A stretch of 64,000 bases of DNA, from positions 186,001 through 250,000 of the forward strand of contig NZ_QEWO01000006.1 in the NCBI RefSeq assembly GCF_003402235.1, read 5' to 3'. A program made the position numbers and the translations under genes. Origin of the DNA: Parahaliea mediterranea. Lineage in GTDB: Bacteria; Pseudomonadota; Gammaproteobacteria; Pseudomonadales; Halieaceae. Positions 1 through 64,000 of this stretch are shown here, in pieces. Below the pieces are notes generated by a model. It had not been told where the DNA came from. It did not search any database and saw nothing but the letters and a program-made list of their open reading frames with translations. Every line of letters starts with the position of its first letter. The stretch's first letter is position 1.

Positions 1-915
1 GTCCACGTACTTGCGGTATATGAAGGGGCGCAGCATCTGCTCCAGCTCCGCCACGTCCTCGGCGCGGCCGGTGACGGCCCGGGCCTTGATCAGGGCGTAG
101 CGCTCCCAGTCGCGGCCCTGCTCCTGGTAGTAGTCCTCCAGGGCGTTGAAGTTGTGGGCCAGGGCGCCGCTGTCGCCGTAGGGGCGCAGGCGCATGTCCA
201 CCCGAAACACAAAGCCATCGGCGGTGGTGGCATCCAGGGCGTTAATCAGGGCCTGGCCCAGCTTGATAAAGAACTGTTCGTTGCTGATGACCTTCTCGCC
301 GTCGGTGTCGCCGGCTTCCGGGAAGGCAAAAATCAGGTCGATATCGGAGGAGACATTGAGCTCCCGCGCCCCCAGCTTGCCCATGGCCAGCACCACCAGC
401 TCCTGGGCTTCACCGCTGTGGCGGCCGCGCGGCTGGCCGAAGCGGGCCTCCAGCGTGCTGCGGCAGTGGGCCAGGGCGCAGCGAATGCTGGCCTCGGCCA
501 GCAGGGAGGTGTCGCGGGTGGTTTCCAGGGTCGGGGCCAGGCGGCAGAAGTCGCGCCAGATGATGCGCAGCATTTGCCGGCGCCGGAACTGCCGCAGCAC
601 CGGCAGCAGATCCGCCTGCTCGGCGGCCAGCGCCGCCTGCAGTTGCTGCTCGACCTCTCCTGCCGCCAGGCTGCGCAGCAGCTCGCCGGTGGCCAGCAGG
701 TCCAGCATCGGCTGCGGGTCGCGCTGCAGCAGGTCTGCCACGAAGGGGCTGCAGGCCAGCATATGGTCCAGGTGCAAGGGCTGCGGGTAGTCGGCCCAGG
801 CGCTGTGCCAGCGGCTGCGCTGATCCGGGCTCCAGCGCTCGTCAAGGCGCCCGCGCAGGGTCGCCGCCCGCTCGGCCAGCGCAGGGGGAAGGGGTTCGGC
901 CAGAAATTCGCTCAC
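1..915 (-). CDS. glnE: Bifunctional glutamine synthetase adenylyltransferase/adenylyl-removing enzyme, N-terminal part
   Basis: This cytosolic enzyme adds and removes AMP on glutamine synthetase in response to PII, tuning ammonium assimilation. The first 305 codons are present; the rest runs off the left edge. A GTG start at 915 opens a frame that stays open to base 1. The nucleotidyltransferase signature MGKLGARELNVSSDIDLIF lies near residues 178-196 and supplies the two metal-binding aspartates of the N-terminal adenylyl-removing domain. Further conserved blocks (FFIKLGQALI, RVDMRLRPYG, YYQEQGRDWERYALIKAR) match GlnE closely. The upstream gene on the same strand is a GspE-like ATPase whose stop lies only 24 bases before this start, so the two are probably cotranscribed. 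The C-terminal adenylyltransferase half cannot be judged here. Confidence 0.95.
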   Translation of the reverse strand, partial: MSEFLAEPLPPALAERAATLRGRLDERWSPDQRSRWHSAWADYPQPLHLDHMLACSPFVADLLQRDPQPMLDLLATGELLRSLAAGEVEQQLQAALAAEQADLLPVLRQFRRRQMLRIIWRDFCRLAPTLETTRDTSLLAEASIRCALAHCRSTLEARFGQPRGRHSGEAQELVVLAMGKLGARELNVSSDIDLIFAFPEAGDTDGEKVISNEQFFIKLGQALINALDATTADGFVFRVDMRLRPYGDSGALAHNFNALEDYYQEQGRDWERYALIKARAVTGRAEDVAELEQMLRPFIYRKYVD

Positions 916-939
916 AGAGACTCCAACACAATCAGCTGC

Positions 940-2715
940 TCAGGCATCGAGCACCGGCGCCACGCGCATGACTTCCTCGATGGTGGTTTCGCCGCGGGCC
1001 ACCCGGGCGGCACCGCTCAGGCGCAGGGTCTGCATGCCCTCGCCCATGGCGGTGCGCCGCACCTGGGCGGCCTCCATGTGGGGGGTGATCAGCGCCTGCA
1101 CCGCGGGGCTGTTCACCAGCACTTCGTAAATGCCCTGGCGGCCCACGTAGCCGGTGTCGCGGCAGGCCGGGCAACCCACCGGCCGCGCCACCTGTTCGGG
1201 CATGGCCAGATCGTAGGGCTCTACCAGTTGCTGCCAGGCATCGGCGTCGGTGGGCTCAAACTGCTTGCAATCCGGGCACAGGATGCGCACCAGGCGCTGG
1301 GACATGATGCCGCGCACGGTGGCCTTGATCAGGTAGGCCGGCACCCCCAGCTCCAGCAGGCGGGAGATGGAGTTGGGCGAGTCGTTGGTGTGCAGGGTAG
1401 ACAGCACCAGGTGGCCGGTGAGCGCCGCCTGCACCGCCATGCTGGCGGTTTCCAGGTCGCGGATTTCCCCCACCATGATGATGTCCGGGTCCTGCCGCAT
1501 GAGGGCGCGCACGCCGGAGGAAAAATTCAGCCCGATGCCGTGATTCACCTGCATCTGGTTGAAGGCGCCCTCCACCATCTCGATGGGGTCCTCGATGGTG
1601 CAGACGTTCACCTCGGAAGTCGCCAGCTGGCGCAGGGTGGAATAAAGGGTGGTGGTTTTGCCGGAGCCGGTGGGGCCGGTCACCAGCACAATGCCATTGC
1701 CGTAGCCAGTCATGTCCTGCCAGTGTTGCAGGTCCTGGTCGGCCAGGCCCAGCTGCTCGAAGGATTTCTGCAGCACATCCGGATCAAAAATCCGCATCAC
1801 CAGCTTTTCGCCGAAGGCGGTGGGCAGGGTGGCCAGGCGCAGCTCCACCTCGTTGCCCTCGGGGGTGCGGGTTTTCAGGCGGCCGTCCTGGGGGCGGCGC
1901 TTTTCCGCCACGTCCATGCGCCCGAGAATCTTGATGCGGCTGGTGACCGCCGCCGACACCTGCTGCGGCAGTTCGTACACGCTGTACAGCACCCCGTCGA
2001 TGCGAAAGCGCACATTGCCCACTTTGCGCCGGGGCTCGATGTGGATATCTGAGGCGCGCTGTTCAAAGGCGTATTGCAGCAGCCAGTCCACAATGCTCAC
2101 CACGTGCTGGTCGTTGGCATCCACCTCTTTCATGGAGCCAAGGTCGAGCATCTGCTCCAGGTTGGTGATGCCGGCGGCGCTGTCGGGGGTGCTGCGGCCG
2201 TGGGCCCCGCGCACCGAGCCGGCCATGGTGTAAAACTCCGCCGTGTGGCGGGCGATATCCCGGGGGTCTGCCAGCACCCGGCGAATCGGCTTGCGCAGCA
2301 CGTGTTCGAGGTTTTTTTCCCAGCCGCGGATGTAGGGCTCAGCGCTGGCGATCACCACATCCTCCGGGTTTACCTCAACTGCCAGAATGCGGTGGCGCTG
2401 GGCGAAGGCCTTGGACATTACCTCCGACACCGCACTGACATTGATTTTCAAAGGGTCGATGCGATACACGCTCTGGTCGGTACGCGCCGCCAGCCAGTGC
2501 AGCAGGTTGTCCATTTCCAGTTGGCGGCCCGGGCGGGCGGCGTCGTCGAGCTTCTGCTCGGCAATGAACACCAGCGGATGCACGCCGCGCAGGCTGGCCT
2601 TGCCCAGGCGCGCCAGCTCGGCGTTGCTGAGGCGGCCGTCACGGTGCAGCTCCCGGATCACCCAGGGCAGGGAGAGGGGCGCTTCGTTCAATTGCTCGCT
2701 GATCGGGGCTGACAT
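940..2715 (-). CDS. GspE/PilB-family type II secretion/type IV pilus-like ATPase (orphan)
   Basis: A hexameric traffic ATPase of 591 residues. An N-terminal GspE/MshEN-like region occupies about residues 1-160 and the catalytic core about 195-560. Visible motifs are Walker A GPTGSGKTT (about 347), the Asp box CTIEDPIE (about 372), Walker B DIIMVGEIRD (about 411) and the His box STLHTND (about 439). The C-terminal zinc-binding tetracysteine is complete (CPDC near 480 and CPAC near 515). Full-length GspE, PilB and MshE have this architecture. No pilin, secretin, platform protein or prepilin peptidase gene is nearby, so the partner machine is unknown. It may serve a system encoded elsewhere. Start ATG 2715; it is followed by glnE after 24 bases on the same strand. 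Confidence 0.9.
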   Translation of the reverse strand: MSAPISEQLNEAPLSLPWVIRELHRDGRLSNAELARLGKASLRGVHPLVFIAEQKLDDAARPGRQLEMDNLLHWLAARTDQSVYRIDPLKINVSAVSEVMSKAFAQRHRILAVEVNPEDVVIASAEPYIRGWEKNLEHVLRKPIRRVLADPRDIARHTAEFYTMAGSVRGAHGRSTPDSAAGITNLEQMLDLGSMKEVDANDQHVVSIVDWLLQYAFEQRASDIHIEPRRKVGNVRFRIDGVLYSVYELPQQVSAAVTSRIKILGRMDVAEKRRPQDGRLKTRTPEGNEVELRLATLPTAFGEKLVMRIFDPDVLQKSFEQLGLADQDLQHWQDMTGYGNGIVLVTGPTGSGKTTTLYSTLRQLATSEVNVCTIEDPIEMVEGAFNQMQVNHGIGLNFSSGVRALMRQDPDIIMVGEIRDLETASMAVQAALTGHLVLSTLHTNDSPNSISRLLELGVPAYLIKATVRGIMSQRLVRILCPDCKQFEPTDADAWQQLVEPYDLAMPEQVARPVGCPACRDTGYVGRQGIYEVLVNSPAVQALITPHMEAAQVRRTAMGEGMQTLRLSGAARVARGETTIEEVMRVAPVLDA

Positions 2716-2831
2716 GAATCACCGTTGACTGGCTGCGGTCGCTGGCCAGCATGCTAACACACGGCAGTAGCGGCACAGGGCAGGGCCAGTAACGGGCTGC
2801 GCCGGCACAGCAAACAGGTGCCCCGGGGCCT

Positions 2832-2860
2832 GTGACATCGGTGACACGAGGCCCTATACT
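2832..2860 (+). promoter_or_regulatory. Sigma-70-type promoter of the DUF47-pit operon
   Basis: A -35 box GTGACA (2832-2837) and a -10 box TATACT (2855-2860) are separated by 17 bases. Each matches the consensus at five of six positions. Transcription would start near 2867, about 20 bases before the DUF47 start codon. No obvious 18-bp PHO box was seen around it. Confidence 0.55.
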
Positions 2861-2887
2861 GCGCGCGAATCTCCAGGGAGCAAACTC

Positions 2888-3568
2888 ATGCCGGGATCCA
2901 CCCCCATCGGCAGCCTGTTCGGCAGGTCGCCTATTGGCCCCATTCAGGAGCACATGCAGGCCGCCAACGAGGCCGCCCAGCTCCTGCCGTTGTTTTTCGA
3001 AGCCAGCGCCCAGGGCAACTGGCCCACCGCCGAGGCCACCTTCAAGGAAATTTCCGACGCCGAGCGCGCCGCCGACAAGCTCAAGCGCTCGGTGCGCCGC
3101 CACCTGCCCAAGAGCCTGTTCCTGCCGGTGCCGCGCACCGACCTGCTGGAACTGGTGACCATCCAGGACCATGTGGCCAACATCGCCAAGGACACCTCCG
3201 GCCTCATGCTGGGCCGGCAGATGCAGTTCCCCGAGAGCCTGCAACTGCCCCTGGCGGAGCTGGTCACTACCTGCGCCGACACCGTGAGCCAGGCCCTGGT
3301 GGCCATTCGCGAGCTGGACCAGCTGCTGGAAGTGGGCTTCAGCGGCCGCGAGGTGAAGCGGGTCGAGGGCCTGATCAAGGAGCTGGACAAGCTGGAAGGC
3401 CGCACCGACAAGCAGGCCGAGGCCCTGCGCGGCAAGCTGTTCAAGATGGAAGCCGAGCTGCCGCCGGTTGATGTGATGTTCTACTACAAAATCATTGAGC
3501 TGCTGGCCGCCATGGCCGACGCCGCCGAGCGCGTCGGCCACCGACTGCAGATCCTGATGGCAAAATAA
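2888..3568 (+). CDS. DUF47/TIGR00153-family PhoU-like protein
   Basis: An all-helical cytosolic protein of 226 residues, the usual length of TIGR00153 (DUF47) proteins, which are structurally related to the phosphate regulator PhoU. Family-typical features are the opening PGSTPIGSLFGRSPIGPIQEH, the helix with KRSVRRHLPKSLFLPV near residue 65, and the C-terminal VMFYYKIIELLAAMADAAERVGHRL. The start ATG has an AGGGAG ribosome-binding site 7 bases upstream. It sits 12 bases before a Pit phosphate transporter gene, the standard pairing for this family. From that pairing it is inferred to control or couple Pit activity; direct biochemical function is not known for the family. No signal peptide or membrane segment is seen. 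Confidence 0.9.
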   Translation: MPGSTPIGSLFGRSPIGPIQEHMQAANEAAQLLPLFFEASAQGNWPTAEATFKEISDAERAADKLKRSVRRHLPKSLFLPVPRTDLLELVTIQDHVANIAKDTSGLMLGRQMQFPESLQLPLAELVTTCADTVSQALVAIRELDQLLEVGFSGREVKRVEGLIKELDKLEGRTDKQAEALRGKLFKMEAELPPVDVMFYYKIIELLAAMADAAERVGHRLQILMAK

Positions 3569-3580
3569 CAGAGCACGTCC

Positions 3581-4858
3581 ATGGAAATTATTGCGAACTA
3601 CGGCAGCACGCTGCTGATCATTGCCTGCTGTGTCGGCTTCTTCATGGCCTGGGGTATTGGCGCCAACGACGTCGCCAATGCCATGGGCACCTCGGTGGGC
3701 TCCCGCGCCCTCACCATCACCCAGGCCATTTTCGTGGCCATGATCTTCGAATTCCTCGGCGCCTACCTGGCCGGTGGCGAAGTCACCGCCACCATCCGCA
3801 AGGGCATCATCGACCCCGAGTCCATGGCCGACCAGCCAGAGCTGATGGTGTTCGGCATGCTCTCGGCGCTGCTGGCCGCCGGCACCTGGCTGCTGATAGC
3901 CAGCATCAAGGGCTGGCCGGTATCCACCACCCACTCCATCGTGGGCGCCATTGTCGGCTTTGCCTCGGTGGGTATCTCGGTGGACGCCATCCACTGGGAT
4001 AAGGTGGGCACCATCGCCGCCAGTTGGGTGGTGTCGCCGGTACTGGCGGGCACCATCTCCTTCGGCCTGTTCATGAGTGTGAAGGCCCTCATCCTCGACA
4101 CCGACGACCCCTTCCACCGCGCCAAGCGCTACATCCCCATGTATATGTGGATGGTGGGCTTCATGATCTCCATGGTCACCCTGCTCAAGGGCCTGAAGCA
4201 CATCGGTATTGAGATCGACCTGGGCCTGGGCAGCAAATTCGCCAATGCCGTGCCGGTCTCCGCTGCGGTGGGCCTGGTGGTCGCCGGCCTCGGTGCCCTG
4301 TTGTTGCGGCGGGTGAAGGAGCTGCCCAACCAGCAGCACCGCTTCGCCAATGTGGAGCGAGTATTCGCCATCCTGATGGTGTTCACTGCCTGCTCCATGG
4401 CCTTTGCCCACGGCTCCAACGACGTTGCCAACGCGGTGGGCCCCCTGGCGGCGATTGCCGCGACGATTGAGTCCGGCGGCCAGGTGGCGGCCAAGGCGGC
4501 CCTGCCCTGGTGGATTCTGCTGGTGGGCGCTTTTGGCATTGTGGTGGGCCTGGCGACCTACGGCTGGAAGGTGATTGCGACGATTGGCCGCAAGATTACG
4601 GAGCTGACCCCAAGCCGCGGTTTTGCGGCGGAGCTGGGCGCGGCGTCAACGGTGGTGGTGGCTTCGGCCACGGGGCTGCCGATCTCCACGACGCATACGC
4701 TGGTGGGCGCGGTGCTGGGCGTGGGTTTTGCCCGCGGTATTGCGGCGCTGAATTTGCGTACGATCGGGCAGATTTTCATGTCCTGGATTATTACGCTGCC
4801 GGCGGGTGCGGGGCTGGCGATTATGTTCTTCTTTATGTTCCGGGGGATGTTTATCTGA
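3581..4858 (+). CDS. pit: Low-affinity inorganic phosphate transporter, Pit family
   Basis: An inner-membrane H+/phosphate (metal-phosphate) symporter of the PiT family. The 425 residues include about ten hydrophobic segments. Both copies of the PiT signature are present: GANDVANAMGTSVGSRALT near residue 27 and HGSNDVANAVGPLAA near 278. These inverted-topology repeats hold the conserved transport aspartates and asparagines. It follows the DUF47 gene by 12 bases, forming a two-gene phosphate uptake operon. The same pair next to argE and argA is found in Pseudomonas, so this is vertically inherited context. The gene is followed by a gene-free island of about 900 bases carrying two MITE-like elements. 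Confidence 0.93.
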   Translation: MEIIANYGSTLLIIACCVGFFMAWGIGANDVANAMGTSVGSRALTITQAIFVAMIFEFLGAYLAGGEVTATIRKGIIDPESMADQPELMVFGMLSALLAAGTWLLIASIKGWPVSTTHSIVGAIVGFASVGISVDAIHWDKVGTIAASWVVSPVLAGTISFGLFMSVKALILDTDDPFHRAKRYIPMYMWMVGFMISMVTLLKGLKHIGIEIDLGLGSKFANAVPVSAAVGLVVAGLGALLLRRVKELPNQQHRFANVERVFAILMVFTACSMAFAHGSNDVANAVGPLAAIAATIESGGQVAAKAALPWWILLVGAFGIVVGLATYGWKVIATIGRKITELTPSRGFAAELGAASTVVVASATGLPISTTHTLVGAVLGVGFARGIAALNLRTIGQIFMSWIITLPAGAGLAIMFFFMFRGMFI

Positions 4859-4976
4859 GGCCCTGATGACAGGGCGGCCTTGTGGCTGCCTTGCCGTTTA
4901 CCGGGGGGCTCTGTCTGCCGGCCTGATGGCTGGTGCCTTATCTCTGGCGGCCTCGCGGCCGCTGCATCGCCGCCGC

Positions 4977-5203
4977 CAGGTGAAACCCTTTTGCTCCATT
5001 CCAGGCGTTCGGTGTGCCTTCCTTCGGCGGGTTGTACCTCGTTAGTTGCGGACGGCTTTGGTCTGGGCATAGGTGTGCACAGTATCGGCGGCACGTTGAT
5101 TGTTCTTAAGTTCGGCAGTGCCCCTCGCGATGCAGCGAGACGAGGTAAGTGGAGACCGAGCCCACAGCCGCCGCCTTCCAAGTCCGCAAAAGGGTTTCAC
5201 CTG
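4977..5203 (+). mobile_element. MITE-like element, copy A, with 18-bp perfect terminal inverted repeats
   Basis: A 227-bp unit that begins CAGGTGAAACCCTTTTGC and ends with its exact reverse complement. A second internal inverted repeat, TACCTCGT...ACGAGGTA, is nested inside. No transposase is encoded. A diverged second copy of almost the same length lies 204 bases downstream in the opposite orientation; by eye the two are roughly three-quarters identical across the centre. No clear target-site duplication is visible at the ends. It could be a non-autonomous transposable element or a long hairpin-forming intergenic repeat. Confidence 0.7.
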
Positions 5204-5407
5204 TCGACGCCCATGCGGGTACCAGGGGCAGGGGCGTCACTGCGGGCGGAGAGGGTTGACGCTGCGGGTTAAGTGGCCTTTGGGCTGCCTACGCTTCGAC
5301 AGCGCCATAGCTTCGCTTTCACACCCAATCCACCCCGATTCCCTCAGCCCCCACAAAAACCAAAACCATGTGACACTGCATCGCCTACCCGACGCGTTGC
5401 CGGTGAA

Positions 5408-5635
5408 CAGGTGAGCTCTTTTACGGACTTGGAGGGCGTCGGATGCGAACTCGATCCCAGCTTACCTCGTCTCCAGCCACCGCGAAGGGCACTACCGAAC
5501 TTCAGAATGATCAACGTGCCAGCAATCCTGTGCACTCAGGCGCCACAACCAAAGCCGGCTGCAACTAACGAGGTAAAAAACAATAAAAGGAACGCGCACC
5601 GCATGCGCCCGCAATGGAGTAAAAGCGCTCACCTG
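5408..5635 (-). mobile_element. MITE-like element, copy B, inverted relative to copy A
   Basis: A 228-bp unit whose ends are CAGGTGAGCTCTTTTAC and the reverse complement of CAGGTGAGCGCTTTTAC, a 17-bp terminal inverted repeat with one mismatch. Its reverse complement aligns end to end with copy A. Shared blocks include TCCATT, ACCTCGTTAGTTGC, GGCACGTTGAT, AAGTTCGG, GACGAGGTAAG and CCAAGTCCG. The nested TACCTCGT/ACGAGGTA repeat is also kept. Several terminal-repeat positions differ from copy A on both arms so that pairing is preserved. No transposase and no clear target-site duplication are seen. Confidence 0.7.
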
Positions 5636-5752
5636 ATCGCCGGCCACGCAGCGGCCCAGCGGGCCGCCACCGCCAACACCCCCAAGCCACCTTGACGCCA
5701 CCCACACCACACCGCTACCGTGCCCCAACCCCACCCAGCGGCACACCCCACC

Positions 5753-6904
5753 ATGCCCACCACCGAACAGCAGGTCATTCGCCAACTCAGCGCACTGGTC
5801 GGCACGCCCAGTGTGAGCTCCACCGACCCCGGCTGGGACCAGGGCAATCGCGCGGTAGTGGAACAGCTCGCCCAGTGGCTCGCCAACATGGGTTTTGCCA
5901 CGCAGATCCTCAACGTCAATGACGATGGCAGCAAAGCCAATCTCGTCGCCACCCTCGGCAGTGGCCCGGGCGGGCTGGTGCTGGCCGGGCATACGGATAC
6001 GGTGCCGTTTGACGAGGGCCGCTGGCAGAGTGACCCGCTGCGGCTGAGCGAGCGCGAGGGCCGGCTGTATGGCCTTGGCAGTACGGACATGAAGGGGTTT
6101 TTCCCCCTGGCGATGGCCGCGGCCCGGGGCTTTTTGCACAAGCCCCTGCGCGAGCCGCTGATTATTCTGGCCACGGCCGATGAAGAAAGCTCGATGGACG
6201 GCGCCCGGGCGCTGGCGGCGGCGGGCTGGCCGAAGGCGCGCGCGGCAATTATCGGCGAGCCGACCGGACTGGCCCCGGTGCGCATGCACAAGGGCATTAT
6301 GATGGAGTCCATTCGCATCACCGGGCGCGCGGGGCACTCCTCCAACCCGGCCCTTGGCAACAGCGCCATGGATGCGATGCACGCGGTGATGGGGGAGTTG
6401 ATCCGCTTTCGTGGCGAACTGGGCCAGCGCTATGCCAACCCGGCTTTTGAGGTAGCCGTCCCCACGCTCAACCTTGGCTGCCTGCACGGGGGCGACAGCC
6501 CCAACCGCATCTGTGGCCAGAGCGAGCTACATATTGACCTGCGCATGACGCCCAACGGCAGCTGGCAGGCGGTGCGCCAGGAGCTGGAGCAGCGCCTGGC
6601 GGGCCTTGCCGCCCAGCGGGACATTGCCATCGACCTGGCGCCACTGGTGCAGCCGGTGCCCCCCTTCGAGCAGGGCGCCGACAGCGAGCTGGTGCGGGTG
6701 GCCGAGCGCCTGACCGGCCACAGCGCCCAGGCGGTGGCCTTTGCCACCGAGGCGCCGTTCCTGCAACAGCTGGGCATGGAGACCATTGTGATGGGCCCGG
6801 GCTCCATCGACCGCGCCCACCAGCCCGACGAATACCTGGAGCTGGACCAGCTGCGCCCCTGCATTGCGCTGCTGGAGCAGTGCATCGCCCACTACTGCCT
6901 GTAA
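5753..6904 (+). CDS. argE: Acetylornithine deacetylase
   Basis: Hydrolyses N2-acetylornithine to ornithine and acetate in cytosolic arginine biosynthesis (M20 zinc peptidase fold). The 383-residue protein keeps the dinuclear-metal ligands and catalytic residues: AGHTDTVPF (His80, Asp82), GLGSTDMKGFF (Asp112) and the general-base region TADEESSMDG (Glu144/145). GEPTGL and the dimerisation-domain motif GRAGHSSNP follow. I chose ATG 5753 over an in-frame GTG at 5720 because the extra eleven residues (proline-rich) have no counterpart in ArgE. The gene ends inside the tail of the convergent antiporter gene (13-base overlap). argA lies beyond that, so two arginine genes flank the antiporter, as in the equivalent Pseudomonas neighbourhood. 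Confidence 0.9.
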   Translation: MPTTEQQVIRQLSALVGTPSVSSTDPGWDQGNRAVVEQLAQWLANMGFATQILNVNDDGSKANLVATLGSGPGGLVLAGHTDTVPFDEGRWQSDPLRLSEREGRLYGLGSTDMKGFFPLAMAAARGFLHKPLREPLIILATADEESSMDGARALAAAGWPKARAAIIGEPTGLAPVRMHKGIMMESIRITGRAGHSSNPALGNSAMDAMHAVMGELIRFRGELGQRYANPAFEVAVPTLNLGCLHGGDSPNRICGQSELHIDLRMTPNGSWQAVRQELEQRLAGLAAQRDIAIDLAPLVQPVPPFEQGADSELVRVAERLTGHSAQAVAFATEAPFLQQLGMETIVMGPGSIDRAHQPDEYLELDQLRPCIALLEQCIAHYCL

Positions 6905-8175
6905 CCGGACTGCCTGAAACCAGCGGGGCCCTCAGGGGGCGCTGGCGTTTGGTGCCGCCTGGGAGCCCCCGCGGGATAGCGCCGCCCGATATAGCGCGCC
7001 ACCGGGTTGGCGGTGACCCCGTGGGCCACAATGCTCAGCAGCACGGCCATGACCACGCAGGCCATGATGTCCTCGAAGCCCGGCAGGTTGAACTGCTCGT
7101 CGATCAGCAGCAGGAACAGGATGCTGGCCAGCCCCCGCGGCCCGAACCAGCCCAGCGACAGTTTATAGAGCGGGTTCAGGCCGCTGCCGGCCAGAGACAG
7201 CCAGATTGGCAACATGCGCACCACGGTGAGAAAGGCCAGCGCCAGCAGAACGGATTGCCAGCTGGCGTGGGCCAGGCCAATGGGCAGCAGCAGGGCGCCA
7301 AACAGGGTGAAGGTCAGCATGGTGAGCACCTGGCCCTCCCCCTCCATGAATTCAAAAATAAACGCCCGCTCGGCGCGCAGGGTGTTGCCCAGCACCAGCC
7401 CGCCGATGAAGGCGGCGATAAAGCCGTTGCCGCCCAGGTATTCCGCCAGGGTAAAGCACAGGATGGCGCCGGCGAGCACGGCAATGGCCCGCCCGGGGCC
7501 AGACACCCAGCCCTGCTCCAGGGCCCGGTCCAGCAGGCGCGCCAGCAGCCAGCCCACCACCGCGCCGGTCAGCGGCCCCAGCAGCAGCTGCAGGATGATA
7601 AAACGGACCATGTTGTCCGGGGCGCCGTGAAAGGCAGTGCCGGTAGCGCCGGCGGCCAGCACCGCGCTGGCCATGATCACCGGAACCGCCAAGCCGTCGT
7701 TGAGGCCGCTCTCGATATTGATGGCTTCGCGCAGGCGCTGCGGCACCTGCGGGCTGGCCATGATGGCCTGGCCCAGGGCCGCGTCGGTGGGGGTCAGGAT
7801 GGCGGCCAGCAACACTGCCATCACCAGCGGCACACCGGGCGCCGCCCACCAGGCCACCAGCGACCCCAGGGCGATGGTGAGCGGCATGCCCAGCAGGAGC
7901 ATCCGCGCGGGAATGCCAAGGCTGTGCCGCGCGCTGCGAAAATGCACACTGGCCGCATCGGTAAACAACACCAGCACCAGCGTAACCTCGGCGAACACAT
8001 GCAGGGCCGTGGTATCCATCGACAGGCCCCCTCCCATGCCCAGTTGCGCCAGCGCATAGCCCAGCGCCACAAACACCATGGGCAGGGTGACCAGGGCGCG
8101 GTCCAGGCGCCGCGACGCCAGGGCATAGGCAATGATGCCAAGGCACACCAGACCAATCGTCAGCAAGTTATTCAC
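6892..8175 (-). CDS. Cation/proton antiporter, CPA1 (NhaP-type) family
   Basis: An inner-membrane Na+(K+)/H+ exchanger. About 428 residues form roughly twelve hydrophobic segments. The family signature is present: LTPTDAALGQAIM near residue 138, followed by INIESGLNDGLAVP, which carries the ND pair of electroneutral CPA1 antiporters. A late GPRGLASILFLLL motif also fits. I selected GTG 8175 because GGAGG lies 7 bases upstream and the protein then begins directly with a hydrophobic helix (VNNLLTIGLVCLG). An upstream in-frame ATG at 8277 would add an arginine-rich, non-family leader. It is divergent from argA (163 bases apart) and overlaps the end of argE by 13 bases tail to tail. The transported ion cannot be deduced. 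Confidence 0.87.
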   Translation of the reverse strand: MNNLLTIGLVCLGIIAYALASRRLDRALVTLPMVFVALGYALAQLGMGGGLSMDTTALHVFAEVTLVLVLFTDAASVHFRSARHSLGIPARMLLLGMPLTIALGSLVAWWAAPGVPLVMAVLLAAILTPTDAALGQAIMASPQVPQRLREAINIESGLNDGLAVPVIMASAVLAAGATGTAFHGAPDNMVRFIILQLLLGPLTGAVVGWLLARLLDRALEQGWVSGPGRAIAVLAGAILCFTLAEYLGGNGFIAAFIGGLVLGNTLRAERAFIFEFMEGEGQVLTMLTFTLFGALLLPIGLAHASWQSVLLALAFLTVVRMLPIWLSLAGSGLNPLYKLSLGWFGPRGLASILFLLLIDEQFNLPGFEDIMACVVMAVLLSIVAHGVTANPVARYIGRRYPAGAPRRHQTPAPPEGPAGFRQSGYRQ

Positions 8176-8338
8176 CGGGGCCCTCCGTGGTAGCGGTTGA
8201 TGGCGCAGGGCACAGCATACGCCACTACAGCCCACCCGCCGATGGCGGCGGCGGCAACCACTGTGCATTATTGCCATTAGGCGCCAACTGAGGCATTGGG
8301 TAACCTTAGCGTTTTACGCTAGGAAACAGGCCAGACAG

Positions 8339-9643
8339 GTGAGTACAACCGGCCCGGAACAGATTCGCTGGTTCAGGAATACCGCACCCTACATCAACGC
8401 GCACCGGGGCAAGACCTTTGTGCTGATGCTGGGGGGCGAGGTGGCCCAGCACGCGAACTTCCCCCACATCATTCACGATATCGCACTGCTCAACAGCCTA
8501 GGCGTGCGCCTGGTGCTGGTGCACGGCAATCGCCCGCAGATCGACGAGCGCCTGGCCCAGGCAGGGCTGGAGCGCCGCTTTCACAACGGCATGCGGGTCA
8601 CCGACAGCGCGGCCATGCCGCTGGTCACCGACGCCGCCGGCTCCCTGCGCGCCCAGATTGAGGCGCTGCTGTCCATGGGCCTGCCCAACTCCCCCATGCA
8701 GGGCAGCCGTATCCGGGTGTGCTCGGGCAACTTTGTGGCGGCGCGCCCCATCGGCGTGCTGGACGGGGTGGACTTTCACCACACCGGACGCGTGCGCCGG
8801 GTGGACGTGGCGGGCATTCGCGAACAGCTCGCCGCCGGCTCCATCGTGCTGCTGTCGCCCCTGGGCTATTCGCCCACCGGCGAGATTTTCAACCTGCAGC
8901 TGGAGGACATTGCCGTGCACTGCGCCTCTGCCATTGGCGCCGACAAACTGTTGCTGTTCGGCCCCGACGCCGGCCTGCAGAATGCCGCCGGCGAATTGCT
9001 GCGCCAGATTGCGGTGGGCGAGATGCCGGGGCTCAGTTTTGCCAGCGACGAGCAGGCGCGGCTTGCCGACACCGCCCGCCGCGCCTGCCTGGCCGGGGTG
9101 GAGCGCTGCCAGGTGATCAGCTTCCAGGACGACGGCGCCATGCTGCAGGAGCTGTTCACCCACGATGGCGCCGGCACCCTGGTGGCCAAGGACGATTACG
9201 AGCAGTCCCGCTGGGCGACCATCGACGATGTCGGCGGCATTCTGGAGTTGATCGAGCCGCTGGAGCAGCAGGGCATTCTGCTCAAGCGCTCGCGGGAACT
9301 GCTGGAAACCGAGATCAGCCACTTCCGCCTGCTGGAGCGGGACGGGCGCATTCTCGCCTGCGCCGCCCTCTACCCCTACCCGGAGGACAGCTGCGGCGAA
9401 GTGGCCTGCATCGTCTCCCACCCGGAATACCGCGGCGGCAAACGCGGCGAGCGGCTGCTGCGCGGCCTGGAGCGCGAGGCGCGCCAGCAGGGCCTGGAGC
9501 GGGTGTTTGTGCTCACCACCCAGACCGCCCACTGGTTTATCGAGCAGGGCTTTGTCGAATGCGGACGGGATGCACTGCCGGCGCAGAAGCAGAACCTCTA
9601 CAACCTGCAGCGCAACTCCAAGGTGTTTTTCAAGGCCCTGTAG
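8339..9643 (+). CDS. argA: Amino-acid N-acetyltransferase (N-acetylglutamate synthase)
   Basis: Catalyses the first step of arginine synthesis, acetyl-CoA plus glutamate to N-acetylglutamate. The 434 residues show the classical two-domain form: an amino-acid-kinase-like domain (about 1-285; LMLGGEVAQ, LVLVHGNRPQ, VLLSPLGYSPTGE) that normally binds arginine as feedback inhibitor, then a GNAT acetyltransferase domain (about 295-434; VACIVSHPEYRGGKRGERLL is the acetyl-CoA loop). The frame starts with GTG at 8339. A small hairpin, TAGCG-TTTTA-CGCTA (8307-8321), sits about 18 bases before the start and could affect translation or be an operator. The length matches E. coli ArgA (about 440). Confidence 0.92.
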   Translation: MSTTGPEQIRWFRNTAPYINAHRGKTFVLMLGGEVAQHANFPHIIHDIALLNSLGVRLVLVHGNRPQIDERLAQAGLERRFHNGMRVTDSAAMPLVTDAAGSLRAQIEALLSMGLPNSPMQGSRIRVCSGNFVAARPIGVLDGVDFHHTGRVRRVDVAGIREQLAAGSIVLLSPLGYSPTGEIFNLQLEDIAVHCASAIGADKLLLFGPDAGLQNAAGELLRQIAVGEMPGLSFASDEQARLADTARRACLAGVERCQVISFQDDGAMLQELFTHDGAGTLVAKDDYEQSRWATIDDVGGILELIEPLEQQGILLKRSRELLETEISHFRLLERDGRILACAALYPYPEDSCGEVACIVSHPEYRGGKRGERLLRGLEREARQQGLERVFVLTTQTAHWFIEQGFVECGRDALPAQKQNLYNLQRNSKVFFKAL

Positions 9644-9724
9644 CGGCCTCCTGCGGCGGGCTCATCCTCTTGCCCGCCGCCTGCGTATCCAGGGGACAAC
9701 CTGAGCGCGAGAAGGAGGCACCAC

Positions 9725-10276
9725 ATGGGCAGCAAAGCAGCAGGGTTCGCACTGGCCTGCGGGCTGATGATAACGGGCTGTACCTCGCCGGACGTTGGCC
9801 GCCATGCCGGCAGCACACCGGCGCTACAACTGGAACAGTTCTTCGATGGTCCGCTGACCGCCCACGGCGTGGTGAAGAACTGGCGCGGCGACGTCATTCG
9901 CACCTTCAATGCCGACATCAAGGCTTACTGGCGCGAGGGCGTGGGCACGCTGGAAGAGGACTTCGTGTTTGACGATGGTGAGGCCCAGCGGCGGGTGTGG
10001 ACCCTGACGCCAGACGGGCACGACGCCAGCGGCCACCAGCGCTATATTGGCACTGCCGGCGATGTGGTGGGCGATTCCCAGGCGCGGCTGGCCGGTAACG
10101 CACTGTTCATGGAATACGTGCTGCGCATTCCCTACAACCAGAGCACCCTCGACCTCACCATCGACGATCGCATGTACCTGGTGTCGCCGAGCGTCATCGT
10201 CAACGAATCCACCATGAAAAAGTTCGGGCTGACGGTGGGCAGGATTTTGCTGGTGATCGAAAGGCGCCCGCAGTGA
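9725..10276 (+). CDS. DUF3833-family lipoprotein
   Basis: A small predicted lipoprotein of 183 residues. The N-terminal hydrophobic segment ends in the lipobox ITGC, placing the lipidated cysteine at about residue 19. The body matches DUF3833 proteins: LEQFFDGPLTAHGVVKNWRG, then GEAQRRVWTLTPDG and GNALFMEYVLRIPY. The family is common in marine gammaproteobacteria and often found with SDR and lipid-related genes; its role is not known. A strong ribosome-binding site (AAGGAGG) precedes ATG 9725. It follows argA by 81 bases and converges on the esterase gene. Residue +2 after the cysteine is Ser, so outer-membrane sorting is expected under the Asp+2 rule. Confidence 0.85.
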   Translation: MGSKAAGFALACGLMITGCTSPDVGRHAGSTPALQLEQFFDGPLTAHGVVKNWRGDVIRTFNADIKAYWREGVGTLEEDFVFDDGEAQRRVWTLTPDGHDASGHQRYIGTAGDVVGDSQARLAGNALFMEYVLRIPYNQSTLDLTIDDRMYLVSPSVIVNESTMKKFGLTVGRILLVIERRPQ

Positions 10277-10304
10277 CCTCGCCGCGGGCACCTAAGGGCG
10301 CGCG

Positions 10305-11414
10305 CTAGCGGATGTGGCGCATCAGGAAGGACACATGGCCCTCGCCGGAAGGGTCTTCAAGCAGGTACCCCGGCTGCTCGGAGTAGCCCACCGCTTCCAG
10401 CCCCACCTCTACCGCGCGGTCGTACACCGCGATGGCGTGCAGGCCGTGGTGCAGGAACAGGTTGAGCAGATCATCCGGGCTGGTCTCGTAGTTGTGCACG
10501 TAAATCGGCGCATCGCCTGAATCCATCAGTTCCAGCATGTCCACATTGGCGCGATAGTCGATGTTGTCCTGGGTATCCACCTCCGCCACCGAGGCCACGC
10601 CGAGGAAGGTCAGCAGGTAGTTTTCGGTGCCGATGGCCTGGGCCACGGTGATGATGTCGGTGCCGCCGAGGATGGCCTCGAAGGGCTCGATGACCGGCAG
10701 CAGAATCGCCTCCCAGTCGACCAGGTCGTAGGTGGACTGGGTGGCAAGGGCGCCCACCGCCTTGACCCGGGTGGATTCGCGCAGCACCGCGTCTTCGGCA
10801 TCCGGGTCGGCCATGTCATCGTGGGTGCCCAACCACAGCGCGGTGCCGGCACCGGCGGAGCCGCCGTACAGGGCCACGTTGTCCACATCCAGGTTCAGGC
10901 TTTCAAAGTAATAGCGCATAAACTGCAGGGCGCGGGCGCTGTCGTTCATCGAGGTCAGCACGCCGCCCTGGGCCGCCGCCGCGCTCATGTCACCGCCGGC
11001 CTCCGGCACCTCCAGCAGGGTGTAGTTGATGCTGGCGTAGGCCACGCAGTTCTGCAGGAAGGCGCGAATGTCATCGCCAAAGCGTTCGTGGGCGCTGCTC
11101 TTGTCGCCGCCGGTGAAACCGCCGCCGTGGATGTAGATCACCAGCGGCGTGGGGTCGTCGCAGTCGCGCGGCAGGTAGATATCCAGCACATTGCGCGCTT
11201 TGTCGCCGTAGGGCACATCGGCGGCAAACTCGGCGTTGATACCATCCAGGGCAATGGGCGCTTCGGAGAAGGTCAGCTCCAGCGCCGGGCGCGGGGGCTC
11301 ATTGGGCTCCGGCGGGGTAACCGGTGTATTGTGGCTGTCGCCACTGTCGCTGCAGGCGAACAACAGGCTGCAGCCAAGCAGCAGGGCAAGGCGGGCAAAA
11401 TGGGGCACGGTCAT
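10305..11414 (-). CDS. Lipoprotein alpha/beta-hydrolase (carboxylesterase-like)
   Basis: A secreted esterase/lipase-type hydrolase of 369 residues. The signal sequence ends in a lipobox (LLFAC, Cys21) followed by a Ser/Pro/Asn-rich linker. The oxyanion-hole motif HGGGF is at 96-100, the nucleophile elbow GGSAG puts the catalytic serine near 186, and a C-terminal GEGHVSFL supplies a likely histidine near 360. The HGGGF/GxSAG layout resembles carboxylesterase type B and BD-FAE-like enzymes. Asp/Glu-rich composition suggests a periplasmic or surface location. Natural substrate is unknown. ATG 11414 has an ACAGGA-type ribosome-binding site. It converges with the DUF3833 gene and is divergent from thpR. 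Confidence 0.82.
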   Translation of the reverse strand: MTVPHFARLALLLGCSLLFACSDSGDSHNTPVTPPEPNEPPRPALELTFSEAPIALDGINAEFAADVPYGDKARNVLDIYLPRDCDDPTPLVIYIHGGGFTGGDKSSAHERFGDDIRAFLQNCVAYASINYTLLEVPEAGGDMSAAAAQGGVLTSMNDSARALQFMRYYFESLNLDVDNVALYGGSAGAGTALWLGTHDDMADPDAEDAVLRESTRVKAVGALATQSTYDLVDWEAILLPVIEPFEAILGGTDIITVAQAIGTENYLLTFLGVASVAEVDTQDNIDYRANVDMLELMDSGDAPIYVHNYETSPDDLLNLFLHHGLHAIAVYDRAVEVGLEAVGYSEQPGYLLEDPSGEGHVSFLMRHIR

Positions 11415-11541
11415 ATCCTGTTTCTGGTTATGTTATCGGCGCGAACATTAACCCAATTGCCCCGCCGCCGCCAGATTCCCCGCGGCCAGACACGGCACCG
11501 GTTTACACCCTTGTAACAGGGCGAATGCAACAGGGCAGAGC

Positions 11542-12075
11542 ATGCGTGTTTTCTTCGGTATTGAACCCGACCCGTCCACCGCGCTGGCCATCGGCGACTG
11601 GCGCGACCGCCAGTTTGGCCCGGCGGCCAGGCCCGTGCCGGTGGCCAACCTGCACCTGACCCTGGCCTTTGGCGGCGAGCTGGCCCTGCCGGCCATCGAC
11701 CAGCTGTGCGAGCGGGTGGATAACTGGCTGGCCCAGACCCCGCCGCCGGCCGCCTGCGTGTTGTTGGACCAGACCGGCTACTGGCCGGGCAATGGCCTGT
11801 ACTGGCTGGGGCCGCGCCAGTGGCCAGACACCCTGGACCGGCAGGCCGGCAAGTTGCGCCAGCTGCTCGCCAGCGCCCACACCCAGCGGGACCGGCGGCG
11901 CTTTCAGCCTCACATCACCCTGTTCCGGCGCTGCGCGCAGGCGCCACCCCTGCCCGCCCAGCCGCCGGCCATTTCACTGCAGCAGCGGGAGATCGCTTTG
12001 TTTGAATCACGGCGCCAGCGCGAGGGGGTGGCCTACCACGTGCTGACCAGCTGGCTGCTGCCACAGGAGCCGTGA
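11542..12075 (+). CDS. thpR: RNA 2',3'-cyclic phosphodiesterase (2H phosphoesterase)
   Basis: A cytosolic 2H-superfamily enzyme, formerly called 2'-5' RNA ligase, that opens 2',3'-cyclic phosphates on RNA. The 177-residue length is typical. Both catalytic HxT motifs are present in family positions: HLTL (His38, Thr40) within NLHLTLAFGG, and HITL (His124, Thr126) within FQPHITLFRR. The start MRVFFGIEP matches the family beginning MR(L/V)FFAI. No operon partner is evident: the esterase is divergent upstream and ilvD begins 181 bases downstream. Confidence 0.9.
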   Translation: MRVFFGIEPDPSTALAIGDWRDRQFGPAARPVPVANLHLTLAFGGELALPAIDQLCERVDNWLAQTPPPAACVLLDQTGYWPGNGLYWLGPRQWPDTLDRQAGKLRQLLASAHTQRDRRRFQPHITLFRRCAQAPPLPAQPPAISLQQREIALFESRRQREGVAYHVLTSWLLPQEP

Positions 12076-12256
12076 AACCGGCGTGAGCCGCTGCGGGCGC
12101 GCCTGGGCGCATGCCGCTGTCGGTAGAAGGCTGTCCATGCAGCCTTGTCTACCCACCTGTCCACCCACCCCTACGGTAAACGCCACATTTTTGCTATTCT
12201 GCGTGCCCTTTTCTGACCAATGAACGCGCGCCACTGCGGGCGCGCAGGTGTGCACC

Positions 12257-14101
12257 ATGCCCGACTATCGCTCCAAAACCTCCACCGCCGGCCGCAACAT
12301 GGCCGGCGCCCGCGCCCTGTGGCGCGCCACCGGCATGAAGGACGAAGACTTCAAAAAGCCCATCATTGCCGTGGTCAACTCCTTCACCCAGTTTGTGCCC
12401 GGCCACGTGCACCTGAAGGATCTCGGCCAGCTGGTGGCGCGGGAAATCGAAAAGGCCGGCGGCGTGGCCAAGGAGTTCAACACCATCGCCGTGGACGACG
12501 GCATTGCCATGGGCCACGACGGCATGCTCTACAGCCTGCCCAGCCGCGACCTGATTGCCGACTCGGTGGAGTACATGGTCAACGCCCACTGCGCCGACGC
12601 CATGGTGTGCATCTCCAATTGCGACAAGATCACCCCCGGGATGCTGAACGCCGCCATGCGGCTCAACATTCCCGCCGTGTTCGTGTCCGGCGGGCCAATG
12701 GAAGCAGGCAAGACCAAGCTGTCCGAGCACAAGCTGGACCTGATCGACGCCATGGTGATTGCCGCCGACGATTCCGCCACCGAGGAAGAAGTGCAGGAAT
12801 ACGAGCGCTCCGCCTGCCCCACCTGTGGTTCCTGCTCCGGCATGTTCACCGCCAACTCCATGAACTGCCTGACCGAGGCCCTGGGCCTCAGCCTACCGGG
12901 CAATGGCTCCACCCTGGCCACCCACGCCGACCGCGAGCGCCTGTTCCATCGCGCCGGGCAGGTTGCCGTGGAGCTGTGCCAGCGCTACTACGGCGAGGGC
13001 GACGACTCGGTGCTGCCGCGCAATATCGGCAGCTTCGAAGCCTTCGAAAACGCCATGAGCCTGGACATCGCCATGGGCGGTTCCACCAACACCATCCTGC
13101 ACCTGCTGGCCGCGGCCCAGGAGGCCGAGTTGGACTTTACCATGGCCGACATCGACCGCCTGTCGCGCAAAGTCCCCCAGCTGTGCAAGGTGGCGCCCAA
13201 CACGCCCCTGTACCACATGGAAGACGTGCACCGGGCCGGCGGCATCATGGGCATTCTGGGCGAGCTGGACCGGGCGGGCCTGCTGCACCGCAACTGCTCC
13301 ACCGTGCACAGCCCCACCATCGCCGATGCCCTGGAACAGTGGGATATCGTGCGCACCCAGGACGCAGCCGTGCACGAGTTCTACAAAGCCGGCCCCGCCG
13401 GCATTCCCACCCAGACCGCCTTCTCGCAGAACACCCGCTGGCCCTCGCTGGACGATGACCGCGAAGGCGGCTGCATCCGCTCCCTCGACAACGCCTTCTC
13501 CCTGGAGGGTGGCCTGGCGGTGCTGTTTGGCAACATCGCCGAAGACGGCTGCGTGGTGAAAACCTCCGGCGTGGACGAGTCCATCCTTAGATTCTCCGGC
13601 TCTGCCTACGTCTGCGAAAGCCAGGAAGATGCCGTGGCGGACATCCTTGCCGACAAGGTAAAGGCCGGCGACGTGGTCATCATCCGCTACGAGGGCCCCC
13701 GCGGCGGCCCCGGCATGCAGGAGATGCTCTACCCCACCAGCTACCTGAAATCCAAGGGCCTGGGCAAGGCCTGCGCCCTGCTCACCGACGGCCGCTTCTC
13801 CGGCGGCACCTCTGGCCTGTCCATCGGCCACGCCTCGCCCGAGGCCGCCGCCGGCGGCGCCATCGGCCTGGTGGAGCACGGCGACACCATCGACATCGAC
13901 ATCCCCGGCCGCAGCATCAACGTGCGCCTGTCCGATGACGAACTCGCCGCCCGCCGCGCGGCGATGGAAGCCAAGGGCGATGCCGCCTGGAAGCCAGTGA
14001 AAGACCGCCCGCGCAAGGTGAGTGCGGCATTGAAGGTATACGCCAAAATGGCCACCAGCGCCGACAAGGGCGCCGTGCGGGATTTGTCGCTGCTGGATTG
14101 A
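12257..14101 (+). CDS. ilvD: Dihydroxy-acid dehydratase
   Basis: An iron-sulfur enzyme that converts 2,3-dihydroxy acids to 2-keto acids in isoleucine and valine synthesis. The 614-residue protein starts [14 protein letters not shown], as in E. coli IlvD; an in-frame ATG three codons earlier is less likely. Cluster-ligand regions are visible (SNCDKITPG near residue 120, [16 protein letters not shown] near 195). [11 protein letters not shown] and [17 protein letters not shown] are the C-terminal active-site blocks. It stands alone, without other ilv genes, between thpR and a convergent lipoprotein gene. The 181 bases upstream show no leader peptide rich in Ile/Val/Leu codons, so classical attenuation is not supported. 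Confidence 0.96.
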
Positions 14102-14108
14102 TGGCGCC

Positions 14109-15047
14109 TCAGGGCGCCGCCGTATCCTGCCGGGCGGCGCCTGGGTGTTCGGGCACTGGCCCCTCCACCCCCTCCCGGCTCAAGGCCAGAAAGTCCTCCC
14201 GCAGGGCGCCCACTTTGCTGCGCAAGTGGCGGTCCTGGCGTTCGCTGCGGCTGTTCACTACCTGGACGATGGCGCGCTGGATGACGCTGATGTTGTGTTC
14301 GACCATGCGCTGGTATTCGGGGCTGGCGCTGTGCCAACGGGTGGCCAGGGCATCGCGCACACCGTCCTGCCAGCCGGGGGCGCGCTGAAGTAGCTGCCGC
14401 AGGCGCTCTATCCACACCTGGCGCTCGGCCAGCCACAGGTGGTCGGAGCGCTCCAGCGCGGCAATTTCCGCCTGCAGGGTGTCTTTCTGTTCGCGATCCA
14501 GCCGGCCCAGATAATCTTCCACGTTGTCGCGCAGGCGGTCGTAGGTGTCTTCGCGGTACTCCTCAAGGTCGCGCTCGAGATACTTCTCCTCCAGCTCTTG
14601 CTGCTTGTCTTGCAGCTCGGCGAGAAAATCCTGCACCTGTTCGTCGCTGAGCTGCTCGCCAATCGGCAGCAGCCAGTCGAGGGAGCGGGTCTGCAGGCGA
14701 TCGCCGGCCAGCTCCATCTGCCGGGTCAGCTCGCGCAGTTCGGCCAGGCTGAGGCCGTCGCTGTCGAGCATGCCCTGGGCCTCGTCGAGCAGGGCCACGT
14801 AAAGCGGCAGCTCCTCGCGGCGGTGCCAGGCCAGAAAGGGCTGCAGCAGCTGCTCCAGGGCCTGATCCTGCTCGCTGTCCAGCTCCACGTAGTCGTCCAC
14901 GTACCAGGGCACCAGGAAATCGAGGCGATTGTAGAAGAAGGTGGTGCTGCTGCAGCCGGCCAGCAACAGGCCAAGCGCCAGCGGGAGCAGCCAGCGCAGC
15001 GCGCCCTCACGGCGCGGGGCAGGCAGGTCAGGGATAGTCCAGGCCAT
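14109..15047 (-). CDS. DUF6279-family lipoprotein
   Basis: A predicted lipoprotein of about 312 residues. After a charged start (MAWTIPDLPAPRREG), a hydrophobic segment ends in the lipobox LLAGC. The mature part is strongly helical and charged (YDRLRDNVEDYLGRLDREQ), with probable coiled coils. The mature start, SSTTFFYNRLDFLVPWYVDDYVEL, is typical of the DUF6279 lipoproteins common in gammaproteobacteria; their function is unknown. The ATG at 15047 overlaps the end of the upstream VOC gene by 20 bases, which suggests translational coupling. The gene converges on ilvD with a 7-base gap. Confidence 0.8.
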   Translation of the reverse strand: MAWTIPDLPAPRREGALRWLLPLALGLLLAGCSSTTFFYNRLDFLVPWYVDDYVELDSEQDQALEQLLQPFLAWHRREELPLYVALLDEAQGMLDSDGLSLAELRELTRQMELAGDRLQTRSLDWLLPIGEQLSDEQVQDFLAELQDKQQELEEKYLERDLEEYREDTYDRLRDNVEDYLGRLDREQKDTLQAEIAALERSDHLWLAERQVWIERLRQLLQRAPGWQDGVRDALATRWHSASPEYQRMVEHNISVIQRAIVQVVNSRSERQDRHLRSKVGALREDFLALSREGVEGPVPEHPGAARQDTAAP

Positions 15048-15504
15048 CGGTGGCGAACAGCATGTCCAGGTTGCGAAAGGCTTTGAATTCCAGGTGATTG
15101 CCGGCGGGGTCGCGCACGAAGAAGGTTTTTTGCTCGCCGCGGCGCCCGGCAAAGCGCACGCTGGGCTGGATGACAAAGGGAACGGCCTGCTCTTTCAGTT
15201 GGGCTTCCAGCGCCTCCAGCAGCTCCCACTCAAGAATCACCCCGAAGTGCGCCGCGGGCACGGCTTCGCCATCCACCGGGTTGGTGGCTGCGGCGCTTAG
15301 CTGGTCGGCATCCACCAGGTGGGTGACCAGCTGGTGGCCCCAGAAATCCCAGTCGATCCAGCGACTGGAAGCGCGCCCCCGGGGGCAGCCCAGCACCTCG
15401 CCATAAAAGTGCGCGGCGGCGTCCAGGTCGTCGACGGGCAGGGCGAGGTGAAAGGGCCGAGCGGGATGCGAGAGATGAGAGAGGCGAGAAGGACGTTGGC
15501 TCAC
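15028..15504 (-). CDS. VOC-superfamily (glyoxalase-like) protein
   Basis: A single-chain vicinal-oxygen-chelate protein of about 158 residues. Two beta-alpha-beta-beta-beta modules are visible: FHLALPVDDLDAAAHFYGEVLGC at the N-terminus and a second ending in FFVRDPAGNHLEFKAF. The metal-site histidines of the fold (FHLALP; HFGVIL; the Glu of HLEFK) are retained. The substrate is unknown. I chose GTG 15504, which leaves a 4-base gap after the dehydratase stop; an ATG at 15537 would overlap that gene and add a non-family leader. It lies between the dehydratase-like gene and the lipoprotein gene, probably one transcript. Confidence 0.8.
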   Translation of the reverse strand: MSQRPSRLSHLSHPARPFHLALPVDDLDAAAHFYGEVLGCPRGRASSRWIDWDFWGHQLVTHLVDADQLSAAATNPVDGEAVPAAHFGVILEWELLEALEAQLKEQAVPFVIQPSVRFAGRRGEQKTFFVRDPAGNHLEFKAFRNLDMLFATDGLDYP

Positions 15505-15508
15505 AGGG

Positions 15509-16456
15509 TCACCAGGGAAGATGGTCAAGGTCGACATTGCCACCGCTGATGACCACCCCCACGCGGCGGTCGCGGAAGCGTTCGGGGTGTTCCAGCAGGG
15601 CGGCAAAACTCACCGCGCCAGAGGGTTCCACCAGGCTTTTGAGACGGGTCCACTGCAGGCGCATGGCCTTAACGATACTCTCCTCTTCCACGGTGACAAT
15701 GGTGTCTACGCAGCGCTGGATGATGGGAAAGTTGCGCTCGCCCAGGGCGGTGCGCAGGCCATCGGCAATGGTCTGGGGATTGGGCTGGGGCTGGCGCTCG
15801 CCAAGGCCGAAGGAGCGGAAGGCGTCATCGGCGCCGACGGGTTCCGCCGCCACCACTTCAACGCCGGGCTTCATGGCCTTGATGGCGGTGGCAACACCGG
15901 CCAGCAGGCCGCCGCCCCCCACCGGTACCACCACCACGTCCAGGCCCGGCACCTGCTCCAAAAGCTCCAGCGCCACGGTGCCCTGGCCGGCAATCACCCG
16001 CTCGTCGTCGTAGGGGTGCACAAAGGCCGCGCCGGTCTCTGCCACCACCTGGGCCAGGGTCGCTTCCCGCGCGGCCTGGGTGGGTTCGCATTCGATGATG
16101 AAGGCGCCGTAGCCTTCCACCGCGGCTTTTTTTACCGCCGGCGCATTGGCTGGCATAACGATGTGGGCGGGAATGCAGCGCCGCGCCGCCGCCATGGCCA
16201 GCGCGGCGCCGTGATTGCCCGATGAGTGGGTGGCCACGCCACGGGCGGCGGCCTCGTCGCTGAGGCTGAGCACGGCGTTGGACGCGCCGCGGGCCTTGAA
16301 GGCACCGACCTTTTGCAGGTTCTCGCATTTGAAGTGCACGCTGGCGGTACACAGGGCATCCAGCTGGCGGCTGGTGTACACCGGTGTGCGGTGAATGTAG
16401 CCGGCGATGCGCGCCGCGGCGGCTTCGATATCATCAAGTTGTGGTGCGCTGCCCAT
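15509..16456 (-). CDS. PLP-dependent threonine/serine dehydratase-like enzyme
   Basis: A fold-type II pyridoxal-phosphate enzyme of 315 residues, the short form without the regulatory ACT-like domain of biosynthetic IlvA. The Schiff-base lysine sits in KVGAFKARGA (near residue 54), the phosphate loop is GGGGLLAG, and the substrate loop is SSGNHGAALA. Sequence style fits catabolic threonine dehydratase and serine racemase, which cannot be separated by eye. Expected reaction: L-threonine or L-serine to 2-ketobutyrate or pyruvate plus ammonia, or serine racemisation. It is first in a three-gene minus-strand run with a VOC protein and a lipoprotein. It lacks the long C-terminus of an isoleucine-pathway IlvA. 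Confidence 0.85.
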   Translation of the reverse strand: MGSAPQLDDIEAAAARIAGYIHRTPVYTSRQLDALCTASVHFKCENLQKVGAFKARGASNAVLSLSDEAAARGVATHSSGNHGAALAMAAARRCIPAHIVMPANAPAVKKAAVEGYGAFIIECEPTQAAREATLAQVVAETGAAFVHPYDDERVIAGQGTVALELLEQVPGLDVVVVPVGGGGLLAGVATAIKAMKPGVEVVAAEPVGADDAFRSFGLGERQPQPNPQTIADGLRTALGERNFPIIQRCVDTIVTVEEESIVKAMRLQWTRLKSLVEPSGAVSFAALLEHPERFRDRRVGVVISGGNVDLDHLPW

Positions 16457-16516
16457 GTCAGTCCTTTACGTTGGTTGCCGGCGGATTATCCGTGTGCGGC
16501 ACCGCCGCTGCCAAGC

Positions 16517-16568
16517 CCCTTACCACCAGCCCTTACCACCAGCCCTTACCGCCAGCCCTTACCACCAC
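16517..16568. repeat. 13-bp tandem repeat, four copies
   Basis: The unit CCCTTACCACCAG is repeated four times without gaps (third copy one mismatch, fourth copy one mismatch). The array overlaps the 3' end of the neighbouring minus-strand membrane-protein gene: its stop codon lies inside the third unit, and an equivalent in-register TAA is present in the other units. Copy-number change would alter only the last few residues. Confidence 0.9.
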
Positions 16569-17235
16569 CCCGCACCACTGCCAGACGCCAGCCGCAGCAG
16601 CGCCACAGGCAGTAGCCCAGCAGCACATTGGTTTGCAGCAACAGGCTGAGGTTCCACTCAAAGGCGTCTTCCACCGCATCGTAACCCGCCGCGTCCAGCG
16701 CATCCCACAGCACCGTCACCAGGCCCAGGGCCAGCAGCAGCACACACACGCCGAACATGGCCGCCACCAGCCGGCGCAGCGCCGGCGCCTGCGGCTGCAG
16801 GCGGCGCAGCTGGGCCACCAGCAACAGCTGCGCCAGGTAGGTAAAGGTAAAAAACAGCACCACGCCAATTCGCCGCTGGCGCTGCCACTGTGCGCCGGCC
16901 TCCCCCAGCACGGTGACGTAGGCCACCAGGCCCAGGCTGGCAATGGCCGCCAGCACCAGCATCCAGCGGCGCGGCCCGGCAGCGCTGCCCAGGGCAGCCA
17001 GCCACACGCTGTTCAGCCACCAGTAGGCAAACAGCAGCAGCGCCGCCGGCAGCATGGTGGCGCGAAACAGGTAGCTGGCCGGCGCTTCGCGGCCGGTGGC
17101 GCTGATGGAGGTGCAGGCACCGGTATAGGGAAAGCACCAGTCCACCAGGCCGTGGCTGGCCGCCAGCAGGTAGGTAAGGTGAACGGCAGCAAAGGGCAGC
17201 AGCGCCGCCCACAGGGCTACGGGACGGGGGTTCAT
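16546..17235 (-). CDS. Polytopic membrane protein, Frag1/DRAM/Sfk1-like
   Basis: An integral membrane protein of 229 residues with about six hydrophobic segments. The loop after the first helix reads DWCFPYTGACTSISATGREAPASYLFR; the order of a Cys/Ser-rich ISATGR block and then P...FR resembles the Frag1/DRAM/Sfk1 family, so that assignment is offered with caution. Function unknown. The C-terminus (RGGGKGWR) is encoded by the start of a 13-bp tandem repeat that also supplies the stop codon. The gene stands alone, downstream in direction from the divergent AGCS symporter gene. Confidence 0.6.
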   Translation of the reverse strand: MNPRPVALWAALLPFAAVHLTYLLAASHGLVDWCFPYTGACTSISATGREAPASYLFRATMLPAALLLFAYWWLNSVWLAALGSAAGPRRWMLVLAAIASLGLVAYVTVLGEAGAQWQRQRRIGVVLFFTFTYLAQLLLVAQLRRLQPQAPALRRLVAAMFGVCVLLLALGLVTVLWDALDAAGYDAVEDAFEWNLSLLLQTNVLLGYCLWRCCGWRLAVVRGGGKGWR

Positions 17236-17421
17236 GGCCTTCAGTCTAGCAGCGCCGCGGGCGAGTACCGCCCGGCCCTGTGTTAAGCTGGCCGCCTCGC
17301 GCGGTGGCTATCAGGCGCGCAGGGCCGCATCTGCCAGGGCCACACATAAAAATCGCTGCCACACTAAAACCAACATCAAAACCAACAACAACTTCTTCAA
17401 GACCGACACGACCGGGGCCCC

Positions 17422-18768
17422 ATGGACACACTGCAGGAACTTTCCGCCCGTTTTGCCGATGCCGTCTGGAGCACGCCGCTGGTGATGCTGCTGCTCGGCG
17501 GCGGGATTTTCTTCGCCCTGCGCTCGCACTTTTTGCCCTACCGGCACTTCGGCCACGCGATTGGCATTATGCTCGGCAAGCACGACACCCCCGATGAGCC
17601 CGGCGAACTCAGCCACGGCCAGGCCCTGGCGGCGGCGCTGTCGGGCACCATGGGGCTTGGCAATATCTCCGGGGTGGCCCTGGCCATTGTGGCCGGCGGC
17701 CCGGGGGCGGTGTTCTGGATGTGGATTAGCGCCCTGGCCGGGGTGGCCACCAAGTTCTTCACCTGCACCCTGGGGGTGATGTACCGGGGCGAAGACAGCC
17801 TCGGCCGCCTGCAGGGCGGGCCCATGTACATTATTCGCGAAGCCCTGCCCCGGGCCTTTTACCCCCTGGCCATTCTGTTTTCGGTGGCCGGGCTGGTGGG
17901 CACCCTGCCCATTTTCCAGGCCAACCAGCTCACCGCCCTGATCCGCGAGCAGGCCTTTCCCCAGGCCGACCCGACCCTCACCGGCTTTGGCATCGGCTGC
18001 GCCATGGCGGTGCTGGTGGGCATTGTGATTTTTGGCGGGCTGCCACGGGTGGCCAAGGTGGCAGTGGCCCTGCTGCCGGTGATGGTGGTGACCTACCTGG
18101 CCATGACCCTGGCCCTGCTGGCCATGCACGCCGGCGAGGTGCCTGCCCTGCTGGTCTCCATCGTGCGCGACGCCTTCAACCCCCAGGCGGTGGGCGGCGG
18201 GCTGCTGGGGGTGATTCTGGTGGGCATCAGCCGCGGGGCTTTTTCCAACGAGGCGGGGGTAGGCACCGAAGTGATGGCCCACGGCGCCGCCCGTACATCG
18301 GAGCCGGTGCGCGAGGGTCTGGTGGCGATGATGGGGCCGGTGGCTGACACCCTCATCGTATGCACCTGCACGGCGCTGGTGATCCTGCTGGCGGGCACCT
18401 GGCAGGCCCCCCAGGGCCTGTCCGGCATCAACCTCACCGCCAATGCCTTCCGGGCGGATTTTGGCACCACAGGCGTGGTGCTGTTGTTCGGCGTTACCCT
18501 GATCCTGGCCAGCACCACCATGTTCACCATGTGGTACTACGGCGCCAAGTGCTTTGGCTTTCTGTTTGGCGCCGGCATCCAGCACCACTACCGCTGGGTG
18601 TTTGTTGCCACCGTGATTTTTGGCGCCACGGTCAGCATTGATGTGGTGTTCAACCTGATCTCCGGCAGCTACGGGCTGATGGCCATTCCCACCATGGTGG
18701 CGACGTTGATGCTGTCCGGCAAAGTGGTGGCGGCGGCGAAGGATTACTTCCAGCGCCATCCCTACTAG
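17422..18768 (+). CDS. Sodium:alanine/glycine symporter, AGCS family
   Basis: An inner-membrane Na+-coupled transporter for alanine or glycine. The 448 residues make about ten to eleven hydrophobic segments. Family blocks are clear: GTMGLGNISGVALAI near residue 76 (substrate/Na+ site), MYRGEDSLGRLQGGPMYII, and GISRGAFSNEAGVGTEVMAH near 270. The N-terminal FFALRSHFLPYRHF is also characteristic. ATG 17422 follows a purine-poor leader without a clear ribosome-binding site. It is an isolated gene; the small hairpin CGCGCC-AGCC-GGCGCG (18780-18795) after the stop has no T-run. Confidence 0.9.
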   Translation: MDTLQELSARFADAVWSTPLVMLLLGGGIFFALRSHFLPYRHFGHAIGIMLGKHDTPDEPGELSHGQALAAALSGTMGLGNISGVALAIVAGGPGAVFWMWISALAGVATKFFTCTLGVMYRGEDSLGRLQGGPMYIIREALPRAFYPLAILFSVAGLVGTLPIFQANQLTALIREQAFPQADPTLTGFGIGCAMAVLVGIVIFGGLPRVAKVAVALLPVMVVTYLAMTLALLAMHAGEVPALLVSIVRDAFNPQAVGGGLLGVILVGISRGAFSNEAGVGTEVMAHGAARTSEPVREGLVAMMGPVADTLIVCTCTALVILLAGTWQAPQGLSGINLTANAFRADFGTTGVVLLFGVTLILASTTMFTMWYYGAKCFGFLFGAGIQHHYRWVFVATVIFGATVSIDVVFNLISGSYGLMAIPTMVATLMLSGKVVAAAKDYFQRHPY

Positions 18769-18896
18769 CTTGCGCTTCGCGCGCCAGCCGGCGCGGGTGA
18801 GCGCCCCCGGAAACAGTCTGTCTATCGCCAGCGCCTAACGGGCCGGGCGGTTCGTGCCACTATGAGGGCACACGATTGCCGTCAACGGGAGAGGTA

Positions 18897-19763
18897 ATGG
18901 CAGGGGCAGGGGCAGGGGCAGGGGCAGGGGCAGGGGCAGGGGCAGGGGCAGGGACGAGGGCTGGGACAACGACAGCGGCAGGGGCAACCACCCGATTCAA
19001 CCAGCGCTACGGCCCCTGGGCCCTGGTAACCGGTGCCTCCGCCGGCATCGGCCGCGCCTTCGCCCGGCAACTGGCGATGCGGGGTTTGAACCTGCTGCTG
19101 GTGGCGCGCCGCCAGACGCTGCTGGAGGAACTGGCGGGGGAGCTCGCCACGCGCCACGGCATCACCGCGCGCCCGCTGGCGCTGGACCTTACCCGCGAGG
19201 ATGCCATCGGCCCCCTGCTGGCGGCGCTGGATGCCCTTGATATCGGCCTGCTGGTCAACAATGCCGGCGCCCCCAGCTACCACGGCCACTTCAGCGAGCG
19301 GCCCTGGCACGAGGTGGAAGCCACCCTCGCCTTCAATACCCGCCTGCAGCTGCGGCTGATTCACCACCTGCTGCCGGCCCTGTTACACCGCGGCCGCGGC
19401 GGGGTGATACAGGTCAGTTCCATTACCGGCCATACGCCGGTGCCCTACATGGCCGAATACGCCGCCTGCAAGGCCTACCAGCTGGCGCTGGGGGAGTCCC
19501 TGCACTTCGAGCTGCGGGACCAGGGCGTGGACATGCTGGTGCTGTCGCCCGGCGCCACCCGCTCGGAGCGGGTCAGTTTCGGGATGGAACCTGACGATGT
19601 CGCCGGCGAGGCGCTGGCTGCGCTGGGCAGGCGCCCCAGCCTGCTGCCCGGCCGCGGCAATCGCTGGCGAGCCTTTCGCTACCGCCACCTCAATTCCCGG
19701 CGCCGCGCCCTGTGGCGCATGGGCCGCTTCCAGCGCGGCCGGCTGCGCCCGCCCCGGGGCTGA
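18897..19763 (+). CDS. Short-chain dehydrogenase/reductase with Ala-Gly repeat N-terminus
   Basis: A classical SDR oxidoreductase of about 288 residues. Cofactor motif VTGASAGIGRA, structural NNAG, catalytic Ser in QVSSITG, and Tyr/Lys in YAACK are all present. The Arg after the Gly motif region suggests NADPH preference, but this is inference. The first 19 residues are Met plus nine Ala-Gly units from a hexanucleotide repeat, followed by a Thr/Ala-rich linker before the Rossmann fold, so the N-terminus looks disordered. ATG 18897 has GGAGAGG just upstream; a TTG seven codons earlier is possible. The C-terminal 40 residues are very Arg-rich. It lies 104 bases before the amidohydrolase-Rieske cluster and may belong to it. 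Confidence 0.85.
   Translation: MAGAGAGAGAGAGAGAGAGTRAGTTTAAGATTRFNQRYGPWALVTGASAGIGRAFARQLAMRGLNLLLVARRQTLLEELAGELATRHGITARPLALDLTREDAIGPLLAALDALDIGLLVNNAGAPSYHGHFSERPWHEVEATLAFNTRLQLRLIHHLLPALLHRGRGGVIQVSSITGHTPVPYMAEYAACKAYQLALGESLHFELRDQGVDMLVLSPGATRSERVSFGMEPDDVAGEALAALGRRPSLLPGRGNRWRAFRYRHLNSRRRALWRMGRFQRGRLRPPRG
18900..18953 (+). repeat. GCAGGG hexanucleotide repeat, nine copies, inside a coding region
   Basis: Nine perfect GCAGGG units begin at the second codon of the SDR gene and encode alternating Ala-Gly. Because the unit is two codons, slippage would change length without shifting frame. Degenerate remnants (GGGACGAGG, GCAGGGGCA) continue just downstream. Confidence 0.95.
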
Positions 19764-19867
19764 GGCATTGTTTCCCGTGCAAGAACAATCAAACCACCGC
19801 CAGCGGTTTATCCGCCGCCGGGCGGGGGCGTAGTCTGCCCCCATGCTGACTGCGACTGGAGTGTGTC

Positions 19868-21055
19868 ATGGACCGCTATTTGATTGTTTCTACCGACGGC
19901 CACGCCGGCCTGCCCATGGAGGGCTACCGGGATTACCTGGATGCCCGCTTTCACGAGGCCTTTGACAAGGCCCTGCCGATACAGCGGGAAATGACCCGCA
20001 AGGCCGAGGAAAAATTCCTCATTTCCGACTTTAACGACAACTGGCGCAAGGGCATTGAAGACGACCTTGCCGGGGCCTGGGACGGCACCGTGCGCAACCG
20101 GGTGATCGACGCCGACGGGGTGGCCGCCGAAGTGCTGTTCCCCGACGGCATTACCGAGATGAACGCGCCGCCCTTTGGCGCCGGGCTGGGTTTGCGCCCC
20201 TGGGGCATCGACCCGCAGCTGCAGTGGGCCGGGGCTCGCGCCCACAACCGCTGGATTGCCGAATTCTGCCGCCAGGACCCGGACCGCCGCATTGGCCTGG
20301 CCATTGTGCTCATGCTCTACGATGTGGAGGAGGCCCTGCGGGAGGTGAAGTGGGCCTTCGACCAGGGCCTGCGCGGCATTCTGATCCCGGCCCTGATGGG
20401 CGACCACGACCCCTACAACCACCCCAAGTACGACCCCATCTGGGCCTTCTGCCAGGATCACAACATGGTGGTACACACCCACTCGGGGCCATCACCAGAC
20501 TACAACTTCGACCTGCCGGGTGCGGTGGGCGTGTACCTCACCGAATTCGCCTGGTGGGCCAGCCGGCCCCTGTGGCACATGATTTTCGGCGGCGTGTTCG
20601 AGCGCTTCCCGCGCCTGCACTTTGTGATCACCGAGGTCAGCGAGTTCTGGATTCCCCACCTGCTGGAGCTGATGGACGTGCGCGCCTCGGTCAAGCACAC
20701 CAGTGGCAAGCTGGGGGACTTCCGCAGCAACCTGACCCTGAAGCCCAGCGACTACTTCCGCCGCAACTGCTGGGTGGGCGCCTCGGCCCTGTTTGACGAG
20801 GGGTCAACCTCCGTGCGCCACGATATCGGCATCAACAATGTGATGTGGGGCACCGACTACCCCCACCCGGAAGGCTCCTGGCCCCACACCCGGGAAAAAC
20901 TGCGGGAGTTCTTCACCGGCATGCCCGAGGGCGAGATCGAGGCCATCCTCGGTGGCAACGCAGTGGACTGCTACCACCTGGATCGTAAAAAACTCGACGC
21001 CATCGCCGCTCGGGTCGGCCCCGAGCGCCGCGAGTACCTGGCGGGGGCCGCCTGA
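19868..21055 (+). CDS. Amidohydrolase-family (PF04909, ACMSD-like) metal-dependent hydrolase/decarboxylase
   Basis: A TIM-barrel amidohydrolase-2 enzyme of 395 residues. The N-terminal metal motif is STDGHAG (Asp10, His12), the barrel continues with VVHTHSG, and the late aspartate region is GTDYPHPEGSWP. Relatives include ACMSD-type decarboxylases and hydrolases of ring-fission products. The sequence has the subgroup-typical stretch FGGVFERFPRLHFVITE. Substrate unknown. It is the first gene of a tight plus-strand operon; the next gene (Rieske oxygenase) begins one base after its stop. This context suggests hydrolysis or decarboxylation of an oxidised intermediate. A ribosome-binding site CTGGAG precedes ATG 19868. 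Confidence 0.85.
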   Translation: MDRYLIVSTDGHAGLPMEGYRDYLDARFHEAFDKALPIQREMTRKAEEKFLISDFNDNWRKGIEDDLAGAWDGTVRNRVIDADGVAAEVLFPDGITEMNAPPFGAGLGLRPWGIDPQLQWAGARAHNRWIAEFCRQDPDRRIGLAIVLMLYDVEEALREVKWAFDQGLRGILIPALMGDHDPYNHPKYDPIWAFCQDHNMVVHTHSGPSPDYNFDLPGAVGVYLTEFAWWASRPLWHMIFGGVFERFPRLHFVITEVSEFWIPHLLELMDVRASVKHTSGKLGDFRSNLTLKPSDYFRRNCWVGASALFDEGSTSVRHDIGINNVMWGTDYPHPEGSWPHTREKLREFFTGMPEGEIEAILGGNAVDCYHLDRKKLDAIAARVGPERREYLAGAA

Positions 21056-21056
21056 C

Positions 21057-22052
21057 ATGAGCGCGCGATTCCCGATGCCCATTCCGACCGGCTGGTACTG
21101 CGTGGGCTACAGCGACGAACTGGCGGTGGGCGAGGTGCGCAACATCCACTACTTCGACCGCGACATGGTGCTGTTTCGCACCGAGAGCGGCGCCATCGGC
21201 CTGGTGGACCCGGCCTGCCCCCACCTCGGCGCCCACCTGGGCCACGGTGGCGAGGTGGTGGGTGAAACCCTCCGCTGCCCCTTCCACCACTGGCGCTACG
21301 ACCGCGCCGGCATGGTGAAGGACATCCCCTACGCCAAGGCCATCCCGCCGAAGGCACAGGACAAACCCTGCCTGCGCAGCTACCCGGTAGTGGAGGCCAA
21401 CGAAGTGATCTGGGCCTGGTATCACCCGCACAACCTGGCCCCCCACTACGAAGTGATCGAGCTGGCGGAACTGAAGGACCCGGACTGGGTGGAGCAGGAT
21501 CGCTACTTCTGGACCTTCGACTCCCACCCCCAGGAAATTGCCGAAAACGGCGTGGACGTGGCCCACTTCAAGTATGTGCACAGCATGGAAGCGGTGCCCG
21601 AGGGAGAAACCACCTACGACGGCCATATCCGCCGCAGCCAGGTGAGTGGCCGGCGCAAGGTGATCAACCCCGAGGGGCAGGAAATCGAGATCGACGCCGC
21701 CATCGAAGTGGTGCAGAACGGCGCCGGCCAGAAGTGGACCCGCTTCAAGGGCCTGGTGGACTACCTGCTGCAGGTGCTGGTAACGCCAGTGAGTGCCGAC
21801 CGGGTGGAGGTGCGCTTTGCCTACACCCACCAGCGCTATCCGGAGGATTCCTTCGAATACCGCGCCCTGCGCGAGAGCATCGCCAACACCAACGGCCAGC
21901 GCGGCCTGGAGGGCGACATCCCCATCTGGCAGCACAAGTTTCACCTGAGCGAGCCGCTGCTGTGCGACGGCGACGGCCCGATCATGCGCTTCCGGCGCTA
22001 TTTCTCGCAGTTTTACCCCGAAACCGAACCGCAACACACGCACCCGCAATAA
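21057..22052 (+). CDS. Rieske non-heme iron oxygenase, KshA/Neverland-like
   Basis: The terminal oxygenase component of a hydroxylating system, 331 residues. The Rieske 2Fe-2S ligands are CPH (Cys54, His56) and CPFHHW (Cys74, His77). The mononuclear iron site is the helix NGVDVAHFKYVH with His170 and His175. The opening PIPTGWYCVGYSDEL, and the segment KDIPYAKAIPPKA after the Rieske domain, resemble bacterial KshA and animal Neverland/DAF-36 enzymes acting on steroids. This suggests a bulky hydrophobic substrate, but specificity cannot be read from sequence. No ferredoxin or reductase gene is nearby, so electrons must come from a partner encoded elsewhere. It is translationally close-coupled to the amidohydrolase gene (1-base gap). 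Confidence 0.88.
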   Translation: MSARFPMPIPTGWYCVGYSDELAVGEVRNIHYFDRDMVLFRTESGAIGLVDPACPHLGAHLGHGGEVVGETLRCPFHHWRYDRAGMVKDIPYAKAIPPKAQDKPCLRSYPVVEANEVIWAWYHPHNLAPHYEVIELAELKDPDWVEQDRYFWTFDSHPQEIAENGVDVAHFKYVHSMEAVPEGETTYDGHIRRSQVSGRRKVINPEGQEIEIDAAIEVVQNGAGQKWTRFKGLVDYLLQVLVTPVSADRVEVRFAYTHQRYPEDSFEYRALRESIANTNGQRGLEGDIPIWQHKFHLSEPLLCDGDGPIMRFRRYFSQFYPETEPQHTHPQ

Positions 22053-22065
22053 CGAGGATAAGACC

Positions 22066-22890
22066 ATGGCCACACTGCGCTACGTTCGCGACCCCGCCCG
22101 CACCGCCGAGGCCCGCCCCGGCCTGAACTGCACTGTTACCTCCCTGCGCTGCGTCTACGCCACCGACCCGGCCATCCACGCCGCCCTGTTGCCCGCCCCC
22201 CTGGTGCCAAGTGACGAACCGCACATCTTCGTCCAGCACGCCAACGTCGCCATGCATGTCAGCGACACCGAAACAGTGGAGATCGGCGCCGCCACGGTGG
22301 GCGTGAAATGCCGCTACGGCGACACCGAGGGCCACTACGTGCTGGCCATGCCGATGCACGGCGAGTTTGTGGTGATCAGCGGCCGCGAACGCTTTGGCGA
22401 GCCGAAGAAGATTGCCGAGGTGGCGGACATGGAGCGCGACGGCAACGCCATCCGCACCCGCATTGCCCGCCACGGCATTACCTTTCTGGAAATGGCCGGC
22501 GAGGTCGGCGCCGCCGAGGCCACGCCGGAACCCTTTACCGAGTACTTCTTCTGCCACAAGGCCCTGCCGCGCATCGACGGCGAGCCCGGCTTCGACGGCC
22601 CGGTGTTCCTCACCCGCCTCAACTGGGAGCGCAACTACGACAGCGTGCACACGGTGAACAACCCCCAGGTGATCCTGCGCGACAGCCCCTTCGACCCGCT
22701 GGTGGATGTGCCGGTGGAGCAGGTGATTCGCATGCAGCTGGCCACCGGCGCCACCCGCACCAGTGGCCAGATCCTCACCGAGATCCCCGGCGACAACCTG
22801 GTGAACTTCATTCACCAGCGCTTTGACGACACCAACGTGCCAGCCCTGGAACTGGCCACCCGCACACAGGGCATGGCCGCCAATGGATGA
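22066..22890 (+). CDS. Acetoacetate decarboxylase (ADC) family protein
   Basis: A 274-residue protein of the acetoacetate-decarboxylase superfamily. The region GRERFGEPKKIAEV matches the catalytic segment, in which a lysine forms a Schiff base with a beta-keto acid. Family members also include non-decarboxylating aldolase-like enzymes, so the reaction is uncertain. It begins 13 bases after the Rieske gene with an AACGAGGA ribosome-binding site and ends overlapping the next SDR by 8 bases. Context suggests decarboxylation or hydrolysis of a keto intermediate made by the oxygenase and dehydrogenase. Confidence 0.8.
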   Translation: MATLRYVRDPARTAEARPGLNCTVTSLRCVYATDPAIHAALLPAPLVPSDEPHIFVQHANVAMHVSDTETVEIGAATVGVKCRYGDTEGHYVLAMPMHGEFVVISGRERFGEPKKIAEVADMERDGNAIRTRIARHGITFLEMAGEVGAAEATPEPFTEYFFCHKALPRIDGEPGFDGPVFLTRLNWERNYDSVHTVNNPQVILRDSPFDPLVDVPVEQVIRMQLATGATRTSGQILTEIPGDNLVNFIHQRFDDTNVPALELATRTQGMAANG

Positions 22891-23746
22891 TTTTCGCGGC
22901 AAGACCGCCGTCGTTACCGGCGGCGCCTCGGGGGTGGGCTACAGCCTGTGCCAGCGCTTTGGTGAACAGGGCATGCAGGTGGTGATGGCCGATGTGGAGC
23001 AGGACACCTTGCAGGCATCCGCCGCCGGCCTGCGCGAGGCGGGTCTGAACGTGACCGGCCTGCAGGCGGATGTCACCGACCCAGAGGCGATGGCAGCACT
23101 GGCCCTTGCCGTAAAAAACACCTTCGGCCCGGTGCATGTGCTGTGTAACAACGCCGGTGTCGGCATCAAGGAGGCCCAGCGCCGGCTGTGGACCCTCACC
23201 CCCAACGACTGGCAGTGGGGCTTCGATGTGAACGTGATGGGCATTGCCAACGGCATACGGGCCTTTGTGCCGGACATGCTGGCCCACGGCGAGGCCGGCC
23301 ACGTGGTGAACACCTCTTCCGGCAACGGCGGCCTGACCTCCCTGCCCACCACGCCCATCTATGCCGCCAGCAAGGCGGCAGTCACCAGCATCACCGAGGT
23401 GCTGCACTACCAGTTCCTGATGGAGGCGGCGGCCCTGCAGGCCCATGTGCTGTTCCCCGGCCCCCACGTGGTGAACACCAACATTCTCAATTCCATGCGC
23501 AACCGTCCGGCCCACCTGCGTGACGACGAGGACCCGCCGGCCTATGTCAGCATGCGCGACCTGCTGAAGGCCTCGGGCATCGAGAACCCCCAGCTCACCG
23601 AGCCGGAAGAGGTGGCCAATACCTGCCTGGCGGGCATTCGCGCCGGCCAGTTCTGGATTCTGCCGCCAAGTTCCGGCCAGGACGCTAAAATCAAAAAGCG
23701 CACCGAGAGTATCCTCGCGCGCCGCAACCCTACCCTGCCGGAGTAA
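22883..23746 (+). CDS. Short-chain dehydrogenase/reductase (catabolic operon)
   Basis: A classical SDR of 287 residues. TGGASGVGYS (cofactor), an acidic residue after the second strand (VVMADVE, suggesting NAD+), NNAGVG, NTSSGNGG and the catalytic YAASK are present. The long C-terminal part with ILPPSSGQDAKIKKR follows a subgroup frequently found with steroid- or terpenoid-like catabolic genes; that link is inference. The ATG at 22883 overlaps the end of the ADC-family gene by eight bases, so the two are probably translationally coupled. Expected role: oxidation of a hydroxyl group produced by the Rieske oxygenase. Confidence 0.87.
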   Translation: MDDFRGKTAVVTGGASGVGYSLCQRFGEQGMQVVMADVEQDTLQASAAGLREAGLNVTGLQADVTDPEAMAALALAVKNTFGPVHVLCNNAGVGIKEAQRRLWTLTPNDWQWGFDVNVMGIANGIRAFVPDMLAHGEAGHVVNTSSGNGGLTSLPTTPIYAASKAAVTSITEVLHYQFLMEAAALQAHVLFPGPHVVNTNILNSMRNRPAHLRDDEDPPAYVSMRDLLKASGIENPQLTEPEEVANTCLAGIRAGQFWILPPSSGQDAKIKKRTESILARRNPTLPE

Positions 23747-23751
23747 ACTGC

Positions 23752-24138
23752 ATGGCCAACACCCTGGGACAGTACTGCATCACCGTTACCGACCTCGAGC
23801 GCTCCGTCGCCTTTTATCGCGACGTGCTCGGACTACTGGATTTACAGCGTATTTCCATCCCCGGCGCCGAGGAGGCCATCCTCGGGGCGGCGGATTCCGA
23901 CGGCCGCATCCAGCTGGCCCAGCGCGAGGACGTGCCCGGCCCCATCGACCACGGCAACGCCCTGTGGAAGCTGTATCTGTACTGTGACGATGTGCAGGCG
24001 GTGTACGACGCGGCGCTGGCCGCCGGCGCCCAGTCGGACATGGCGCCAACGCCGCTGGAGGGCTGGCCGGTGATAGCCGCGTTTATCCGCGACCTGGACG
24101 GCTATTCCATCGAGATGCTGCAGCGGCTGGAAGGCTGA
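23752..24138 (+). CDS. VOC-superfamily (glyoxalase/dioxygenase-like) protein
   Basis: A compact 128-residue vicinal-oxygen-chelate protein. It opens YCITVTDLERSVAFYRDVLGL and ends AAFIRDLDGYSIEMLQ, the two halves of the fold with the typical FY..VLG motif and the final metal-ligand glutamate. It could be a glyoxalase-type isomerase or an accessory protein; it is too short for a two-domain extradiol dioxygenase. It is the last of five plus-strand genes, 5 bases after the SDR. The convergent LysR gene ends 7 bases further on, leaving almost no room for a terminator. Confidence 0.82.
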   Translation: MANTLGQYCITVTDLERSVAFYRDVLGLLDLQRISIPGAEEAILGAADSDGRIQLAQREDVPGPIDHGNALWKLYLYCDDVQAVYDAALAAGAQSDMAPTPLEGWPVIAAFIRDLDGYSIEMLQRLEG

Positions 24139-24145
24139 GCTGCCG

Positions 24146-25084
24146 TCACCGCCGCCGCGCCTGGCGCGGCCGCTCCATGAACTTGCCGGCCTGGGGCATA
24201 AAGTTCTGGTTGATGTACTGGGTCAAAAACTCGATGAAGTAGCGCACCTTCGCCGACAGGTGACGGGTGTGGGGATAAACCGCCCAGGTCTCCCGCTCAT
24301 AGTGGCTCCAGTCCTGGTGCTCCAGCTTCATCAGCTCGCCCTTGTCCACCGCCTCCTGCACGTAGAAGTCCGGTAGCTGGGCAATGCCGATGCCGGCTCG
24401 CGCCGCCGCCAGCAGGGTGGCGCCGTCTTCGCTCAGCCAGTTGCCGCCCACCTTCACCTTGACCGTGTCGCGCCCGTCCGGGGTGTTGAACAGCCAGAAG
24501 CGGTCCGAGGTGGTCAGGCAGTTGTGCTGTTTCAGGTCATCCCGGCAGGTCGGCTTGCCGTGGTCGGCCCAGTAATCCGGCGCGGCGCACAGGCACAGGG
24601 AATAGGAGCCGAGCTTGCGGGCAATCAGGCTGGAGTCCTCCAGCTTGCCGTAGCGCACAGTGAGGTCAAAGCCCTCTTCCAGCAGATCCACGTCCTTGAA
24701 ACTGGAGTGCACCTCCACCGACAGCCCCGGGTGCTGCCGCGAAAACGCCGCCACTACGCTGGCCATGTAGTGCACGCCGTAACGGCTGTTGATGGCCAGC
24801 TTGAGGGTGCCCCGGGGGGCCGCCTGCAAATCCGACAGGGTGGATTCGGCCTGGTCGAACTGCTCGGCCATGGCGCGGCAGTGGCCGTAGAACACTTCGC
24901 CGATTTCGGTGAGGGTCAGGCGGCGGGTGGTGCGCTGCAGCAGGCGCACCCGCAGCCGGTCTTCCAGCTGGCTGACCTGCTTGCTGACATAGGACTTGGA
25001 CACCCCGAGCCGGTCGGCGGCGGCGGTAAAGCTGCCCGCCTCCACCACGCAAATGTATTCCTCAATGCCTTCCCAGCGCCCCAT
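24146..25084 (-). CDS. LysR-family transcriptional regulator
   Basis: A 312-residue LTTR. The N-terminal winged helix (residues 1-60) reads GSFTAAADRLGVSKSYVSKQVSQLEDRL with the usual helix-turn-helix spacing; the remainder is the periplasmic-binding-like effector domain (LKLAINSRYGVHYMA onward). ATG 25084 has GGAAGG immediately upstream; a further in-frame start at 25117 is less family-like. The gene lies tail to tail with the catabolic operon and downstream of the TonB receptor on the same strand (120-base gap). It is the obvious candidate regulator of the island, but no LTTR box (T-N11-A) could be assigned with confidence. Confidence 0.88.
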   Translation of the reverse strand: MGRWEGIEEYICVVEAGSFTAAADRLGVSKSYVSKQVSQLEDRLRVRLLQRTTRRLTLTEIGEVFYGHCRAMAEQFDQAESTLSDLQAAPRGTLKLAINSRYGVHYMASVVAAFSRQHPGLSVEVHSSFKDVDLLEEGFDLTVRYGKLEDSSLIARKLGSYSLCLCAAPDYWADHGKPTCRDDLKQHNCLTTSDRFWLFNTPDGRDTVKVKVGGNWLSEDGATLLAAARAGIGIAQLPDFYVQEAVDKGELMKLEHQDWSHYERETWAVYPHTRHLSAKVRYFIEFLTQYINQNFMPQAGKFMERPRQARRR

Positions 25085-25182
25085 AAGCCTTCCACCCGAC
25101 GACGGCAGGCTCAGCATACGCGCCGCCCCCCGCCGGGCAAAGGCCTAAAAGTCGCGAGCGTAAACGTCACGGGCTTACAAAG

Positions 25183-25213
25183 CGCGCACTTAAAAATCGC
25201 GCACTTAAAAATC
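25183..25213. repeat. 15-bp tandem duplication spanning a stop codon
   Basis: On the minus strand the unit GATTTTTAAGTGCGC occurs twice in tandem. The first copy contains the last codons and TAA stop of the TonB-dependent receptor; the second is noncoding. The terminal Phe codon required for barrel assembly is therefore inside a slippage-prone repeat, though either copy would preserve it. Confidence 0.85.
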
Positions 25214-27493
25214 ATAGTTCAATTCAATACCGTAGCTGCGCGGGTCCGCCCACTGGTTCACCGTGAACACCGACAGATTGATGGCGGTGTTCCAGTATTC
25301 CTCGTCGGTCAGGTTGTTACCCCAGGCCGCCACCCGCAGCTGGCCATCGCCCACGGGAATCTGGTCCAGCTGGATGCGCGCGCTCAGCAGGCCGTAGGCG
25401 TCGACGTTGGTGGTCGGGTCATCCACGATGCCGACATAGAAGTCGTCCTTCCAGGCGTAATCCACCCGCGCCGACAGCTCGCCGAAGGAGAAGGGGTCGA
25501 AGGTGTACTTGGCCGAGGCGAACACGGTGTTGCGCGGCGAATAGGAGAAGTAGCGATCGTCGGAGACATCCGAGCCGTCATCGCCAATGAAGTTATCGTA
25601 GTCGGTGTCCAGGAAGGCGTAGTTCAACACCAGATCCAGGTGCTGGGTGGGGCGGGCCAGAAACTCCACTTCCACGCCCTGCATGGTGGCGTCACCTGCG
25701 TTGACCACCACAATGCTGATGGCATCCTCGCCCAGGCGCCCGGCCTGGAAGTCGGAATAGTCGTTGTAGAAGGCCGACACATTCAATTGCACCCGCTGCT
25801 CGAACAGGCGGCTCTTCAGACCCAGCTCGTAGGTGGTCATGGTCTCCGGGTCGAAGGGGGTTTCGAAGGCGAAGTTGGTGGCCGCCACCCCGTTGAAGCC
25901 GCCGCTCTTGAAGCCGGTGGAGATTTTGGCGTAGCCGTTCACGTCCTCGCTGAAGCGCCAGGCGGCCACCGCCATCGGCGTCACTTCGCTCCAGCTATCG
26001 TCCACCTTCAGCGGCATCAGCTCACCGGTCGGCGAGAATACCGGATTGCCCTGGGCATCGCGTACGTAGGCGCCGGCGTTGGGGTCCGCCGGGTTGACGT
26101 CATAGACGCTGCGGTCCACCCACACGGAATGCACGTCCTTGGTCTCTTTGGTCCAGCGCGCACCGAAGGTCAGGTCCAGGCGCTGCTCGAAGGCATTCGG
26201 CGTCCAGGTCAACTGGCCGAAGGCCGCCACGGAATCATCCTTGGCGCCGCGCTCGCTGATGTCGAAGCTGTTGCCGCCAAACTGGAAAATCCAGCGCGGG
26301 TTGTCGGTGGCCCATTCGTCTTCGTAGTAGAACAGGCCCAGCACGTATTCCAGCTGGTCGGTGCTGCCCAGCAGCTGGAATTCCTGGGTGAACTGCTCAA
26401 AGTCGTTTTCGATGCGAAAGCGGAACATGTCCTGGTTGGTGCCGTCGAAGTCCGACAGGCTGAGGGTGTACAGGTCGCGATAGCCGGTAATGGACTTGAG
26501 GGTAAGGTCGCCCAGGGCCGTATCGGGCAGATCGTAGGTGACGGTCAGGGCGTAGCCGTCGATCTGCACTTCGCTGGTAAGGGCGCTGTCGTTGGCGATT
26601 TCGTCCGGGCGATCTGCGCTGGTGGCGGCATCCACCAGCGGGTAGAGGGGCGGAATCACAAAGGCAAAGGCATCGGAGTTAGTCAGGGCCAGCATGGGCG
26701 GGCGCTGGTCGGCGTCGAAGGTATCGTAGCCGTATTCAATCAGCAGGTTGTCGCTGGTCTGCAGGCGCAGGTCGATGCGTCCGCCCCACTGGTCGCGGTT
26801 GTCGAAGTCATCGCCCGAGCTGTCGGTGTTCTTGTAAAAGCCGTCCCGCTCCCGGTAGAAGCCGGACACCCGCGCGCTGAATTCGCCAAGGCCACGGCCC
26901 ACTTCGCCAACGGCGGGCATATCCAGTGCCCCGCGCGCTTCCAGCAGGTTCTCGTTGCCGGCGCCCACTTCCAGGTAGCCGTCCAGTTCACCGGTGGGTT
27001 TGCGAGTCACCAGGTTGATGGCGCCGCCGATGGTGTTTTTGCCGTACAGGGTGCCCTGGGGGCCGCGCAGCACTTCGATGCGCTCCAGGTCCACGGCGTC
27101 GAAAATCGCGCCGGAGGTTTTGGCGATGGGCACACCGTCAAGGTACATGCCCACGGCGTTGTCGCGGCTCAGGTTGTTGGTGCTGTTCACCGCCCCACGA
27201 ATGGCGATGGAGGCATTCACCGAGCCCCCCACGGTGGGGGTCACCAGCAGGCCCGGGGTATAGTCGGACACCCCTTCAATATCCCGCGCGCGCAGTTCGT
27301 TCAGGGTATCGGTGTTCAGGGCGGTCACCGAGATGGGGGTTTCCTGCAGGTTTTCCTCCCGCCGCTGGGCGGTGACGATCACCTCTTCCAGCACGGCCTG
27401 CTGGGCCAGAGTGGGCACCGCATAGCCCGGCAGCAGGGCCGCGCCCAGCGCCAGCGGCAACAGGGAACGGGCGGTATTATGTGGTTTGTGCAT
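25205..27493 (-). CDS. TonB-dependent outer-membrane receptor
   Basis: A 762-residue receptor for active uptake of a scarce or bulky compound. A signal peptide of about 31 residues ends near PTLAQQ. A TonB box follows (LEEVIVTAQRREE), then the plug domain (SIAIRGAVNSTNN, DGVPIAK, LERIEVLRGPQGTLYGKNT, GGAINLVTRKP) and a 22-strand barrel ending in the terminal phenylalanine of NYDF. The plug style is that of the large marine/sphingomonad group for hydrophobic or aromatic substrates rather than clear siderophore receptors. ATG 27493 overlaps the end of the MFS gene by 17 bases, so importer and receptor are cotranscribed. Further upstream in-frame codons give a proline-rich non-signal leader and were rejected. 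Confidence 0.9.
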   Translation of the reverse strand: MHKPHNTARSLLPLALGAALLPGYAVPTLAQQAVLEEVIVTAQRREENLQETPISVTALNTDTLNELRARDIEGVSDYTPGLLVTPTVGGSVNASIAIRGAVNSTNNLSRDNAVGMYLDGVPIAKTSGAIFDAVDLERIEVLRGPQGTLYGKNTIGGAINLVTRKPTGELDGYLEVGAGNENLLEARGALDMPAVGEVGRGLGEFSARVSGFYRERDGFYKNTDSSGDDFDNRDQWGGRIDLRLQTSDNLLIEYGYDTFDADQRPPMLALTNSDAFAFVIPPLYPLVDAATSADRPDEIANDSALTSEVQIDGYALTVTYDLPDTALGDLTLKSITGYRDLYTLSLSDFDGTNQDMFRFRIENDFEQFTQEFQLLGSTDQLEYVLGLFYYEDEWATDNPRWIFQFGGNSFDISERGAKDDSVAAFGQLTWTPNAFEQRLDLTFGARWTKETKDVHSVWVDRSVYDVNPADPNAGAYVRDAQGNPVFSPTGELMPLKVDDSWSEVTPMAVAAWRFSEDVNGYAKISTGFKSGGFNGVAATNFAFETPFDPETMTTYELGLKSRLFEQRVQLNVSAFYNDYSDFQAGRLGEDAISIVVVNAGDATMQGVEVEFLARPTQHLDLVLNYAFLDTDYDNFIGDDGSDVSDDRYFSYSPRNTVFASAKYTFDPFSFGELSARVDYAWKDDFYVGIVDDPTTNVDAYGLLSARIQLDQIPVGDGQLRVAAWGNNLTDEEYWNTAINLSVFTVNQWADPRSYGIELNYDF

Positions 27494-28865
27494 AGTCGAC
27501 TCCTGAATCCCCGGCGGGGGTGGTGTGCGAGTGAGATGCCCCTTGCATGGCATGAACCTGTTCGGCGCAGCGGCGATAGTGCGGCAGGCCGAGCCAGAGA
27601 ATAACGACAATGGTGGGTGCGATAACGGCGGAGGCCAGGGCGATGGAATAGCGCAGGGCCGCGTCGTCCATAAACACAAAATCGGTGAGGGCGGCAATCA
27701 GGCTGGCGCCAAAGCCAATGCCCAGAATGTTCACCAGAAACAGCATGATGGCCAGCATCTGGGCGCGCATTTCATTGGGGGTGATTTCCATCAGCGCGGC
27801 GGTGGTCACCCCCACCGACACCTGGCCGAGGTAGGTGGCAAAGGCCATGCACAGCAGGGCCAGCTGGGCGTTGGGCATCAGCGGGCCAATTACCAGCGGC
27901 ACGGTTTTGCACACCGCGGCAATCAGCATCACCCGCATGTTGGCATCGGCATAGCCCCGGCGCATCAGGTAGCCGCTCAACCAGCCGCCGCTGAGAATAC
28001 CGGCGGCGCCGCACAGCCCCATCACCAGGCCATAGGAGTAGCCGGCATCACTGGCGGTCATGCCGTAGGTGCGCATGAGGAAGGTGGGGTACCAGATGGC
28101 GGTGCCTATGGCGAGCATGCCCAGGAAGGACACCGCAATCAGGTGGGCGCTGTAGGCCTGCCAACGCGCGCGCATGTAGCCGGTGAGCACCGACAGGGGA
28201 ATGCGCTCGCCCTCGCTCTCGTACAGGCGCTCCTGTCGCCTGGGTTCGCGGAAGGTGAACATGAGCCCGGCGATCAGCAGCCCCGGCAGGCCAACAATGA
28301 TGAAGGCCAGCTGCCAGGTCCGGAAGGTGCCCAGCCAGCCCAGCTGCAGCTCGTCCACCCCGGCCAGCAGTTCCAGCACCAGGCCGCCGATAATCAGCGC
28401 CAGGCCGCCTCCTACCGGGTAACCCAGGTGATACACGCTGAAGGCCATGGCGCGCCGTTCGGGCTTGAAGCTGTCGGAAATCAGCGAGGCGGCGGCGGGG
28501 CTCAGGGCCGCCTCGCCCACCCCTACCCCCATGCGCGCCACAAACAGCTGGCCGAAGGTTTTAGCCATGCCGCACATGGCCGTCATCACGCACCAGAAGG
28601 TAATGCCGATGGCGATGATGCCGCGGCGGCTGCGCCGGTCCGCCACCCGCGCCAGGGGAATGCCCACCACCACAAACAGCAGGGAAAAGGCAAAGCCCTG
28701 CAGCAGGCTCACTTCAAAATCTGTCAGGCCGAGGTCGGCCCGCACCGGGCCCACCAGCAGGGTCAGTATCTGCCGGTCAATGGCGGAAAAGGTGTAGGCA
28801 AGAAACAATACGGCAACGGTGTACCAGGCCGTCGACACCGCCGGGTAGGCGTCGCGCTCGGTCAT
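27477..28865 (-). CDS. MFS transporter, spinster-like
   Basis: A 12-helix major facilitator of 462 residues. The first-helix region AYTFSAIDRQILTLLVGPVRADLGLTD and the loop GIPLARVADRRSRR are typical of the spinster-like MFS group common in proteobacterial aromatic- and steroid-degradation clusters. It should act in the inner membrane. It is the first gene of a minus-strand pair, with the TonB receptor overlapping its end by 17 bases, matching a two-membrane import route for one compound. Direction and substrate are not known. The 179 bases upstream, to the end of leuA, hold the leuA terminator and presumably this gene's promoter, which I could not identify. Confidence 0.86.
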   Translation of the reverse strand: MTERDAYPAVSTAWYTVAVLFLAYTFSAIDRQILTLLVGPVRADLGLTDFEVSLLQGFAFSLLFVVVGIPLARVADRRSRRGIIAIGITFWCVMTAMCGMAKTFGQLFVARMGVGVGEAALSPAAASLISDSFKPERRAMAFSVYHLGYPVGGGLALIIGGLVLELLAGVDELQLGWLGTFRTWQLAFIIVGLPGLLIAGLMFTFREPRRQERLYESEGERIPLSVLTGYMRARWQAYSAHLIAVSFLGMLAIGTAIWYPTFLMRTYGMTASDAGYSYGLVMGLCGAAGILSGGWLSGYLMRRGYADANMRVMLIAAVCKTVPLVIGPLMPNAQLALLCMAFATYLGQVSVGVTTAALMEITPNEMRAQMLAIMLFLVNILGIGFGASLIAALTDFVFMDDAALRYSIALASAVIAPTIVVILWLGLPHYRRCAEQVHAMQGASHSHTTPAGDSGVDYAQTT

Positions 28866-28995
28866 AGGCTCACTTAATTATGTTTATAACAGTGGCCGGA
28901 AAAGTACCGTAACGGCGCCGCGCCAATAAACGGCTGGCCGAGCAATGATTGTTTCCGTTTAGGTCACAATGGAATGTTGGCGGGACTGTTGGCGG

Positions 28996-29036
28996 TAAAA
29001 CGGCGGGCCGGGGGCGGTTTTACGCCGCCCGGCCCC
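28996..29036 (-). terminator. Rho-independent terminator of leuA
   Basis: Read on the minus strand, a GC-rich stem GGGGCCGGGCGG pairs with CCGCCCCCGGCCC around a short A-rich loop and is followed by GCCGTTTT. It lies 9 bases beyond the leuA stop. Confidence 0.7.
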
Positions 29037-29044
29037 GGGGTGGT

Positions 29045-30718
29045 TCAGGCCGCGGCGTTGGCGGCCTGACGGGCGGCGCGGTTGATGGCGCCGAGAATGC
29101 CATCCAGCGAGGCCTGGATGATGTCGTGGCTGCGGCCCACGCCGCAATGGCGCTCGCCGTCGATGTTGAGCTGGATGTAGCACACCGCCTCGGCATCGGC
29201 GCTCTGGCTGAGGGCGTGCTCGGAATATTCCACCAGCACAATCTGCTTGCCCACAAAGCGGCTCATGGCATCCACGAAGGACGCCACCACCCCGTTGCCG
29301 GAGCCCTTCAGGGTGTGGCTGGCGCTGCCCTGCTGCAACTGCGCCTGCAGCTGATCGACATTGTCGGCACGGCTCACGTTGTAATCGCCCAGGCGATACT
29401 CGCCGCCCTCCGCCAGATAGGTCTGCTGGAACAGGGCGAATATTTCCTCGCCGGAGACCTCCTTCTCGCGCTCCTCGGCAAAGGCCTGCACGGTGCCGGA
29501 GAAGTCGATCTGCAGCCAGCGCGGCAGCTCAAAGCCGTAGTCACGCTCCAGCACGTAGGCGATGCCACCCTTGCCCGACTGGGAGTTGATGCGGATCACC
29601 TCCTGGTAGGAGCGGCCGATGTCCGCCGGGTCGATGGGCAAGTAGGCCACCTCCCAGTGCTCGCGGCCGTCCTGCTTGGACAGGCATTTCTTGATAGCGT
29701 CCTGGTGACTGCCGGAGAAGGCGGTAAACACCAGCTCGCCGGCCCAGGGGTGGCGCGGATGCACCGGCAACTGGGTGCACTCCTTCACGGTCTGGATGAT
29801 CTCGTCCATGTGGCCAAGCTGCAGCATCGGGTCCACCCCCTGGCTGTAGAGGTTCATGGCCATGGTGACAATGTCCATGTTGCCGGTGCGCTCGCCGTTG
29901 CCCATCAGGGTGCCTTCCACCCGGTCGGCGCCGGCCATCACACCCAGCTCCGCCGCCGCCACGGCACAGCCGCGATCGTTGTGGGTGTGCAGCGAAATCA
30001 ACAGGCTCTCGCGGCGGGCCACGCGGTCGCAGAACCATTCGATCTGGTCGGCGTAGACGTTGGGCGTGCTCATCTCCACCGTGGCCGGCAGGTTGATGAT
30101 GGCCGGCCTGTCGGGGGTGGGCTGCCACACGGCAGTCACCGCGTCGCACACCTCCACCGCAAAATCCAGCTCGGTGCCGGTGAAGCTCTCGGGTGAGTAC
30201 TCGAACACCCATTCGGTTTGCGGGTAGCGGGCGGCGCACTCCTGCACCAGCTTCGCCCCGCGCACGGCGATGTCGATAATGCCTGCCCGATCCAGGCCGA
30301 ACACCTGTTCACGCTGCACGGTGGAGGTGGAGTTGTACACATGCACCACGGCGCGGCGCACGCCCTTCAGGGCCTCGAAGGTTTTTTCGATCAGGTCCGG
30401 GCGGGCCTGGGTGAGCACTTGCACCGTCACGTCATCGGGAATGCGGCCGTTGTCGATCAGCTCGCGCACAAAATCGTAGTCGTGGCTGGAGGCGGAGGGA
30501 AAGCCCACCTCGATCTCCTTGAAGCCCACCTTGACCAGCTGGTCCCACAGTTTGGACTTCTGGCGCGCGGTCATCGGCTCGATCAGCGCCTGGTTGCCGT
30601 CCCGCAGATCCACCGAGCACCACAGGGGCGCCTTCTCGATCTGCTGGTCGGGCCAGCGGCGAGACGCCATCTTGATGGGTGCAAAGGGTTTGTACTTGCG
30701 GTGGTCAAAGTTGCTCAT
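29045..30718 (-). CDS. leuA: 2-Isopropylmalate synthase (LeuA2-type)
   Basis: Condenses acetyl-CoA with 2-ketoisovalerate, the first committed step of leucine synthesis. The 557-residue protein has the HMGL-like TIM barrel (SVDLRDGNQALIEPM near residue 35, LISLHTHNDRG near 240, MGNGERTGNMD near 275) and a C-terminal leucine-sensing LeuA domain (about 430-557). The length and start MSNFDHRKYKPFAPI match the long LeuA2 form found in pseudomonads. An in-frame GTG at 30814 would add 32 residues of non-family sequence. It stands without leuBCD. It is divergent from an Lrp/AsnC regulator, making leucine-responsive control plausible. Confidence 0.93.
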   Translation of the reverse strand: MSNFDHRKYKPFAPIKMASRRWPDQQIEKAPLWCSVDLRDGNQALIEPMTARQKSKLWDQLVKVGFKEIEVGFPSASSHDYDFVRELIDNGRIPDDVTVQVLTQARPDLIEKTFEALKGVRRAVVHVYNSTSTVQREQVFGLDRAGIIDIAVRGAKLVQECAARYPQTEWVFEYSPESFTGTELDFAVEVCDAVTAVWQPTPDRPAIINLPATVEMSTPNVYADQIEWFCDRVARRESLLISLHTHNDRGCAVAAAELGVMAGADRVEGTLMGNGERTGNMDIVTMAMNLYSQGVDPMLQLGHMDEIIQTVKECTQLPVHPRHPWAGELVFTAFSGSHQDAIKKCLSKQDGREHWEVAYLPIDPADIGRSYQEVIRINSQSGKGGIAYVLERDYGFELPRWLQIDFSGTVQAFAEEREKEVSGEEIFALFQQTYLAEGGEYRLGDYNVSRADNVDQLQAQLQQGSASHTLKGSGNGVVASFVDAMSRFVGKQIVLVEYSEHALSQSADAEAVCYIQLNIDGERHCGVGRSHDIIQASLDGILGAINRAARQAANAAA

Positions 30719-31156
30719 GGCCGGTTCCCTGGTCCTTTGTGTTGCTGGGCTGTCTGGGTCTTCTAGTGTAGCGGCGATTGCTGTCGCGTTGTCATTTGCT
30801 GGCTTGCGAGCCACTGCTGCGCTCAGCGTGTCTGGGATGGCTGCTCACCTGATGAGCCCGTTTTCAGAGCCCGCCCTTGTGAGACCTTGCGCGGCGGCCA
30901 CCGGGGCGGTAACCCCGGCGGCACGGCAACAACAGGTGATGAATCAGCCGAGGACACAGTCTAGCGCCGGCGGCGTAGGGAATAACTGCAAATATTAACG
31001 GGCAAGCCCACAAATAAGCACAGTATCCCTACCAAAATGGCATTTTGTAGATAAAATCACCTTTGTTTGCCCAATTGCCTGTTGAAAGGCCCTGCTGAAG
31101 GCCCTGTTAAGCGCCTCTGTTAATAACCCCAAAAACCCCTGCCGGGAGCCCCCGCT
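30719..31156. other. Divergent intergenic region leuA / lrp-like gene
   Basis: These 438 bases separate the divergent leuA and Lrp/AsnC genes. They contain a 15-bp palindrome (31033-31047), a GC hairpin CCGGGG-CGGTAA-CCCCGG (30901-30918) without a T-run, and the direct repeat GAGCCCG (30855 and 30868 region). A short minus-strand frame beginning TTG (about 30990) could encode a 15-residue peptide with TTA, CTA and CTC leucine codons; this is weak evidence for a leader. No larger gene is supported. Confidence 0.6.
31033..31047. promoter_or_regulatory. 15-bp palindrome, candidate Lrp/AsnC operator
   Basis: CAAAAT-GGC-ATTTTG is a perfect inverted repeat of the length bound by Lrp/AsnC dimers, flanked by near-symmetric CTAC and GTAG. 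It lies 110 bases before the Lrp-like start and 315 bases before leuA, in an AT-rich stretch where both promoters are likely. Confidence 0.5.
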
Positions 31157-31633
31157 ATGAGCTTCGACCGCACCGATCGCCGCATCCTCGACATCATGCA
31201 GCGCGACGCCCGCATCACCAACCTGGAGCTGGCGGAAAAAGTCGGCCTGTCGCCCACCCCCTGCGCCCGGCGGGTCAAGCGGCTGGAAGAATCCGGCCTG
31301 GTTCGCGGCCATGTCACCCTGCTGGACCAGGCCCGGCTGGGCCTCAAGCTCACCGCCTACATCGGTATCACCATGGACCGCCACACCCCGGACCGCTTTG
31401 AAGCCTTCGAGCAGGAAGTTGCCAACTACCCGGAGGTGGTGGAGTGCTCGGTGGTCACTGGCCAGAGCGCGGACTACCTGCTGAAGGCTGTGGTGGCCGA
31501 CATGGAAACCTACGAGCGCTTTCTGCTTGGCAAGCTCACCCGCATACCCGGGGTGACCGGCGTGCATTCCAGTTTTGAGCTGCGCCGGGTACTGCACCGC
31601 ACCGCTCTGCCCCTGGATCACCTGGGCACTTGA
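31157..31633 (+). CDS. Lrp/AsnC-family transcriptional regulator
   Basis: A feast/famine regulator of 158 residues. The N-terminal helix-turn-helix reads DRRILDIMQRDARITNLELAEKVGLSPTPCARRVKRLEESGL (residues 6-48), followed by the C-terminal RAM/ACT-like effector domain. The length equals that of single-gene Lrp paralogues such as BkdR and AsnC. It probably binds an amino acid and forms octamers. It is divergent from leuA with a 15-bp palindrome between them, so self-regulation and regulation of leuA are plausible inferences. A short hairpin followed by TTTT is found 15 bases after the stop. Confidence 0.9.
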   Translation: MSFDRTDRRILDIMQRDARITNLELAEKVGLSPTPCARRVKRLEESGLVRGHVTLLDQARLGLKLTAYIGITMDRHTPDRFEAFEQEVANYPEVVECSVVTGQSADYLLKAVVADMETYERFLLGKLTRIPGVTGVHSSFELRRVLHRTALPLDHLGT

Positions 31634-31648
31634 AAAACAGAGCACCTG

Positions 31649-31669
31649 AGTAAGCAAGCGCTTACTTTT
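31649..31669 (+). terminator. Short hairpin with T-run after the Lrp-like gene
   Basis: AGTAAGC-AAGC-GCTTACT forms a 7-bp stem with a 4-base loop, followed by TTT. It fits a weak intrinsic terminator. The same symmetric sequence could instead be a TetR-type operator for the following SDR gene. Confidence 0.5.
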
Positions 31670-31833
31670 GCAGCGCCCCGCCGCAGCCCCGCGGGCGATT
31701 CGGCCACTTTGGCTGGCCGGATGAAACCTTGCCCGGTGCCGGGCGCCGCCGCAGTATCGGTATCCACAAGGCCCGGCCCGGCGCCACCCGCAGGCCGTCC
31801 CGGCAGGCCATCAATAACAGCAAAGGGGGCAAC

Positions 31834-32613
31834 ATGAAGGACGTAGCAGGCAAGGTCGCCATTGTCACCGGCGGCGCCAGCGGCATGGGGCGCATCATTG
31901 CCCTGCGGCTGGTGAACCGGGGGGCGAAGGTCGCCATCTTCGATGTCAACGAGCAGGGGCTGCAGGCCACCGCGGCCGAGTCGCCACAGATCACCCCCCT
32001 GCGTTGCGACATCGGCGACCTGGCCGACGTGGAGGCCAAGGTCGGCCAGGTGGAGAGCGAATTGGGGCCAGTGGAGCTGCTGGTACACGCCGCCGCCCTG
32101 ATGCCTGCCCACCAGCTTATCGACCACAGCCACGAAGCCATGGAGCGGCTGTTTCGCATCAACTACTTCGGCACCACCTACATGGTGCGCACGGTGCTGG
32201 CGCCAATGATGGCGCGCAAGCGCGGGCGCATCATCGCCTTCGGCTCCATCGCCGGCCACGCCCTGGTGCCCCACATGGGCGCCTACTGCGCAACCAAGAG
32301 CGCGGTGAACACCTACCTGGAAGTGCTGCAGAACGAAATCCGCGGCAGCGGGGTAAAAGTCCAGCTGGTCTGCCCACCGGCGGTGAACACCCCCCTCATC
32401 GACCAGAGCCTGAACACAGACAGCCCCGGCAGCCTGCGCAACGCCAAGCAGAGCGGGCGCCTGTCGGACCCGGAGAAAATCGTCGACGCCATCGACAAGG
32501 GCGTGGAGAAGGAGCGCGACATCATCTACCCCGGCGAGGCCCGCTTCCTCATGCTCTGGCACGCCTTTGCCCCGCGCCTGTGGTGGAAAACCGTGCTCGG
32601 TTTCGAGAAGTAG
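31834..32613 (+). CDS. Short-chain dehydrogenase/reductase
   Basis: An SDR oxidoreductase of 259 residues. The cofactor motif is TGGASGMGR, an acidic residue follows the second strand (VAIFDVN, NAD preference likely), and the catalytic Tyr/Lys is YCATK. The usual NNAG is replaced by VHAAALMP, which is uncommon. The C-terminal segment GVEKERDIIYPGEARFLMLWHAFAPRLW is hydrophobic and resembles SDRs acting on lipids or long-chain substrates, but the substrate is unknown. ATG 31834 has a strong AAAGGGGG ribosome-binding site; an upstream in-frame start at 31729 adds a basic leader and was rejected. Confidence 0.85.
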   Translation: MKDVAGKVAIVTGGASGMGRIIALRLVNRGAKVAIFDVNEQGLQATAAESPQITPLRCDIGDLADVEAKVGQVESELGPVELLVHAAALMPAHQLIDHSHEAMERLFRINYFGTTYMVRTVLAPMMARKRGRIIAFGSIAGHALVPHMGAYCATKSAVNTYLEVLQNEIRGSGVKVQLVCPPAVNTPLIDQSLNTDSPGSLRNAKQSGRLSDPEKIVDAIDKGVEKERDIIYPGEARFLMLWHAFAPRLWWKTVLGFEK

Positions 32614-32665
32614 CCGCACATTTGCCAAAGACGGGGCGCCGGTGGCGTGCTAGCATCGCCGCCCC

Positions 32666-33871
32666 ATGGCCTTAACACACTCACGCTTTCTCGCCGCCGA
32701 TTCCCCCTGGCTACTGGTGCTGCTGGCGGCCATGGTGGCCCTTGGCCCCCTCAGCGTAGACATGTACCTGCCGGCCATGCCCACCATGCGCGATGCGCTG
32801 GGCACCACCAGCGCCAACATCCAGCTGACCCTGAGCGCCTACCTCGCAGGCTTTGCCGCCTTCCACCTGGTGTGCGGCCCGCTGGCGGACCGCTACGGGC
32901 GCAAACCGATACTGATTGGTGGCACCCTGATCTTCGTAGTGGCCTGCATTGGCTGCAGCCTGTCGCAAACCGTCGAGCAGCTGATTGCGTTTCGCCTGCT
33001 GCAGGGGCTGGGCGCCTGCGTTGGCCCCACCCTGTCGCGGGCCATAACCCGCGACCTGTTCGGCCCGCGCCGGGCGGCCCGGGCCCTGTCACTGATCGCC
33101 ATGCTGATGGCGCTGGCGCCGGCGGTGGCGCCAAGCCTTGGCAGTGTGATGATGCTGGTCTGGCCCTGGACCAGTATTTTTGTGTTCCTGGCCGCCTACG
33201 CCCTGCTGATGATTGTCCTCATCCAGCGCCTGTTGCCGGAATCCCTGCCCCAGCGCCAGAGCCTGCACCCGGCCACCATCGCCCGCAATTTCTTTACCCT
33301 GCTGCGCGCGCCGGCCTTTGTTGCGGTGGCGCTGGGCAGCTCCCTGGTGTACGCGGGCATGCTGGGTTATCTCTCCGCCTCCGGCTTTGTCTACATTGAA
33401 ATGCTGGGCGTGCCCATGGCGTACTTCGGGCTGATTTTTTTAACCACGGTGGTGGGCTACTTCATCGGCAGCGCCAGCAGCGCGCGCTTGGCCAGCCTGC
33501 TGGATTCCAACCAGGTGGTGGTGCTGGGGGCGGCCCTGGCGGCCGCGGCCTGCCTTGTCATGCTGCTGTGCTACACCCTGTGGCCCTCCAGCATCTATTC
33601 GCTGATGCTGCCGATGATGCTCTACACCGCCGCCATGGGCCTGGTGCTGCCCCACGCCATGAACCTGGCGCTGCAGCCCTACCCCCACATGGCGGGCACC
33701 GCCTCGGCCCTGCTCGGCTTTATCCAGATGGCCATTTCCGCTACCGCCGCCGGCACCATCGGCGCCCTCATGGGCAACTCGCCGGCCCCCATGGTGTGGC
33801 TGATGACCGCCCTCAGCCTGCTGGCCCTTGCCCTGCTATACCGGGTGCGCAAAGGCGCCCCGCCCGCCTGA
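32666..33871 (+). CDS. Bcr/CflA-family drug-resistance MFS exporter
   Basis: A 12-helix major facilitator of 401 residues. The first loop carries the Bcr/CflA signature SVDMYLPAMPTM, and the second-third helix loop reads GPLADRYGRKPILI. RAITRDLFG is another family block. Expected role: proton-driven export of drugs or metabolites such as sulfonamides, bicyclomycin or cysteine pathway compounds. It lies 52 bases after the SDR and 54 bases before a cysteine synthase gene. E. coli Bcr can export cysteine, so a link with the next gene is possible but speculative. Confidence 0.88.
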   Translation: MALTHSRFLAADSPWLLVLLAAMVALGPLSVDMYLPAMPTMRDALGTTSANIQLTLSAYLAGFAAFHLVCGPLADRYGRKPILIGGTLIFVVACIGCSLSQTVEQLIAFRLLQGLGACVGPTLSRAITRDLFGPRRAARALSLIAMLMALAPAVAPSLGSVMMLVWPWTSIFVFLAAYALLMIVLIQRLLPESLPQRQSLHPATIARNFFTLLRAPAFVAVALGSSLVYAGMLGYLSASGFVYIEMLGVPMAYFGLIFLTTVVGYFIGSASSARLASLLDSNQVVVLGAALAAAACLVMLLCYTLWPSSIYSLMLPMMLYTAAMGLVLPHAMNLALQPYPHMAGTASALLGFIQMAISATAAGTIGALMGNSPAPMVWLMTALSLLALALLYRVRKGAPPA

Positions 33872-33925
33872 CCCCCATAGGGGCCTGTGGCATACTGTGG
33901 CGCCCACGCATTGCGGAGTAGTACC

Positions 33926-34933
33926 GTGCAGCACGCCGCCGACGTCACCCAGCTTATTGGCAACACCCCCCTGCTCCACCTGCGCCAGGTATCCGAGCGC
34001 ACCGGTTGCACCATTCTCGGCAAGGCGGAATTCCTGAACCCCGGCGGCTCGGTGAAAGACCGCACCGCCCTTGGCATCATCCGCGCCGCCGAGGCCAGTG
34101 GCGAGCTGCAGCCAGGCGGGCGCATTGTGGAAGGCACCGCCGGCAATACCGGCATCGGCCTGACCCTGCTGGCCAATGCGCTGGGCTACACCAGCACCGT
34201 GGTCATGCCGATGACCCAGAGCAAGGAAAAAATCGACACCCTGGAACTGCTGGGGGCCGACCTGCACCTGGTGCCCGCCGCCTCCTACGCGGACCCGGGC
34301 CACTACATTCACACCGCCGAACGACTGGCTGGCGAATACGCCGCCAAAGAAGCCCACGGCGCCGTGTGGGCGCGCCAATTCGACAATCTGGCCAATATGG
34401 CGGTGCACCGGGAAACCACCGGCCAGGAGATCTGGCAGCAGACCGGCGGCAAGGTGGATGGTTTTATCTGCGCCGTGGGCACCGGCGGCACCCTGGCCGG
34501 TGTGTCACAGGCCCTGAAGGCCCACAACCCCGCGGTGAAGATTGGCCTGGCCGACCCCTGCGGCGCCTCCCTCGGCGCCTGGTTCAATCGCGGCGAGTTG
34601 GCGCCCTCCGAGGGCAGCTCCATTCTTGAGGGCATCGGCATCAACCACATCACCAGCAACATTGCCGAAGCCCAGGTGGACTTTGCCTGGACCATCAGCG
34701 ACGCGGAATCCCTGCCCTACCTGTACGACCTGCTGCAGCACGAAGGGCTGTGCCTGGGGGGCTCCTCGGCCATCAATATCGCCGGTGCGGTCAAGCTGGC
34801 CGAGGCGCTGGGCCCGGGGCACACCATCGTCACCGTACTCTGCGACTACGGCAACCGCTACCAGAGCAAGCTGTTCAACCCGGTGTTCCTGCAGAACAAA
34901 GACCTGCCGGTACCCGGCTGGCTCGCCATCTGA
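33926..34933 (+). CDS. Cysteine synthase A-like PLP enzyme
   Basis: Forms cysteine from O-acetylserine and sulfide, or a related beta-replacement. The 335-residue fold-type II enzyme has the PLP lysine in NPGGSVKDRTALGII, the substrate loop EGTAGNTGIGLTL and the phosphate-binding GTGGTLAG. The substrate loop reads EGTAGNTG where CysK normally has EPTSGNTG, which marks a subgroup and leaves the acyl acceptor open. GTG 33926 has a CGGAG ribosome-binding site and begins VQHAADVTQLIGNTPLL, as in the family. An upstream in-frame ATG at 33887 was rejected. It is followed 31 bases later by an FMN reductase. Confidence 0.87.
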   Translation: MQHAADVTQLIGNTPLLHLRQVSERTGCTILGKAEFLNPGGSVKDRTALGIIRAAEASGELQPGGRIVEGTAGNTGIGLTLLANALGYTSTVVMPMTQSKEKIDTLELLGADLHLVPAASYADPGHYIHTAERLAGEYAAKEAHGAVWARQFDNLANMAVHRETTGQEIWQQTGGKVDGFICAVGTGGTLAGVSQALKAHNPAVKIGLADPCGASLGAWFNRGELAPSEGSSILEGIGINHITSNIAEAQVDFAWTISDAESLPYLYDLLQHEGLCLGGSSAINIAGAVKLAEALGPGHTIVTVLCDYGNRYQSKLFNPVFLQNKDLPVPGWLAI

Positions 34934-34964
34934 GCCTCACCCACCCACCCTGAGAGGACCCCAC

Positions 34965-35585
34965 ATGAAAATCGGCCTGATCTGCGGCAGCCACCGCCCC
35001 AACTCACAGAGCGGCAAGGTCGCGCGCTATATCGAACGCGCCCTGCGTGAGCAGTCCCTCTGCGACGATACCTGGCTGCTGGACCTCGCCCACTCAGACC
35101 TGCCCTTCTGGGACGAAGGTGTGTGGGACAGCGACAACGCCGAATGGCAGGCCCACCTCGATCCCCTGCGCGAACAGCTGCACAGCTGCGACGCCTTTGT
35201 GGTGATTTCACCCGAGTGGCACGGCATGGTGCCGGCCAAGCTGAAGAACTTCTTCCTGATGTGGACGGCGGGCGAGGAGATCTCCCACAAGCCGGCACTT
35301 ATCGTCACCACCTCGGTTGCCGATGGCGGCTCCTTCCCCGTTGCCGAGCTGCGCACCAGCAGCTACAAAAACAGCCGCCTCTGCTACCTGCCGGAGCACC
35401 TGATCATTCGCTACGTGGATACGGTGTTCAACGATAACCCCGAAGACAACAAGGCCAGCGCCCAGGAATACTTTGAGGCGCGCCTGACCTATTGCCTGGA
35501 GCTGCTGCGTGAATACGCCCTGGCCTTCCGGCAGATTCGCGCCAGCGGCAAAGCCAGCTTGAGCGTGTACAGCAGCGGGATGTAG
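34965..35585 (+). CDS. NADPH-dependent FMN reductase-family flavoprotein
   Basis: A flavodoxin-fold protein of 206 residues. The start MKIGLICGSHRPNSQSGKVA contains the FMN phosphate loop (GSHRPNSQS), and ISPEWHGMVPAKLKNFF is the second FMN-contacting block, with Trp replacing the usual Tyr in SPEYxxxxPxxLKN. Expected to be a cytosolic NAD(P)H:FMN or quinone/azo reductase. It follows the cysteine synthase by 31 bases with a GAGAGG ribosome-binding site, so the two may be one transcript. A bidirectional terminator lies downstream. Confidence 0.85.
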   Translation: MKIGLICGSHRPNSQSGKVARYIERALREQSLCDDTWLLDLAHSDLPFWDEGVWDSDNAEWQAHLDPLREQLHSCDAFVVISPEWHGMVPAKLKNFFLMWTAGEEISHKPALIVTTSVADGGSFPVAELRTSSYKNSRLCYLPEHLIIRYVDTVFNDNPEDNKASAQEYFEARLTYCLELLREYALAFRQIRASGKASLSVYSSGM

Positions 35586-35631
35586 CGGCAGCCAAACGCC
35601 CAGGCGCAAAGACCAAGGCACAAAAGCCAAG

Positions 35632-35670
35632 ACAAAAAAAGGCGGACTCTGTCGAGCCCGCCCCGGTTTT
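35632..35670. terminator. Bidirectional intrinsic terminator
   Basis: GGCGGACTC-TGTC-GAGCCCGCC forms a 9-bp stem with one G-T pair. Seven A residues precede it and CCGGTTTT follows it, so it can stop transcription from the FMN reductase gene (+) and from dsbA (-). Confidence 0.7.
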
Positions 35671-35688
35671 AAGGCATCGTCGGCTGGT

Positions 35689-36324
35689 TTACTCGGCGCC
35701 GCCGGCTGCGCGCTCCTTCTCAATCAGGAAGTCGGCAATCTTCAGCATGTTCGCCTGGCTGCCCGCCTTGCGGGTGCTGATGCGGTACTTGCCGGCCACC
35801 ATCATCTCCGGGGTGCCGGTAATTTTGGCGGCGCGGGCGCGGCTGTTGGCCTGGCGCACCTGGCTGTTCACGCCGAAGGAGCCGTAGGCCTTGTCAAAAT
35901 CCTCACCGGATACCCCGTTGGCGGTAAACAGCTCCTTGATTTCCTTGTCGGACTGCAGGCGCTTGTGGTCCACGTTCATGGCCTGGAACAGCACCGGGTG
36001 CAGGGTGTCCAGCACGCCGAGCACTTCAGCCGTGTAATAGGCCTTGGCGTGCAGTTCCATGGGCTTGTTCCACACAGCGGGCGAGCCAATGAAGGCCACG
36101 TCATCCCCCAGCCCCTTCTTCCACTGGCTGATCAGCGGCTCGAAATTGTAGCAGTGGCCGCAGCCGTACCAGAAAAACTCCGCCACCTCGACCTTGTCAC
36201 CGCTGCCGGTGCGAATCGGCGGGCTGATCAGGTCGTAGTGTTCACCTTCCTTGTAGTCCTCGGCGTTCGCCGCAAACGGGGCCAGGGCGACCATCGCAAA
36301 GGCCAGTACCAGGTGCTTCAGCAT
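35689..36324 (-). CDS. dsbA: Thiol:disulfide interchange protein DsbA
   Basis: The periplasmic oxidant that introduces disulfide bonds. The 211-residue precursor has a Sec signal peptide (about residues 1-21, ending ANA) and a thioredoxin-like fold with active site CGHC (Cys55, Cys58) in FFWYGCGHCYNFEP, plus the cis-proline TGTPEMMVAG. The helical insertion is complete. It lies downstream of the cytochrome c4 and c5 genes on the same strand, an arrangement also seen in pseudomonads, where c4 and c5 precede dsbA. An intrinsic terminator between c4 and dsbA suggests its own promoter. Confidence 0.93.
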   Translation of the reverse strand: MLKHLVLAFAMVALAPFAANAEDYKEGEHYDLISPPIRTGSGDKVEVAEFFWYGCGHCYNFEPLISQWKKGLGDDVAFIGSPAVWNKPMELHAKAYYTAEVLGVLDTLHPVLFQAMNVDHKRLQSDKEIKELFTANGVSGEDFDKAYGSFGVNSQVRQANSRARAAKITGTPEMMVAGKYRISTRKAGSQANMLKIADFLIEKERAAGGAE

Positions 36325-36426
36325 GTTGTTCTCCTGTGAGTGCTCCAGCGTAAGACCGCTATTTAACGGGATTGTTCAGTGATGGGCAAAGTGCATATGT
36401 CACTTGTGGCGCCCTTGCCCGGACGT

Positions 36427-36452
36427 AAAAAAGGCGGCCGCAGCCGCCTTTT
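36427..36452 (-). terminator. Intrinsic terminator of the cytochrome c gene pair
   Basis: A perfect 10-bp stem AAAAGGCGGC-CGCA-GCCGCCTTTT with flanking A and T runs lies 23 bases beyond the cytochrome c4 stop. It could function in both directions. Confidence 0.8.
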
Positions 36453-36474
36453 AATTCAGCCCTGGCGCACCGGG

Positions 36475-37104
36475 CTATTTCAGGCCGGCGGCGTAGCTTG
36501 ATACCGCCTGGATTTCCTTGTCGCTAAGGCCAAAGGCCGTGCTGCGCATGATGCGGGTATCGCCATCGTTGGTGCGCCCGGTGTCATCCTCATGGCCCTT
36601 GCGGTACATCTCCAACTGGGAGGCGATGTAGTCGGCGTGCTGCCCGGCGAGTGAGGGGAAGCCGGCGGGGGCATTGCCCTTGCCGTTGGGCGAGTGGCAG
36701 GCCATGCAGGCGGGCACACCGCGCTCGGCGACACCGGCGCGATAGACTTTTTCACCCAGCGCCAGCAGCGCCGGGTCGGTCTGGCTGCCGCTGCGAGGCT
36801 GGGCCGCGAAGAAGGCAGCCATATCCGCCAGTTGCTGGTCGCTTTTGCCATCCAGCTGGCCGGCCATGGTGGGCACGGGGCGAGCGCCGTCGCGAATATC
36901 CTGCAATTGCTTCAGCAAATAGCGCTCATTCTGTCCGGCGAGCTTCGGAAAGGTGGGAGCCGGACTGTTGCCATCAGCCCCGTGGCAGGCGCTACAGGCC
37001 GTCACCAGGGCCTTGCCTGCTTCCGCATCGCCACTGAGGGTCGCCGCCCAGGCGCCGTGGCTCAATCCAATTAACAGGCCGAAAATTGCTACAGATCTTT
37101 TCAT
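36475..37104 (-). CDS. Cytochrome c4 (diheme)
   Basis: A periplasmic, possibly membrane-associated, diheme electron carrier of 209 residues that feeds terminal oxidases. The signal peptide ends AWA (about residue 20). Two c-type heme sites are present, CSACH (37-41) and CMACH (133-137), each with a following Met axial-ligand candidate (PVPTM near 80 and DTRIMRSTAF near 190). The two domains are homologous, as in cytochrome c4. It lies 36 bases after the cytochrome c5 gene. It is a plausible electron donor to the caa3 oxidase encoded about 10 kb away. Confidence 0.92.
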   Translation of the reverse strand: MKRSVAIFGLLIGLSHGAWAATLSGDAEAGKALVTACSACHGADGNSPAPTFPKLAGQNERYLLKQLQDIRDGARPVPTMAGQLDGKSDQQLADMAAFFAAQPRSGSQTDPALLALGEKVYRAGVAERGVPACMACHSPNGKGNAPAGFPSLAGQHADYIASQLEMYRKGHEDDTGRTNDGDTRIMRSTAFGLSDKEIQAVSSYAAGLK

Positions 37105-37140
37105 TGTTCTTCCAAGCGTAAACTTTCGGAGGCCGCCAGC

Positions 37141-37446
37141 TTATTTGGCCGGCGTTGCCATGAATTCGATCAGGGCTTTGTAGTCCTCATCGCTGCAGTC
37201 AAAGCACATACCTTTGGGGGGCATGGCGTTGAAGCCGTTGTGCACGGACTCCATCAGCACATCGTCACCCTTGTCCAGATGCGGCTTCCAGGCCTCCACG
37301 TCATGGGTCTTGGGAGCGCCGGCAGTGCCGGCCGCATGGCAAATGGCACAGCTCTTGTTGTACTTGTCCATGGGAACCTCCGCCTGGCTTACGGCAGAGA
37401 AAGTGGCCGTGATCAGCACGGCGGCGGCAGCAGTCAGTGTTTTCAT
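37141..37446 (-). CDS. Cytochrome c5-type monoheme protein
   Basis: A small periplasmic electron carrier of 101 residues. The signal peptide ends SQA (about residue 22). The heme site is CAICH (33-37) and the Met axial ligand lies in GFNAMPPKGMCFDCS, where the extra cysteine pair is typical of cytochrome c5. It is first in a minus-strand pair with cytochrome c4 and divergent from engB. Proximity to c4, dsbA and the oxidase locus supports a respiratory role. Confidence 0.9.
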   Translation of the reverse strand: MKTLTAAAAVLITATFSAVSQAEVPMDKYNKSCAICHAAGTAGAPKTHDVEAWKPHLDKGDDVLMESVHNGFNAMPPKGMCFDCSDEDYKALIEFMATPAK

Positions 37447-37577
37447 TAACCCACCTCGAAAACTCGAATGGTTTTATAATTCCCCGCGCCAAAACAAAAA
37501 ATTAGCCGGGGAACCGGCATAAAAAGCTGTGGCATTATATACGACTTATCCACCGCAGAAAAAGGCAAGCCAGGCCC

Positions 37578-38240
37578 ATGTCCGAGGCACCCGAAACTCC
37601 CGCCCCCACAGCCCCGGACTACCGCAGGGCCGAATTTTTGACCAGCGCCGGTAAATTTGCCCAATGCCCGGAGGACAGCGGCTGGGAAGTGGCCTTTGCC
37701 GGGCGCTCCAATGCCGGCAAATCCAGCGCCATCAACAGCCTGACGGGCAATGCCAAGCTGGCGCGCACCTCCAAGACGCCCGGCCGCACCCAGCTCATCA
37801 ACTTCTTTACCCTGAGCCCCAGCCAGCGCCTGGTGGACCTGCCCGGCTACGGCTTTGCCAAGGTGCCACAGAAGGTCAAGCTGGAATGGACCAAACAACT
37901 GGAGGCCTACCTGGCCCAGCGCCAGAGCCTGCGCGGCCTGGTGCTGCTGATGGATGTGCGCCACCCCCTGCAGCCCTTCGACCAGCAGATGCTGGGCTGG
38001 GCCCTGGCCGCCCACATGCCGGTGCACATTCTGCTGACCAAGGCGGACAAACTGAAAAAGGGACCGGCGGGCAACACCCTGCTGCAGGTACGCAAAGAGT
38101 TGAAGGCCCACGCCGACCTGGTGAGTGTGCAGCTGTTTTCCGCGCTCAAGCACAGCGGCCACAAGGAGCTGATCAAGGTGCTGGACGGCTGGCTGACCGA
38201 CGACTCCGTCTATGAAGACGAGGAAATTGAATCTGTTTGA
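37578..38240 (+). CDS. engB: Ribosome-biogenesis GTP-binding protein EngB/YsxC (YihA)
   Basis: An essential P-loop GTPase assisting assembly of the 50S subunit. The 220 residues carry G1 GRSNAGKSS (42-50), G2 TPGRTQ, G3 DLPGYGFA, and G4 TKADK, followed by the SA(L) of G5. A Pro-rich N-terminal extension of about 15 residues precedes the domain, and the C-terminus is acidic (YEDEEIESV). It faces polA across 233 bases, the same arrangement as yihA-spf-polA in E. coli. ATG 37578 lies 131 bases from the divergent cytochrome c5 gene; TATAAT at 37475-37480 is a possible shared -10. Confidence 0.95.
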
Positions 38241-38279
38241 CCGGGGCGGGAAAGTCTGCAAAAAGGGCAAGGCTGCTGC

Positions 38280-38319
38280 AAAAAAAGCCCGGTGCCTATA
38301 GGGGGGTAGGCGACCGGGC
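38280..38319 (-). terminator. Strong intrinsic terminator of the sRNA candidate
   Basis: On the minus strand GCCCGGTCGCCTA pairs with TAGGCACCGGGC (one bulge) around a CCCCCC loop and is followed by seven T residues. It also lies downstream of polA. Confidence 0.85.
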
Positions 38320-38400
38320 AGCTTGGGTCTCTGGGGAAGAGACTTTGCTCTGATGGCGGCCCATGGAGAGTGACCGCCGGAGCGTGTAGCAGCAAGCTAC
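38280..38400 (-). ncRNA. Candidate small RNA at the polA-engB locus (Spot 42/ErsA position)
   Basis: Between the polA stop (38474) and engB stop (38240), the minus strand holds a promoter-like pair (GAACTA, 16 bases, TCAGA) and, about 80 bases later, a strong intrinsic terminator. The predicted transcript of about 120 nt begins near 38400, has a GTAGC-TTGCT-GCTAC hairpin at its 5' end, an unpaired CTTCCCCAGAG stretch, and a terminal hairpin with a loop of six C residues. E. coli Spot 42 and P. aeruginosa ErsA are encoded at this location and orientation; ErsA is transcribed by sigma-E-type AlgU. No sequence similarity is claimed. Confidence 0.6.
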
Positions 38401-38406
38401 GTCTAC

Positions 38407-38433
38407 TCTGACTGGCCCTCCCCGGCTTAGTTC
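38407..38433 (-). promoter_or_regulatory. Sigma-E/AlgU-like promoter for the sRNA candidate
   Basis: A -35 GAACTA (38433-38428) and -10 TCAGA (38411-38407) are 16 bases apart, close to the extracytoplasmic sigma-E consensus GAACTT-N16/17-TCTGA. It sits about 40 bases beyond the polA stop. Confidence 0.5.
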
Positions 38434-38473
38434 CAGCCCGGCGAGAAAAATTTCAAATAATTCTCCCCCGTCG

Positions 38474-41197
38474 TCAGTGGGCCTCGTCCCAGTTGTCGCC
38501 CACGCCCGCCTCCACCAGCAGCGGCACGGCAAGGCTCGCCGCACCGGACATCAGCTCGCACACCCGGGCGCTGATGGCATCAACCTTGTCACGCGCCACC
38601 TCCAGCACCAGCTCGTCGTGCACCTGCATGATCAGGCGGGCATCGGCGCCCTCCTCCCGCAGCCAGGCGTCCACCGCCAGCATGGCCTTTTTGATGATGT
38701 CCGCCGCGCTGCCCTGCATGGGGGCGTTGATGGCGGTGCGCTCGGCGGCCTGCACCCGCATTTTATTGCGGGCGTTGATCTCCGGCAGGTAGAGACGGCG
38801 GCCGAACAGGGTTTCCACGTAACCCTTGTCGTGAGCCTGTTCCCGGGTGCGATCCATGTAGTCCTGCACCCCGGGGTAGCGCTCGAAGTAGCGATCGATG
38901 TATTCCTGGGCCTCGTTGCGCCCCAGGTGCAACTGGCGCGCCAAACCAAAGGCGGACATGCCGTAGATCAGGCCGAAGTTGATGGCCTTGGCCTTGCGGC
39001 GCTGCTCGGCCGATACCGCCGCCAGCTCGGTGCCAAAAACCTCCGCGGCCGTGGCCCGGTGCACGTCCTGGCCTTCGCGGAAGGCACCGAGCAGGCCCTC
39101 ATCGCCGGACAGGTGGGCCATGATGCGCAGCTCGATCTGGGAATAGTCCGCCGCCACAATGCGGTAGCCCTCGGGGGCGATGAAGGCCTGGCGCACGCGC
39201 CGGCCCTCCTCGGTGCGAATGGGGATGTTCTGCAGGTTCGGGTCCGAGGATGACAGCCGCCCGGTGGCCGCCACCGCCTGGTGGTAGGAGGTGTGTACGC
39301 GCCCGGTTTTCGGGTTGATCATCTCCGGCAGCTTGTCGGTGTAGGTGGACTTCAGCTTGCTCAGGCTGCGGTACTCCAGCAGCACCTTGGGCAGGGGGTA
39401 GTCCAGGGCCAGCTCCACCAGCACCTCCTCCGCCGTGGAGGGCGCGCCCTTGGGCGTCTTGCGGATCACCGGTAATTCCAGCTTCTCGAACAGGATTTCC
39501 CCCAGCTGCTTGGGCGAGCCCAGGTTGAAGGGCTGGCCGGCGAGGTCGTGGGCCTGTTGCTCCAAAGCCTGCAGGCGCTTGCCGAGATCGCCACTCTGCT
39601 GCTGCAGCATCTCGCGGGACAGCAGGGCCCCCTGCCGTTCGATGCGCGACAGCACCGGCACCAGGGGCAGCTCGATGTCGTGGAACACGCCGGCCAGGTC
39701 GCCCTCGGCCTCCAGCCTCGGCCACAGACACTGGTGCAGGCGCAGGGTGATGTCGGCATCCTCGGCGGCATAGGGGCCGGCCTGCTCCAGCGGAATCTGG
39801 TTGAAGGTGAGCTGCTTGGCGCCCTTGCCGGCAATGTCTTCAAAGTGGATGGTCTTGTGGCCGAGGTACTTGAGGGCCAGGCTGTCCATGTCGTGGCGGG
39901 TGGCCACCGAATCCAGCACGTAGGACTCCAGCATGGTGTCGTAGCGGATGCCGCGCAGCGTAATGCCGTGGTTGGCCAGCACGCTGGCATCGTACTTGAG
40001 GTTCTGCCCTACCTTGGCGCGCGCATCGTCTTCCAGCAGCGGCTGCAACTGGGCCAGTACCGCGTCGCGCTCCAGTTGCTCGGGGGCACCCGGATAGTCA
40101 TGGGCCAGGGGCACATAGGCCGCCTCCCCCGCCGCCACTGCAAACGACAGGCCGACGATTTCGGCGTCCATATAGTTCAGGCTGGTGGTTTCGGTATCGA
40201 AGGCAAACAGCTCGGCCTGGGCCAGACGCGCCAGCCAGGCATCCAGCACTGACTGCTCGGTGATGATGTCATAGCGGGCCTCCACCGCCTCGCTCTGCAC
40301 CACATCGCCCTCCCCCAGCAGCTCATCCAGCCAGGCCTTGAACTCCAGCCGGGTGTACCACTCAAGCAGGGCCTCTTTGTCCGGCGCACCGTTGGCGAGA
40401 TCCTCCGGGGTGTCATCCAATTCAACGTCGGTTTTGATGGTCGCCAGCTCGTAGGACAAAAATGCCTTGTCGCGCTCGGCTTCCAGCTTGGCGGCCATGG
40501 ATTTGGACCCGCGAAAACCCAGCTCGGCCACCTTGTCCAGGTTGGCGTAGAGCGCCTCGAGCCCGCCCAGGCCCTGCAGCAGGGCCAGCGCGGTTTTTTC
40601 ACCAACGCCCGGAACGCCGGGAATGTTGTCGACTTTGTCGCCCATCAGGGCAAGAAAATCGATGATCAGCTCAGGCGGAATGCCGAACTTCTCCTCCACA
40701 CCGGCCACATCCATCACCGTGTCGGTCATGGTGTTCACCAGGGTGGTGTTGGCATCCACCAGCTGCGCCATGTCCTTGTCGCCGGTGGAGATGATGACCG
40801 CCCTGCCCTGGGCACTCGCCTGCCGCGCCAGGGTGCCAATGACGTCGTCGGCCTCCACCCCGGGCACACACAGCAGCGGCAGGCCCAGGGCCCGCACCAG
40901 GGCGTGAATGGGCTCTACCTGCTCGCGCAGCTCATCGGGCATGGGCGGGCGCTGGGCCTTGTATTCGGCAAACAGCTCATCGCGGAAGGTCTTGCCCTTG
41001 GCGTCGAACACCACCGCCACCGGGCTCTCTGGATAGTCCTTCATCAGGCGCTTGATCATGCTGATCACACCTTTGACGGCACCAGTGGATTCCCCTTTGG
41101 AATTGGTTAGCGGCGGAAGGGCGTGGAAGGCGCGATAGAGGTAGGAGGAACCATCCACCAGAACCAGGGGCGCAGTGTGGGAAGCGGGCATAGGCAT
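38474..41197 (-). CDS. polA: DNA polymerase I
   Basis: Repair and Okazaki-fragment polymerase of 907 residues. Order of domains: 5'-3' flap exonuclease (about 1-290; [20 protein letters not shown] at the start), 3'-5' proofreading exonuclease (about 310-500; [14 protein letters not shown] keeps the DxE metal ligands, so it should be active), and family A polymerase (motif [13 protein letters not shown], motif [15 protein letters not shown], motif [10 protein letters not shown]). ATG 41197 gives [12 protein letters not shown]; a start two codons later is equally possible, and a long upstream in-frame extension is not family-like. The gene converges on engB across the sRNA candidate. Confidence 0.96.
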
Positions 41198-41590
41198 TCT
41201 CGGGTCGCAGTGTATCCAGGCGCGCGCTGCGACAGTGATCGACTGCACCAGCTCGGCTGACCAAGCGGGCATTAAAGCCCAAGCCACCCCGGATTGCCAC
41301 GCCGACAGCCCCCCTGCCCCCTCCGCTGCCCGGCAGCGCCGCCGCGCCACACGGCCTGTTACCCGCCGGAATTAGGCCGCAAAAACATGAATATTTTGTT
41401 AACTAAAATAGAACGAACCCATAAAACTCACTATTTATTCTTATAAAACAGAGAGTTAGTAGTCATACGTGAATTTGCACAAAGTTAACCGCCCCCCTTG
41501 AAACATCACAAAATAACGCCACAATACACACCCAAGTAACAAAAGTGTTACCCGAAAAGGAAATTGGTAACACCCATAGAGGATGACATC
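41198..41590. other. AT-rich intergenic region polA / small secreted protein
   Basis: A 393-base gap. The part from about 41374 to 41590 is strikingly AT-rich compared with its surroundings and contains TTGAAA (about 41498) with ACAATA 17 bases on, a possible promoter for the downstream gene. An inverted repeat GTGTTACC...GGTAACAC lies just before the gene. The polA-proximal half is GC-rich and shows nothing I recognise. Confidence 0.6.
41545..41573. promoter_or_regulatory. Inverted repeat upstream of the small secreted protein
   Basis: GTGTTACC and GGTAACAC are perfect 8-bp arms 13 bases apart, ending 17 bases before the start codon. A second overlapping repeat GTAAC...GTTAC (41536-41551) shares one arm. 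This looks like an operator pair or a switchable 5' leader hairpin. Confidence 0.45.
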
Positions 41591-41869
41591 ATGAAAGTAC
41601 GTTCTGTTTTAGCTCTTTTAACACTGGCCGTGGCTCCCCTGGCCAACGCCCAATCCGTTGACCAGGTGCTGGTGCGCGCCGCGCAGGCCGCCAAGGCCGA
41701 AATCCAGGCGCAGGAAGCCCAGGAGGCCCCCGCCAGCGAGCGTGACGTGGCCAACCTGGCGACTAAAGTCGAACTGGTTGCGGTAGACCTGGACAAGGTA
41801 TTGGAGCAACGCTTCGATCGCGGCGGCGACATTCCCCGCCCGTCGGAAGCCATGCTGGTGAGCAACTAA
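41591..41869 (+). CDS. Small secreted protein of unknown function
   Basis: A 92-residue protein with a clear Sec signal peptide (MKVRSVLALLTLAVAPLANA, cleavage after ANA near residue 20). The mature part of about 72 residues is helical and rich in Ala, Glu, Gln and Val (VRAAQAAKAEIQAQEAQEA, then VANLATKVELVAVDLDKVLEQ), resembling an amphipathic coiled coil. No family is recognised. ATG 41591 has AGAGGA 9 bases upstream. It lies in an AT-rich region with an inverted repeat in front, and the cytochrome oxidase locus converges on it. Expected location: periplasm. Confidence 0.75.
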   Translation: MKVRSVLALLTLAVAPLANAQSVDQVLVRAAQAAKAEIQAQEAQEAPASERDVANLATKVELVAVDLDKVLEQRFDRGGDIPRPSEAMLVSN

Positions 41870-41923
41870 GTCACCCGCCACGCACCGGCGCGCTATTGCG
41901 GCGCGCCGCCGTCACCCTGGTGC

Positions 41924-42583
41924 TCAGTGGTCCCAGAGATAACGGGCCGAGCGGTAGGTGACCTTCATCTTCGCCAGATCCAGCGGCGCCTTGAAGAAGC
42001 CGTGGTAGTCACCACGGGGATTGATCAGCACCACGTTGGCGCTGTGATCCACCTGGTAGTTCTCGCCTTGCCCTGGCACCTTGCGAAAAGGGGTGTTCAG
42101 GGCGGTGGCAAAGCGGTGCAGGTCCAGGAATTCGCCGGTTACCCCGACAAACGCCGGGTTGAAGTAGGGCACGTACTGGGCCAGTTGCTCGGGGGTATCC
42201 CGCGCCGGATCCACTGACACCATCACCACCTGCGTATCCGCCGCCTCGGTGCCTTCCAGCTCCCCGACAAAGTCATTGAGGAAGCTCATGGTGGTGGGGC
42301 AGATATCAGGGCAATAGGTAAAGCCAAAGAATACCAGCGTCCAGTGCCCCTCCAGGCGCGCCGGCGTGAAAGGCTTGCCGGCCTGATCCACCAACGCAAA
42401 CTCACCGATATCCCGCGGCGTTTCAAACATATAGGCGCCGTTCGCCTTCATTTCTGGCTCGCTCATGATGCGCGGCAGGCCAATGCGGTGCACAAAGCCC
42501 GCCACCACCACCACCATGAACAGCACCACAACCGCTACCGTCCACTGAATGCCGCGTCGCTGGCGGCGCGCCGCCTCAGTCAT
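41924..42583 (-). CDS. SCO1/SenC-family copper chaperone
   Basis: A membrane-anchored thioredoxin-fold protein that delivers copper to the CuA site of oxidase subunit II. The 219 residues have one N-terminal membrane helix (about 13-31). Copper ligands are CPDIC (Cys91, Cys95, in FFGFTYCPDICPTTM) and His179 (VDHSANVVLI). It is the last gene of the oxidase assembly run, 72 bases after cyoE. The context makes its role in maturing the neighbouring CtaC very likely. Confidence 0.93.
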   Translation of the reverse strand: MTEAARRQRRGIQWTVAVVVLFMVVVVAGFVHRIGLPRIMSEPEMKANGAYMFETPRDIGEFALVDQAGKPFTPARLEGHWTLVFFGFTYCPDICPTTMSFLNDFVGELEGTEAADTQVVMVSVDPARDTPEQLAQYVPYFNPAFVGVTGEFLDLHRFATALNTPFRKVPGQGENYQVDHSANVVLINPRGDYHGFFKAPLDLAKMKVTYRSARYLWDH

Positions 42584-42655
42584 GTTGCGCTCTTTTCGCT
42601 GCCATCAGTCTCATCTATCGTCGCTCCTTCATCGGCTTTTGCGCGCGTTCGCAGC

Positions 42656-43561
42656 TTACAGGGTGGCCACCGGGAACAGGTAGTGGTCCACCAGCATCAC
42701 AACGAACAGGGCCATCAGGTAAATAATGGAGTATTTGAAGGTTTCCATCGGCGCCTTCGGGTTGCGGTCACGCAACAGCTCGATGGCCCAGTACAAAAAG
42801 CCGCCGCCCAGCACCACCGCGCCCAGCAGGTAGAGCGGCCCACTCATGCGGGTGACAAAGGGGAGGAGGGTGATGGCAAACATCATCAGGGTGTAGAGCA
42901 GAATGTGCACCTTGGTGAACTTTACCCCGTGGGTCACCGGCAGCATGGGGATGTCCACCGCGGCATATTCCTCGCGCCGGTGGATGGCCAGGGCCCAGAA
43001 GTGCGGCGGCGTCCAGGCGAAGATGATCAACACCAGCAACAGGGCGTGGCCGTGAATTTCGCCGGTGACGGCGGTCCAGCCGAGCAGGGGAGGGGCCGCG
43101 CCCGCCAGCCCGCCAATCACAATGTTCTGGGGCGTGGCCCGCTTCAGGAACATGGTGTAGACAAAGGCGTAGCCCACCAGGGAGGCCAGGGTCAGCCAGG
43201 CGGTGAGGGCGTTGATCCAGATCATCAGGATGGCCATGCCGGCCACCCCCAGCACGGTAGCGAACACGATGGCGCCACGGGTGCTGACCCGCCCCTTGGC
43301 CACCGGGCGGTTGCGGGTTCGGGCCATGCGCTGGTCCACCTGCTGGTCCACCAGGTGGTTGACGGCGGCAGCCGCGCCGGCACACAGGGCAATGCCGAGG
43401 TTGCCCAGAATCAGCACGTGCCAGGGCACCATGCCCGGCACCGCCATGAACATGCCGATGGCCGAGGTGAGGATCATCAGCAGGACAACATTGGGCTTGG
43501 TCAGCTCCTTGTAGTCCCGCCAGCTGGCTTTCTGGCCAGCGATTGCGCTGCTTTCAGACAT
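42656..43561 (-). CDS. cyoE: Protoheme IX farnesyltransferase (heme O synthase)
   Basis: Adds a farnesyl group to protoheme IX to give heme O. The 301-residue UbiA-superfamily membrane enzyme has about eight to nine hydrophobic segments. The first aspartate motif is [23 protein letters not shown] (near residues 67-90). [17 protein letters not shown] and [19 protein letters not shown] are further CtaB/CyoE blocks. In related organisms a heme A synthase gene (ctaA) sits directly upstream; here the preceding gene is the Surf1-associated small assembly protein 21 bases away, and ctaA is absent. Confidence 0.95.
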
Positions 43562-43582
43562 GGTGTGGCACTAGGTCGCTAA

Positions 43583-44263
43583 TCAGTTGCTGGAGTTTTT
43601 CAGCAGGAATTTAAGGTCGGCGATGACATCCTTGTAGGAGACGCTGTCATCGTAGCGCATCATGATCCAGCCGGCCGGGTCCACCAGGTACCAGCTGTCC
43701 GGGGCGTCGGCATGCTCCGGGAACAGGCTCTGCATTTGGCCGGAGGTCCCTGTCAGCGCCAGTACCTCCGGGTGTTCGCGCTCCAGGTAGGTGGCAAAAT
43801 CCGCTGGCAGGGGATGCCCGTCGCTGAGCTGGTCCACCGCAAGGCGGGTACTGCCGGGCTTGATGTCGCTCACGTAGAAACGGCGGATGCGATTGTACTC
43901 TTTGCCCATCGCCAGGTGTATCTGCCGGGTCAGGTACAGCAGGTGCTCGCAGGCACTGTCGCAGCGTGCACTCTCGTTGGCCACCACAAAGGTCCACTGG
44001 GGCTCCAGCACACTGAAGGCAAAGGCACTGCCATCGGCCTCTGTCAGCCCGGCCTCCGCCAGCTGCCGCGGCGGCTGCACCAGGTTGCCGCGATTGGCCG
44101 TGCCCAGCACGCCGACGATGTCGAGATCGCCCTTCACCACGAAGAACCACAGCCAGGAGGCAGCCAGGATCATGGTCACCGGCAGCCCGGCGATCAGCAG
44201 CAGTACCAGGCGCCCATTACTGGCGCCAGCTGCGGCGGGGGTTTTGCTGTTACTTTGCACCAC
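43583..44263 (-). CDS. Cytochrome oxidase assembly-associated membrane protein (PA0111-like)
   Basis: A 226-residue protein with a single N-terminal membrane helix (about 19-42) and a periplasmic domain that looks thioredoxin/Sco-related: WTFVVANESARCDSACEHLLYLTRQIH holds a Cys-x3-Cys pair. Proteins of this kind are encoded between surf1 and ctaA in pseudomonads; their exact role is unknown. A GTG start follows the surf1 stop with no gap, preceded by GGAGA, so translation is coupled. The CxxxC pair in a Sco-like setting suggests copper or redox handling during oxidase assembly. Confidence 0.75.
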   Translation of the reverse strand: MVQSNSKTPAAAGASNGRLVLLLIAGLPVTMILAASWLWFFVVKGDLDIVGVLGTANRGNLVQPPRQLAEAGLTEADGSAFAFSVLEPQWTFVVANESARCDSACEHLLYLTRQIHLAMGKEYNRIRRFYVSDIKPGSTRLAVDQLSDGHPLPADFATYLEREHPEVLALTGTSGQMQSLFPEHADAPDSWYLVDPAGWIMMRYDDSVSYKDVIADLKFLLKNSSN

Positions 44264-45034
44264 TTAGTTCTCCTGGGTTTCACGCCGGCGCAGCCACTGC
44301 CAGAGGTTGGAGCTGCGCAGCAGGAACAGTATCACCAGCGCCAGCGCCATGCAGAACCACTGCACGGCGTAGCCGGTGTGCTTGGCCGGGCTTGCGTTCA
44401 CCACCGGCCACTCGGCCACCAGTGCCGCCGGATCCTCGGACGCCAGGCGCAGCGACCAGGGCAGTACAGGGCGGCCAATTCGCTCGCCCAGCGCTTGCGC
44501 TACACCGGTGGCTTCCACCGACTGCACCACCAGCGGCCAGTCGCCATCCAGGGCCTGCTCGCCCAGCAGGTAGGGCTCGTCGGGCGGTACGTACAGGCTG
44601 CCGTGGATAACCTGCGCACCCGCTGGCTGGGGCACACGGGGCAGGGCACGCCGGGCCGGATCGCCCGCCACCCAGCCGCGGTTCACCAGCAGGCTGCGCT
44701 CGCTGCCCGCCAAATGAAAAAGGCCAATCACTTCATAACCAAAGCGGCCCTGCTTGATGCGGTTGTCCAGCAGCAGGTAACGCTGGGGGTCGAATTCGCC
44801 ACGGGCAAGGGCAGGGCGGTAGGCCAGCTCCGCCGGCGGCAGCTGCCACAGCTGGCCGGCCTCCGCCGCTGGCAGGGCCCGGCGCGCCTCAAAGGTTGCC
44901 GCCAGGGCGCGCTTTTCATCGGCCCGCTGCAATTGCCAGAAGCCAAGGCCAATCAACAGGGGCAGCAGCAGGGCGGTAAACAGGGTAGTGCGCCACTCCA
45001 GGTCGAACTTAAGGCCCACGGCAGGTTGCACCAT
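44264..45034 (-). CDS. SURF1-family cytochrome oxidase assembly protein
   Basis: A 256-residue inner-membrane assembly factor that helps insert heme into oxidase subunit I. One membrane helix lies at each end (TALLLPLLIGLGFWQLQRADEK at about 17-38 and YAVQWFCMALALVILFLL near 225). The conserved motif GFWQLQRA and the central RYLLLDNRIKQGRFGYEV and LLVNRGWV blocks are diagnostic. The gene is first in the minus-strand run surf1, small assembly protein, cyoE, sco. It is divergent from the small twin-membrane protein gene. Bacterial Surf1 normally prefers heme a, which is notable because no heme A synthase gene is seen here. Confidence 0.92.
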   Translation of the reverse strand: MVQPAVGLKFDLEWRTTLFTALLLPLLIGLGFWQLQRADEKRALAATFEARRALPAAEAGQLWQLPPAELAYRPALARGEFDPQRYLLLDNRIKQGRFGYEVIGLFHLAGSERSLLVNRGWVAGDPARRALPRVPQPAGAQVIHGSLYVPPDEPYLLGEQALDGDWPLVVQSVEATGVAQALGERIGRPVLPWSLRLASEDPAALVAEWPVVNASPAKHTGYAVQWFCMALALVILFLLRSSNLWQWLRRRETQEN

Positions 45035-45122
45035 CAGTGCGCTCCCGGGGGCCGGCCGGGCCCCGGCGGCAACAAGGGTGCGCCTGGTTTATACTGCCCG
45101 GCCCTGAACGAGGAAGTGAACA

Positions 45123-45383
45123 TTGCTGAAGATCGCGATAATACTGCTGATGGTTGCGCTGGTGGCGAGCCTGGCGAGCGGGTTCTATTTTCTGATGGTG
45201 GACCAGGGCGACCGCCACAAGCGCCGCCTGTGGCATTCACTGGGTGTGCGCCTGGGCCTGGCCATTGGGCTGGCGGCCCTGATTGTCTACGGCGTGGCCA
45301 CCGGCCAGCTGGGCCACCGCAATCCCTGGGATGCCGGGCCGGCGCAACAGGCGCCAGCGGCATCCGGGGACACGGCGAACTGA
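45123..45383 (+). CDS. DUF2909-family twin-transmembrane protein
   Basis: An 86-residue membrane protein with two hydrophobic helices (about 3-27 and 42-62) joined by a basic loop (MVDQGDRHKRRLWHS), matching DUF2909. It is encoded on the strand opposite to the surrounding oxidase genes and ends directly against the ctaE stop. The start is TTG at 45123 with a GAGGAAG ribosome-binding site. Equivalent genes in this orientation sit between coxC and surf1 in pseudomonads, so a role in oxidase assembly is suggested by conservation of place; nothing more is known. Confidence 0.8.
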   Translation: MLKIAIILLMVALVASLASGFYFLMVDQGDRHKRRLWHSLGVRLGLAIGLAALIVYGVATGQLGHRNPWDAGPAQQAPAASGDTAN

Positions 45384-46349
45384 TTACAGAATGTAGACAA
45401 ACAGGAACAGGAACACCCACACCACGTCCACAAAGTGCCAGTACCAGCTGGAGGCTTCAAAGCCAAAGTGGTCATCGGCGGTGAAGTGACCGTATTTCAC
45501 GGAGCGAATCCACTGGATCAGCAGCATGGTCATGCCCATCATCACGTGGAAGCCGTGGAAGCCGGTCAACATGAAGAAGGTTGAGCCGTAGATCCCTGAG
45601 TTCAGGGTCAGGCCGAAGTGGGCGTAGGCTTCGTAGTATTCCAGCGCCTGTAGGCCAACGAAGGTAATCCCCAGTAGCACGGTCAGGCCGAGCCAGAGAT
45701 TGAACTTCTTCTTGTTGCCATCCAGCAGCCCCAGGTGGGCAATGTGCACCGTCACGCTGGAGGAGAGCAGGATAATGGTGTTCCACAGGGGCAACCACTT
45801 GTACCAGGCGCCGGCTTCGGCGAAGGCCATGCTCTTCTCGTAGCTCTGGAACTCACCATTATTGGCAATCAACTGGTTGCCAACACCGCCCACCGCTTCC
45901 TGGGGCGTGGCCGCCATCGGCCAGCTGTACTGGAAGCCTTCCCACAATAGATCGTTCATGCGTCCGGCTTCGCCCTCACCGGCCAGCCAGGGGCCGGCCA
46001 GGGTGCGCACGTAGAACAGGGTGCCGAAGAAGGCGAAGAAGAACATCACCTCGGAGAAGATGAACCAGAACATACCCAGCACATAGGACTTTTTCAGCTG
46101 GGCGCTGTTCATGCCGGCGATGTTTTCGCGAATGGTGGTGCGGAACCACACAAACAGGGTGCCGGCAAAGAAGGCCAGGCCGACGTAGAGAATGGTCCAC
46201 GAAGGGGCACCGTCACCAAAGGTCATCTGGTTCAGGCCGTGGGACGCGCCGAAGATGCTGAGAATCAAGCCGATGGTGGCACACACCGCCAGCTTGCTCT
46301 TCTCCGGTACGTAATACTTTTCGTACTCAGTGGATGTTTCGGTATTCAT
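45384..46349 (-). CDS. ctaE: Cytochrome c oxidase subunit III
   Basis: The 321-residue third core subunit of the heme-copper oxidase. Seven hydrophobic segments are visible. Family blocks: MFWFIFSEVMFFFAFFGTLFYVR (helix with the conserved Glu), LLSSSVTVHIAH, GFHGFHVMMGMTMLLI, and C-terminal SSWYWHFVDVVWVFLFLFVYIL. An extended periplasmic loop between helices carries MNDLLWEGFQYSWP. It follows ctaG by 46 bases in the ctaC-ctaD-ctaG-ctaE order typical of gammaproteobacterial aa3 oxidases. Confidence 0.95.
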   Translation of the reverse strand: MNTETSTEYEKYYVPEKSKLAVCATIGLILSIFGASHGLNQMTFGDGAPSWTILYVGLAFFAGTLFVWFRTTIRENIAGMNSAQLKKSYVLGMFWFIFSEVMFFFAFFGTLFYVRTLAGPWLAGEGEAGRMNDLLWEGFQYSWPMAATPQEAVGGVGNQLIANNGEFQSYEKSMAFAEAGAWYKWLPLWNTIILLSSSVTVHIAHLGLLDGNKKKFNLWLGLTVLLGITFVGLQALEYYEAYAHFGLTLNSGIYGSTFFMLTGFHGFHVMMGMTMLLIQWIRSVKYGHFTADDHFGFEASSWYWHFVDVVWVFLFLFVYIL

Positions 46350-46395
46350 CTTATTGGTTCTCCATTGAACTCACACCGGCCCCCGACCGGTGACA

Positions 46396-46956
46396 TCAGC
46401 GCGTGGCGATTGCACCCTGCGCCATATCGGTCACATCAAATATCGTATACGAGAGCGTGATTGTGTGGATATCCCGCGGCAGTTCGCGATCGACAATGAA
46501 CTGCAGCGGCATTTCCGCCCCGGACTCGCCCTCCAGCGGCTGTTGGTTGAAGCAGAAGCATTCCGTTTTGTGAAAGTACTCGGCGGCGCGGCTTGGCGAC
46601 ACGCTGGGTATCGCCTGGGCCACCATGTCCTTCGCCAGGGGGTTGTAGGCGTTAAACACAGTGTCGTTGGACGCGCCCGGGTGCACTTTCATCACCGTCT
46701 GGCTGGGGGAAAACTCCCAGGGCATGCCTTCGTTGTTGGTGGCCACGAACTGGATGGTAACCACCCGGTCCTCGTCCACACCGGATTGCACCGCGGTATA
46801 GGCCTGACCCGAGGTCTTGCCGTTGATGCCAAGGGCATCACACAGCACGTTGTACAGCGGCACCATCACCACAAACACAAAGGCAAACATGCAAATCGCC
46901 ACCGCCACCAGCTTGGCGGCGGTGTCGATGGCGGGATTTGCGCTGATGCGTATCAC
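46396..46956 (-). CDS. ctaG: Cytochrome c oxidase assembly protein CtaG/Cox11
   Basis: A copper chaperone that delivers CuB to subunit I. The 186 residues have one N-terminal membrane helix (about 14-36), the motif VPLYNVLCD, and the copper-binding CFCF (Cys133, Cys135) in FHKTECFCFNQQPL. The beta-sandwich end includes HTITLSYTIFD. It lies 12 bases after ctaD and 46 bases before ctaE, so it is part of the structural operon. Confidence 0.94.
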   Translation of the reverse strand: MIRISANPAIDTAAKLVAVAICMFAFVFVVMVPLYNVLCDALGINGKTSGQAYTAVQSGVDEDRVVTIQFVATNNEGMPWEFSPSQTVMKVHPGASNDTVFNAYNPLAKDMVAQAIPSVSPSRAAEYFHKTECFCFNQQPLEGESGAEMPLQFIVDRELPRDIHTITLSYTIFDVTDMAQGAIATR

Positions 46957-46968
46957 GGCTGGCTACCC

Positions 46969-48549
46969 TCAGGAGTGCGCGTGGCCCGGGTCGATCTTGG
47001 GCGGCGTTTCAAAGGTGTGGTAGGGCGCCGGCGTCGGCACCGTCCACTCCAGGCCTTCGGCGCCATCCCAGACTTTTTCGTCGGAGGTGGGCTTGCCGGC
47101 CACGATGGTCGCAATCACGTTGTACAGGAACAGGATCTGCGAGGAGCCATAGATGAAGGCGCCGATGCTGGACATCATGTTGAAGTCAGCAAACTGCAGG
47201 GCGTAGTCCGGAATCCGCCGCGGCATGCCCGCCAGCCCCACAAAGTGCTGCGGGAAGAAGGTGAGGTTGAAGCCAATGAAGGAAATCCAGAAGTGGGTCT
47301 TGCCCATGGTTTCGTTGTACATCTTGCCGCACCACTTGGGCAGCCAGTAGTACACCGCAGCGGTCATGGAGAACACCGCGCCCGCCACCATCACGTAGTG
47401 GAAGTGGGCCACCACGAAGTAGCTGTCATGGTACTGGAAGTCCGCCGGGGCAATGGACAGCATCAGGCCGGTAAAGCCGCCGATGGTGAACAGCACCAGA
47501 AAGCCCAGTGAGAACAGCATCGGGGTTTCGAAGGTCAGCGCACCGCGCCACATGGTGGAGATCCAGTTGAACACCTTCACCCCGGTGGGCACGGCAATCA
47601 GCATGGTGGCGTACATGAAGAACAGCTCACCGGCGATCGGCATGCCCACGGTGTACATGTGGTGGGCCCACACGATGAAGGACAGGAAGGCGATGGAGGC
47701 CGTCGCGTAGACCATGGAGTCGTAGCCGAACAGCGGCTTGCGCGAGAAGGCTGGGATGATCTGGGACACCACGCCGAAGGCCGGCAGGATGATGATGTAT
47801 ACCTCGGGGTGGCCGAAGAACCAGAACACGTGCTGGAACAGCACCGGGTCACCGCCACCGGCAGCACTGAAGAAGCTGGTGCCGAAGTGGATGTCCATCA
47901 GCATCATGGTCACCGCCCCGGCGAGCACCGGCATCACCGCCACCAGCAGGAAGGCGGTGATCAGCCAGGTCCACACGAACAGCGGCATCTTCATGTAGGT
48001 CATACCCGGGGCGCGCAGGTTCATCACCGTGGCGATGATGTTGATCGAGCCCATGATGGAGGAGATCCCCAGCACGTGGATACAGAAGATGAAGATGGTC
48101 ACCGACGGCGCCGCGTAGGTAGTGGACAGCGGGGCGTAGAAGGTCCAGCCGAAGGCCGGGGCGCCGCCGTCCATGAACAGGGTGCTGGCCAGCAGCAGGA
48201 AGGCCGGAGGCAGGATCCAGAAGCTCCAGTTGTTCATCCGCGGCAGGGCCATGTCCGGCGCCCCGATCATCATCGGGATCATCCAGTTGGCCAGGCCCAC
48301 GAAGGAGGGCATGATCGCGCCGAATACCATCACCAGCCCGTGCAGGGTGGTCATCTGGTTGAAAAACAGCGGGTCAACCAGTTGCATGCCGGGCTGGAAC
48401 AGCTCGGCACGGATAACCATGGCGAAGGAGCCGCCCAGGATAAACATGGCGAACGAGAACCACAGGTACATGGTTCCGATGTCTTTGTGGTTGGTGGTAA
48501 AGAGCCACCGTGAAAGGCCCTTGGCAGGACCGTGATGATGATCTCCCAT
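46969..48549 (-). CDS. ctaD: Cytochrome c oxidase subunit I
   Basis: The catalytic subunit with low-spin heme, high-spin heme and CuB. The 526-residue protein has twelve membrane helices. Heme and CuB ligands and proton paths are visible: TLHGLVMVFG (heme histidine), GHPEVYIIILPAFG (CuB His, cross-linked Tyr and D-channel Glu), WAHHMYTVGM (CuB His pair), PTGVKVFNW (K-channel Lys), and VAHFHYVM (heme histidines). This makes it an A1-type heme-copper oxidase. ATG 48549 is preceded by GGAGGAG; an in-frame codon 15 bases earlier was rejected. Whether the hemes are a or o type depends on a heme A synthase not found in this window. Confidence 0.96.
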   Translation of the reverse strand: MGDHHHGPAKGLSRWLFTTNHKDIGTMYLWFSFAMFILGGSFAMVIRAELFQPGMQLVDPLFFNQMTTLHGLVMVFGAIMPSFVGLANWMIPMMIGAPDMALPRMNNWSFWILPPAFLLLASTLFMDGGAPAFGWTFYAPLSTTYAAPSVTIFIFCIHVLGISSIMGSINIIATVMNLRAPGMTYMKMPLFVWTWLITAFLLVAVMPVLAGAVTMMLMDIHFGTSFFSAAGGGDPVLFQHVFWFFGHPEVYIIILPAFGVVSQIIPAFSRKPLFGYDSMVYATASIAFLSFIVWAHHMYTVGMPIAGELFFMYATMLIAVPTGVKVFNWISTMWRGALTFETPMLFSLGFLVLFTIGGFTGLMLSIAPADFQYHDSYFVVAHFHYVMVAGAVFSMTAAVYYWLPKWCGKMYNETMGKTHFWISFIGFNLTFFPQHFVGLAGMPRRIPDYALQFADFNMMSSIGAFIYGSSQILFLYNVIATIVAGKPTSDEKVWDGAEGLEWTVPTPAPYHTFETPPKIDPGHAHS

Positions 48550-48564
48550 CGTTATCTCCTCCAA

Positions 48565-49719
48565 TTAGCCTTTTTTGTGATTGAAAACGTCGATCGGCTG
48601 GACGGTGTCGCCCATGTTGTTGCCAAACGCGTTGCGCTGATACGTGATGACAGCCGCCATGTCGACATCGTTGAGCTGGCCGCCAAAGGCCTGCATCGCG
48701 GTGCCGGGCACGCCGTTGATGCCCACCTCAAGGTGGCCGGCCAGATCGCCGGTGGCAATCGGGCTGCCGGCGATGGCATTACCCAGGCCGCCTTCACCGC
48801 TGGCGCCGTGACAGGCCGCACAGCTGCGATCGTAAACCGCCTTGCCGCGCTCCATCAGTTCGTCCATGGAGAAGGTCTGGGCCATCAGCTTCTTGATTTC
48901 GGCCGCTTCCGCCTGCTTCTCGCTGAGCCAGCTGGCGTACTCTTCCTTGCTCACCACGTTGACCACGATGGGCATGAAGCCGTGATCCTTGCCGCACAGC
49001 TCCGCGCACTGGCCACGGTACACGCCCTCTTCGGACGCGTGGGTCCAGGTTTCGTTGATGAACCCGGGGATGGCGTCTTTCTTCACCGCCAGCTCCGGCA
49101 CCCACCAGGCGTGTATCACGTCGTTGGCGGTCACCAGGAAGCGGACTTTGGTATCCACCGGGATCACCAGGGGCTCGTCCACCTCCAGCAGGTAGTGCTC
49201 GCCCTTGTCCTCGGTGTTGTAGATTTCGCCCTGCGGCGTGCGCAGGTTACTGAAGAAGGCGACATTTTCGCCGCTTTCGTTCAGGTATTCGTATTTCCAC
49301 TTCCACTGGTAGCCGGTAATGAGCACGTCCATTTCGGCGTCCTCAAAATCGTAGATTTCCAGCAGGGTGGAAGTGGCGGGAACCGCCATACCGATAAGAA
49401 TGAAGAAGGGCACAACGGTCCAGGCGATCTCGACCTTGGTGCTCTCGTGAAAGGTAGCGGGTGTAACACCCCGTGATTTGCGGTGGTAGTAGATGGAGTA
49501 GAACATCACCCCGAATACCAGCACGCCGATGATGACGCAGATCCAGAAGATGGTCATGTGCAGATCAAAGATACGCTGGCCCACTTCGGTAGCGCCCGGT
49601 GACATATTGATTTCATTCACCTTGGCAGCCGCGGCAGCGGTACCGGCTTGCAGCAGGCCGAACAGCATCAGCACAGGACCAAGCGCCAGGGCAGTGAGCC
49701 GCTTCGCTCTCAAGAACAT
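48565..49719 (-). CDS. ctaC: Cytochrome c oxidase subunit II with fused cytochrome c domain
   Basis: The CuA-bearing subunit that accepts electrons. After a signal sequence (MFLRAKRLTALALGPVLML) two membrane helices anchor a cupredoxin domain. CuA ligands are in VIHAWWVPEL and GQCAELCGKDHGFM. A C-terminal class I cytochrome c (CAACH near residue 291, Met in GTAMQAFGG) marks the caa3-type architecture. I prefer ATG 49719 because GGAG lies 8 bases upstream; an ATG five codons earlier has no ribosome-binding site. It is the first gene of the oxidase operon, with ctaD 15 bases downstream. Confidence 0.93.
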   Translation of the reverse strand: MFLRAKRLTALALGPVLMLFGLLQAGTAAAAAKVNEINMSPGATEVGQRIFDLHMTIFWICVIIGVLVFGVMFYSIYYHRKSRGVTPATFHESTKVEIAWTVVPFFILIGMAVPATSTLLEIYDFEDAEMDVLITGYQWKWKYEYLNESGENVAFFSNLRTPQGEIYNTEDKGEHYLLEVDEPLVIPVDTKVRFLVTANDVIHAWWVPELAVKKDAIPGFINETWTHASEEGVYRGQCAELCGKDHGFMPIVVNVVSKEEYASWLSEKQAEAAEIKKLMAQTFSMDELMERGKAVYDRSCAACHGASGEGGLGNAIAGSPIATGDLAGHLEVGINGVPGTAMQAFGGQLNDVDMAAVITYQRNAFGNNMGDTVQPIDVFNHKKG

Positions 49720-50051
49720 TTCCCGTGTCTCCATTATTTATATCGGTTATTGTCCCCACAGCCAGCGCGCCCGGTGAAGTCTGCTCGCCACACCCCTGTG
49801 TAAAGTCCGTAGCCGCTGGCAGATGCGGCCACTGACCGTTGGGAGTGCAGAATTAGGAGACGTCTTGAACGTACCAGCTGACACAGTCGCAGCCCCTGCG
49901 ACCAATTGTCGCGGGAGGCAAGCTTCCCGAGTATACCGAAAGAAAATCGCAAAACCTACACGGTGCAAGGCTTTCCCCACCCCGGTCGAGGTACACCCGC
50001 CCCAGCCAGGCCCGGTGCTGGTTTGGCACCGAAGCCCCAGAGGCACAATAT
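49720..50051. other. Intergenic region ctaC / MATE exporter with nested inverted repeats
   Basis: A 332-base divergent gap that must hold promoters for the oxidase operon and the MATE gene. It contains two overlapping inverted repeats, GTCGCA-GCCCC-TGCGAC and GCGAC-CAATT-GTCGC (49886-49912), and a weak symmetry around GGGAGGCAAGCTTCCC (49914-49929). No convincing -35/-10 pair or gene was found. Confidence 0.6.
49886..49912. promoter_or_regulatory. Overlapping inverted repeats upstream of the cox operon
   Basis: GTCGCA(5)TGCGAC shares its right arm with GCGAC(5)GTCGC, giving three alternating half-sites with a regular 10- to 11-base pitch. The layout suits a regulator contacting one DNA face or two mutually exclusive RNA hairpins. 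Confidence 0.4.
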
Positions 50052-51374
50052 ATGCCCGCATTTAGCGCGCTGGACCGCAAAATCTGGGGTATAGCCTGGC
50101 CGGCGATCCTCTCCAATATTTCCATACCCCTGCTGGGGCTGGCGGATGCCACCATTCTCGGCCACCTGGACAGCCCCCGCTACCTGGGCGCGGTCGCCAT
50201 CGGCGGCTCCCTGCTGGCGTTTCTGTACTGGGGCTTTGGCTTTCTGCGCATGGGCACCACCGGGCTGGTGGCCCGCGCCGCCGGGGCCGGGCGCGAGCAG
50301 GAGGCACTGCTGGTGCTGGCGCGCTCGGCCCTGCTGGCGCTGCTGATTGCCATCGCCCTGCTGGCCCTGCACCCCCTGCTGCTTGGTGCCGGCTTTGCGC
50401 TGATGGCGCCGGCGGCGGACATCCTGCCCTTCGCCGACAGCTATGTGCGCATCCGCCTGTACAGCGCACCGGCGGTGCTTATCACCTACGCCGTGGTGGG
50501 CTGGTGCATTGGCCGCCAGGACACCCGCCGACCCCTGCTGATCGTGGTGAGCGCCAATGTGCTCAACATCTTGCTGGACCTGCTGTTTATCCTCGGCCTT
50601 GGCCTGACCAGCGACGGTGCCGCCCTGGCCACGGTAATCGCCGAATACACCGGCTGCGCCCTGGCCCTGTGGCTGGTGTGGCGGGCCCTGCCGGATACCC
50701 CGTGGCGACACATCGCCAGCCAGCTGTGGCAGCCGGCGCAGTACCGCGCGTTACTGCGCAGCAACTGGCACCTGTTTGTGCGCACCATCTGCCTGCTGGC
50801 GGGTTTTGCGTTTTTCACCGCCGCCGGCGACAAGCTGGGCGCCACCGTACTGGCCGCCAACGCGCTGATGCTGCAACTGCTGATGTTCTGCGCCCATGCC
50901 CTGGACGGCTTTGCCTTTGCCGCCGAAGGGCTGACCGGCCAGCGGCAGGGCGCCGGGGACCGCGCCGGCTTCCGGGCCGCGGTGCAACGTTGCGCCCTGT
51001 GGTGCGGCATCACCGCCGTGCTGCTGACCGCGCTGCTGTGGCTGGGGGGCTACCTGCTGCCCCAGTGGCTGACCGCCCTGGAGCCGGTGCGTCAGTCACT
51101 GCGCGAGCACTGGCCCTGGCTGCTGCTGATGCCGCTGGCCGCCGGCCCCAGCTACCTGCTGGACGGGGTGTTCATCGGCACCGCGCAAACCCGGCCGATG
51201 ATGGTGTCGATGCTGGCCAGCATGGCGCTGGTCTACCTGCCGGTGTGGTACCTGAGCCGGGGCTGGGGCAACCACGGCCTGTGGCTGGCCTTTGTGCTGT
51301 TCAACGCCGCCCGCGGCACCACCCTCTATCCCGCCTACCGGCGGCGCTGGGGCGGCAAACAAGGGGGGTGTTGA
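50052..51374 (+). CDS. MATE-family efflux transporter, DinF-like
   Basis: A Na+- or H+-driven multidrug/metabolite exporter of 440 residues with twelve hydrophobic segments. The start KIWGIAWPAILSNISIPLLGLADATILGHL and the block GFLRMGTTGLVARAAGAG are typical of the DinF branch of MATE proteins. A conserved acidic residue in the first helix region (GLADATILGHL) is the likely ion site. No lexA gene or SOS box was recognised nearby, so damage control is not supported. It converges on a YheV-like gene with a gap of 5 bases. Confidence 0.88.
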   Translation: MPAFSALDRKIWGIAWPAILSNISIPLLGLADATILGHLDSPRYLGAVAIGGSLLAFLYWGFGFLRMGTTGLVARAAGAGREQEALLVLARSALLALLIAIALLALHPLLLGAGFALMAPAADILPFADSYVRIRLYSAPAVLITYAVVGWCIGRQDTRRPLLIVVSANVLNILLDLLFILGLGLTSDGAALATVIAEYTGCALALWLVWRALPDTPWRHIASQLWQPAQYRALLRSNWHLFVRTICLLAGFAFFTAAGDKLGATVLAANALMLQLLMFCAHALDGFAFAAEGLTGQRQGAGDRAGFRAAVQRCALWCGITAVLLTALLWLGGYLLPQWLTALEPVRQSLREHWPWLLLMPLAAGPSYLLDGVFIGTAQTRPMMVSMLASMALVYLPVWYLSRGWGNHGLWLAFVLFNAARGTTLYPAYRRRWGGKQGGC

Positions 51375-51379
51375 GGGTA

Positions 51380-51622
51380 TCAGTCGGGTTTTTTGGCCGG
51401 GTCCAACAGCCGCACCGCTTCTTCCGGTGCATCGCTGCGCCGGGCAGGGCGGTTGACCCGGGTGCGGGGCTCCTGCCGGGGGGCGTCGGTGGGGCGGGCC
51501 TCACTGAAACCGCAGGCCACGCATTCGCGCTCGTCGGTGTCCGCATCCACCACGATAGTGTCCATCTCGCTGCAACGGGGGCAGACGGCTCCGGCGATAA
51601 AGCGGCGGCGGTGGGCAGGCAT
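51380..51622 (-). CDS. YheV-family (DUF2387) putative zinc-binding protein
   Basis: An 80-residue cytosolic protein. The N-terminal RRRFIAGAVCPRCSEMDTI and CVACGF form a tetracysteine zinc ribbon (Cys near 14, 17, 33 and 36), matching YheV/DUF2387. The Arg/Pro-rich tail ends LLDPAKKPD, also family-like. Function unknown. ATG 51622 was chosen from this match; longer in-frame starts extend antisense through the carbonic anhydrase gene. It is divergent from the gamma-carbonic anhydrase gene by 84 bases. Confidence 0.85.
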   Translation of the reverse strand: MPAHRRRFIAGAVCPRCSEMDTIVVDADTDERECVACGFSEARPTDAPRQEPRTRVNRPARRSDAPEEAVRLLDPAKKPD

Positions 51623-51706
51623 GGATAGACCTCGTTGCGGCGTTGCCGGGGCTGGCAGGGTGAAAACAGGGCCGCTATTGTAGCAGTTTTGCCGGAGCAC
51701 CCTGCG

Positions 51707-52264
51707 ATGAAGCACTACACCCCAACCAGCCTGCGCAGTTTCCGCGGCCAGCGCCCGGTACTCGGCGAGCGGGTACTGATCGACCCCAGCGCGGTGGTGC
51801 TGGGAGACGTGGAACTGGGCGATGATGTGTCGGTGTGGCCCCAGGCCGTGGTGCGCGGCGATATGCACCGCATCCGGGTGGGTGCCCGCACCAGCGTGCA
51901 GGACGGCTGCGTGCTGCACATCACCCACGCCGGGCCCTACAACCCCGAGGGCTGGCCCCTGCTGATCGGCGAGGACGTCACCATCGGCCACAACGCCACC
52001 CTGCACGGCTGCAGCATCGGCAACCGGGTGCTGGTGGGCATGGGCGCCACGGTGATGGACGGCGCGGTGGTAGAGGACGAGGTAGTCATCGCCGCCGGCG
52101 CCCTGGTCACCCCCGGCAAGCGCCTGCGCAGCGGCTACCTGTACGCCGGCAGCCCGGCGCGGGAAATGCGCGCGCTGTCGGATTCAGAGCGGGAGTACTT
52201 CTGCTACAGCGCCAACAACTACGTGCAGCTGAAAGAGCAGCACCTTGCGGAGCTGGAGGCCTGA
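51707..52264 (+). CDS. Gamma-class carbonic anhydrase-like protein (YrdA family)
   Basis: A 185-residue left-handed beta-helix protein with hexapeptide repeats (VVLGDVELGDDVSVWPQAVVRGD, GEDVTIGHNATLHGCSIGNRVLVGMGA). Three metal-ligand histidines are in place: HITH (near 68-71 region), IGHNATLHG. YrdA proteins bind zinc but anhydrase activity is often not demonstrable. It is next to aroE, as yrdA is in E. coli, which supports orthology. ATG 51707 has CGGAG upstream. It converges on aroE with a 6-base gap. Confidence 0.9.
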   Translation: MKHYTPTSLRSFRGQRPVLGERVLIDPSAVVLGDVELGDDVSVWPQAVVRGDMHRIRVGARTSVQDGCVLHITHAGPYNPEGWPLLIGEDVTIGHNATLHGCSIGNRVLVGMGATVMDGAVVEDEVVIAAGALVTPGKRLRSGYLYAGSPAREMRALSDSEREYFCYSANNYVQLKEQHLAELEA

Positions 52265-52270
52265 GGCGGC

Positions 52271-53107
52271 TCAGGCGGCGGCCAGGGCCTGCCGCAGCTG
52301 GTTGATCACCGGGCCGGTGGCGGGCCGCACCCGCCGCCAGCGATAGAAGGATTCCGCCGCCTGTTCCACCAGCATGCCGAGGCCATCGGCCACCGCCCAG
52401 GCGGTGTTCAGGGCCGCCCAGCGCATGAATACGGTGGGCTCGGCGCCGTACACCATGTCGTAGCAGCAGCTGCGCGCTGTCAGCAGGCTGCCGGGCAATT
52501 CAGGCATGTCGCCGCTCAGGCTGGCGCTGGTGGCATTCACCACCAGGTCGAACTGGCGGTCCGCCAGCAATTCGTAACCACCGCCATCAATGGCGCCCAG
52601 CTCGGCGAATTCCGCCGCCAGGTCGCGGGCTTTTTCGGCGGTGCGATTGACAATGGTCAGCGAGCGGGGCTTTTCCCGCAGCAGGGGTTCCAGCACCCCG
52701 CGCACCGCGCCGCCGGCACCGAGCACGAGCATGCGCTGGCCCTGCAGGGTCCAGCCCAGGTTGGCCACCATGTCCCGCACCAGGCCGACACCGTCGGTAT
52801 TGTCGCCATAGAGCTGGCCCTCATCGCTCAGGTAGAGGGTATTGACTGCGCCGGCACGACGGGCACGCTGGCTGCATTCGTCCGCCAGGGCAAAGGCCTG
52901 CTGCTTGAAGGGCACGGTGACATTGAGGCCGGCGCCGCCACCCTCGAAAAAGTTGCGCACGGAGCGCTCGAAAGCATCCAGCTCCACCCGCACGGCGCGG
53001 TACTGCATAGCCTGGCCGCACTGCTCGGCAAAGGCGGCGTGAATCAACGGGGACTTGCTCTGCTTGATGGGATTGCCAAAGACGGCATATTTGTCGCTGC
53101 TACTCAT
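52271..53107 (-). CDS. aroE: Shikimate dehydrogenase (NADP+)
   Basis: Reduces 3-dehydroshikimate to shikimate in aromatic amino-acid synthesis. The 278 residues start YAVFGNPIKQSKSPLIH (substrate site with Ser pair), contain the catalytic Lys in LNVTVPFKQQAF and Asp in YGDNTDGVGLVRD, and the NADP-binding GAGGAVRGV plus VNRTAEKA (Arg contacts the 2'-phosphate). It follows hemF on the same strand by 76 bases, a gap that carries short 12-bp repeats. The aroE-hemF-tsaC-dprA order is conserved in pseudomonads. Confidence 0.95.
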   Translation of the reverse strand: MSSSDKYAVFGNPIKQSKSPLIHAAFAEQCGQAMQYRAVRVELDAFERSVRNFFEGGGAGLNVTVPFKQQAFALADECSQRARRAGAVNTLYLSDEGQLYGDNTDGVGLVRDMVANLGWTLQGQRMLVLGAGGAVRGVLEPLLREKPRSLTIVNRTAEKARDLAAEFAELGAIDGGGYELLADRQFDLVVNATSASLSGDMPELPGSLLTARSCCYDMVYGAEPTVFMRWAALNTAWAVADGLGMLVEQAAESFYRWRRVRPATGPVINQLRQALAAA

Positions 53108-53124
53108 ATCCCCTATTTCCAGTG

Positions 53125-53160
53125 CTGGTTCCGGTTCTGGTTCCGGTTGTCGTTCCGGCG
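53125..53160. repeat. 12-bp tandem repeat between hemF and aroE
   Basis: CTGGTTCCGGTT occurs twice perfectly (53125-53148) with a degenerate third unit. On the transcribed minus strand it reads AACCGGAACCAG, just before the aroE ribosome-binding region. Confidence 0.75.
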
Positions 53161-53183
53161 CTGGCGCCGGTGCTGCTGCCCGT

Positions 53184-54704
<1,521 letters not shown>

Positions 54705-54705
<1 letters not shown>

Positions 54706-55208
54706 CAGCCTTTCAGGGAGGCCTGCAGGGCTTCGTCTTTTTGGCGGATGGCCTCGGCATTGGCAGCGCGCTCTTCACGCAGCTTTTCGGCCAGGCTCTC
54801 GTCGCCCACTGACAGGATCTGGGCGGCCAGGTAGGCGGCGTTCTTGGCGCCGGCCTTGCCAATGGCCACGCTGGCCACCGGGATGCCCGCGGGCATTTGC
54901 ACGGTGGACAGCAGGGCGTCCAGGCCGTCCATGGAGGCATTCATCGGCACGCCGATCACCGGCTTGACGGTGGTGGCGGATACCGCACCGGCCAGGTGAG
55001 CAGCCATGCCGGCAGCGGCGATAAAGACCTGGCAACCGCGGGCCTCGGCATCCTTGATGAAGGCCTTGGTCACTTCCGGGGTGCGGTGGGCAGAGGTGAT
55101 GCGGGCTTCGAAGGGAATGCCGAAGGAGCGCAGCACAGCAAAGCTCGCCTCCATTACCGGCAGATCGGAATCGGAACCCATAACGATAGCAACAAAGGGC
55201 TTGCTCAT
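54705..55208 (-). CDS. purE: N5-carboxyaminoimidazole ribonucleotide mutase
   Basis: Rearranges N5-CAIR to 4-carboxy-AIR in purine synthesis. The 167-residue octameric enzyme has the class I signature [20 protein letters not shown], and [14 protein letters not shown]. In most gammaproteobacteria purE is followed by purK; here the next gene is tsaC, with a one-base overlap, and no purK is in the window. ATG 55208 has GGAGAAA upstream. The 240-base leader region on the transcribed strand is strongly pyrimidine-rich. Confidence 0.95.
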
Positions 55209-55449
55209 AGCGTTTCTCCGCGAATTGGGATGGACCGTGTCAGTCCGGGGGGGTGAAAGAGCGCGAAATGTACCCAAAGGTGCCCGGGAAGGCAAGGCGC
55301 AACGGGGGTTAGGAAGGGTTTGGAGAGGGTAGTGGGGGCAGGGAGAGAATAGTCGCAGGGCAGGAAGGGAATAGAGGGCGGGCGGGGTGGGATATGGTTG
55401 AGAACAATACGGGGCTTCGCGCCCTTCCGACCGCCGACCAGCGGCAGCC

Positions 55450-56589
55450 TCAGGCGCGGCTGTAGGCGCCGCTGTGTCGCCGCACCCGGCCGGCCAGTTC
55501 CAGCGCCGCCAGGCGTGCCAGCACCTGGGCCAGGGGCAGGCCGCTGTGCAGCACCAGCTCGTCGGCCGTGGCGCGTCCATCGCCGATCAGTTGCAGAAGG
55601 GGGTCGTCCTCCGCCGGGGTTTGCTGCGGCGCGTCGGTGGCCGGGCCGGCTTGCGGCGGCGCTGCAGCACGCGGCTCCTGGCCGCTGCCCGGCAGCAGGG
55701 CCAGCTCCGCCAGCAAATCGTCGGGGCTCTGCACCAGGCCGGCGCCGTCGCGCAGCAGGCGCAGGCAGCCGGCGCCACCGCTGTGATAGGCCGACCAGGG
55801 CAGGGCGAACACCTCCCGCCCCTGCTCCAGGGCCGTACCGGCGGTGATCAGGGAGCCACTGGGCAGGGCTGCCTCCACCACCAGCACCCCGAGGGCCAGG
55901 CCGCTGACGATGCGATTGCGGCGCGGGAAATGCTCCGGCAGCGGTTGGCTGCCTGAAGCAAATTCGGTTACCAGGCAGCCCCGGGCCGCAAGCTCGGCCC
56001 CCAGTGGGCGGTGCCGGCGGGGGTAGATTTGCTCGATGCCGGTGGCCATCACCGCCACGCTGGCCCCGCCCGCGTCCAGCGCGCCGCGATGGGCGGCGCC
56101 ATCCACCCCCAGGGCCAGGCCACTGGTGACCACCAGCCCCGCCCGCGCCAGTTCCGCGGCGAACTCCCCGGCTGCCCGCAGGGCATCGCCGCTGGCCCGT
56201 CGCGCCCCCACGATGGCCAGCTGCGGGCGCTGCAGCAGGCTCGCGTCGCCCCGGTAGTAGAGCAGCGGCGGCGGATCGTAGATGGCCTTGAGTTGAGACG
56301 GGTAGTCGGCATCGGCAAGGCAGAGCAGGCGGGCCTCGCAGGACAGCGCCGCTTCCAGTTGCCAGTCGACGTCGATGCGCGGATCAGGGCTGCGCCCCCT
56401 GTCCCGCAGCCGCCCGAAGGCGTCGGCCAACCCCGGTGCCGCGCGGCGCAGCGCGGGCCAGCCCCCGGGGTCGGACTGCCACAGGGCGTCGATGCCGCCG
56501 TAGTGGCCAAGCAATTGCCCCAGCTGGCCCGGGGTCAGTTTCGGCAGCGCCTGCAACAGCAGGGCGCGCCTGAGTGTTTCAACCGCCAT
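55450..56589 (-). CDS. dprA: DNA-processing protein DprA (Smf)
   Basis: Loads RecA on incoming single-stranded DNA during transformation. The 379 residues show an N-terminal SAM-like region (about 1-80), a Rossmann-like DprA core (IVGARRASGDALR near 120; VTSGLALGVDGAAHRGAL; MATGIEQIYPRRH; FPRRNRIVSGLA; GSLITAGTALEQGREVFALP) and a C-terminal winged-helix domain after an Ala/Pro-rich linker. ATG 56589 has GAGGG upstream; earlier in-frame starts add a non-family leader. It is followed by purE rather than directly by tsaC. Confidence 0.94.
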   Translation of the reverse strand: MAVETLRRALLLQALPKLTPGQLGQLLGHYGGIDALWQSDPGGWPALRRAAPGLADAFGRLRDRGRSPDPRIDVDWQLEAALSCEARLLCLADADYPSQLKAIYDPPPLLYYRGDASLLQRPQLAIVGARRASGDALRAAGEFAAELARAGLVVTSGLALGVDGAAHRGALDAGGASVAVMATGIEQIYPRRHRPLGAELAARGCLVTEFASGSQPLPEHFPRRNRIVSGLALGVLVVEAALPSGSLITAGTALEQGREVFALPWSAYHSGGAGCLRLLRDGAGLVQSPDDLLAELALLPGSGQEPRAAAPPQAGPATDAPQQTPAEDDPLLQLIGDGRATADELVLHSGLPLAQVLARLAALELAGRVRRHSGAYSRA

Positions 56590-56752
56590 AACCCTCGTCC
56601 CTGAGTGCTGCGGTGCTTTGTTGAGTGTCGAGCTAAATGCCGTGCCGGGCGGTGCTCGCGCCGCCACTATGAAAGTGGCCGCAGCGCCATGCAACCGACT
56701 GCCGGAAATGGATCAGGTTTTCAGGGGGAGAGGGCGGGCGACCCGCCGCCCG

Positions 56753-57778
56753 TCAGGGATTTTTGACTTTGTCGCCGACCTTCAGCGGATAGCTGGCCTT
56801 GAGCACGATGGCATAGCTGGCTTTTTCTGCCGTCTCGAACACCATTGCCAGCCCGGCGCGCACATCGGGCAGCAGCACGTTGTCGCGTGCCACCTGGTCG
56901 AAAATCAGCTCGCCGGTCTGGTAGATGGCCAGCACATCGCCGATGCGCAGGCCCTCGCGCTCGCCGCGGTTGAGCACCACGATGTCGGTGGTGCCGATCT
57001 GGGTGACACCGCCATCGACGGCAATCATAAAGCCGTTCTCGACCTCCTCGGCGGGCGCGCGCGGGTAGAAGGTGGCGTCCAGCACCCGCTCCTCGTTGGG
57101 CAGCAGGCGATCGGCAATGCGCACTTCCTCGGTCACGCGGGTCACTTCCAGCTCGGTTACCTCGTCGCGATGGCTGCTGAGCAGGCGGGTGCTGCCGATG
57201 TCCTGGGCGCGATAGCCGAGCAGTTCGTTACTGATGGGGTCGCGGTAGGCCTCGCCGGCCCGATAGATGCCATAGGCGCGCTCACCTTCGGGGAAGGGGC
57301 CGCGGCCGTAGACATGGTCGCCCGGCGCGCTGATCAAATGCCCCTGGGCACCGGCCACAACGTAGGCGGAGTTGTTCAGCTCGTCGGCGCTCATGATGCG
57401 GTTGCGATTGAGGAAGGCGCCAATCTGGTCCAGCGGGATGGCCGGGATGGCCAGATCCAGCGGGCTCACATGCATGTTGGGGGAGAGCTTCATGTCGCCC
57501 CGGCGCAGGCGCAGGCGCGGCTGGCCATCGACCCAGACCAGGTAGAGTTCATCGCCGGGGTAGATCAGGTGAGGGTTGTCGATCTGCGGGTTCACGTCCC
57601 ACAGTTCGGGCCATAGCCAGGGTTCGCGCAGGTAGATGCCGGAGATATCCCAGAGGGTATCGCCCTTTTTGACGATGTAGACCTCCGGCACGTCGTCGTT
57701 CAGCTCCACCGCCTGCAGCGCTGAACAAAACAGCAGCCACACCGTCAACAGCAGTCCCGAAAGTGCCCTGGATCCCAT
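56753..57778 (-). CDS. tsaP: LysM-domain protein, TsaP-like
   Basis: A periplasmic peptidoglycan-binding protein of 341 residues. The signal peptide ends LQA (about residue 24). A LysM domain follows (YIVKKGDTLWDISGIYL through HLIYPGDELYLV, about 34-86), then a long domain ending KVGDKVKNP that resembles the FlgT-C-like part of TsaP. In P. aeruginosa the gene at this position (between dprA and def) is tsaP, which anchors the type IV pilus secretin. Orthology rests on position and architecture. It may connect functionally with the GspE/PilB-like ATPase at the left of the window, but that is speculative. Confidence 0.78.
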   Translation of the reverse strand: MGSRALSGLLLTVWLLFCSALQAVELNDDVPEVYIVKKGDTLWDISGIYLREPWLWPELWDVNPQIDNPHLIYPGDELYLVWVDGQPRLRLRRGDMKLSPNMHVSPLDLAIPAIPLDQIGAFLNRNRIMSADELNNSAYVVAGAQGHLISAPGDHVYGRGPFPEGERAYGIYRAGEAYRDPISNELLGYRAQDIGSTRLLSSHRDEVTELEVTRVTEEVRIADRLLPNEERVLDATFYPRAPAEEVENGFMIAVDGGVTQIGTTDIVVLNRGEREGLRIGDVLAIYQTGELIFDQVARDNVLLPDVRAGLAMVFETAEKASYAIVLKASYPLKVGDKVKNP

Positions 57779-57888
57779 GGTTCTGTCCCTGCCCAAGCTT
57801 GTTATTATCCGCCCCGCCGCCGCCACCTCCCTACCGATGCGGCCGGTGGCGCCGCTCCCCAGTTGCGCAGCCCCTGATGCCCTGGCGC

Positions 57889-57918
57889 TGGGCACATTTG
57901 CGCTGGCGGATGTATAAT
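57889..57918 (+). promoter_or_regulatory. Promoter of the def-fmt-rsmB operon
   Basis: A perfect -10 TATAAT (57913-57918) is preceded by TGGGCA (57889-57894) at 18 bases, four of six matching the -35 consensus. The start site would be near 57925, about 90 bases before def. Confidence 0.5.
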
Positions 57919-58013
57919 TGCCAACAGTTTGCGGTGGTCATTCGCCACTGGCAAGTGCAAATGTTATTAATTCACTCGGGCCGCCCGGCCTGCCAATCTC
58001 CCCCAGGAAACCG

Positions 58014-58520
58014 ATGGCCATTCTCGACATCCTCGAATTTCCCGACCCTCGCCTGCGCACCACCGCGCGCCCGGTGACCGAGGTCACCGATGCCACCCAC
58101 GCGCTGATCGACGACATGTTTGAGACCATGTACGCCGCTCCCGGGATCGGCCTTGCCGCCACCCAGGTGGATGTCCACGAGCGCCTGCTGGTGATCGATG
58201 TCAGCGAGGACCGTTCGGAGCCGCTGGTGTTCATCAACCCCGAAGTGGAGGTGCTGGACCCGGTGCTTGGCGAATACGACGAGGGCTGCCTGTCGGTGCC
58301 CGGCTTCTACGAAACCGTGAACCGCCCGCGCCGCGTGCGGGTCAGCGCCCTGGACCGCAACGGTGAAGCCTTCACCCGCGAGCTGGAGGGCCTGCTGGCC
58401 ATCTGCCTGCAGCACGAAATAGACCACCTGGACGGCAAACTCTTTGTTGACTACATCTCCCCGCTGAAGCGTCAGCGCATTCGCAAAAAGCTGGAGAAAG
58501 ACCAGCGCCGCCGGGCCTGA
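58014..58520 (+). CDS. def: Peptide deformylase
   Basis: Removes the formyl group from nascent proteins. The 168-residue metalloenzyme has all three motifs: GIGLAATQ (44-51), EGCLSVPG (Cys92 metal ligand) and QHEIDHLDG (His134, His138). The start [15 protein letters not shown] is family-typical; upstream in-frame codons are not. An AGGAAA ribosome-binding site precedes ATG 58014. It leads the def-fmt-rsmB operon and is divergent from tsaP. Confidence 0.96.
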
Positions 58521-58522
58521 CC

Positions 58523-59539
58523 GTGGCGGATACCGCACCGCTGCGCCTGCTGTTTGCGGGCACCCCCGAATTCGCCGCCCACCACCTGGATGCCCTGCTC
58601 GGCAGCCGCCATCAGGTGGTGGCGGTGTACACCCAGCCCGACCGCCCCGCCGGGCGCGGCAAAAAGCTGCAGGCCAGCCCGGTCAAGCAGCGCGCCCTGG
58701 CGGCACACCTCCCGGTCTGCCAGCCCGCCAGCCTGCGGGATGAACAGGCCCAGCGCGCGCTGGCGGACCACGGTGCCGACGTTCTGGTGGTGGTGGCCTA
58801 TGGCCTGATTCTGCCCCAGGCGGTGCTGGATGCGCCGCGCCTGGGCTGCCTGAATGTGCACGCCTCCCTGCTGCCGCGCTGGCGCGGGGCCGCGCCCATC
58901 CAGCGCGCCATTGCGGCGGGGGATACCGAGAGCGGCGTGACCATCATGCAGATGGACGCCGGCCTGGATACCGGCGCCATGCTGGCCACCGCCCGCTGCG
59001 CCATTGGCCCCCACGCCACCACCGCCAGCCTGCACGACGAGCTGGCGGCCCTTGGCGCGCCCTGCCTGCTTGAGGTGCTGGATGACCTGCCCGCCCACCA
59101 GGCCCGCGCCCGGGTGCAGGATGACAGCTTGGCCACCTACGCCAGCAAAATCGAGAAAGCAGAGGCCCGGCTGGACTTTGCGCTACCGGCGGCCGAGCTG
59201 GACCGTCGCATCCGCGCCTTCAATCCCTTCCCTGTCTGCTTCAGCGAGCTGGGCGAGACCCGCGTGAAGGTGTGGCAGGCCCGCCCCGAGGGCGGTGGCC
59301 GGCTGGCGGCGCCCGGCACCGTGGTGCACAGCGACCGCGATGGCATTCGCGTGGCCTGCGGCGAAGGCAGCCTTTGCCTGCAGGTGCTGCAACTGCCGGG
59401 CGGCAAGGCCCTGCCGGTGGAGGCGCTGCTGAATGCCCACGGCGAGCGCTTTGCCCCGGGTGCCGTTTTCGGGGCACACGCCAGCACGGGCACCACCACT
59501 GGCACCGCCACTCTCACCACCCGCGGCAACGCCGGCTGA
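58523..59539 (+). CDS. fmt: Methionyl-tRNA formyltransferase
   Basis: Formylates initiator Met-tRNA using 10-formyl-THF. The 338-residue protein has the Rossmann catalytic domain (LLFAGTPEFAAHHL; VVAYGLILPQAVL; NVHASLLPRWRGAAPIQRAI with the catalytic Asn/His; MDAGLDTGAM) and the C-terminal OB-fold tRNA-binding domain. The last 20 residues are an unusual Thr/Gly/Ala-rich tail (STGTTTGTATLTTRGNAG). GTG start two bases after the def stop. Its stop overlaps the rsmB start by one base. Confidence 0.95.
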   Translation: MADTAPLRLLFAGTPEFAAHHLDALLGSRHQVVAVYTQPDRPAGRGKKLQASPVKQRALAAHLPVCQPASLRDEQAQRALADHGADVLVVVAYGLILPQAVLDAPRLGCLNVHASLLPRWRGAAPIQRAIAAGDTESGVTIMQMDAGLDTGAMLATARCAIGPHATTASLHDELAALGAPCLLEVLDDLPAHQARARVQDDSLATYASKIEKAEARLDFALPAAELDRRIRAFNPFPVCFSELGETRVKVWQARPEGGGRLAAPGTVVHSDRDGIRVACGEGSLCLQVLQLPGGKALPVEALLNAHGERFAPGAVFGAHASTGTTTGTATLTTRGNAG

Positions 59540-60831
59540 TGGCCGGGGACTGCCGGGCCGCTGCTGCCCGCGTTCTGGCCCGGGTGGCCGGCGGCCAGTC
59601 GCTGAACCAGGCGCTGCCGGAACAGCTGGGCGCCGTGGCGCCGCGGGATACCGCCCTGCTGCGCGAGCTCTGCTACGGCAGCTTGCGCCTGTGGCCGCGG
59701 CTGGAGGCGTTGGCCGACCAGCTGCTGGACAAGCCCCTGCGCGGCAAAGACCGGGACATCTATGCCCTGATCCTGGTCGGCCTCTACCAGCTTGACGCCA
59801 CCCGGGTGCCCGATCACGCGGCGGTTGCCAGCACGGTGGGCGCCACCCGCTCCCTGGGCAAGGGCTGGGCGCGGGGGCTGGTCAACGCCCTGTTGCGCCG
59901 CTATCTGCGGGAGCGGGATGCGCTGGAGGCCGCCCTGCCGCCCGCCGCCCGCGCCGCCCATCCGGCCTGGCTGCTGAAGCGCCTGCAGAAAGAATTCGAC
60001 ATGCTGGATGCCTTGCTTGCCGCCAACAACACCCGCCCGCCCATGGCCCTGCGGGTCAACCTGTCCCGCGTGCAACGCGCCGATTACCTGCACCAGCTTG
60101 AGACGGCCGGTATCGCCGCCCGCCCCGGGGCGCTGGCAGGCAGTGCCCTGTACCTGGAGCAGGCGGTGGACGTCACCAGCCTGCCGGGCTGGGACGAAGG
60201 CCTGGTCAGCGTGCAGGACGAGGCCGCCCAGCTCGCCGCGCCGCTGCTGGCGGCCGGTGCCGGCGAGCGCGTTCTCGACGCCTGCGCCGCCCCGGGCGGC
60301 AAGAGCTGCCACCTGCTGGAAGGCCAGAACAAACTGGCGGAGCTGGTGGCCATGGACATCGACGGGGAACGGCTGGCTCGGGTGGAGGACAACCTGCAGC
60401 GCCTGCAGCTCGCCGCCCGGGTGATTGTTGGCGACGGCGCCGCGCCACCGCCGGAACTGGCCGCCGGGAGCTTTGACGCCATCCTCGCCGACGCCCCGTG
60501 CTCCGCCTCCGGCGTGATTCGCCGCCACCCGGACATCAAACTGCTGCGCAGGCCCTCGGATATCACCCAGCTGGCCGGCCAACAGCTGGCCATTCTCAAG
60601 GGCCTGTGGCCCCTGCTGAAACCGGGCGGACGCCTGCTCTATGTGACCTGCTCGGTGCTGGCCGAGGAGAACAGCGCGGTGGTGGCCCGCTTCCTCGACA
60701 CCCAGCACGACGCCGCTGAGCAGGTGCTAGCGGTGAACTGGGGCGAGGTGCGCGCGCACGGCCGCCAGCTGTTGCCACAGGAAGACGGGCCGGATGGACT
60801 CTATTTCGCGCTGCTGACCAAGTCGACCTGA
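59539..60831 (+). CDS. rsmB: 16S rRNA (cytosine967-C5)-methyltransferase
   Basis: Methylates C967 of 16S rRNA with SAM. The 430 residues comprise an N-terminal NusB-like domain (about 1-135; LLRELCYGSLRLWPRL) and a C-terminal RNA m5C methyltransferase domain. SAM loop: VLDACAAPGGKSCHLLE. The two catalytic cysteines lie in DAPCSASG and VTCSVL. The ATG shares one base with the fmt stop (TGATG), so it is translationally coupled in the def-fmt-rsmB operon. Confidence 0.96.
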   Translation: MAGDCRAAAARVLARVAGGQSLNQALPEQLGAVAPRDTALLRELCYGSLRLWPRLEALADQLLDKPLRGKDRDIYALILVGLYQLDATRVPDHAAVASTVGATRSLGKGWARGLVNALLRRYLRERDALEAALPPAARAAHPAWLLKRLQKEFDMLDALLAANNTRPPMALRVNLSRVQRADYLHQLETAGIAARPGALAGSALYLEQAVDVTSLPGWDEGLVSVQDEAAQLAAPLLAAGAGERVLDACAAPGGKSCHLLEGQNKLAELVAMDIDGERLARVEDNLQRLQLAARVIVGDGAAPPPELAAGSFDAILADAPCSASGVIRRHPDIKLLRRPSDITQLAGQQLAILKGLWPLLKPGGRLLYVTCSVLAEENSAVVARFLDTQHDAAEQVLAVNWGEVRAHGRQLLPQEDGPDGLYFALLTKST

Positions 60832-60885
60832 TGCCGGTGCTTAGCGATCTGCCGGCCGCTGCCCTCTTTTTACCAGGCGCCACGC

Positions 60886-60914
60886 TATACAGCCCTGGCC
60901 CATGTGCTTACAAT
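60886..60914 (+). promoter_or_regulatory. Possible trkA promoter
   Basis: TATACA (60886-60891) and TACAAT (60909-60914) are 17 bases apart and fit a sigma-70 promoter; transcription would start about 40 bases before trkA. Confidence 0.4.
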
Positions 60915-60962
60915 CGCCCCATCCATTAAGGTGCTGAGAACTTCCCACGGGGTCCCCGGGCC

Positions 60963-62339
60963 ATGAAAATCATTATTCTGGGCGCCGGTCAGGTAGGGGG
61001 AACACTGGCCGAACACCTGGCCAACGAGCAGAACGACATTACGGTGGTCGATACCGACGCCGACAAGCTGCGCAATTTGCAGGACCGCCTGGACATCGGC
61101 ACCGTGCTTGGCGGCGCCTCCCACCCCAATACCCTGTACCGCGCCGGCGCCGAGGATGCCGACATGCTGATTGCCGTCACCAACAGCGACGAGATCAACA
61201 TGATGGCCTGCCAGGTGGCACACAGTATTTTCAATACCCCCACCAAAATTTCCCGGGTGCGCTCGCCCAATTACCTGGCCCACCAGGAACAGCTGTTCAA
61301 CCCGGCCAACGTGCCGGTGGATGTAATCATCGGGCCGGAGCAGCTGGTCACCAAGAACATTCGCCAGCTGATCGCCAACCCCGGCGCCCTGCAGGTACTG
61401 GACTTTGCCGATGGCAAGGTGCAGCTGGTGGCGGTGCGGGCCTACTACGGCGGCCCGCTGGTGGGGCAGGAGCTACAGGAAATCCGCAAGCACATGCCCA
61501 AGGTGGACACCCGCGTGGCGGCCATTTTCCGCCAGGACCGGCCCATCCTGCCCGAGGGCAGCACGGTGATCGAGGTGGACGACGAAGTGTTCTTCATCGC
61601 CGCCCGCCAGCACATCCGCGCGGTGATGTCCGAGCTGCGCAAGGTGGACAAGCCCTACAAGCGGGTGATGATCGCCGGCGGCGGCAACATCGGCGCCACC
61701 CTGGCCCAGAGCATCGACAGCCAGTACCAGGTCAAGGTGATCGAAAAATCCTATAACCGCTGCCGCATGCTGTCGGAGCGACTCAAGCACGCCATTGTGC
61801 TGTGCGGCAGCGCGGCGGAGCCGCAACTGCTGACGGCGGAGAATATCGAGAACACCGACGTGTTCTGCGCCCTTACCAACAACGACGAATCCAACATCAT
61901 GATGTCGATGCTGGCCAAGCGCATGGGCGCCAAGAAGGTAATCACCCTGATCACCAACGCCGCCTACGCCGACCTTGTGGGGGACGAAATCGACATCGCC
62001 ATTTCGCCCCAGCAGATCACCATCGGCAGCCTGCTCACTCACGTGCGCAAGGGCGACATCTCCAACGTGCACTCCCTGCGCCGGGGCGCCGCCGAGGCCA
62101 TTGAGCTTATTGCCCATGGCGACGCCTACTCCTCCAAGGTGGTGGGGCGGCAGCTGGACGAGATCAACCTGCCCGAGGGGGTGACCATCGGCGCCATCGT
62201 GCGCGGCGAGGAAGTGCTCATCGCCCACGGCAACGTGGTGGTGGAAACCGACGACCACGTCATCCTGTTCCTGGTGGACCGCAGCCGTATCCCGCAGGTG
62301 GAAAAGCTGTTCGCGGTCGGCTTCGGCTTCTTTTCCTGA
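60963..62339 (+). CDS. trkA: Trk system K+ uptake regulatory protein TrkA
   Basis: The cytosolic NAD(H)/ATP-binding gating subunit of the Trk potassium channel. The 458 residues contain two RCK_N (Rossmann, [13 protein letters not shown] at residue 7 and [13 protein letters not shown] near 240) and two RCK_C domains, the full-length double form. [15 protein letters not shown] and [19 protein letters not shown] are matching halves of the duplicated fold. It is followed 18 bases later by trkH, giving a complete Trk unit. The position after rsmB is conserved in gammaproteobacteria. Confidence 0.95.
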
Positions 62340-62357
62340 CGCCGGGCACGCAACCCC

Positions 62358-63806
62358 ATGCATCTTGGCACCACGCTTCGCGTTCTCGGCATTCTGCTGA
62401 TGCTGTTCAGCAGCACCATGCTGGTGCCGCTGGTGGTGGGGTTGATCGCCGACGACCACACGGTAAATGGCTTTCTGGTGGCCCTGTCCATTACCTTTTT
62501 CTCCGGGCTGCTTATGTGGCTGCCGGCGCGGGCCACGCGCCATGAGCTGCGCATTCGCGACGGCTTCCTGATTACCTCCCTGTTCTGGACGGTGCTCGGC
62601 CTGTTCGGGGCCCTGCCCTTTGCCTTCGAGGATGCCCTGGACCTCACCCCCACCGAGGCCATCTTTGAATCCATCTCCGGCCTCACCACCACCGGGGCCA
62701 CGGTGATCACCGGCCTGGACAGCCTGCCCCACTCCATCCTCATCTACCGCCAGATGCTGCAGTGGCTGGGGGGCATCGGGATCATTGTGGTGGCGGTGGC
62801 GGTGCTGCCCATGCTGGGCATCGGCGGCATGCAGCTGTACCGCGCGGAAATCCCCGGCCCCACCAAGGATTCCAAGCTCACCCCACGCATCACCGAGACA
62901 GCCAAGGCCCTGTTCACCGTGTATGTGGCCCTCACCGCGGTGTGCGCCCTGTGCTACTACCTGGCGGGCATGAGCGCCTTCGACGCCATCGGCCACGCCT
63001 TTTCCACCGTGACCATCGGCGGTTTTTCCACCCACGACGCCAGTATGGCCTGGTTCGACAGCAATGTGATCCTGCTCATCTGCAGCCTGTTCATGTGCAT
63101 TTCGGCGATGAACTTTGGCCTGCACTACCTGGCCTGGCGGCGCCGCTCGCTGACCCAGTACCTGGGGGATTCCGAAACCAAGTTTTTCGGTGGCATTGTG
63201 CTGGTGTGCATCGCCATTACCTGCGCCCACCTGATTCTGTCCGGAGCCATCGCGCCGGCAGACGCGGTGGTACACGGGCTGTTCCAGGCCATTTCCATCA
63301 CCACCACCACCGGCTTTGCCAGCGAGAACTTCGCCCTCTGGCCCACCTTCCTGCCGGTGATGCTGCTGATGTTCTCCTTTATGGGCGGCTGCGTCGGGTC
63401 CACCGGGGGCGGCATCAAGGCCATGCGCCTGATGCTGATCTACAAGCAGGGGATTCGCGAGCTGAAGCAGCTGGTGCACCCCCAGGCGGTGATCCCCCTG
63501 AAGATGGGCAAGCGGCGGGTGGAGGCGGCGGTGGTCAGCGCCGTGTGGAGCTTCTTCGCCGTGTATATGTTTTCGTTCATCACCATTTTGCTGCTGCTGA
63601 TGGGCACCGGGCTGGATTTCATCACCGCCTTCTCCGCCGTGGCCGCCTCCCTCAACAACCTCGGCCCGGGGCTGGGCGACGTGGCCGCCAACTACGCCGG
63701 CATCAACGAAACCGCCAAGGCCCTGCTGTGCTTTGCCATGCTGCTGGGCCGGCTGGAGGTGTTCACCCTGCTGGTGCTGTTCACCCCCATGTTCTGGCGC
63801 CTCTGA
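62358..63806 (+). CDS. trkH: Trk potassium uptake channel subunit TrkH
   Basis: The K+-conducting membrane subunit, 482 residues. Four membrane-pore-membrane repeats supply selectivity-filter loops: GLTTTGATV, TVTIGGFSTHD, SITTTTGFAS and NNLGPGLGD, each with the central glycine. The intramembrane gate stretch before the last repeats (MGGCVGSTGGGIKAMR) is typical of TrkH. It follows trkA directly, so TrkA and TrkH are made together. The C-terminus ends RLEVFTLLVLFTPMFWRL, as in the family. Confidence 0.95.
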   Translation: MHLGTTLRVLGILLMLFSSTMLVPLVVGLIADDHTVNGFLVALSITFFSGLLMWLPARATRHELRIRDGFLITSLFWTVLGLFGALPFAFEDALDLTPTEAIFESISGLTTTGATVITGLDSLPHSILIYRQMLQWLGGIGIIVVAVAVLPMLGIGGMQLYRAEIPGPTKDSKLTPRITETAKALFTVYVALTAVCALCYYLAGMSAFDAIGHAFSTVTIGGFSTHDASMAWFDSNVILLICSLFMCISAMNFGLHYLAWRRRSLTQYLGDSETKFFGGIVLVCIAITCAHLILSGAIAPADAVVHGLFQAISITTTTGFASENFALWPTFLPVMLLMFSFMGGCVGSTGGGIKAMRLMLIYKQGIRELKQLVHPQAVIPLKMGKRRVEAAVVSAVWSFFAVYMFSFITILLLLMGTGLDFITAFSAVAASLNNLGPGLGDVAANYAGINETAKALLCFAMLLGRLEVFTLLVLFTPMFWRL

Positions 63807-63811
63807 TGCCT

Positions 63812-63829
63812 GGCGCTCGCTTCAGCGCC
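63812..63829. terminator. Hairpin between trkH and djlA-like gene
   Basis: GGCGCT-CGCTTC-AGCGCC is a perfect 6-bp stem located between the convergent stops and covering the stop of the minus-strand gene. It lacks a T-run, so termination is uncertain. Confidence 0.3.
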
Positions 63830-64000
63830 CGCCGCGGTGCTTGCGCACCAGTTCGTAGGCGGCCTGGATATCCTGGGACTTTTCCGTCGCCACCTTCACC
63901 ATGTGCTCCGGCACGCCCTGGGCGATCAGTTTGTCCGGGTGGTTTTCGCTCATCAGCTTGCGGTAGGCCCGCTTGAGGTCGCGGTCGCTGACCGTTTCAC
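63822..64000 (-). CDS. djlA: DjlA-like co-chaperone, C-terminal J domain (partial)
   Basis: The last 59 residues of a protein cut by the right edge. They read as the end of a J domain: VSDRDLKRAYRKLMSENHPDKLI, with the HPD tripeptide that stimulates DnaK, then VPEHMVKVATEKSQDIQAAYELV and a short basic tail (RKHRGGR). A C-terminal J domain with this exact KLMSENHPDKL style is characteristic of DjlA (TerB-like plus J domain, membrane-anchored). The N-terminal anchor and TerB part are outside the window, so full identity cannot be confirmed. It converges on trkH with a gap of 15 bases. Confidence 0.82.
   Translation of the reverse strand, partial: ETVSDRDLKRAYRKLMSENHPDKLIAQGVPEHMVKVATEKSQDIQAAYELVRKHRGGR

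Follow-up and report, generated by a model that had tools for sequence, protein, structure and literature searches.

ERIC, YPAL and NEMIS are named families of bacterial stem-loop repeats, and rRNA operons, like other concertedly evolving loci, are dispersed copies that keep their positions and are more alike within a genome than between genomes. Bacterial repeats of the MITE or stem-loop kind are described in PMC2267715 as short non-coding sequences with terminal inverted repeats that can be folded as RNA. REP dimers (REPINs) are described in PMC3116915 and PMC3733652 as intergenic inverted pairs with a spacer, with predicted hairpins and without an internal transposase gene; according to PMC3733652, a REP measures 20-40 bp and bears a tag, GTAG or CGTC, a family numbers from tens to thousands of members, and dimer spacers are mostly of 20-100 bp.

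The window analyzed here, a stretch of 64,000 nucleotides from the 5.09-Mb genome of Parahaliea mediterranea (the host, G000), holds one member of a genuine and clearly delimited family of composite inverted elements that is restricted to its lineage and that we call A/B after its two units. An earlier note had described the units as two MITE-like elements. Like MITEs, A/B has terminal inverted repeats, dispersed copies and element-free sites in relatives, and to that extent the description stands; the units are halves of one doublet, however, not two independent MITEs. Unlike MITEs, the element is an inverted doublet in every complete copy, is homogenized, and shows no target duplication, and its position, which in MITEs differs between close relatives, is the same at all six sites in two species, each represented by one genome. 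Like REPINs, the A/B doublet is an intergenic inverted pair with a spacer and predicted folds, without a transposase gene; unlike REPINs, its units measure ~227 bp rather than 20-40 bp, there are six doublets, the A and B matches lie 192-311 bp apart, and the Pfam model detects no Y1 (RAYT-type) transposase in the host. Unlike rRNA operons, A/B is without a known product, and its copies still differ by ~3-16% within one genome.

Architecture of the doublet

The doublet is a composite of ~720 bp in which unit A is followed by a spacer and by unit B, an inverted A, with GC-rich hairpins at the ends (Table 1). It occupies ~4947-5667 of the window, taking in the two units of the earlier note, whose boundaries and terminal inverted repeats we confirmed, and adding the outer hairpins. 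Units A and B align end to end in opposite orientation (75% identity, E = 2.6e-35), and their likeness is therefore not due to chance. The six host doublets can be aligned with one another along their length, save for gaps in the spacer, the middle of which has no blastn match in P. aestuarii. In support of the left outer hairpin, the sequence GCCGCTGCATCGCCGCC occurs exactly (0 mismatches) six times in the host genome, once per doublet, and a pattern search placed GCGGCC-N-GGCCGC-type hairpins at both ends of 5/6 host doublets, the left end of L033 deviating.

Table 1. Positions of the features of the A/B doublet, of outer-end repeats and of the second repeat family, with the gene neighbors of other A/B loci. 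Positions without a locus handle are those of the window.
Feature	Position	Strand	Description
Left outer hairpin	4947-4962		GCGGCC-TCGC-GGCCGC, then TGCATCGCC
Unit A	4977-5203	+	227 bp, 18-bp perfect terminal inverted repeat
Least-diverged window of A	5105-5129	+	region of the apical hairpin, including AAGTTCGG; columns 132-156 of the alignment
Second conserved block of A	5166-5190	+	AGCCGCCGCCTTCCAAGTCCGCAAA, alignment columns 193-217
Spacer	5204-5407		mostly alignable across the six host copies; length varies
Unit B	5408-5635	-	228 bp; related to A (75% identity) in the opposite orientation; terminal inverted repeat of 17 bp with one mismatch
Least-diverged window of B	5481-5505	-	alignment columns 132-156
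Second conserved block of B	5420-5444	-	alignment columns 193-217
Right outer hairpin	5651-5667		GCGGCC-CAGCG-GGCCGC
P. aestuarii outer-end repeats	L036:5593-5667, L037:5763-5837, L040:4802-4895, L041:5271 onward		
Second family	L101:1164-1473, L103:1424-1704, L111-L150		core with TACATCCATGTA and GGCATCCATGCC hairpins
L030 neighbors (Pfam)			aldehyde dehydrogenase, peroxiredoxin
L031 neighbor (Pfam)			AraC-type regulator
L032 neighbors (Pfam)			APH-family and hexapeptide proteins
L033 neighbors (Pfam)			methyltransferase, HAD hydrolase
L034 neighbors (Pfam)			histidinol dehydrogenase, trypsin-PDZ protease

We rejected the outer hairpin as a dispersed REP: with ≤2 mismatches, matches to GCGGCCGCTGCRTCGCC are about as frequent as those to the reversed-pattern control (45 versus 46 in the host, 45 versus 42 in P. 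aestuarii S2-26, which is G001, 20 versus 24 in the third Parahaliea genome, G002, and 20 versus 15 in G019, a genome of another genus). Exact matches to GCGGCCGCTGCRTCGCC number 4 in the host and 4 in P. aestuarii, every one at a doublet. A coding sequence was likewise rejected, as gaps of 1 and 2 bases separate the copies and open reading frames across the units are not kept. The nested TACCTCGT/ACGAGGTA repeat to which the earlier note drew attention does not hold up as a conserved feature, being exact in 8/12 host units and 0/11 P. aestuarii units; of its 8 pairs, 6 are broken in one copy or another, and pairing holds in 77% of its cells.

The flanks show local repetition of their own. On the left (A-sense) flank of the host loci L031 and L034, short tandem repeats TTTTCGCTCTGGYC adjoin the left outer hairpin. 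Several P. aestuarii loci carry a partial second copy of the doublet's outer end next to that end, with the hairpin GCAGCGGCCGCAAGGCCGC and, in some cases, GGAATRGAGYAAAAG (Table 1).

Copies, shared sites and element-free relatives

A search of the host genome with unit A returned 12 matches, all of which fall in six short doublets, with A followed by B on the opposite strand. The further copies that the earlier note had anticipated were thus found by blastn in the host, and also in the sister genome of P. aestuarii, which holds 11 units arranged as five doublets and a lone B. All six P. aestuarii loci are orthologous to the six of the host (6/6, flanking matches ~78-90% identical), the inverted A...B orientation is found in 11/11 complete copies of the two species, and neither species, at one genome each, has a private copy. 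Across the two species 23/24 units survive, the A half being missing at the P. aestuarii pit-argE locus; we read this loss as a probable deletion, the left boundary running straight into the spacer end.

The gene context of the six host sites is convergent at three, same-strand at three and divergent at none. The neighbors of the window doublet look like genes for a phosphate transporter and an acetylornithine deacetylase; Table 1 gives the neighbors at the other loci. The host loci look grouped on the chromosome, with contigs that are unordered.

Using one flank of each locus as the query against relatives, we located five of the six sites in G002 (the flank query for the L031 site had no match) and 4/6 in G019; in G012, G013 and G014 the flanks were matched in part, with 3 matches each. 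Three of the G002 sites have 23, 78 and 130 bases between alignable neighbors versus 813, 844 and 887 in the host, and the four G019 sites have 16-99 bases. The other two G002 sites measure 475 and 497 bases and hold a different repeat doublet, that of the second family described below. From the presence of the same neighboring genes without the element in G002 and G019, we infer that the insertions are ancient, and the simplest history would place all six in the common ancestor of the host and P. aestuarii. Independent insertion at the same six sites would fit the identity pattern too, but needs a shared target, and none was found.

The L034 site of G002 carries a single GCGGCC-TCAC-GGCCGC hairpin (L104:3742-3757), like the outer hairpins of the doublets; the other GCGGCC-type hairpins in the 51 kb of G002 examined all lie inside the second repeat family. 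It may mark a favored target, or it may be what a lost element left behind; because it stands there, G002 may have lost the element at this site.

Element-free sites were one of two features that the earlier note had proposed to look for; the other, target duplications, was found at none of 6 loci. The longest word common to the two 45-base flanks of a locus is 3-4 bp, compared with 2-5 bp between different loci (30 pairs), and a decayed target duplication may have existed, the insertions being old. The transposase search, which covered the Y1 family (PF01797), gave no match in the host or in G002 and one in P. aestuarii, a RAYT/IS200-like gene at L110 (G001:C22:168731-169054); a RAYT-type mobilizer in the host is rejected for want of a PF01797 match. 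With one genome per species, neither lineage appears to show any sign of present movement.

Blastn with unit A matched 2/140 family genomes. A covariance model of the 118-position core, a kind of search also put forward in the earlier note, recovered the two species and, among the family genomes, weak matches in G033 (E = 0.02) and G088 (E = 0.08) that are taken as noise; in 390 order genomes it found the same two species only. Both model searches were run with stricter filters, at the cost of weak matches. Convincing relatives beyond the host and P. aestuarii were found in none of 138 family and 388 order genomes. A 22-base core pattern was found among genome contigs in P. aestuarii only, host records having perhaps been left out, and nowhere in viral contigs, and the unit sequences had no match among plasmids and phages. 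No title or abstract returned by searches of the open-licence literature was about these Parahaliea elements.

Concerted evolution of the copies

On the alignment of 23 units, mean identities within the host are 90.3% (A-A) and 92.4% (B-B), and within P. aestuarii 91.5% and 91.5%. Between the species, orthologous A units are 75.9% identical (n = 5) versus 76.1% for non-orthologous ones (n = 25), and orthologous B units 73.9% (n = 6) versus 73.8% (n = 30); orthologous units are no closer than non-orthologous ones, and position therefore carries no signal. In P. aestuarii, A and B resemble each other (80-82%) more than either resembles the corresponding unit of the host, and the unit tree separates the species with a bootstrap support of 98. 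These comparisons show concerted evolution, by which the copies appear to have been homogenized within each species. Four-gamete incompatibility affects 40-41% of informative site pairs and is lower among neighboring sites than in permuted data (P = 0.013 and 0.007), a mosaic signal of the kind that gene conversion predicts.

A single long A-against-B hairpin under selection found no support. The A and B units of one doublet show no mutual covariation (199/720 and 100/120 permutations are as good) and are no more alike than units of different doublets. The hint of such a hairpin had come from two doublets, L030 and L031, where A and B have matching bases in their variable middle parts.

Fold, constraint and competing explanations

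Five helices scored across the alignment are paired in 93.4% of 782 cells, and the cells changed on both sides number 29, compared with 10.4 ± 3.3 in shuffled data (0/500) and 0-3 in slid structures. Counted by pair, those with a double change number 4 versus 3.5 in shuffled data (283/500), and further pair types number 8 versus 10.7, fewer than in the shuffles (500/500 at least as high). The compensatory changes can be traced to about four events, each passed on to an entire group of copies: pair 17-214 splits A from B, 27-203 marks host A, and 38-194 and 41-191 mark host B. A direct comparison of the terminal stems bore out the compensating differences reported in the earlier note, and pairing is indeed kept through changes on both sides, on the strength of these ~4 events, each inherited by many copies. 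The conserved ends expected there are also present, all 23 units (23/23) having terminal inverted repeats with 0-3 mismatches or a one-base bulge. The alignment puts B's outermost terminal stem in the wrong place; compared directly, the stem is present in all 23 units, in four sequence versions and within the same limits of mismatch. On either strand, both window units fold more stably than their shuffled versions (z -3.0 to -4.2), and over the 23 units the mean z is -3.46 and -3.05 for the two strands (25 shuffles each), which differ little in this respect, single units ranging from -0.4 to -7.7. Selection on the fold appears moderately supported.

Divergence along the unit is very uneven, with 2% in columns 132-156, a 25-column window, and 46% in columns 30-54 (column-shuffle P = 0.0008 and 0.05, respectively), a pattern that we would not expect of neutral homogenization alone. 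On a slight balance of probability, we favor the reading that A/B is a composite fold-back doublet, formerly mobile and now resident, whose copies gene conversion homogenizes and whose folded form is the reason for its retention. The common ancestor would have received a non-autonomous mobile element at six intergenic sites, and the element would later have lost its mobility; RecA-type gene conversion among the copies, A with B included, would keep them alike; and the units would be retained for a folded single-stranded form, most likely RNA upon transcription, that is useful or recognized by a host protein. Past mobility we infer from the distribution only, and action as RNA is putative; the shared sites, the likeness of copies within each species and the preserved folds suggest that the family is kept for a structural role and is not an element that still moves.

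The copies could also be a neutral family of dead MITEs, in which conversion alone keeps the similarity and the compensation arises by template switching between inverted arms, not by selection. According to PMC8794818, template switching can create and maintain perfect stems, and it could be the source of the stems here; the conversion signal is present, and the compensations are common to whole clades. Strongly uneven divergence argues against such a history, as does the survival of all units but one while the intervals between genes and element look largely unalignable among the alignments listed, four of six (all but L031/L038 and L032/L037) and some of these in part. We regard the neutral account as rather improbable.

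In another account, which we consider unlikely, the doublet is read inward from both ends and every unit encodes a structured non-coding RNA of ~227 nt, which would make 12 genes at six loci, kept like rRNA operons. Near-invariant blocks among the 23 units of two species, helices with compensatory changes and the retention of all six positions agree with this, and the A-sense strand is slightly favored by the consensus folding index (0.95 versus 0.92) and by G-U pairs in the apical hairpin (120-146 in 3 copies, 122-143 in 10 copies). This strand preference is weak, however, and some terminal-stem changes would pair on the non-A-sense strand only. No promoter-like site was found in 4860-5760. 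Terminator-like sites number 4, at 3 places, against a shuffled mean of 0.7; they fall within A and B and in the flank to the left, and none is at the inner end of a unit. Rfam gave no match near a gathering score, and two species alone among the genomes searched carry the units. Least of all do we credit the reading that the units act as DNA, as a cruciform or single-stranded hairpin recognized by a host protein for chromosome organization or recombination, for although the terminal repeats are long and often perfect, both strands fold better than shuffles and all complete copies are inverted, there are only six sites in only two species, the least-diverged windows are not the outer stems, and no binding protein is known.

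A second family of inverted doublets

The CATCCATG doublets form a second family in the same genus, unrelated to A/B in sequence by inspection. They have the same one-orientation inverted architecture and structured units as A/B, and differ in a unit of ~90 nt, with the core GGACNCGCYGTGAATACATCCATGTASGCTC, and in a variable complementary outer stem; they occur in G002 and in P. aestuarii. We sampled 20/29 places in G002, 19/19 in P. aestuarii and 1 in the host, and detected both halves at 16/20 of the fetched G002 places (29 found) and 15/19 of those in P. aestuarii, always in the order + then -. By eye, across 40 sequences, the outer stem varies widely and is mostly still complementary. The family occupies two of the five G002 sites examined for the A/B element, and for 5/19 of its P. 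aestuarii places both flanks match those of one of the fetched places in G002.

With ≤1 mismatch, the core pattern hit P. aestuarii 24 times, at 19 places, and the host once; in view of this contrast, the two genomes do turn over other repeats, and the retention of A/B is not a general property of repeats here. With ≤2 mismatches, the core is found in 94/381 order genomes. The string TACATCCATGTA appeared in the open-licence literature in one unrelated paper only. On the opposite strand the loops of this family read AUGGAU, a likeness, as we presume, to the GGA hairpins bound by CsrA/RsmA.

Implications

A bolder proposal, which we think quite unlikely, would make these doublets a bacterial locus of a new kind, in which genes for structured RNAs stand in pairs and face inward, in 12 copies at six fixed loci, of mobile-doublet origin and homogenized by conversion between inverted partners and between loci. 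The CATCCATG doublets would then be an unrelated analogue able to occupy the same sites, and the inverted doublet of folded units would be a functional arrangement that recurs across this order.

The usual view of intergenic repeats is that they are passive or selfish. Here the same few copies hold their places in two marine species, change together in each genome and preserve their folds, which makes their function directly testable by deletion. Our results suggest that concerted evolution in bacteria can extend to dispersed non-coding repeats of ~700 bp.
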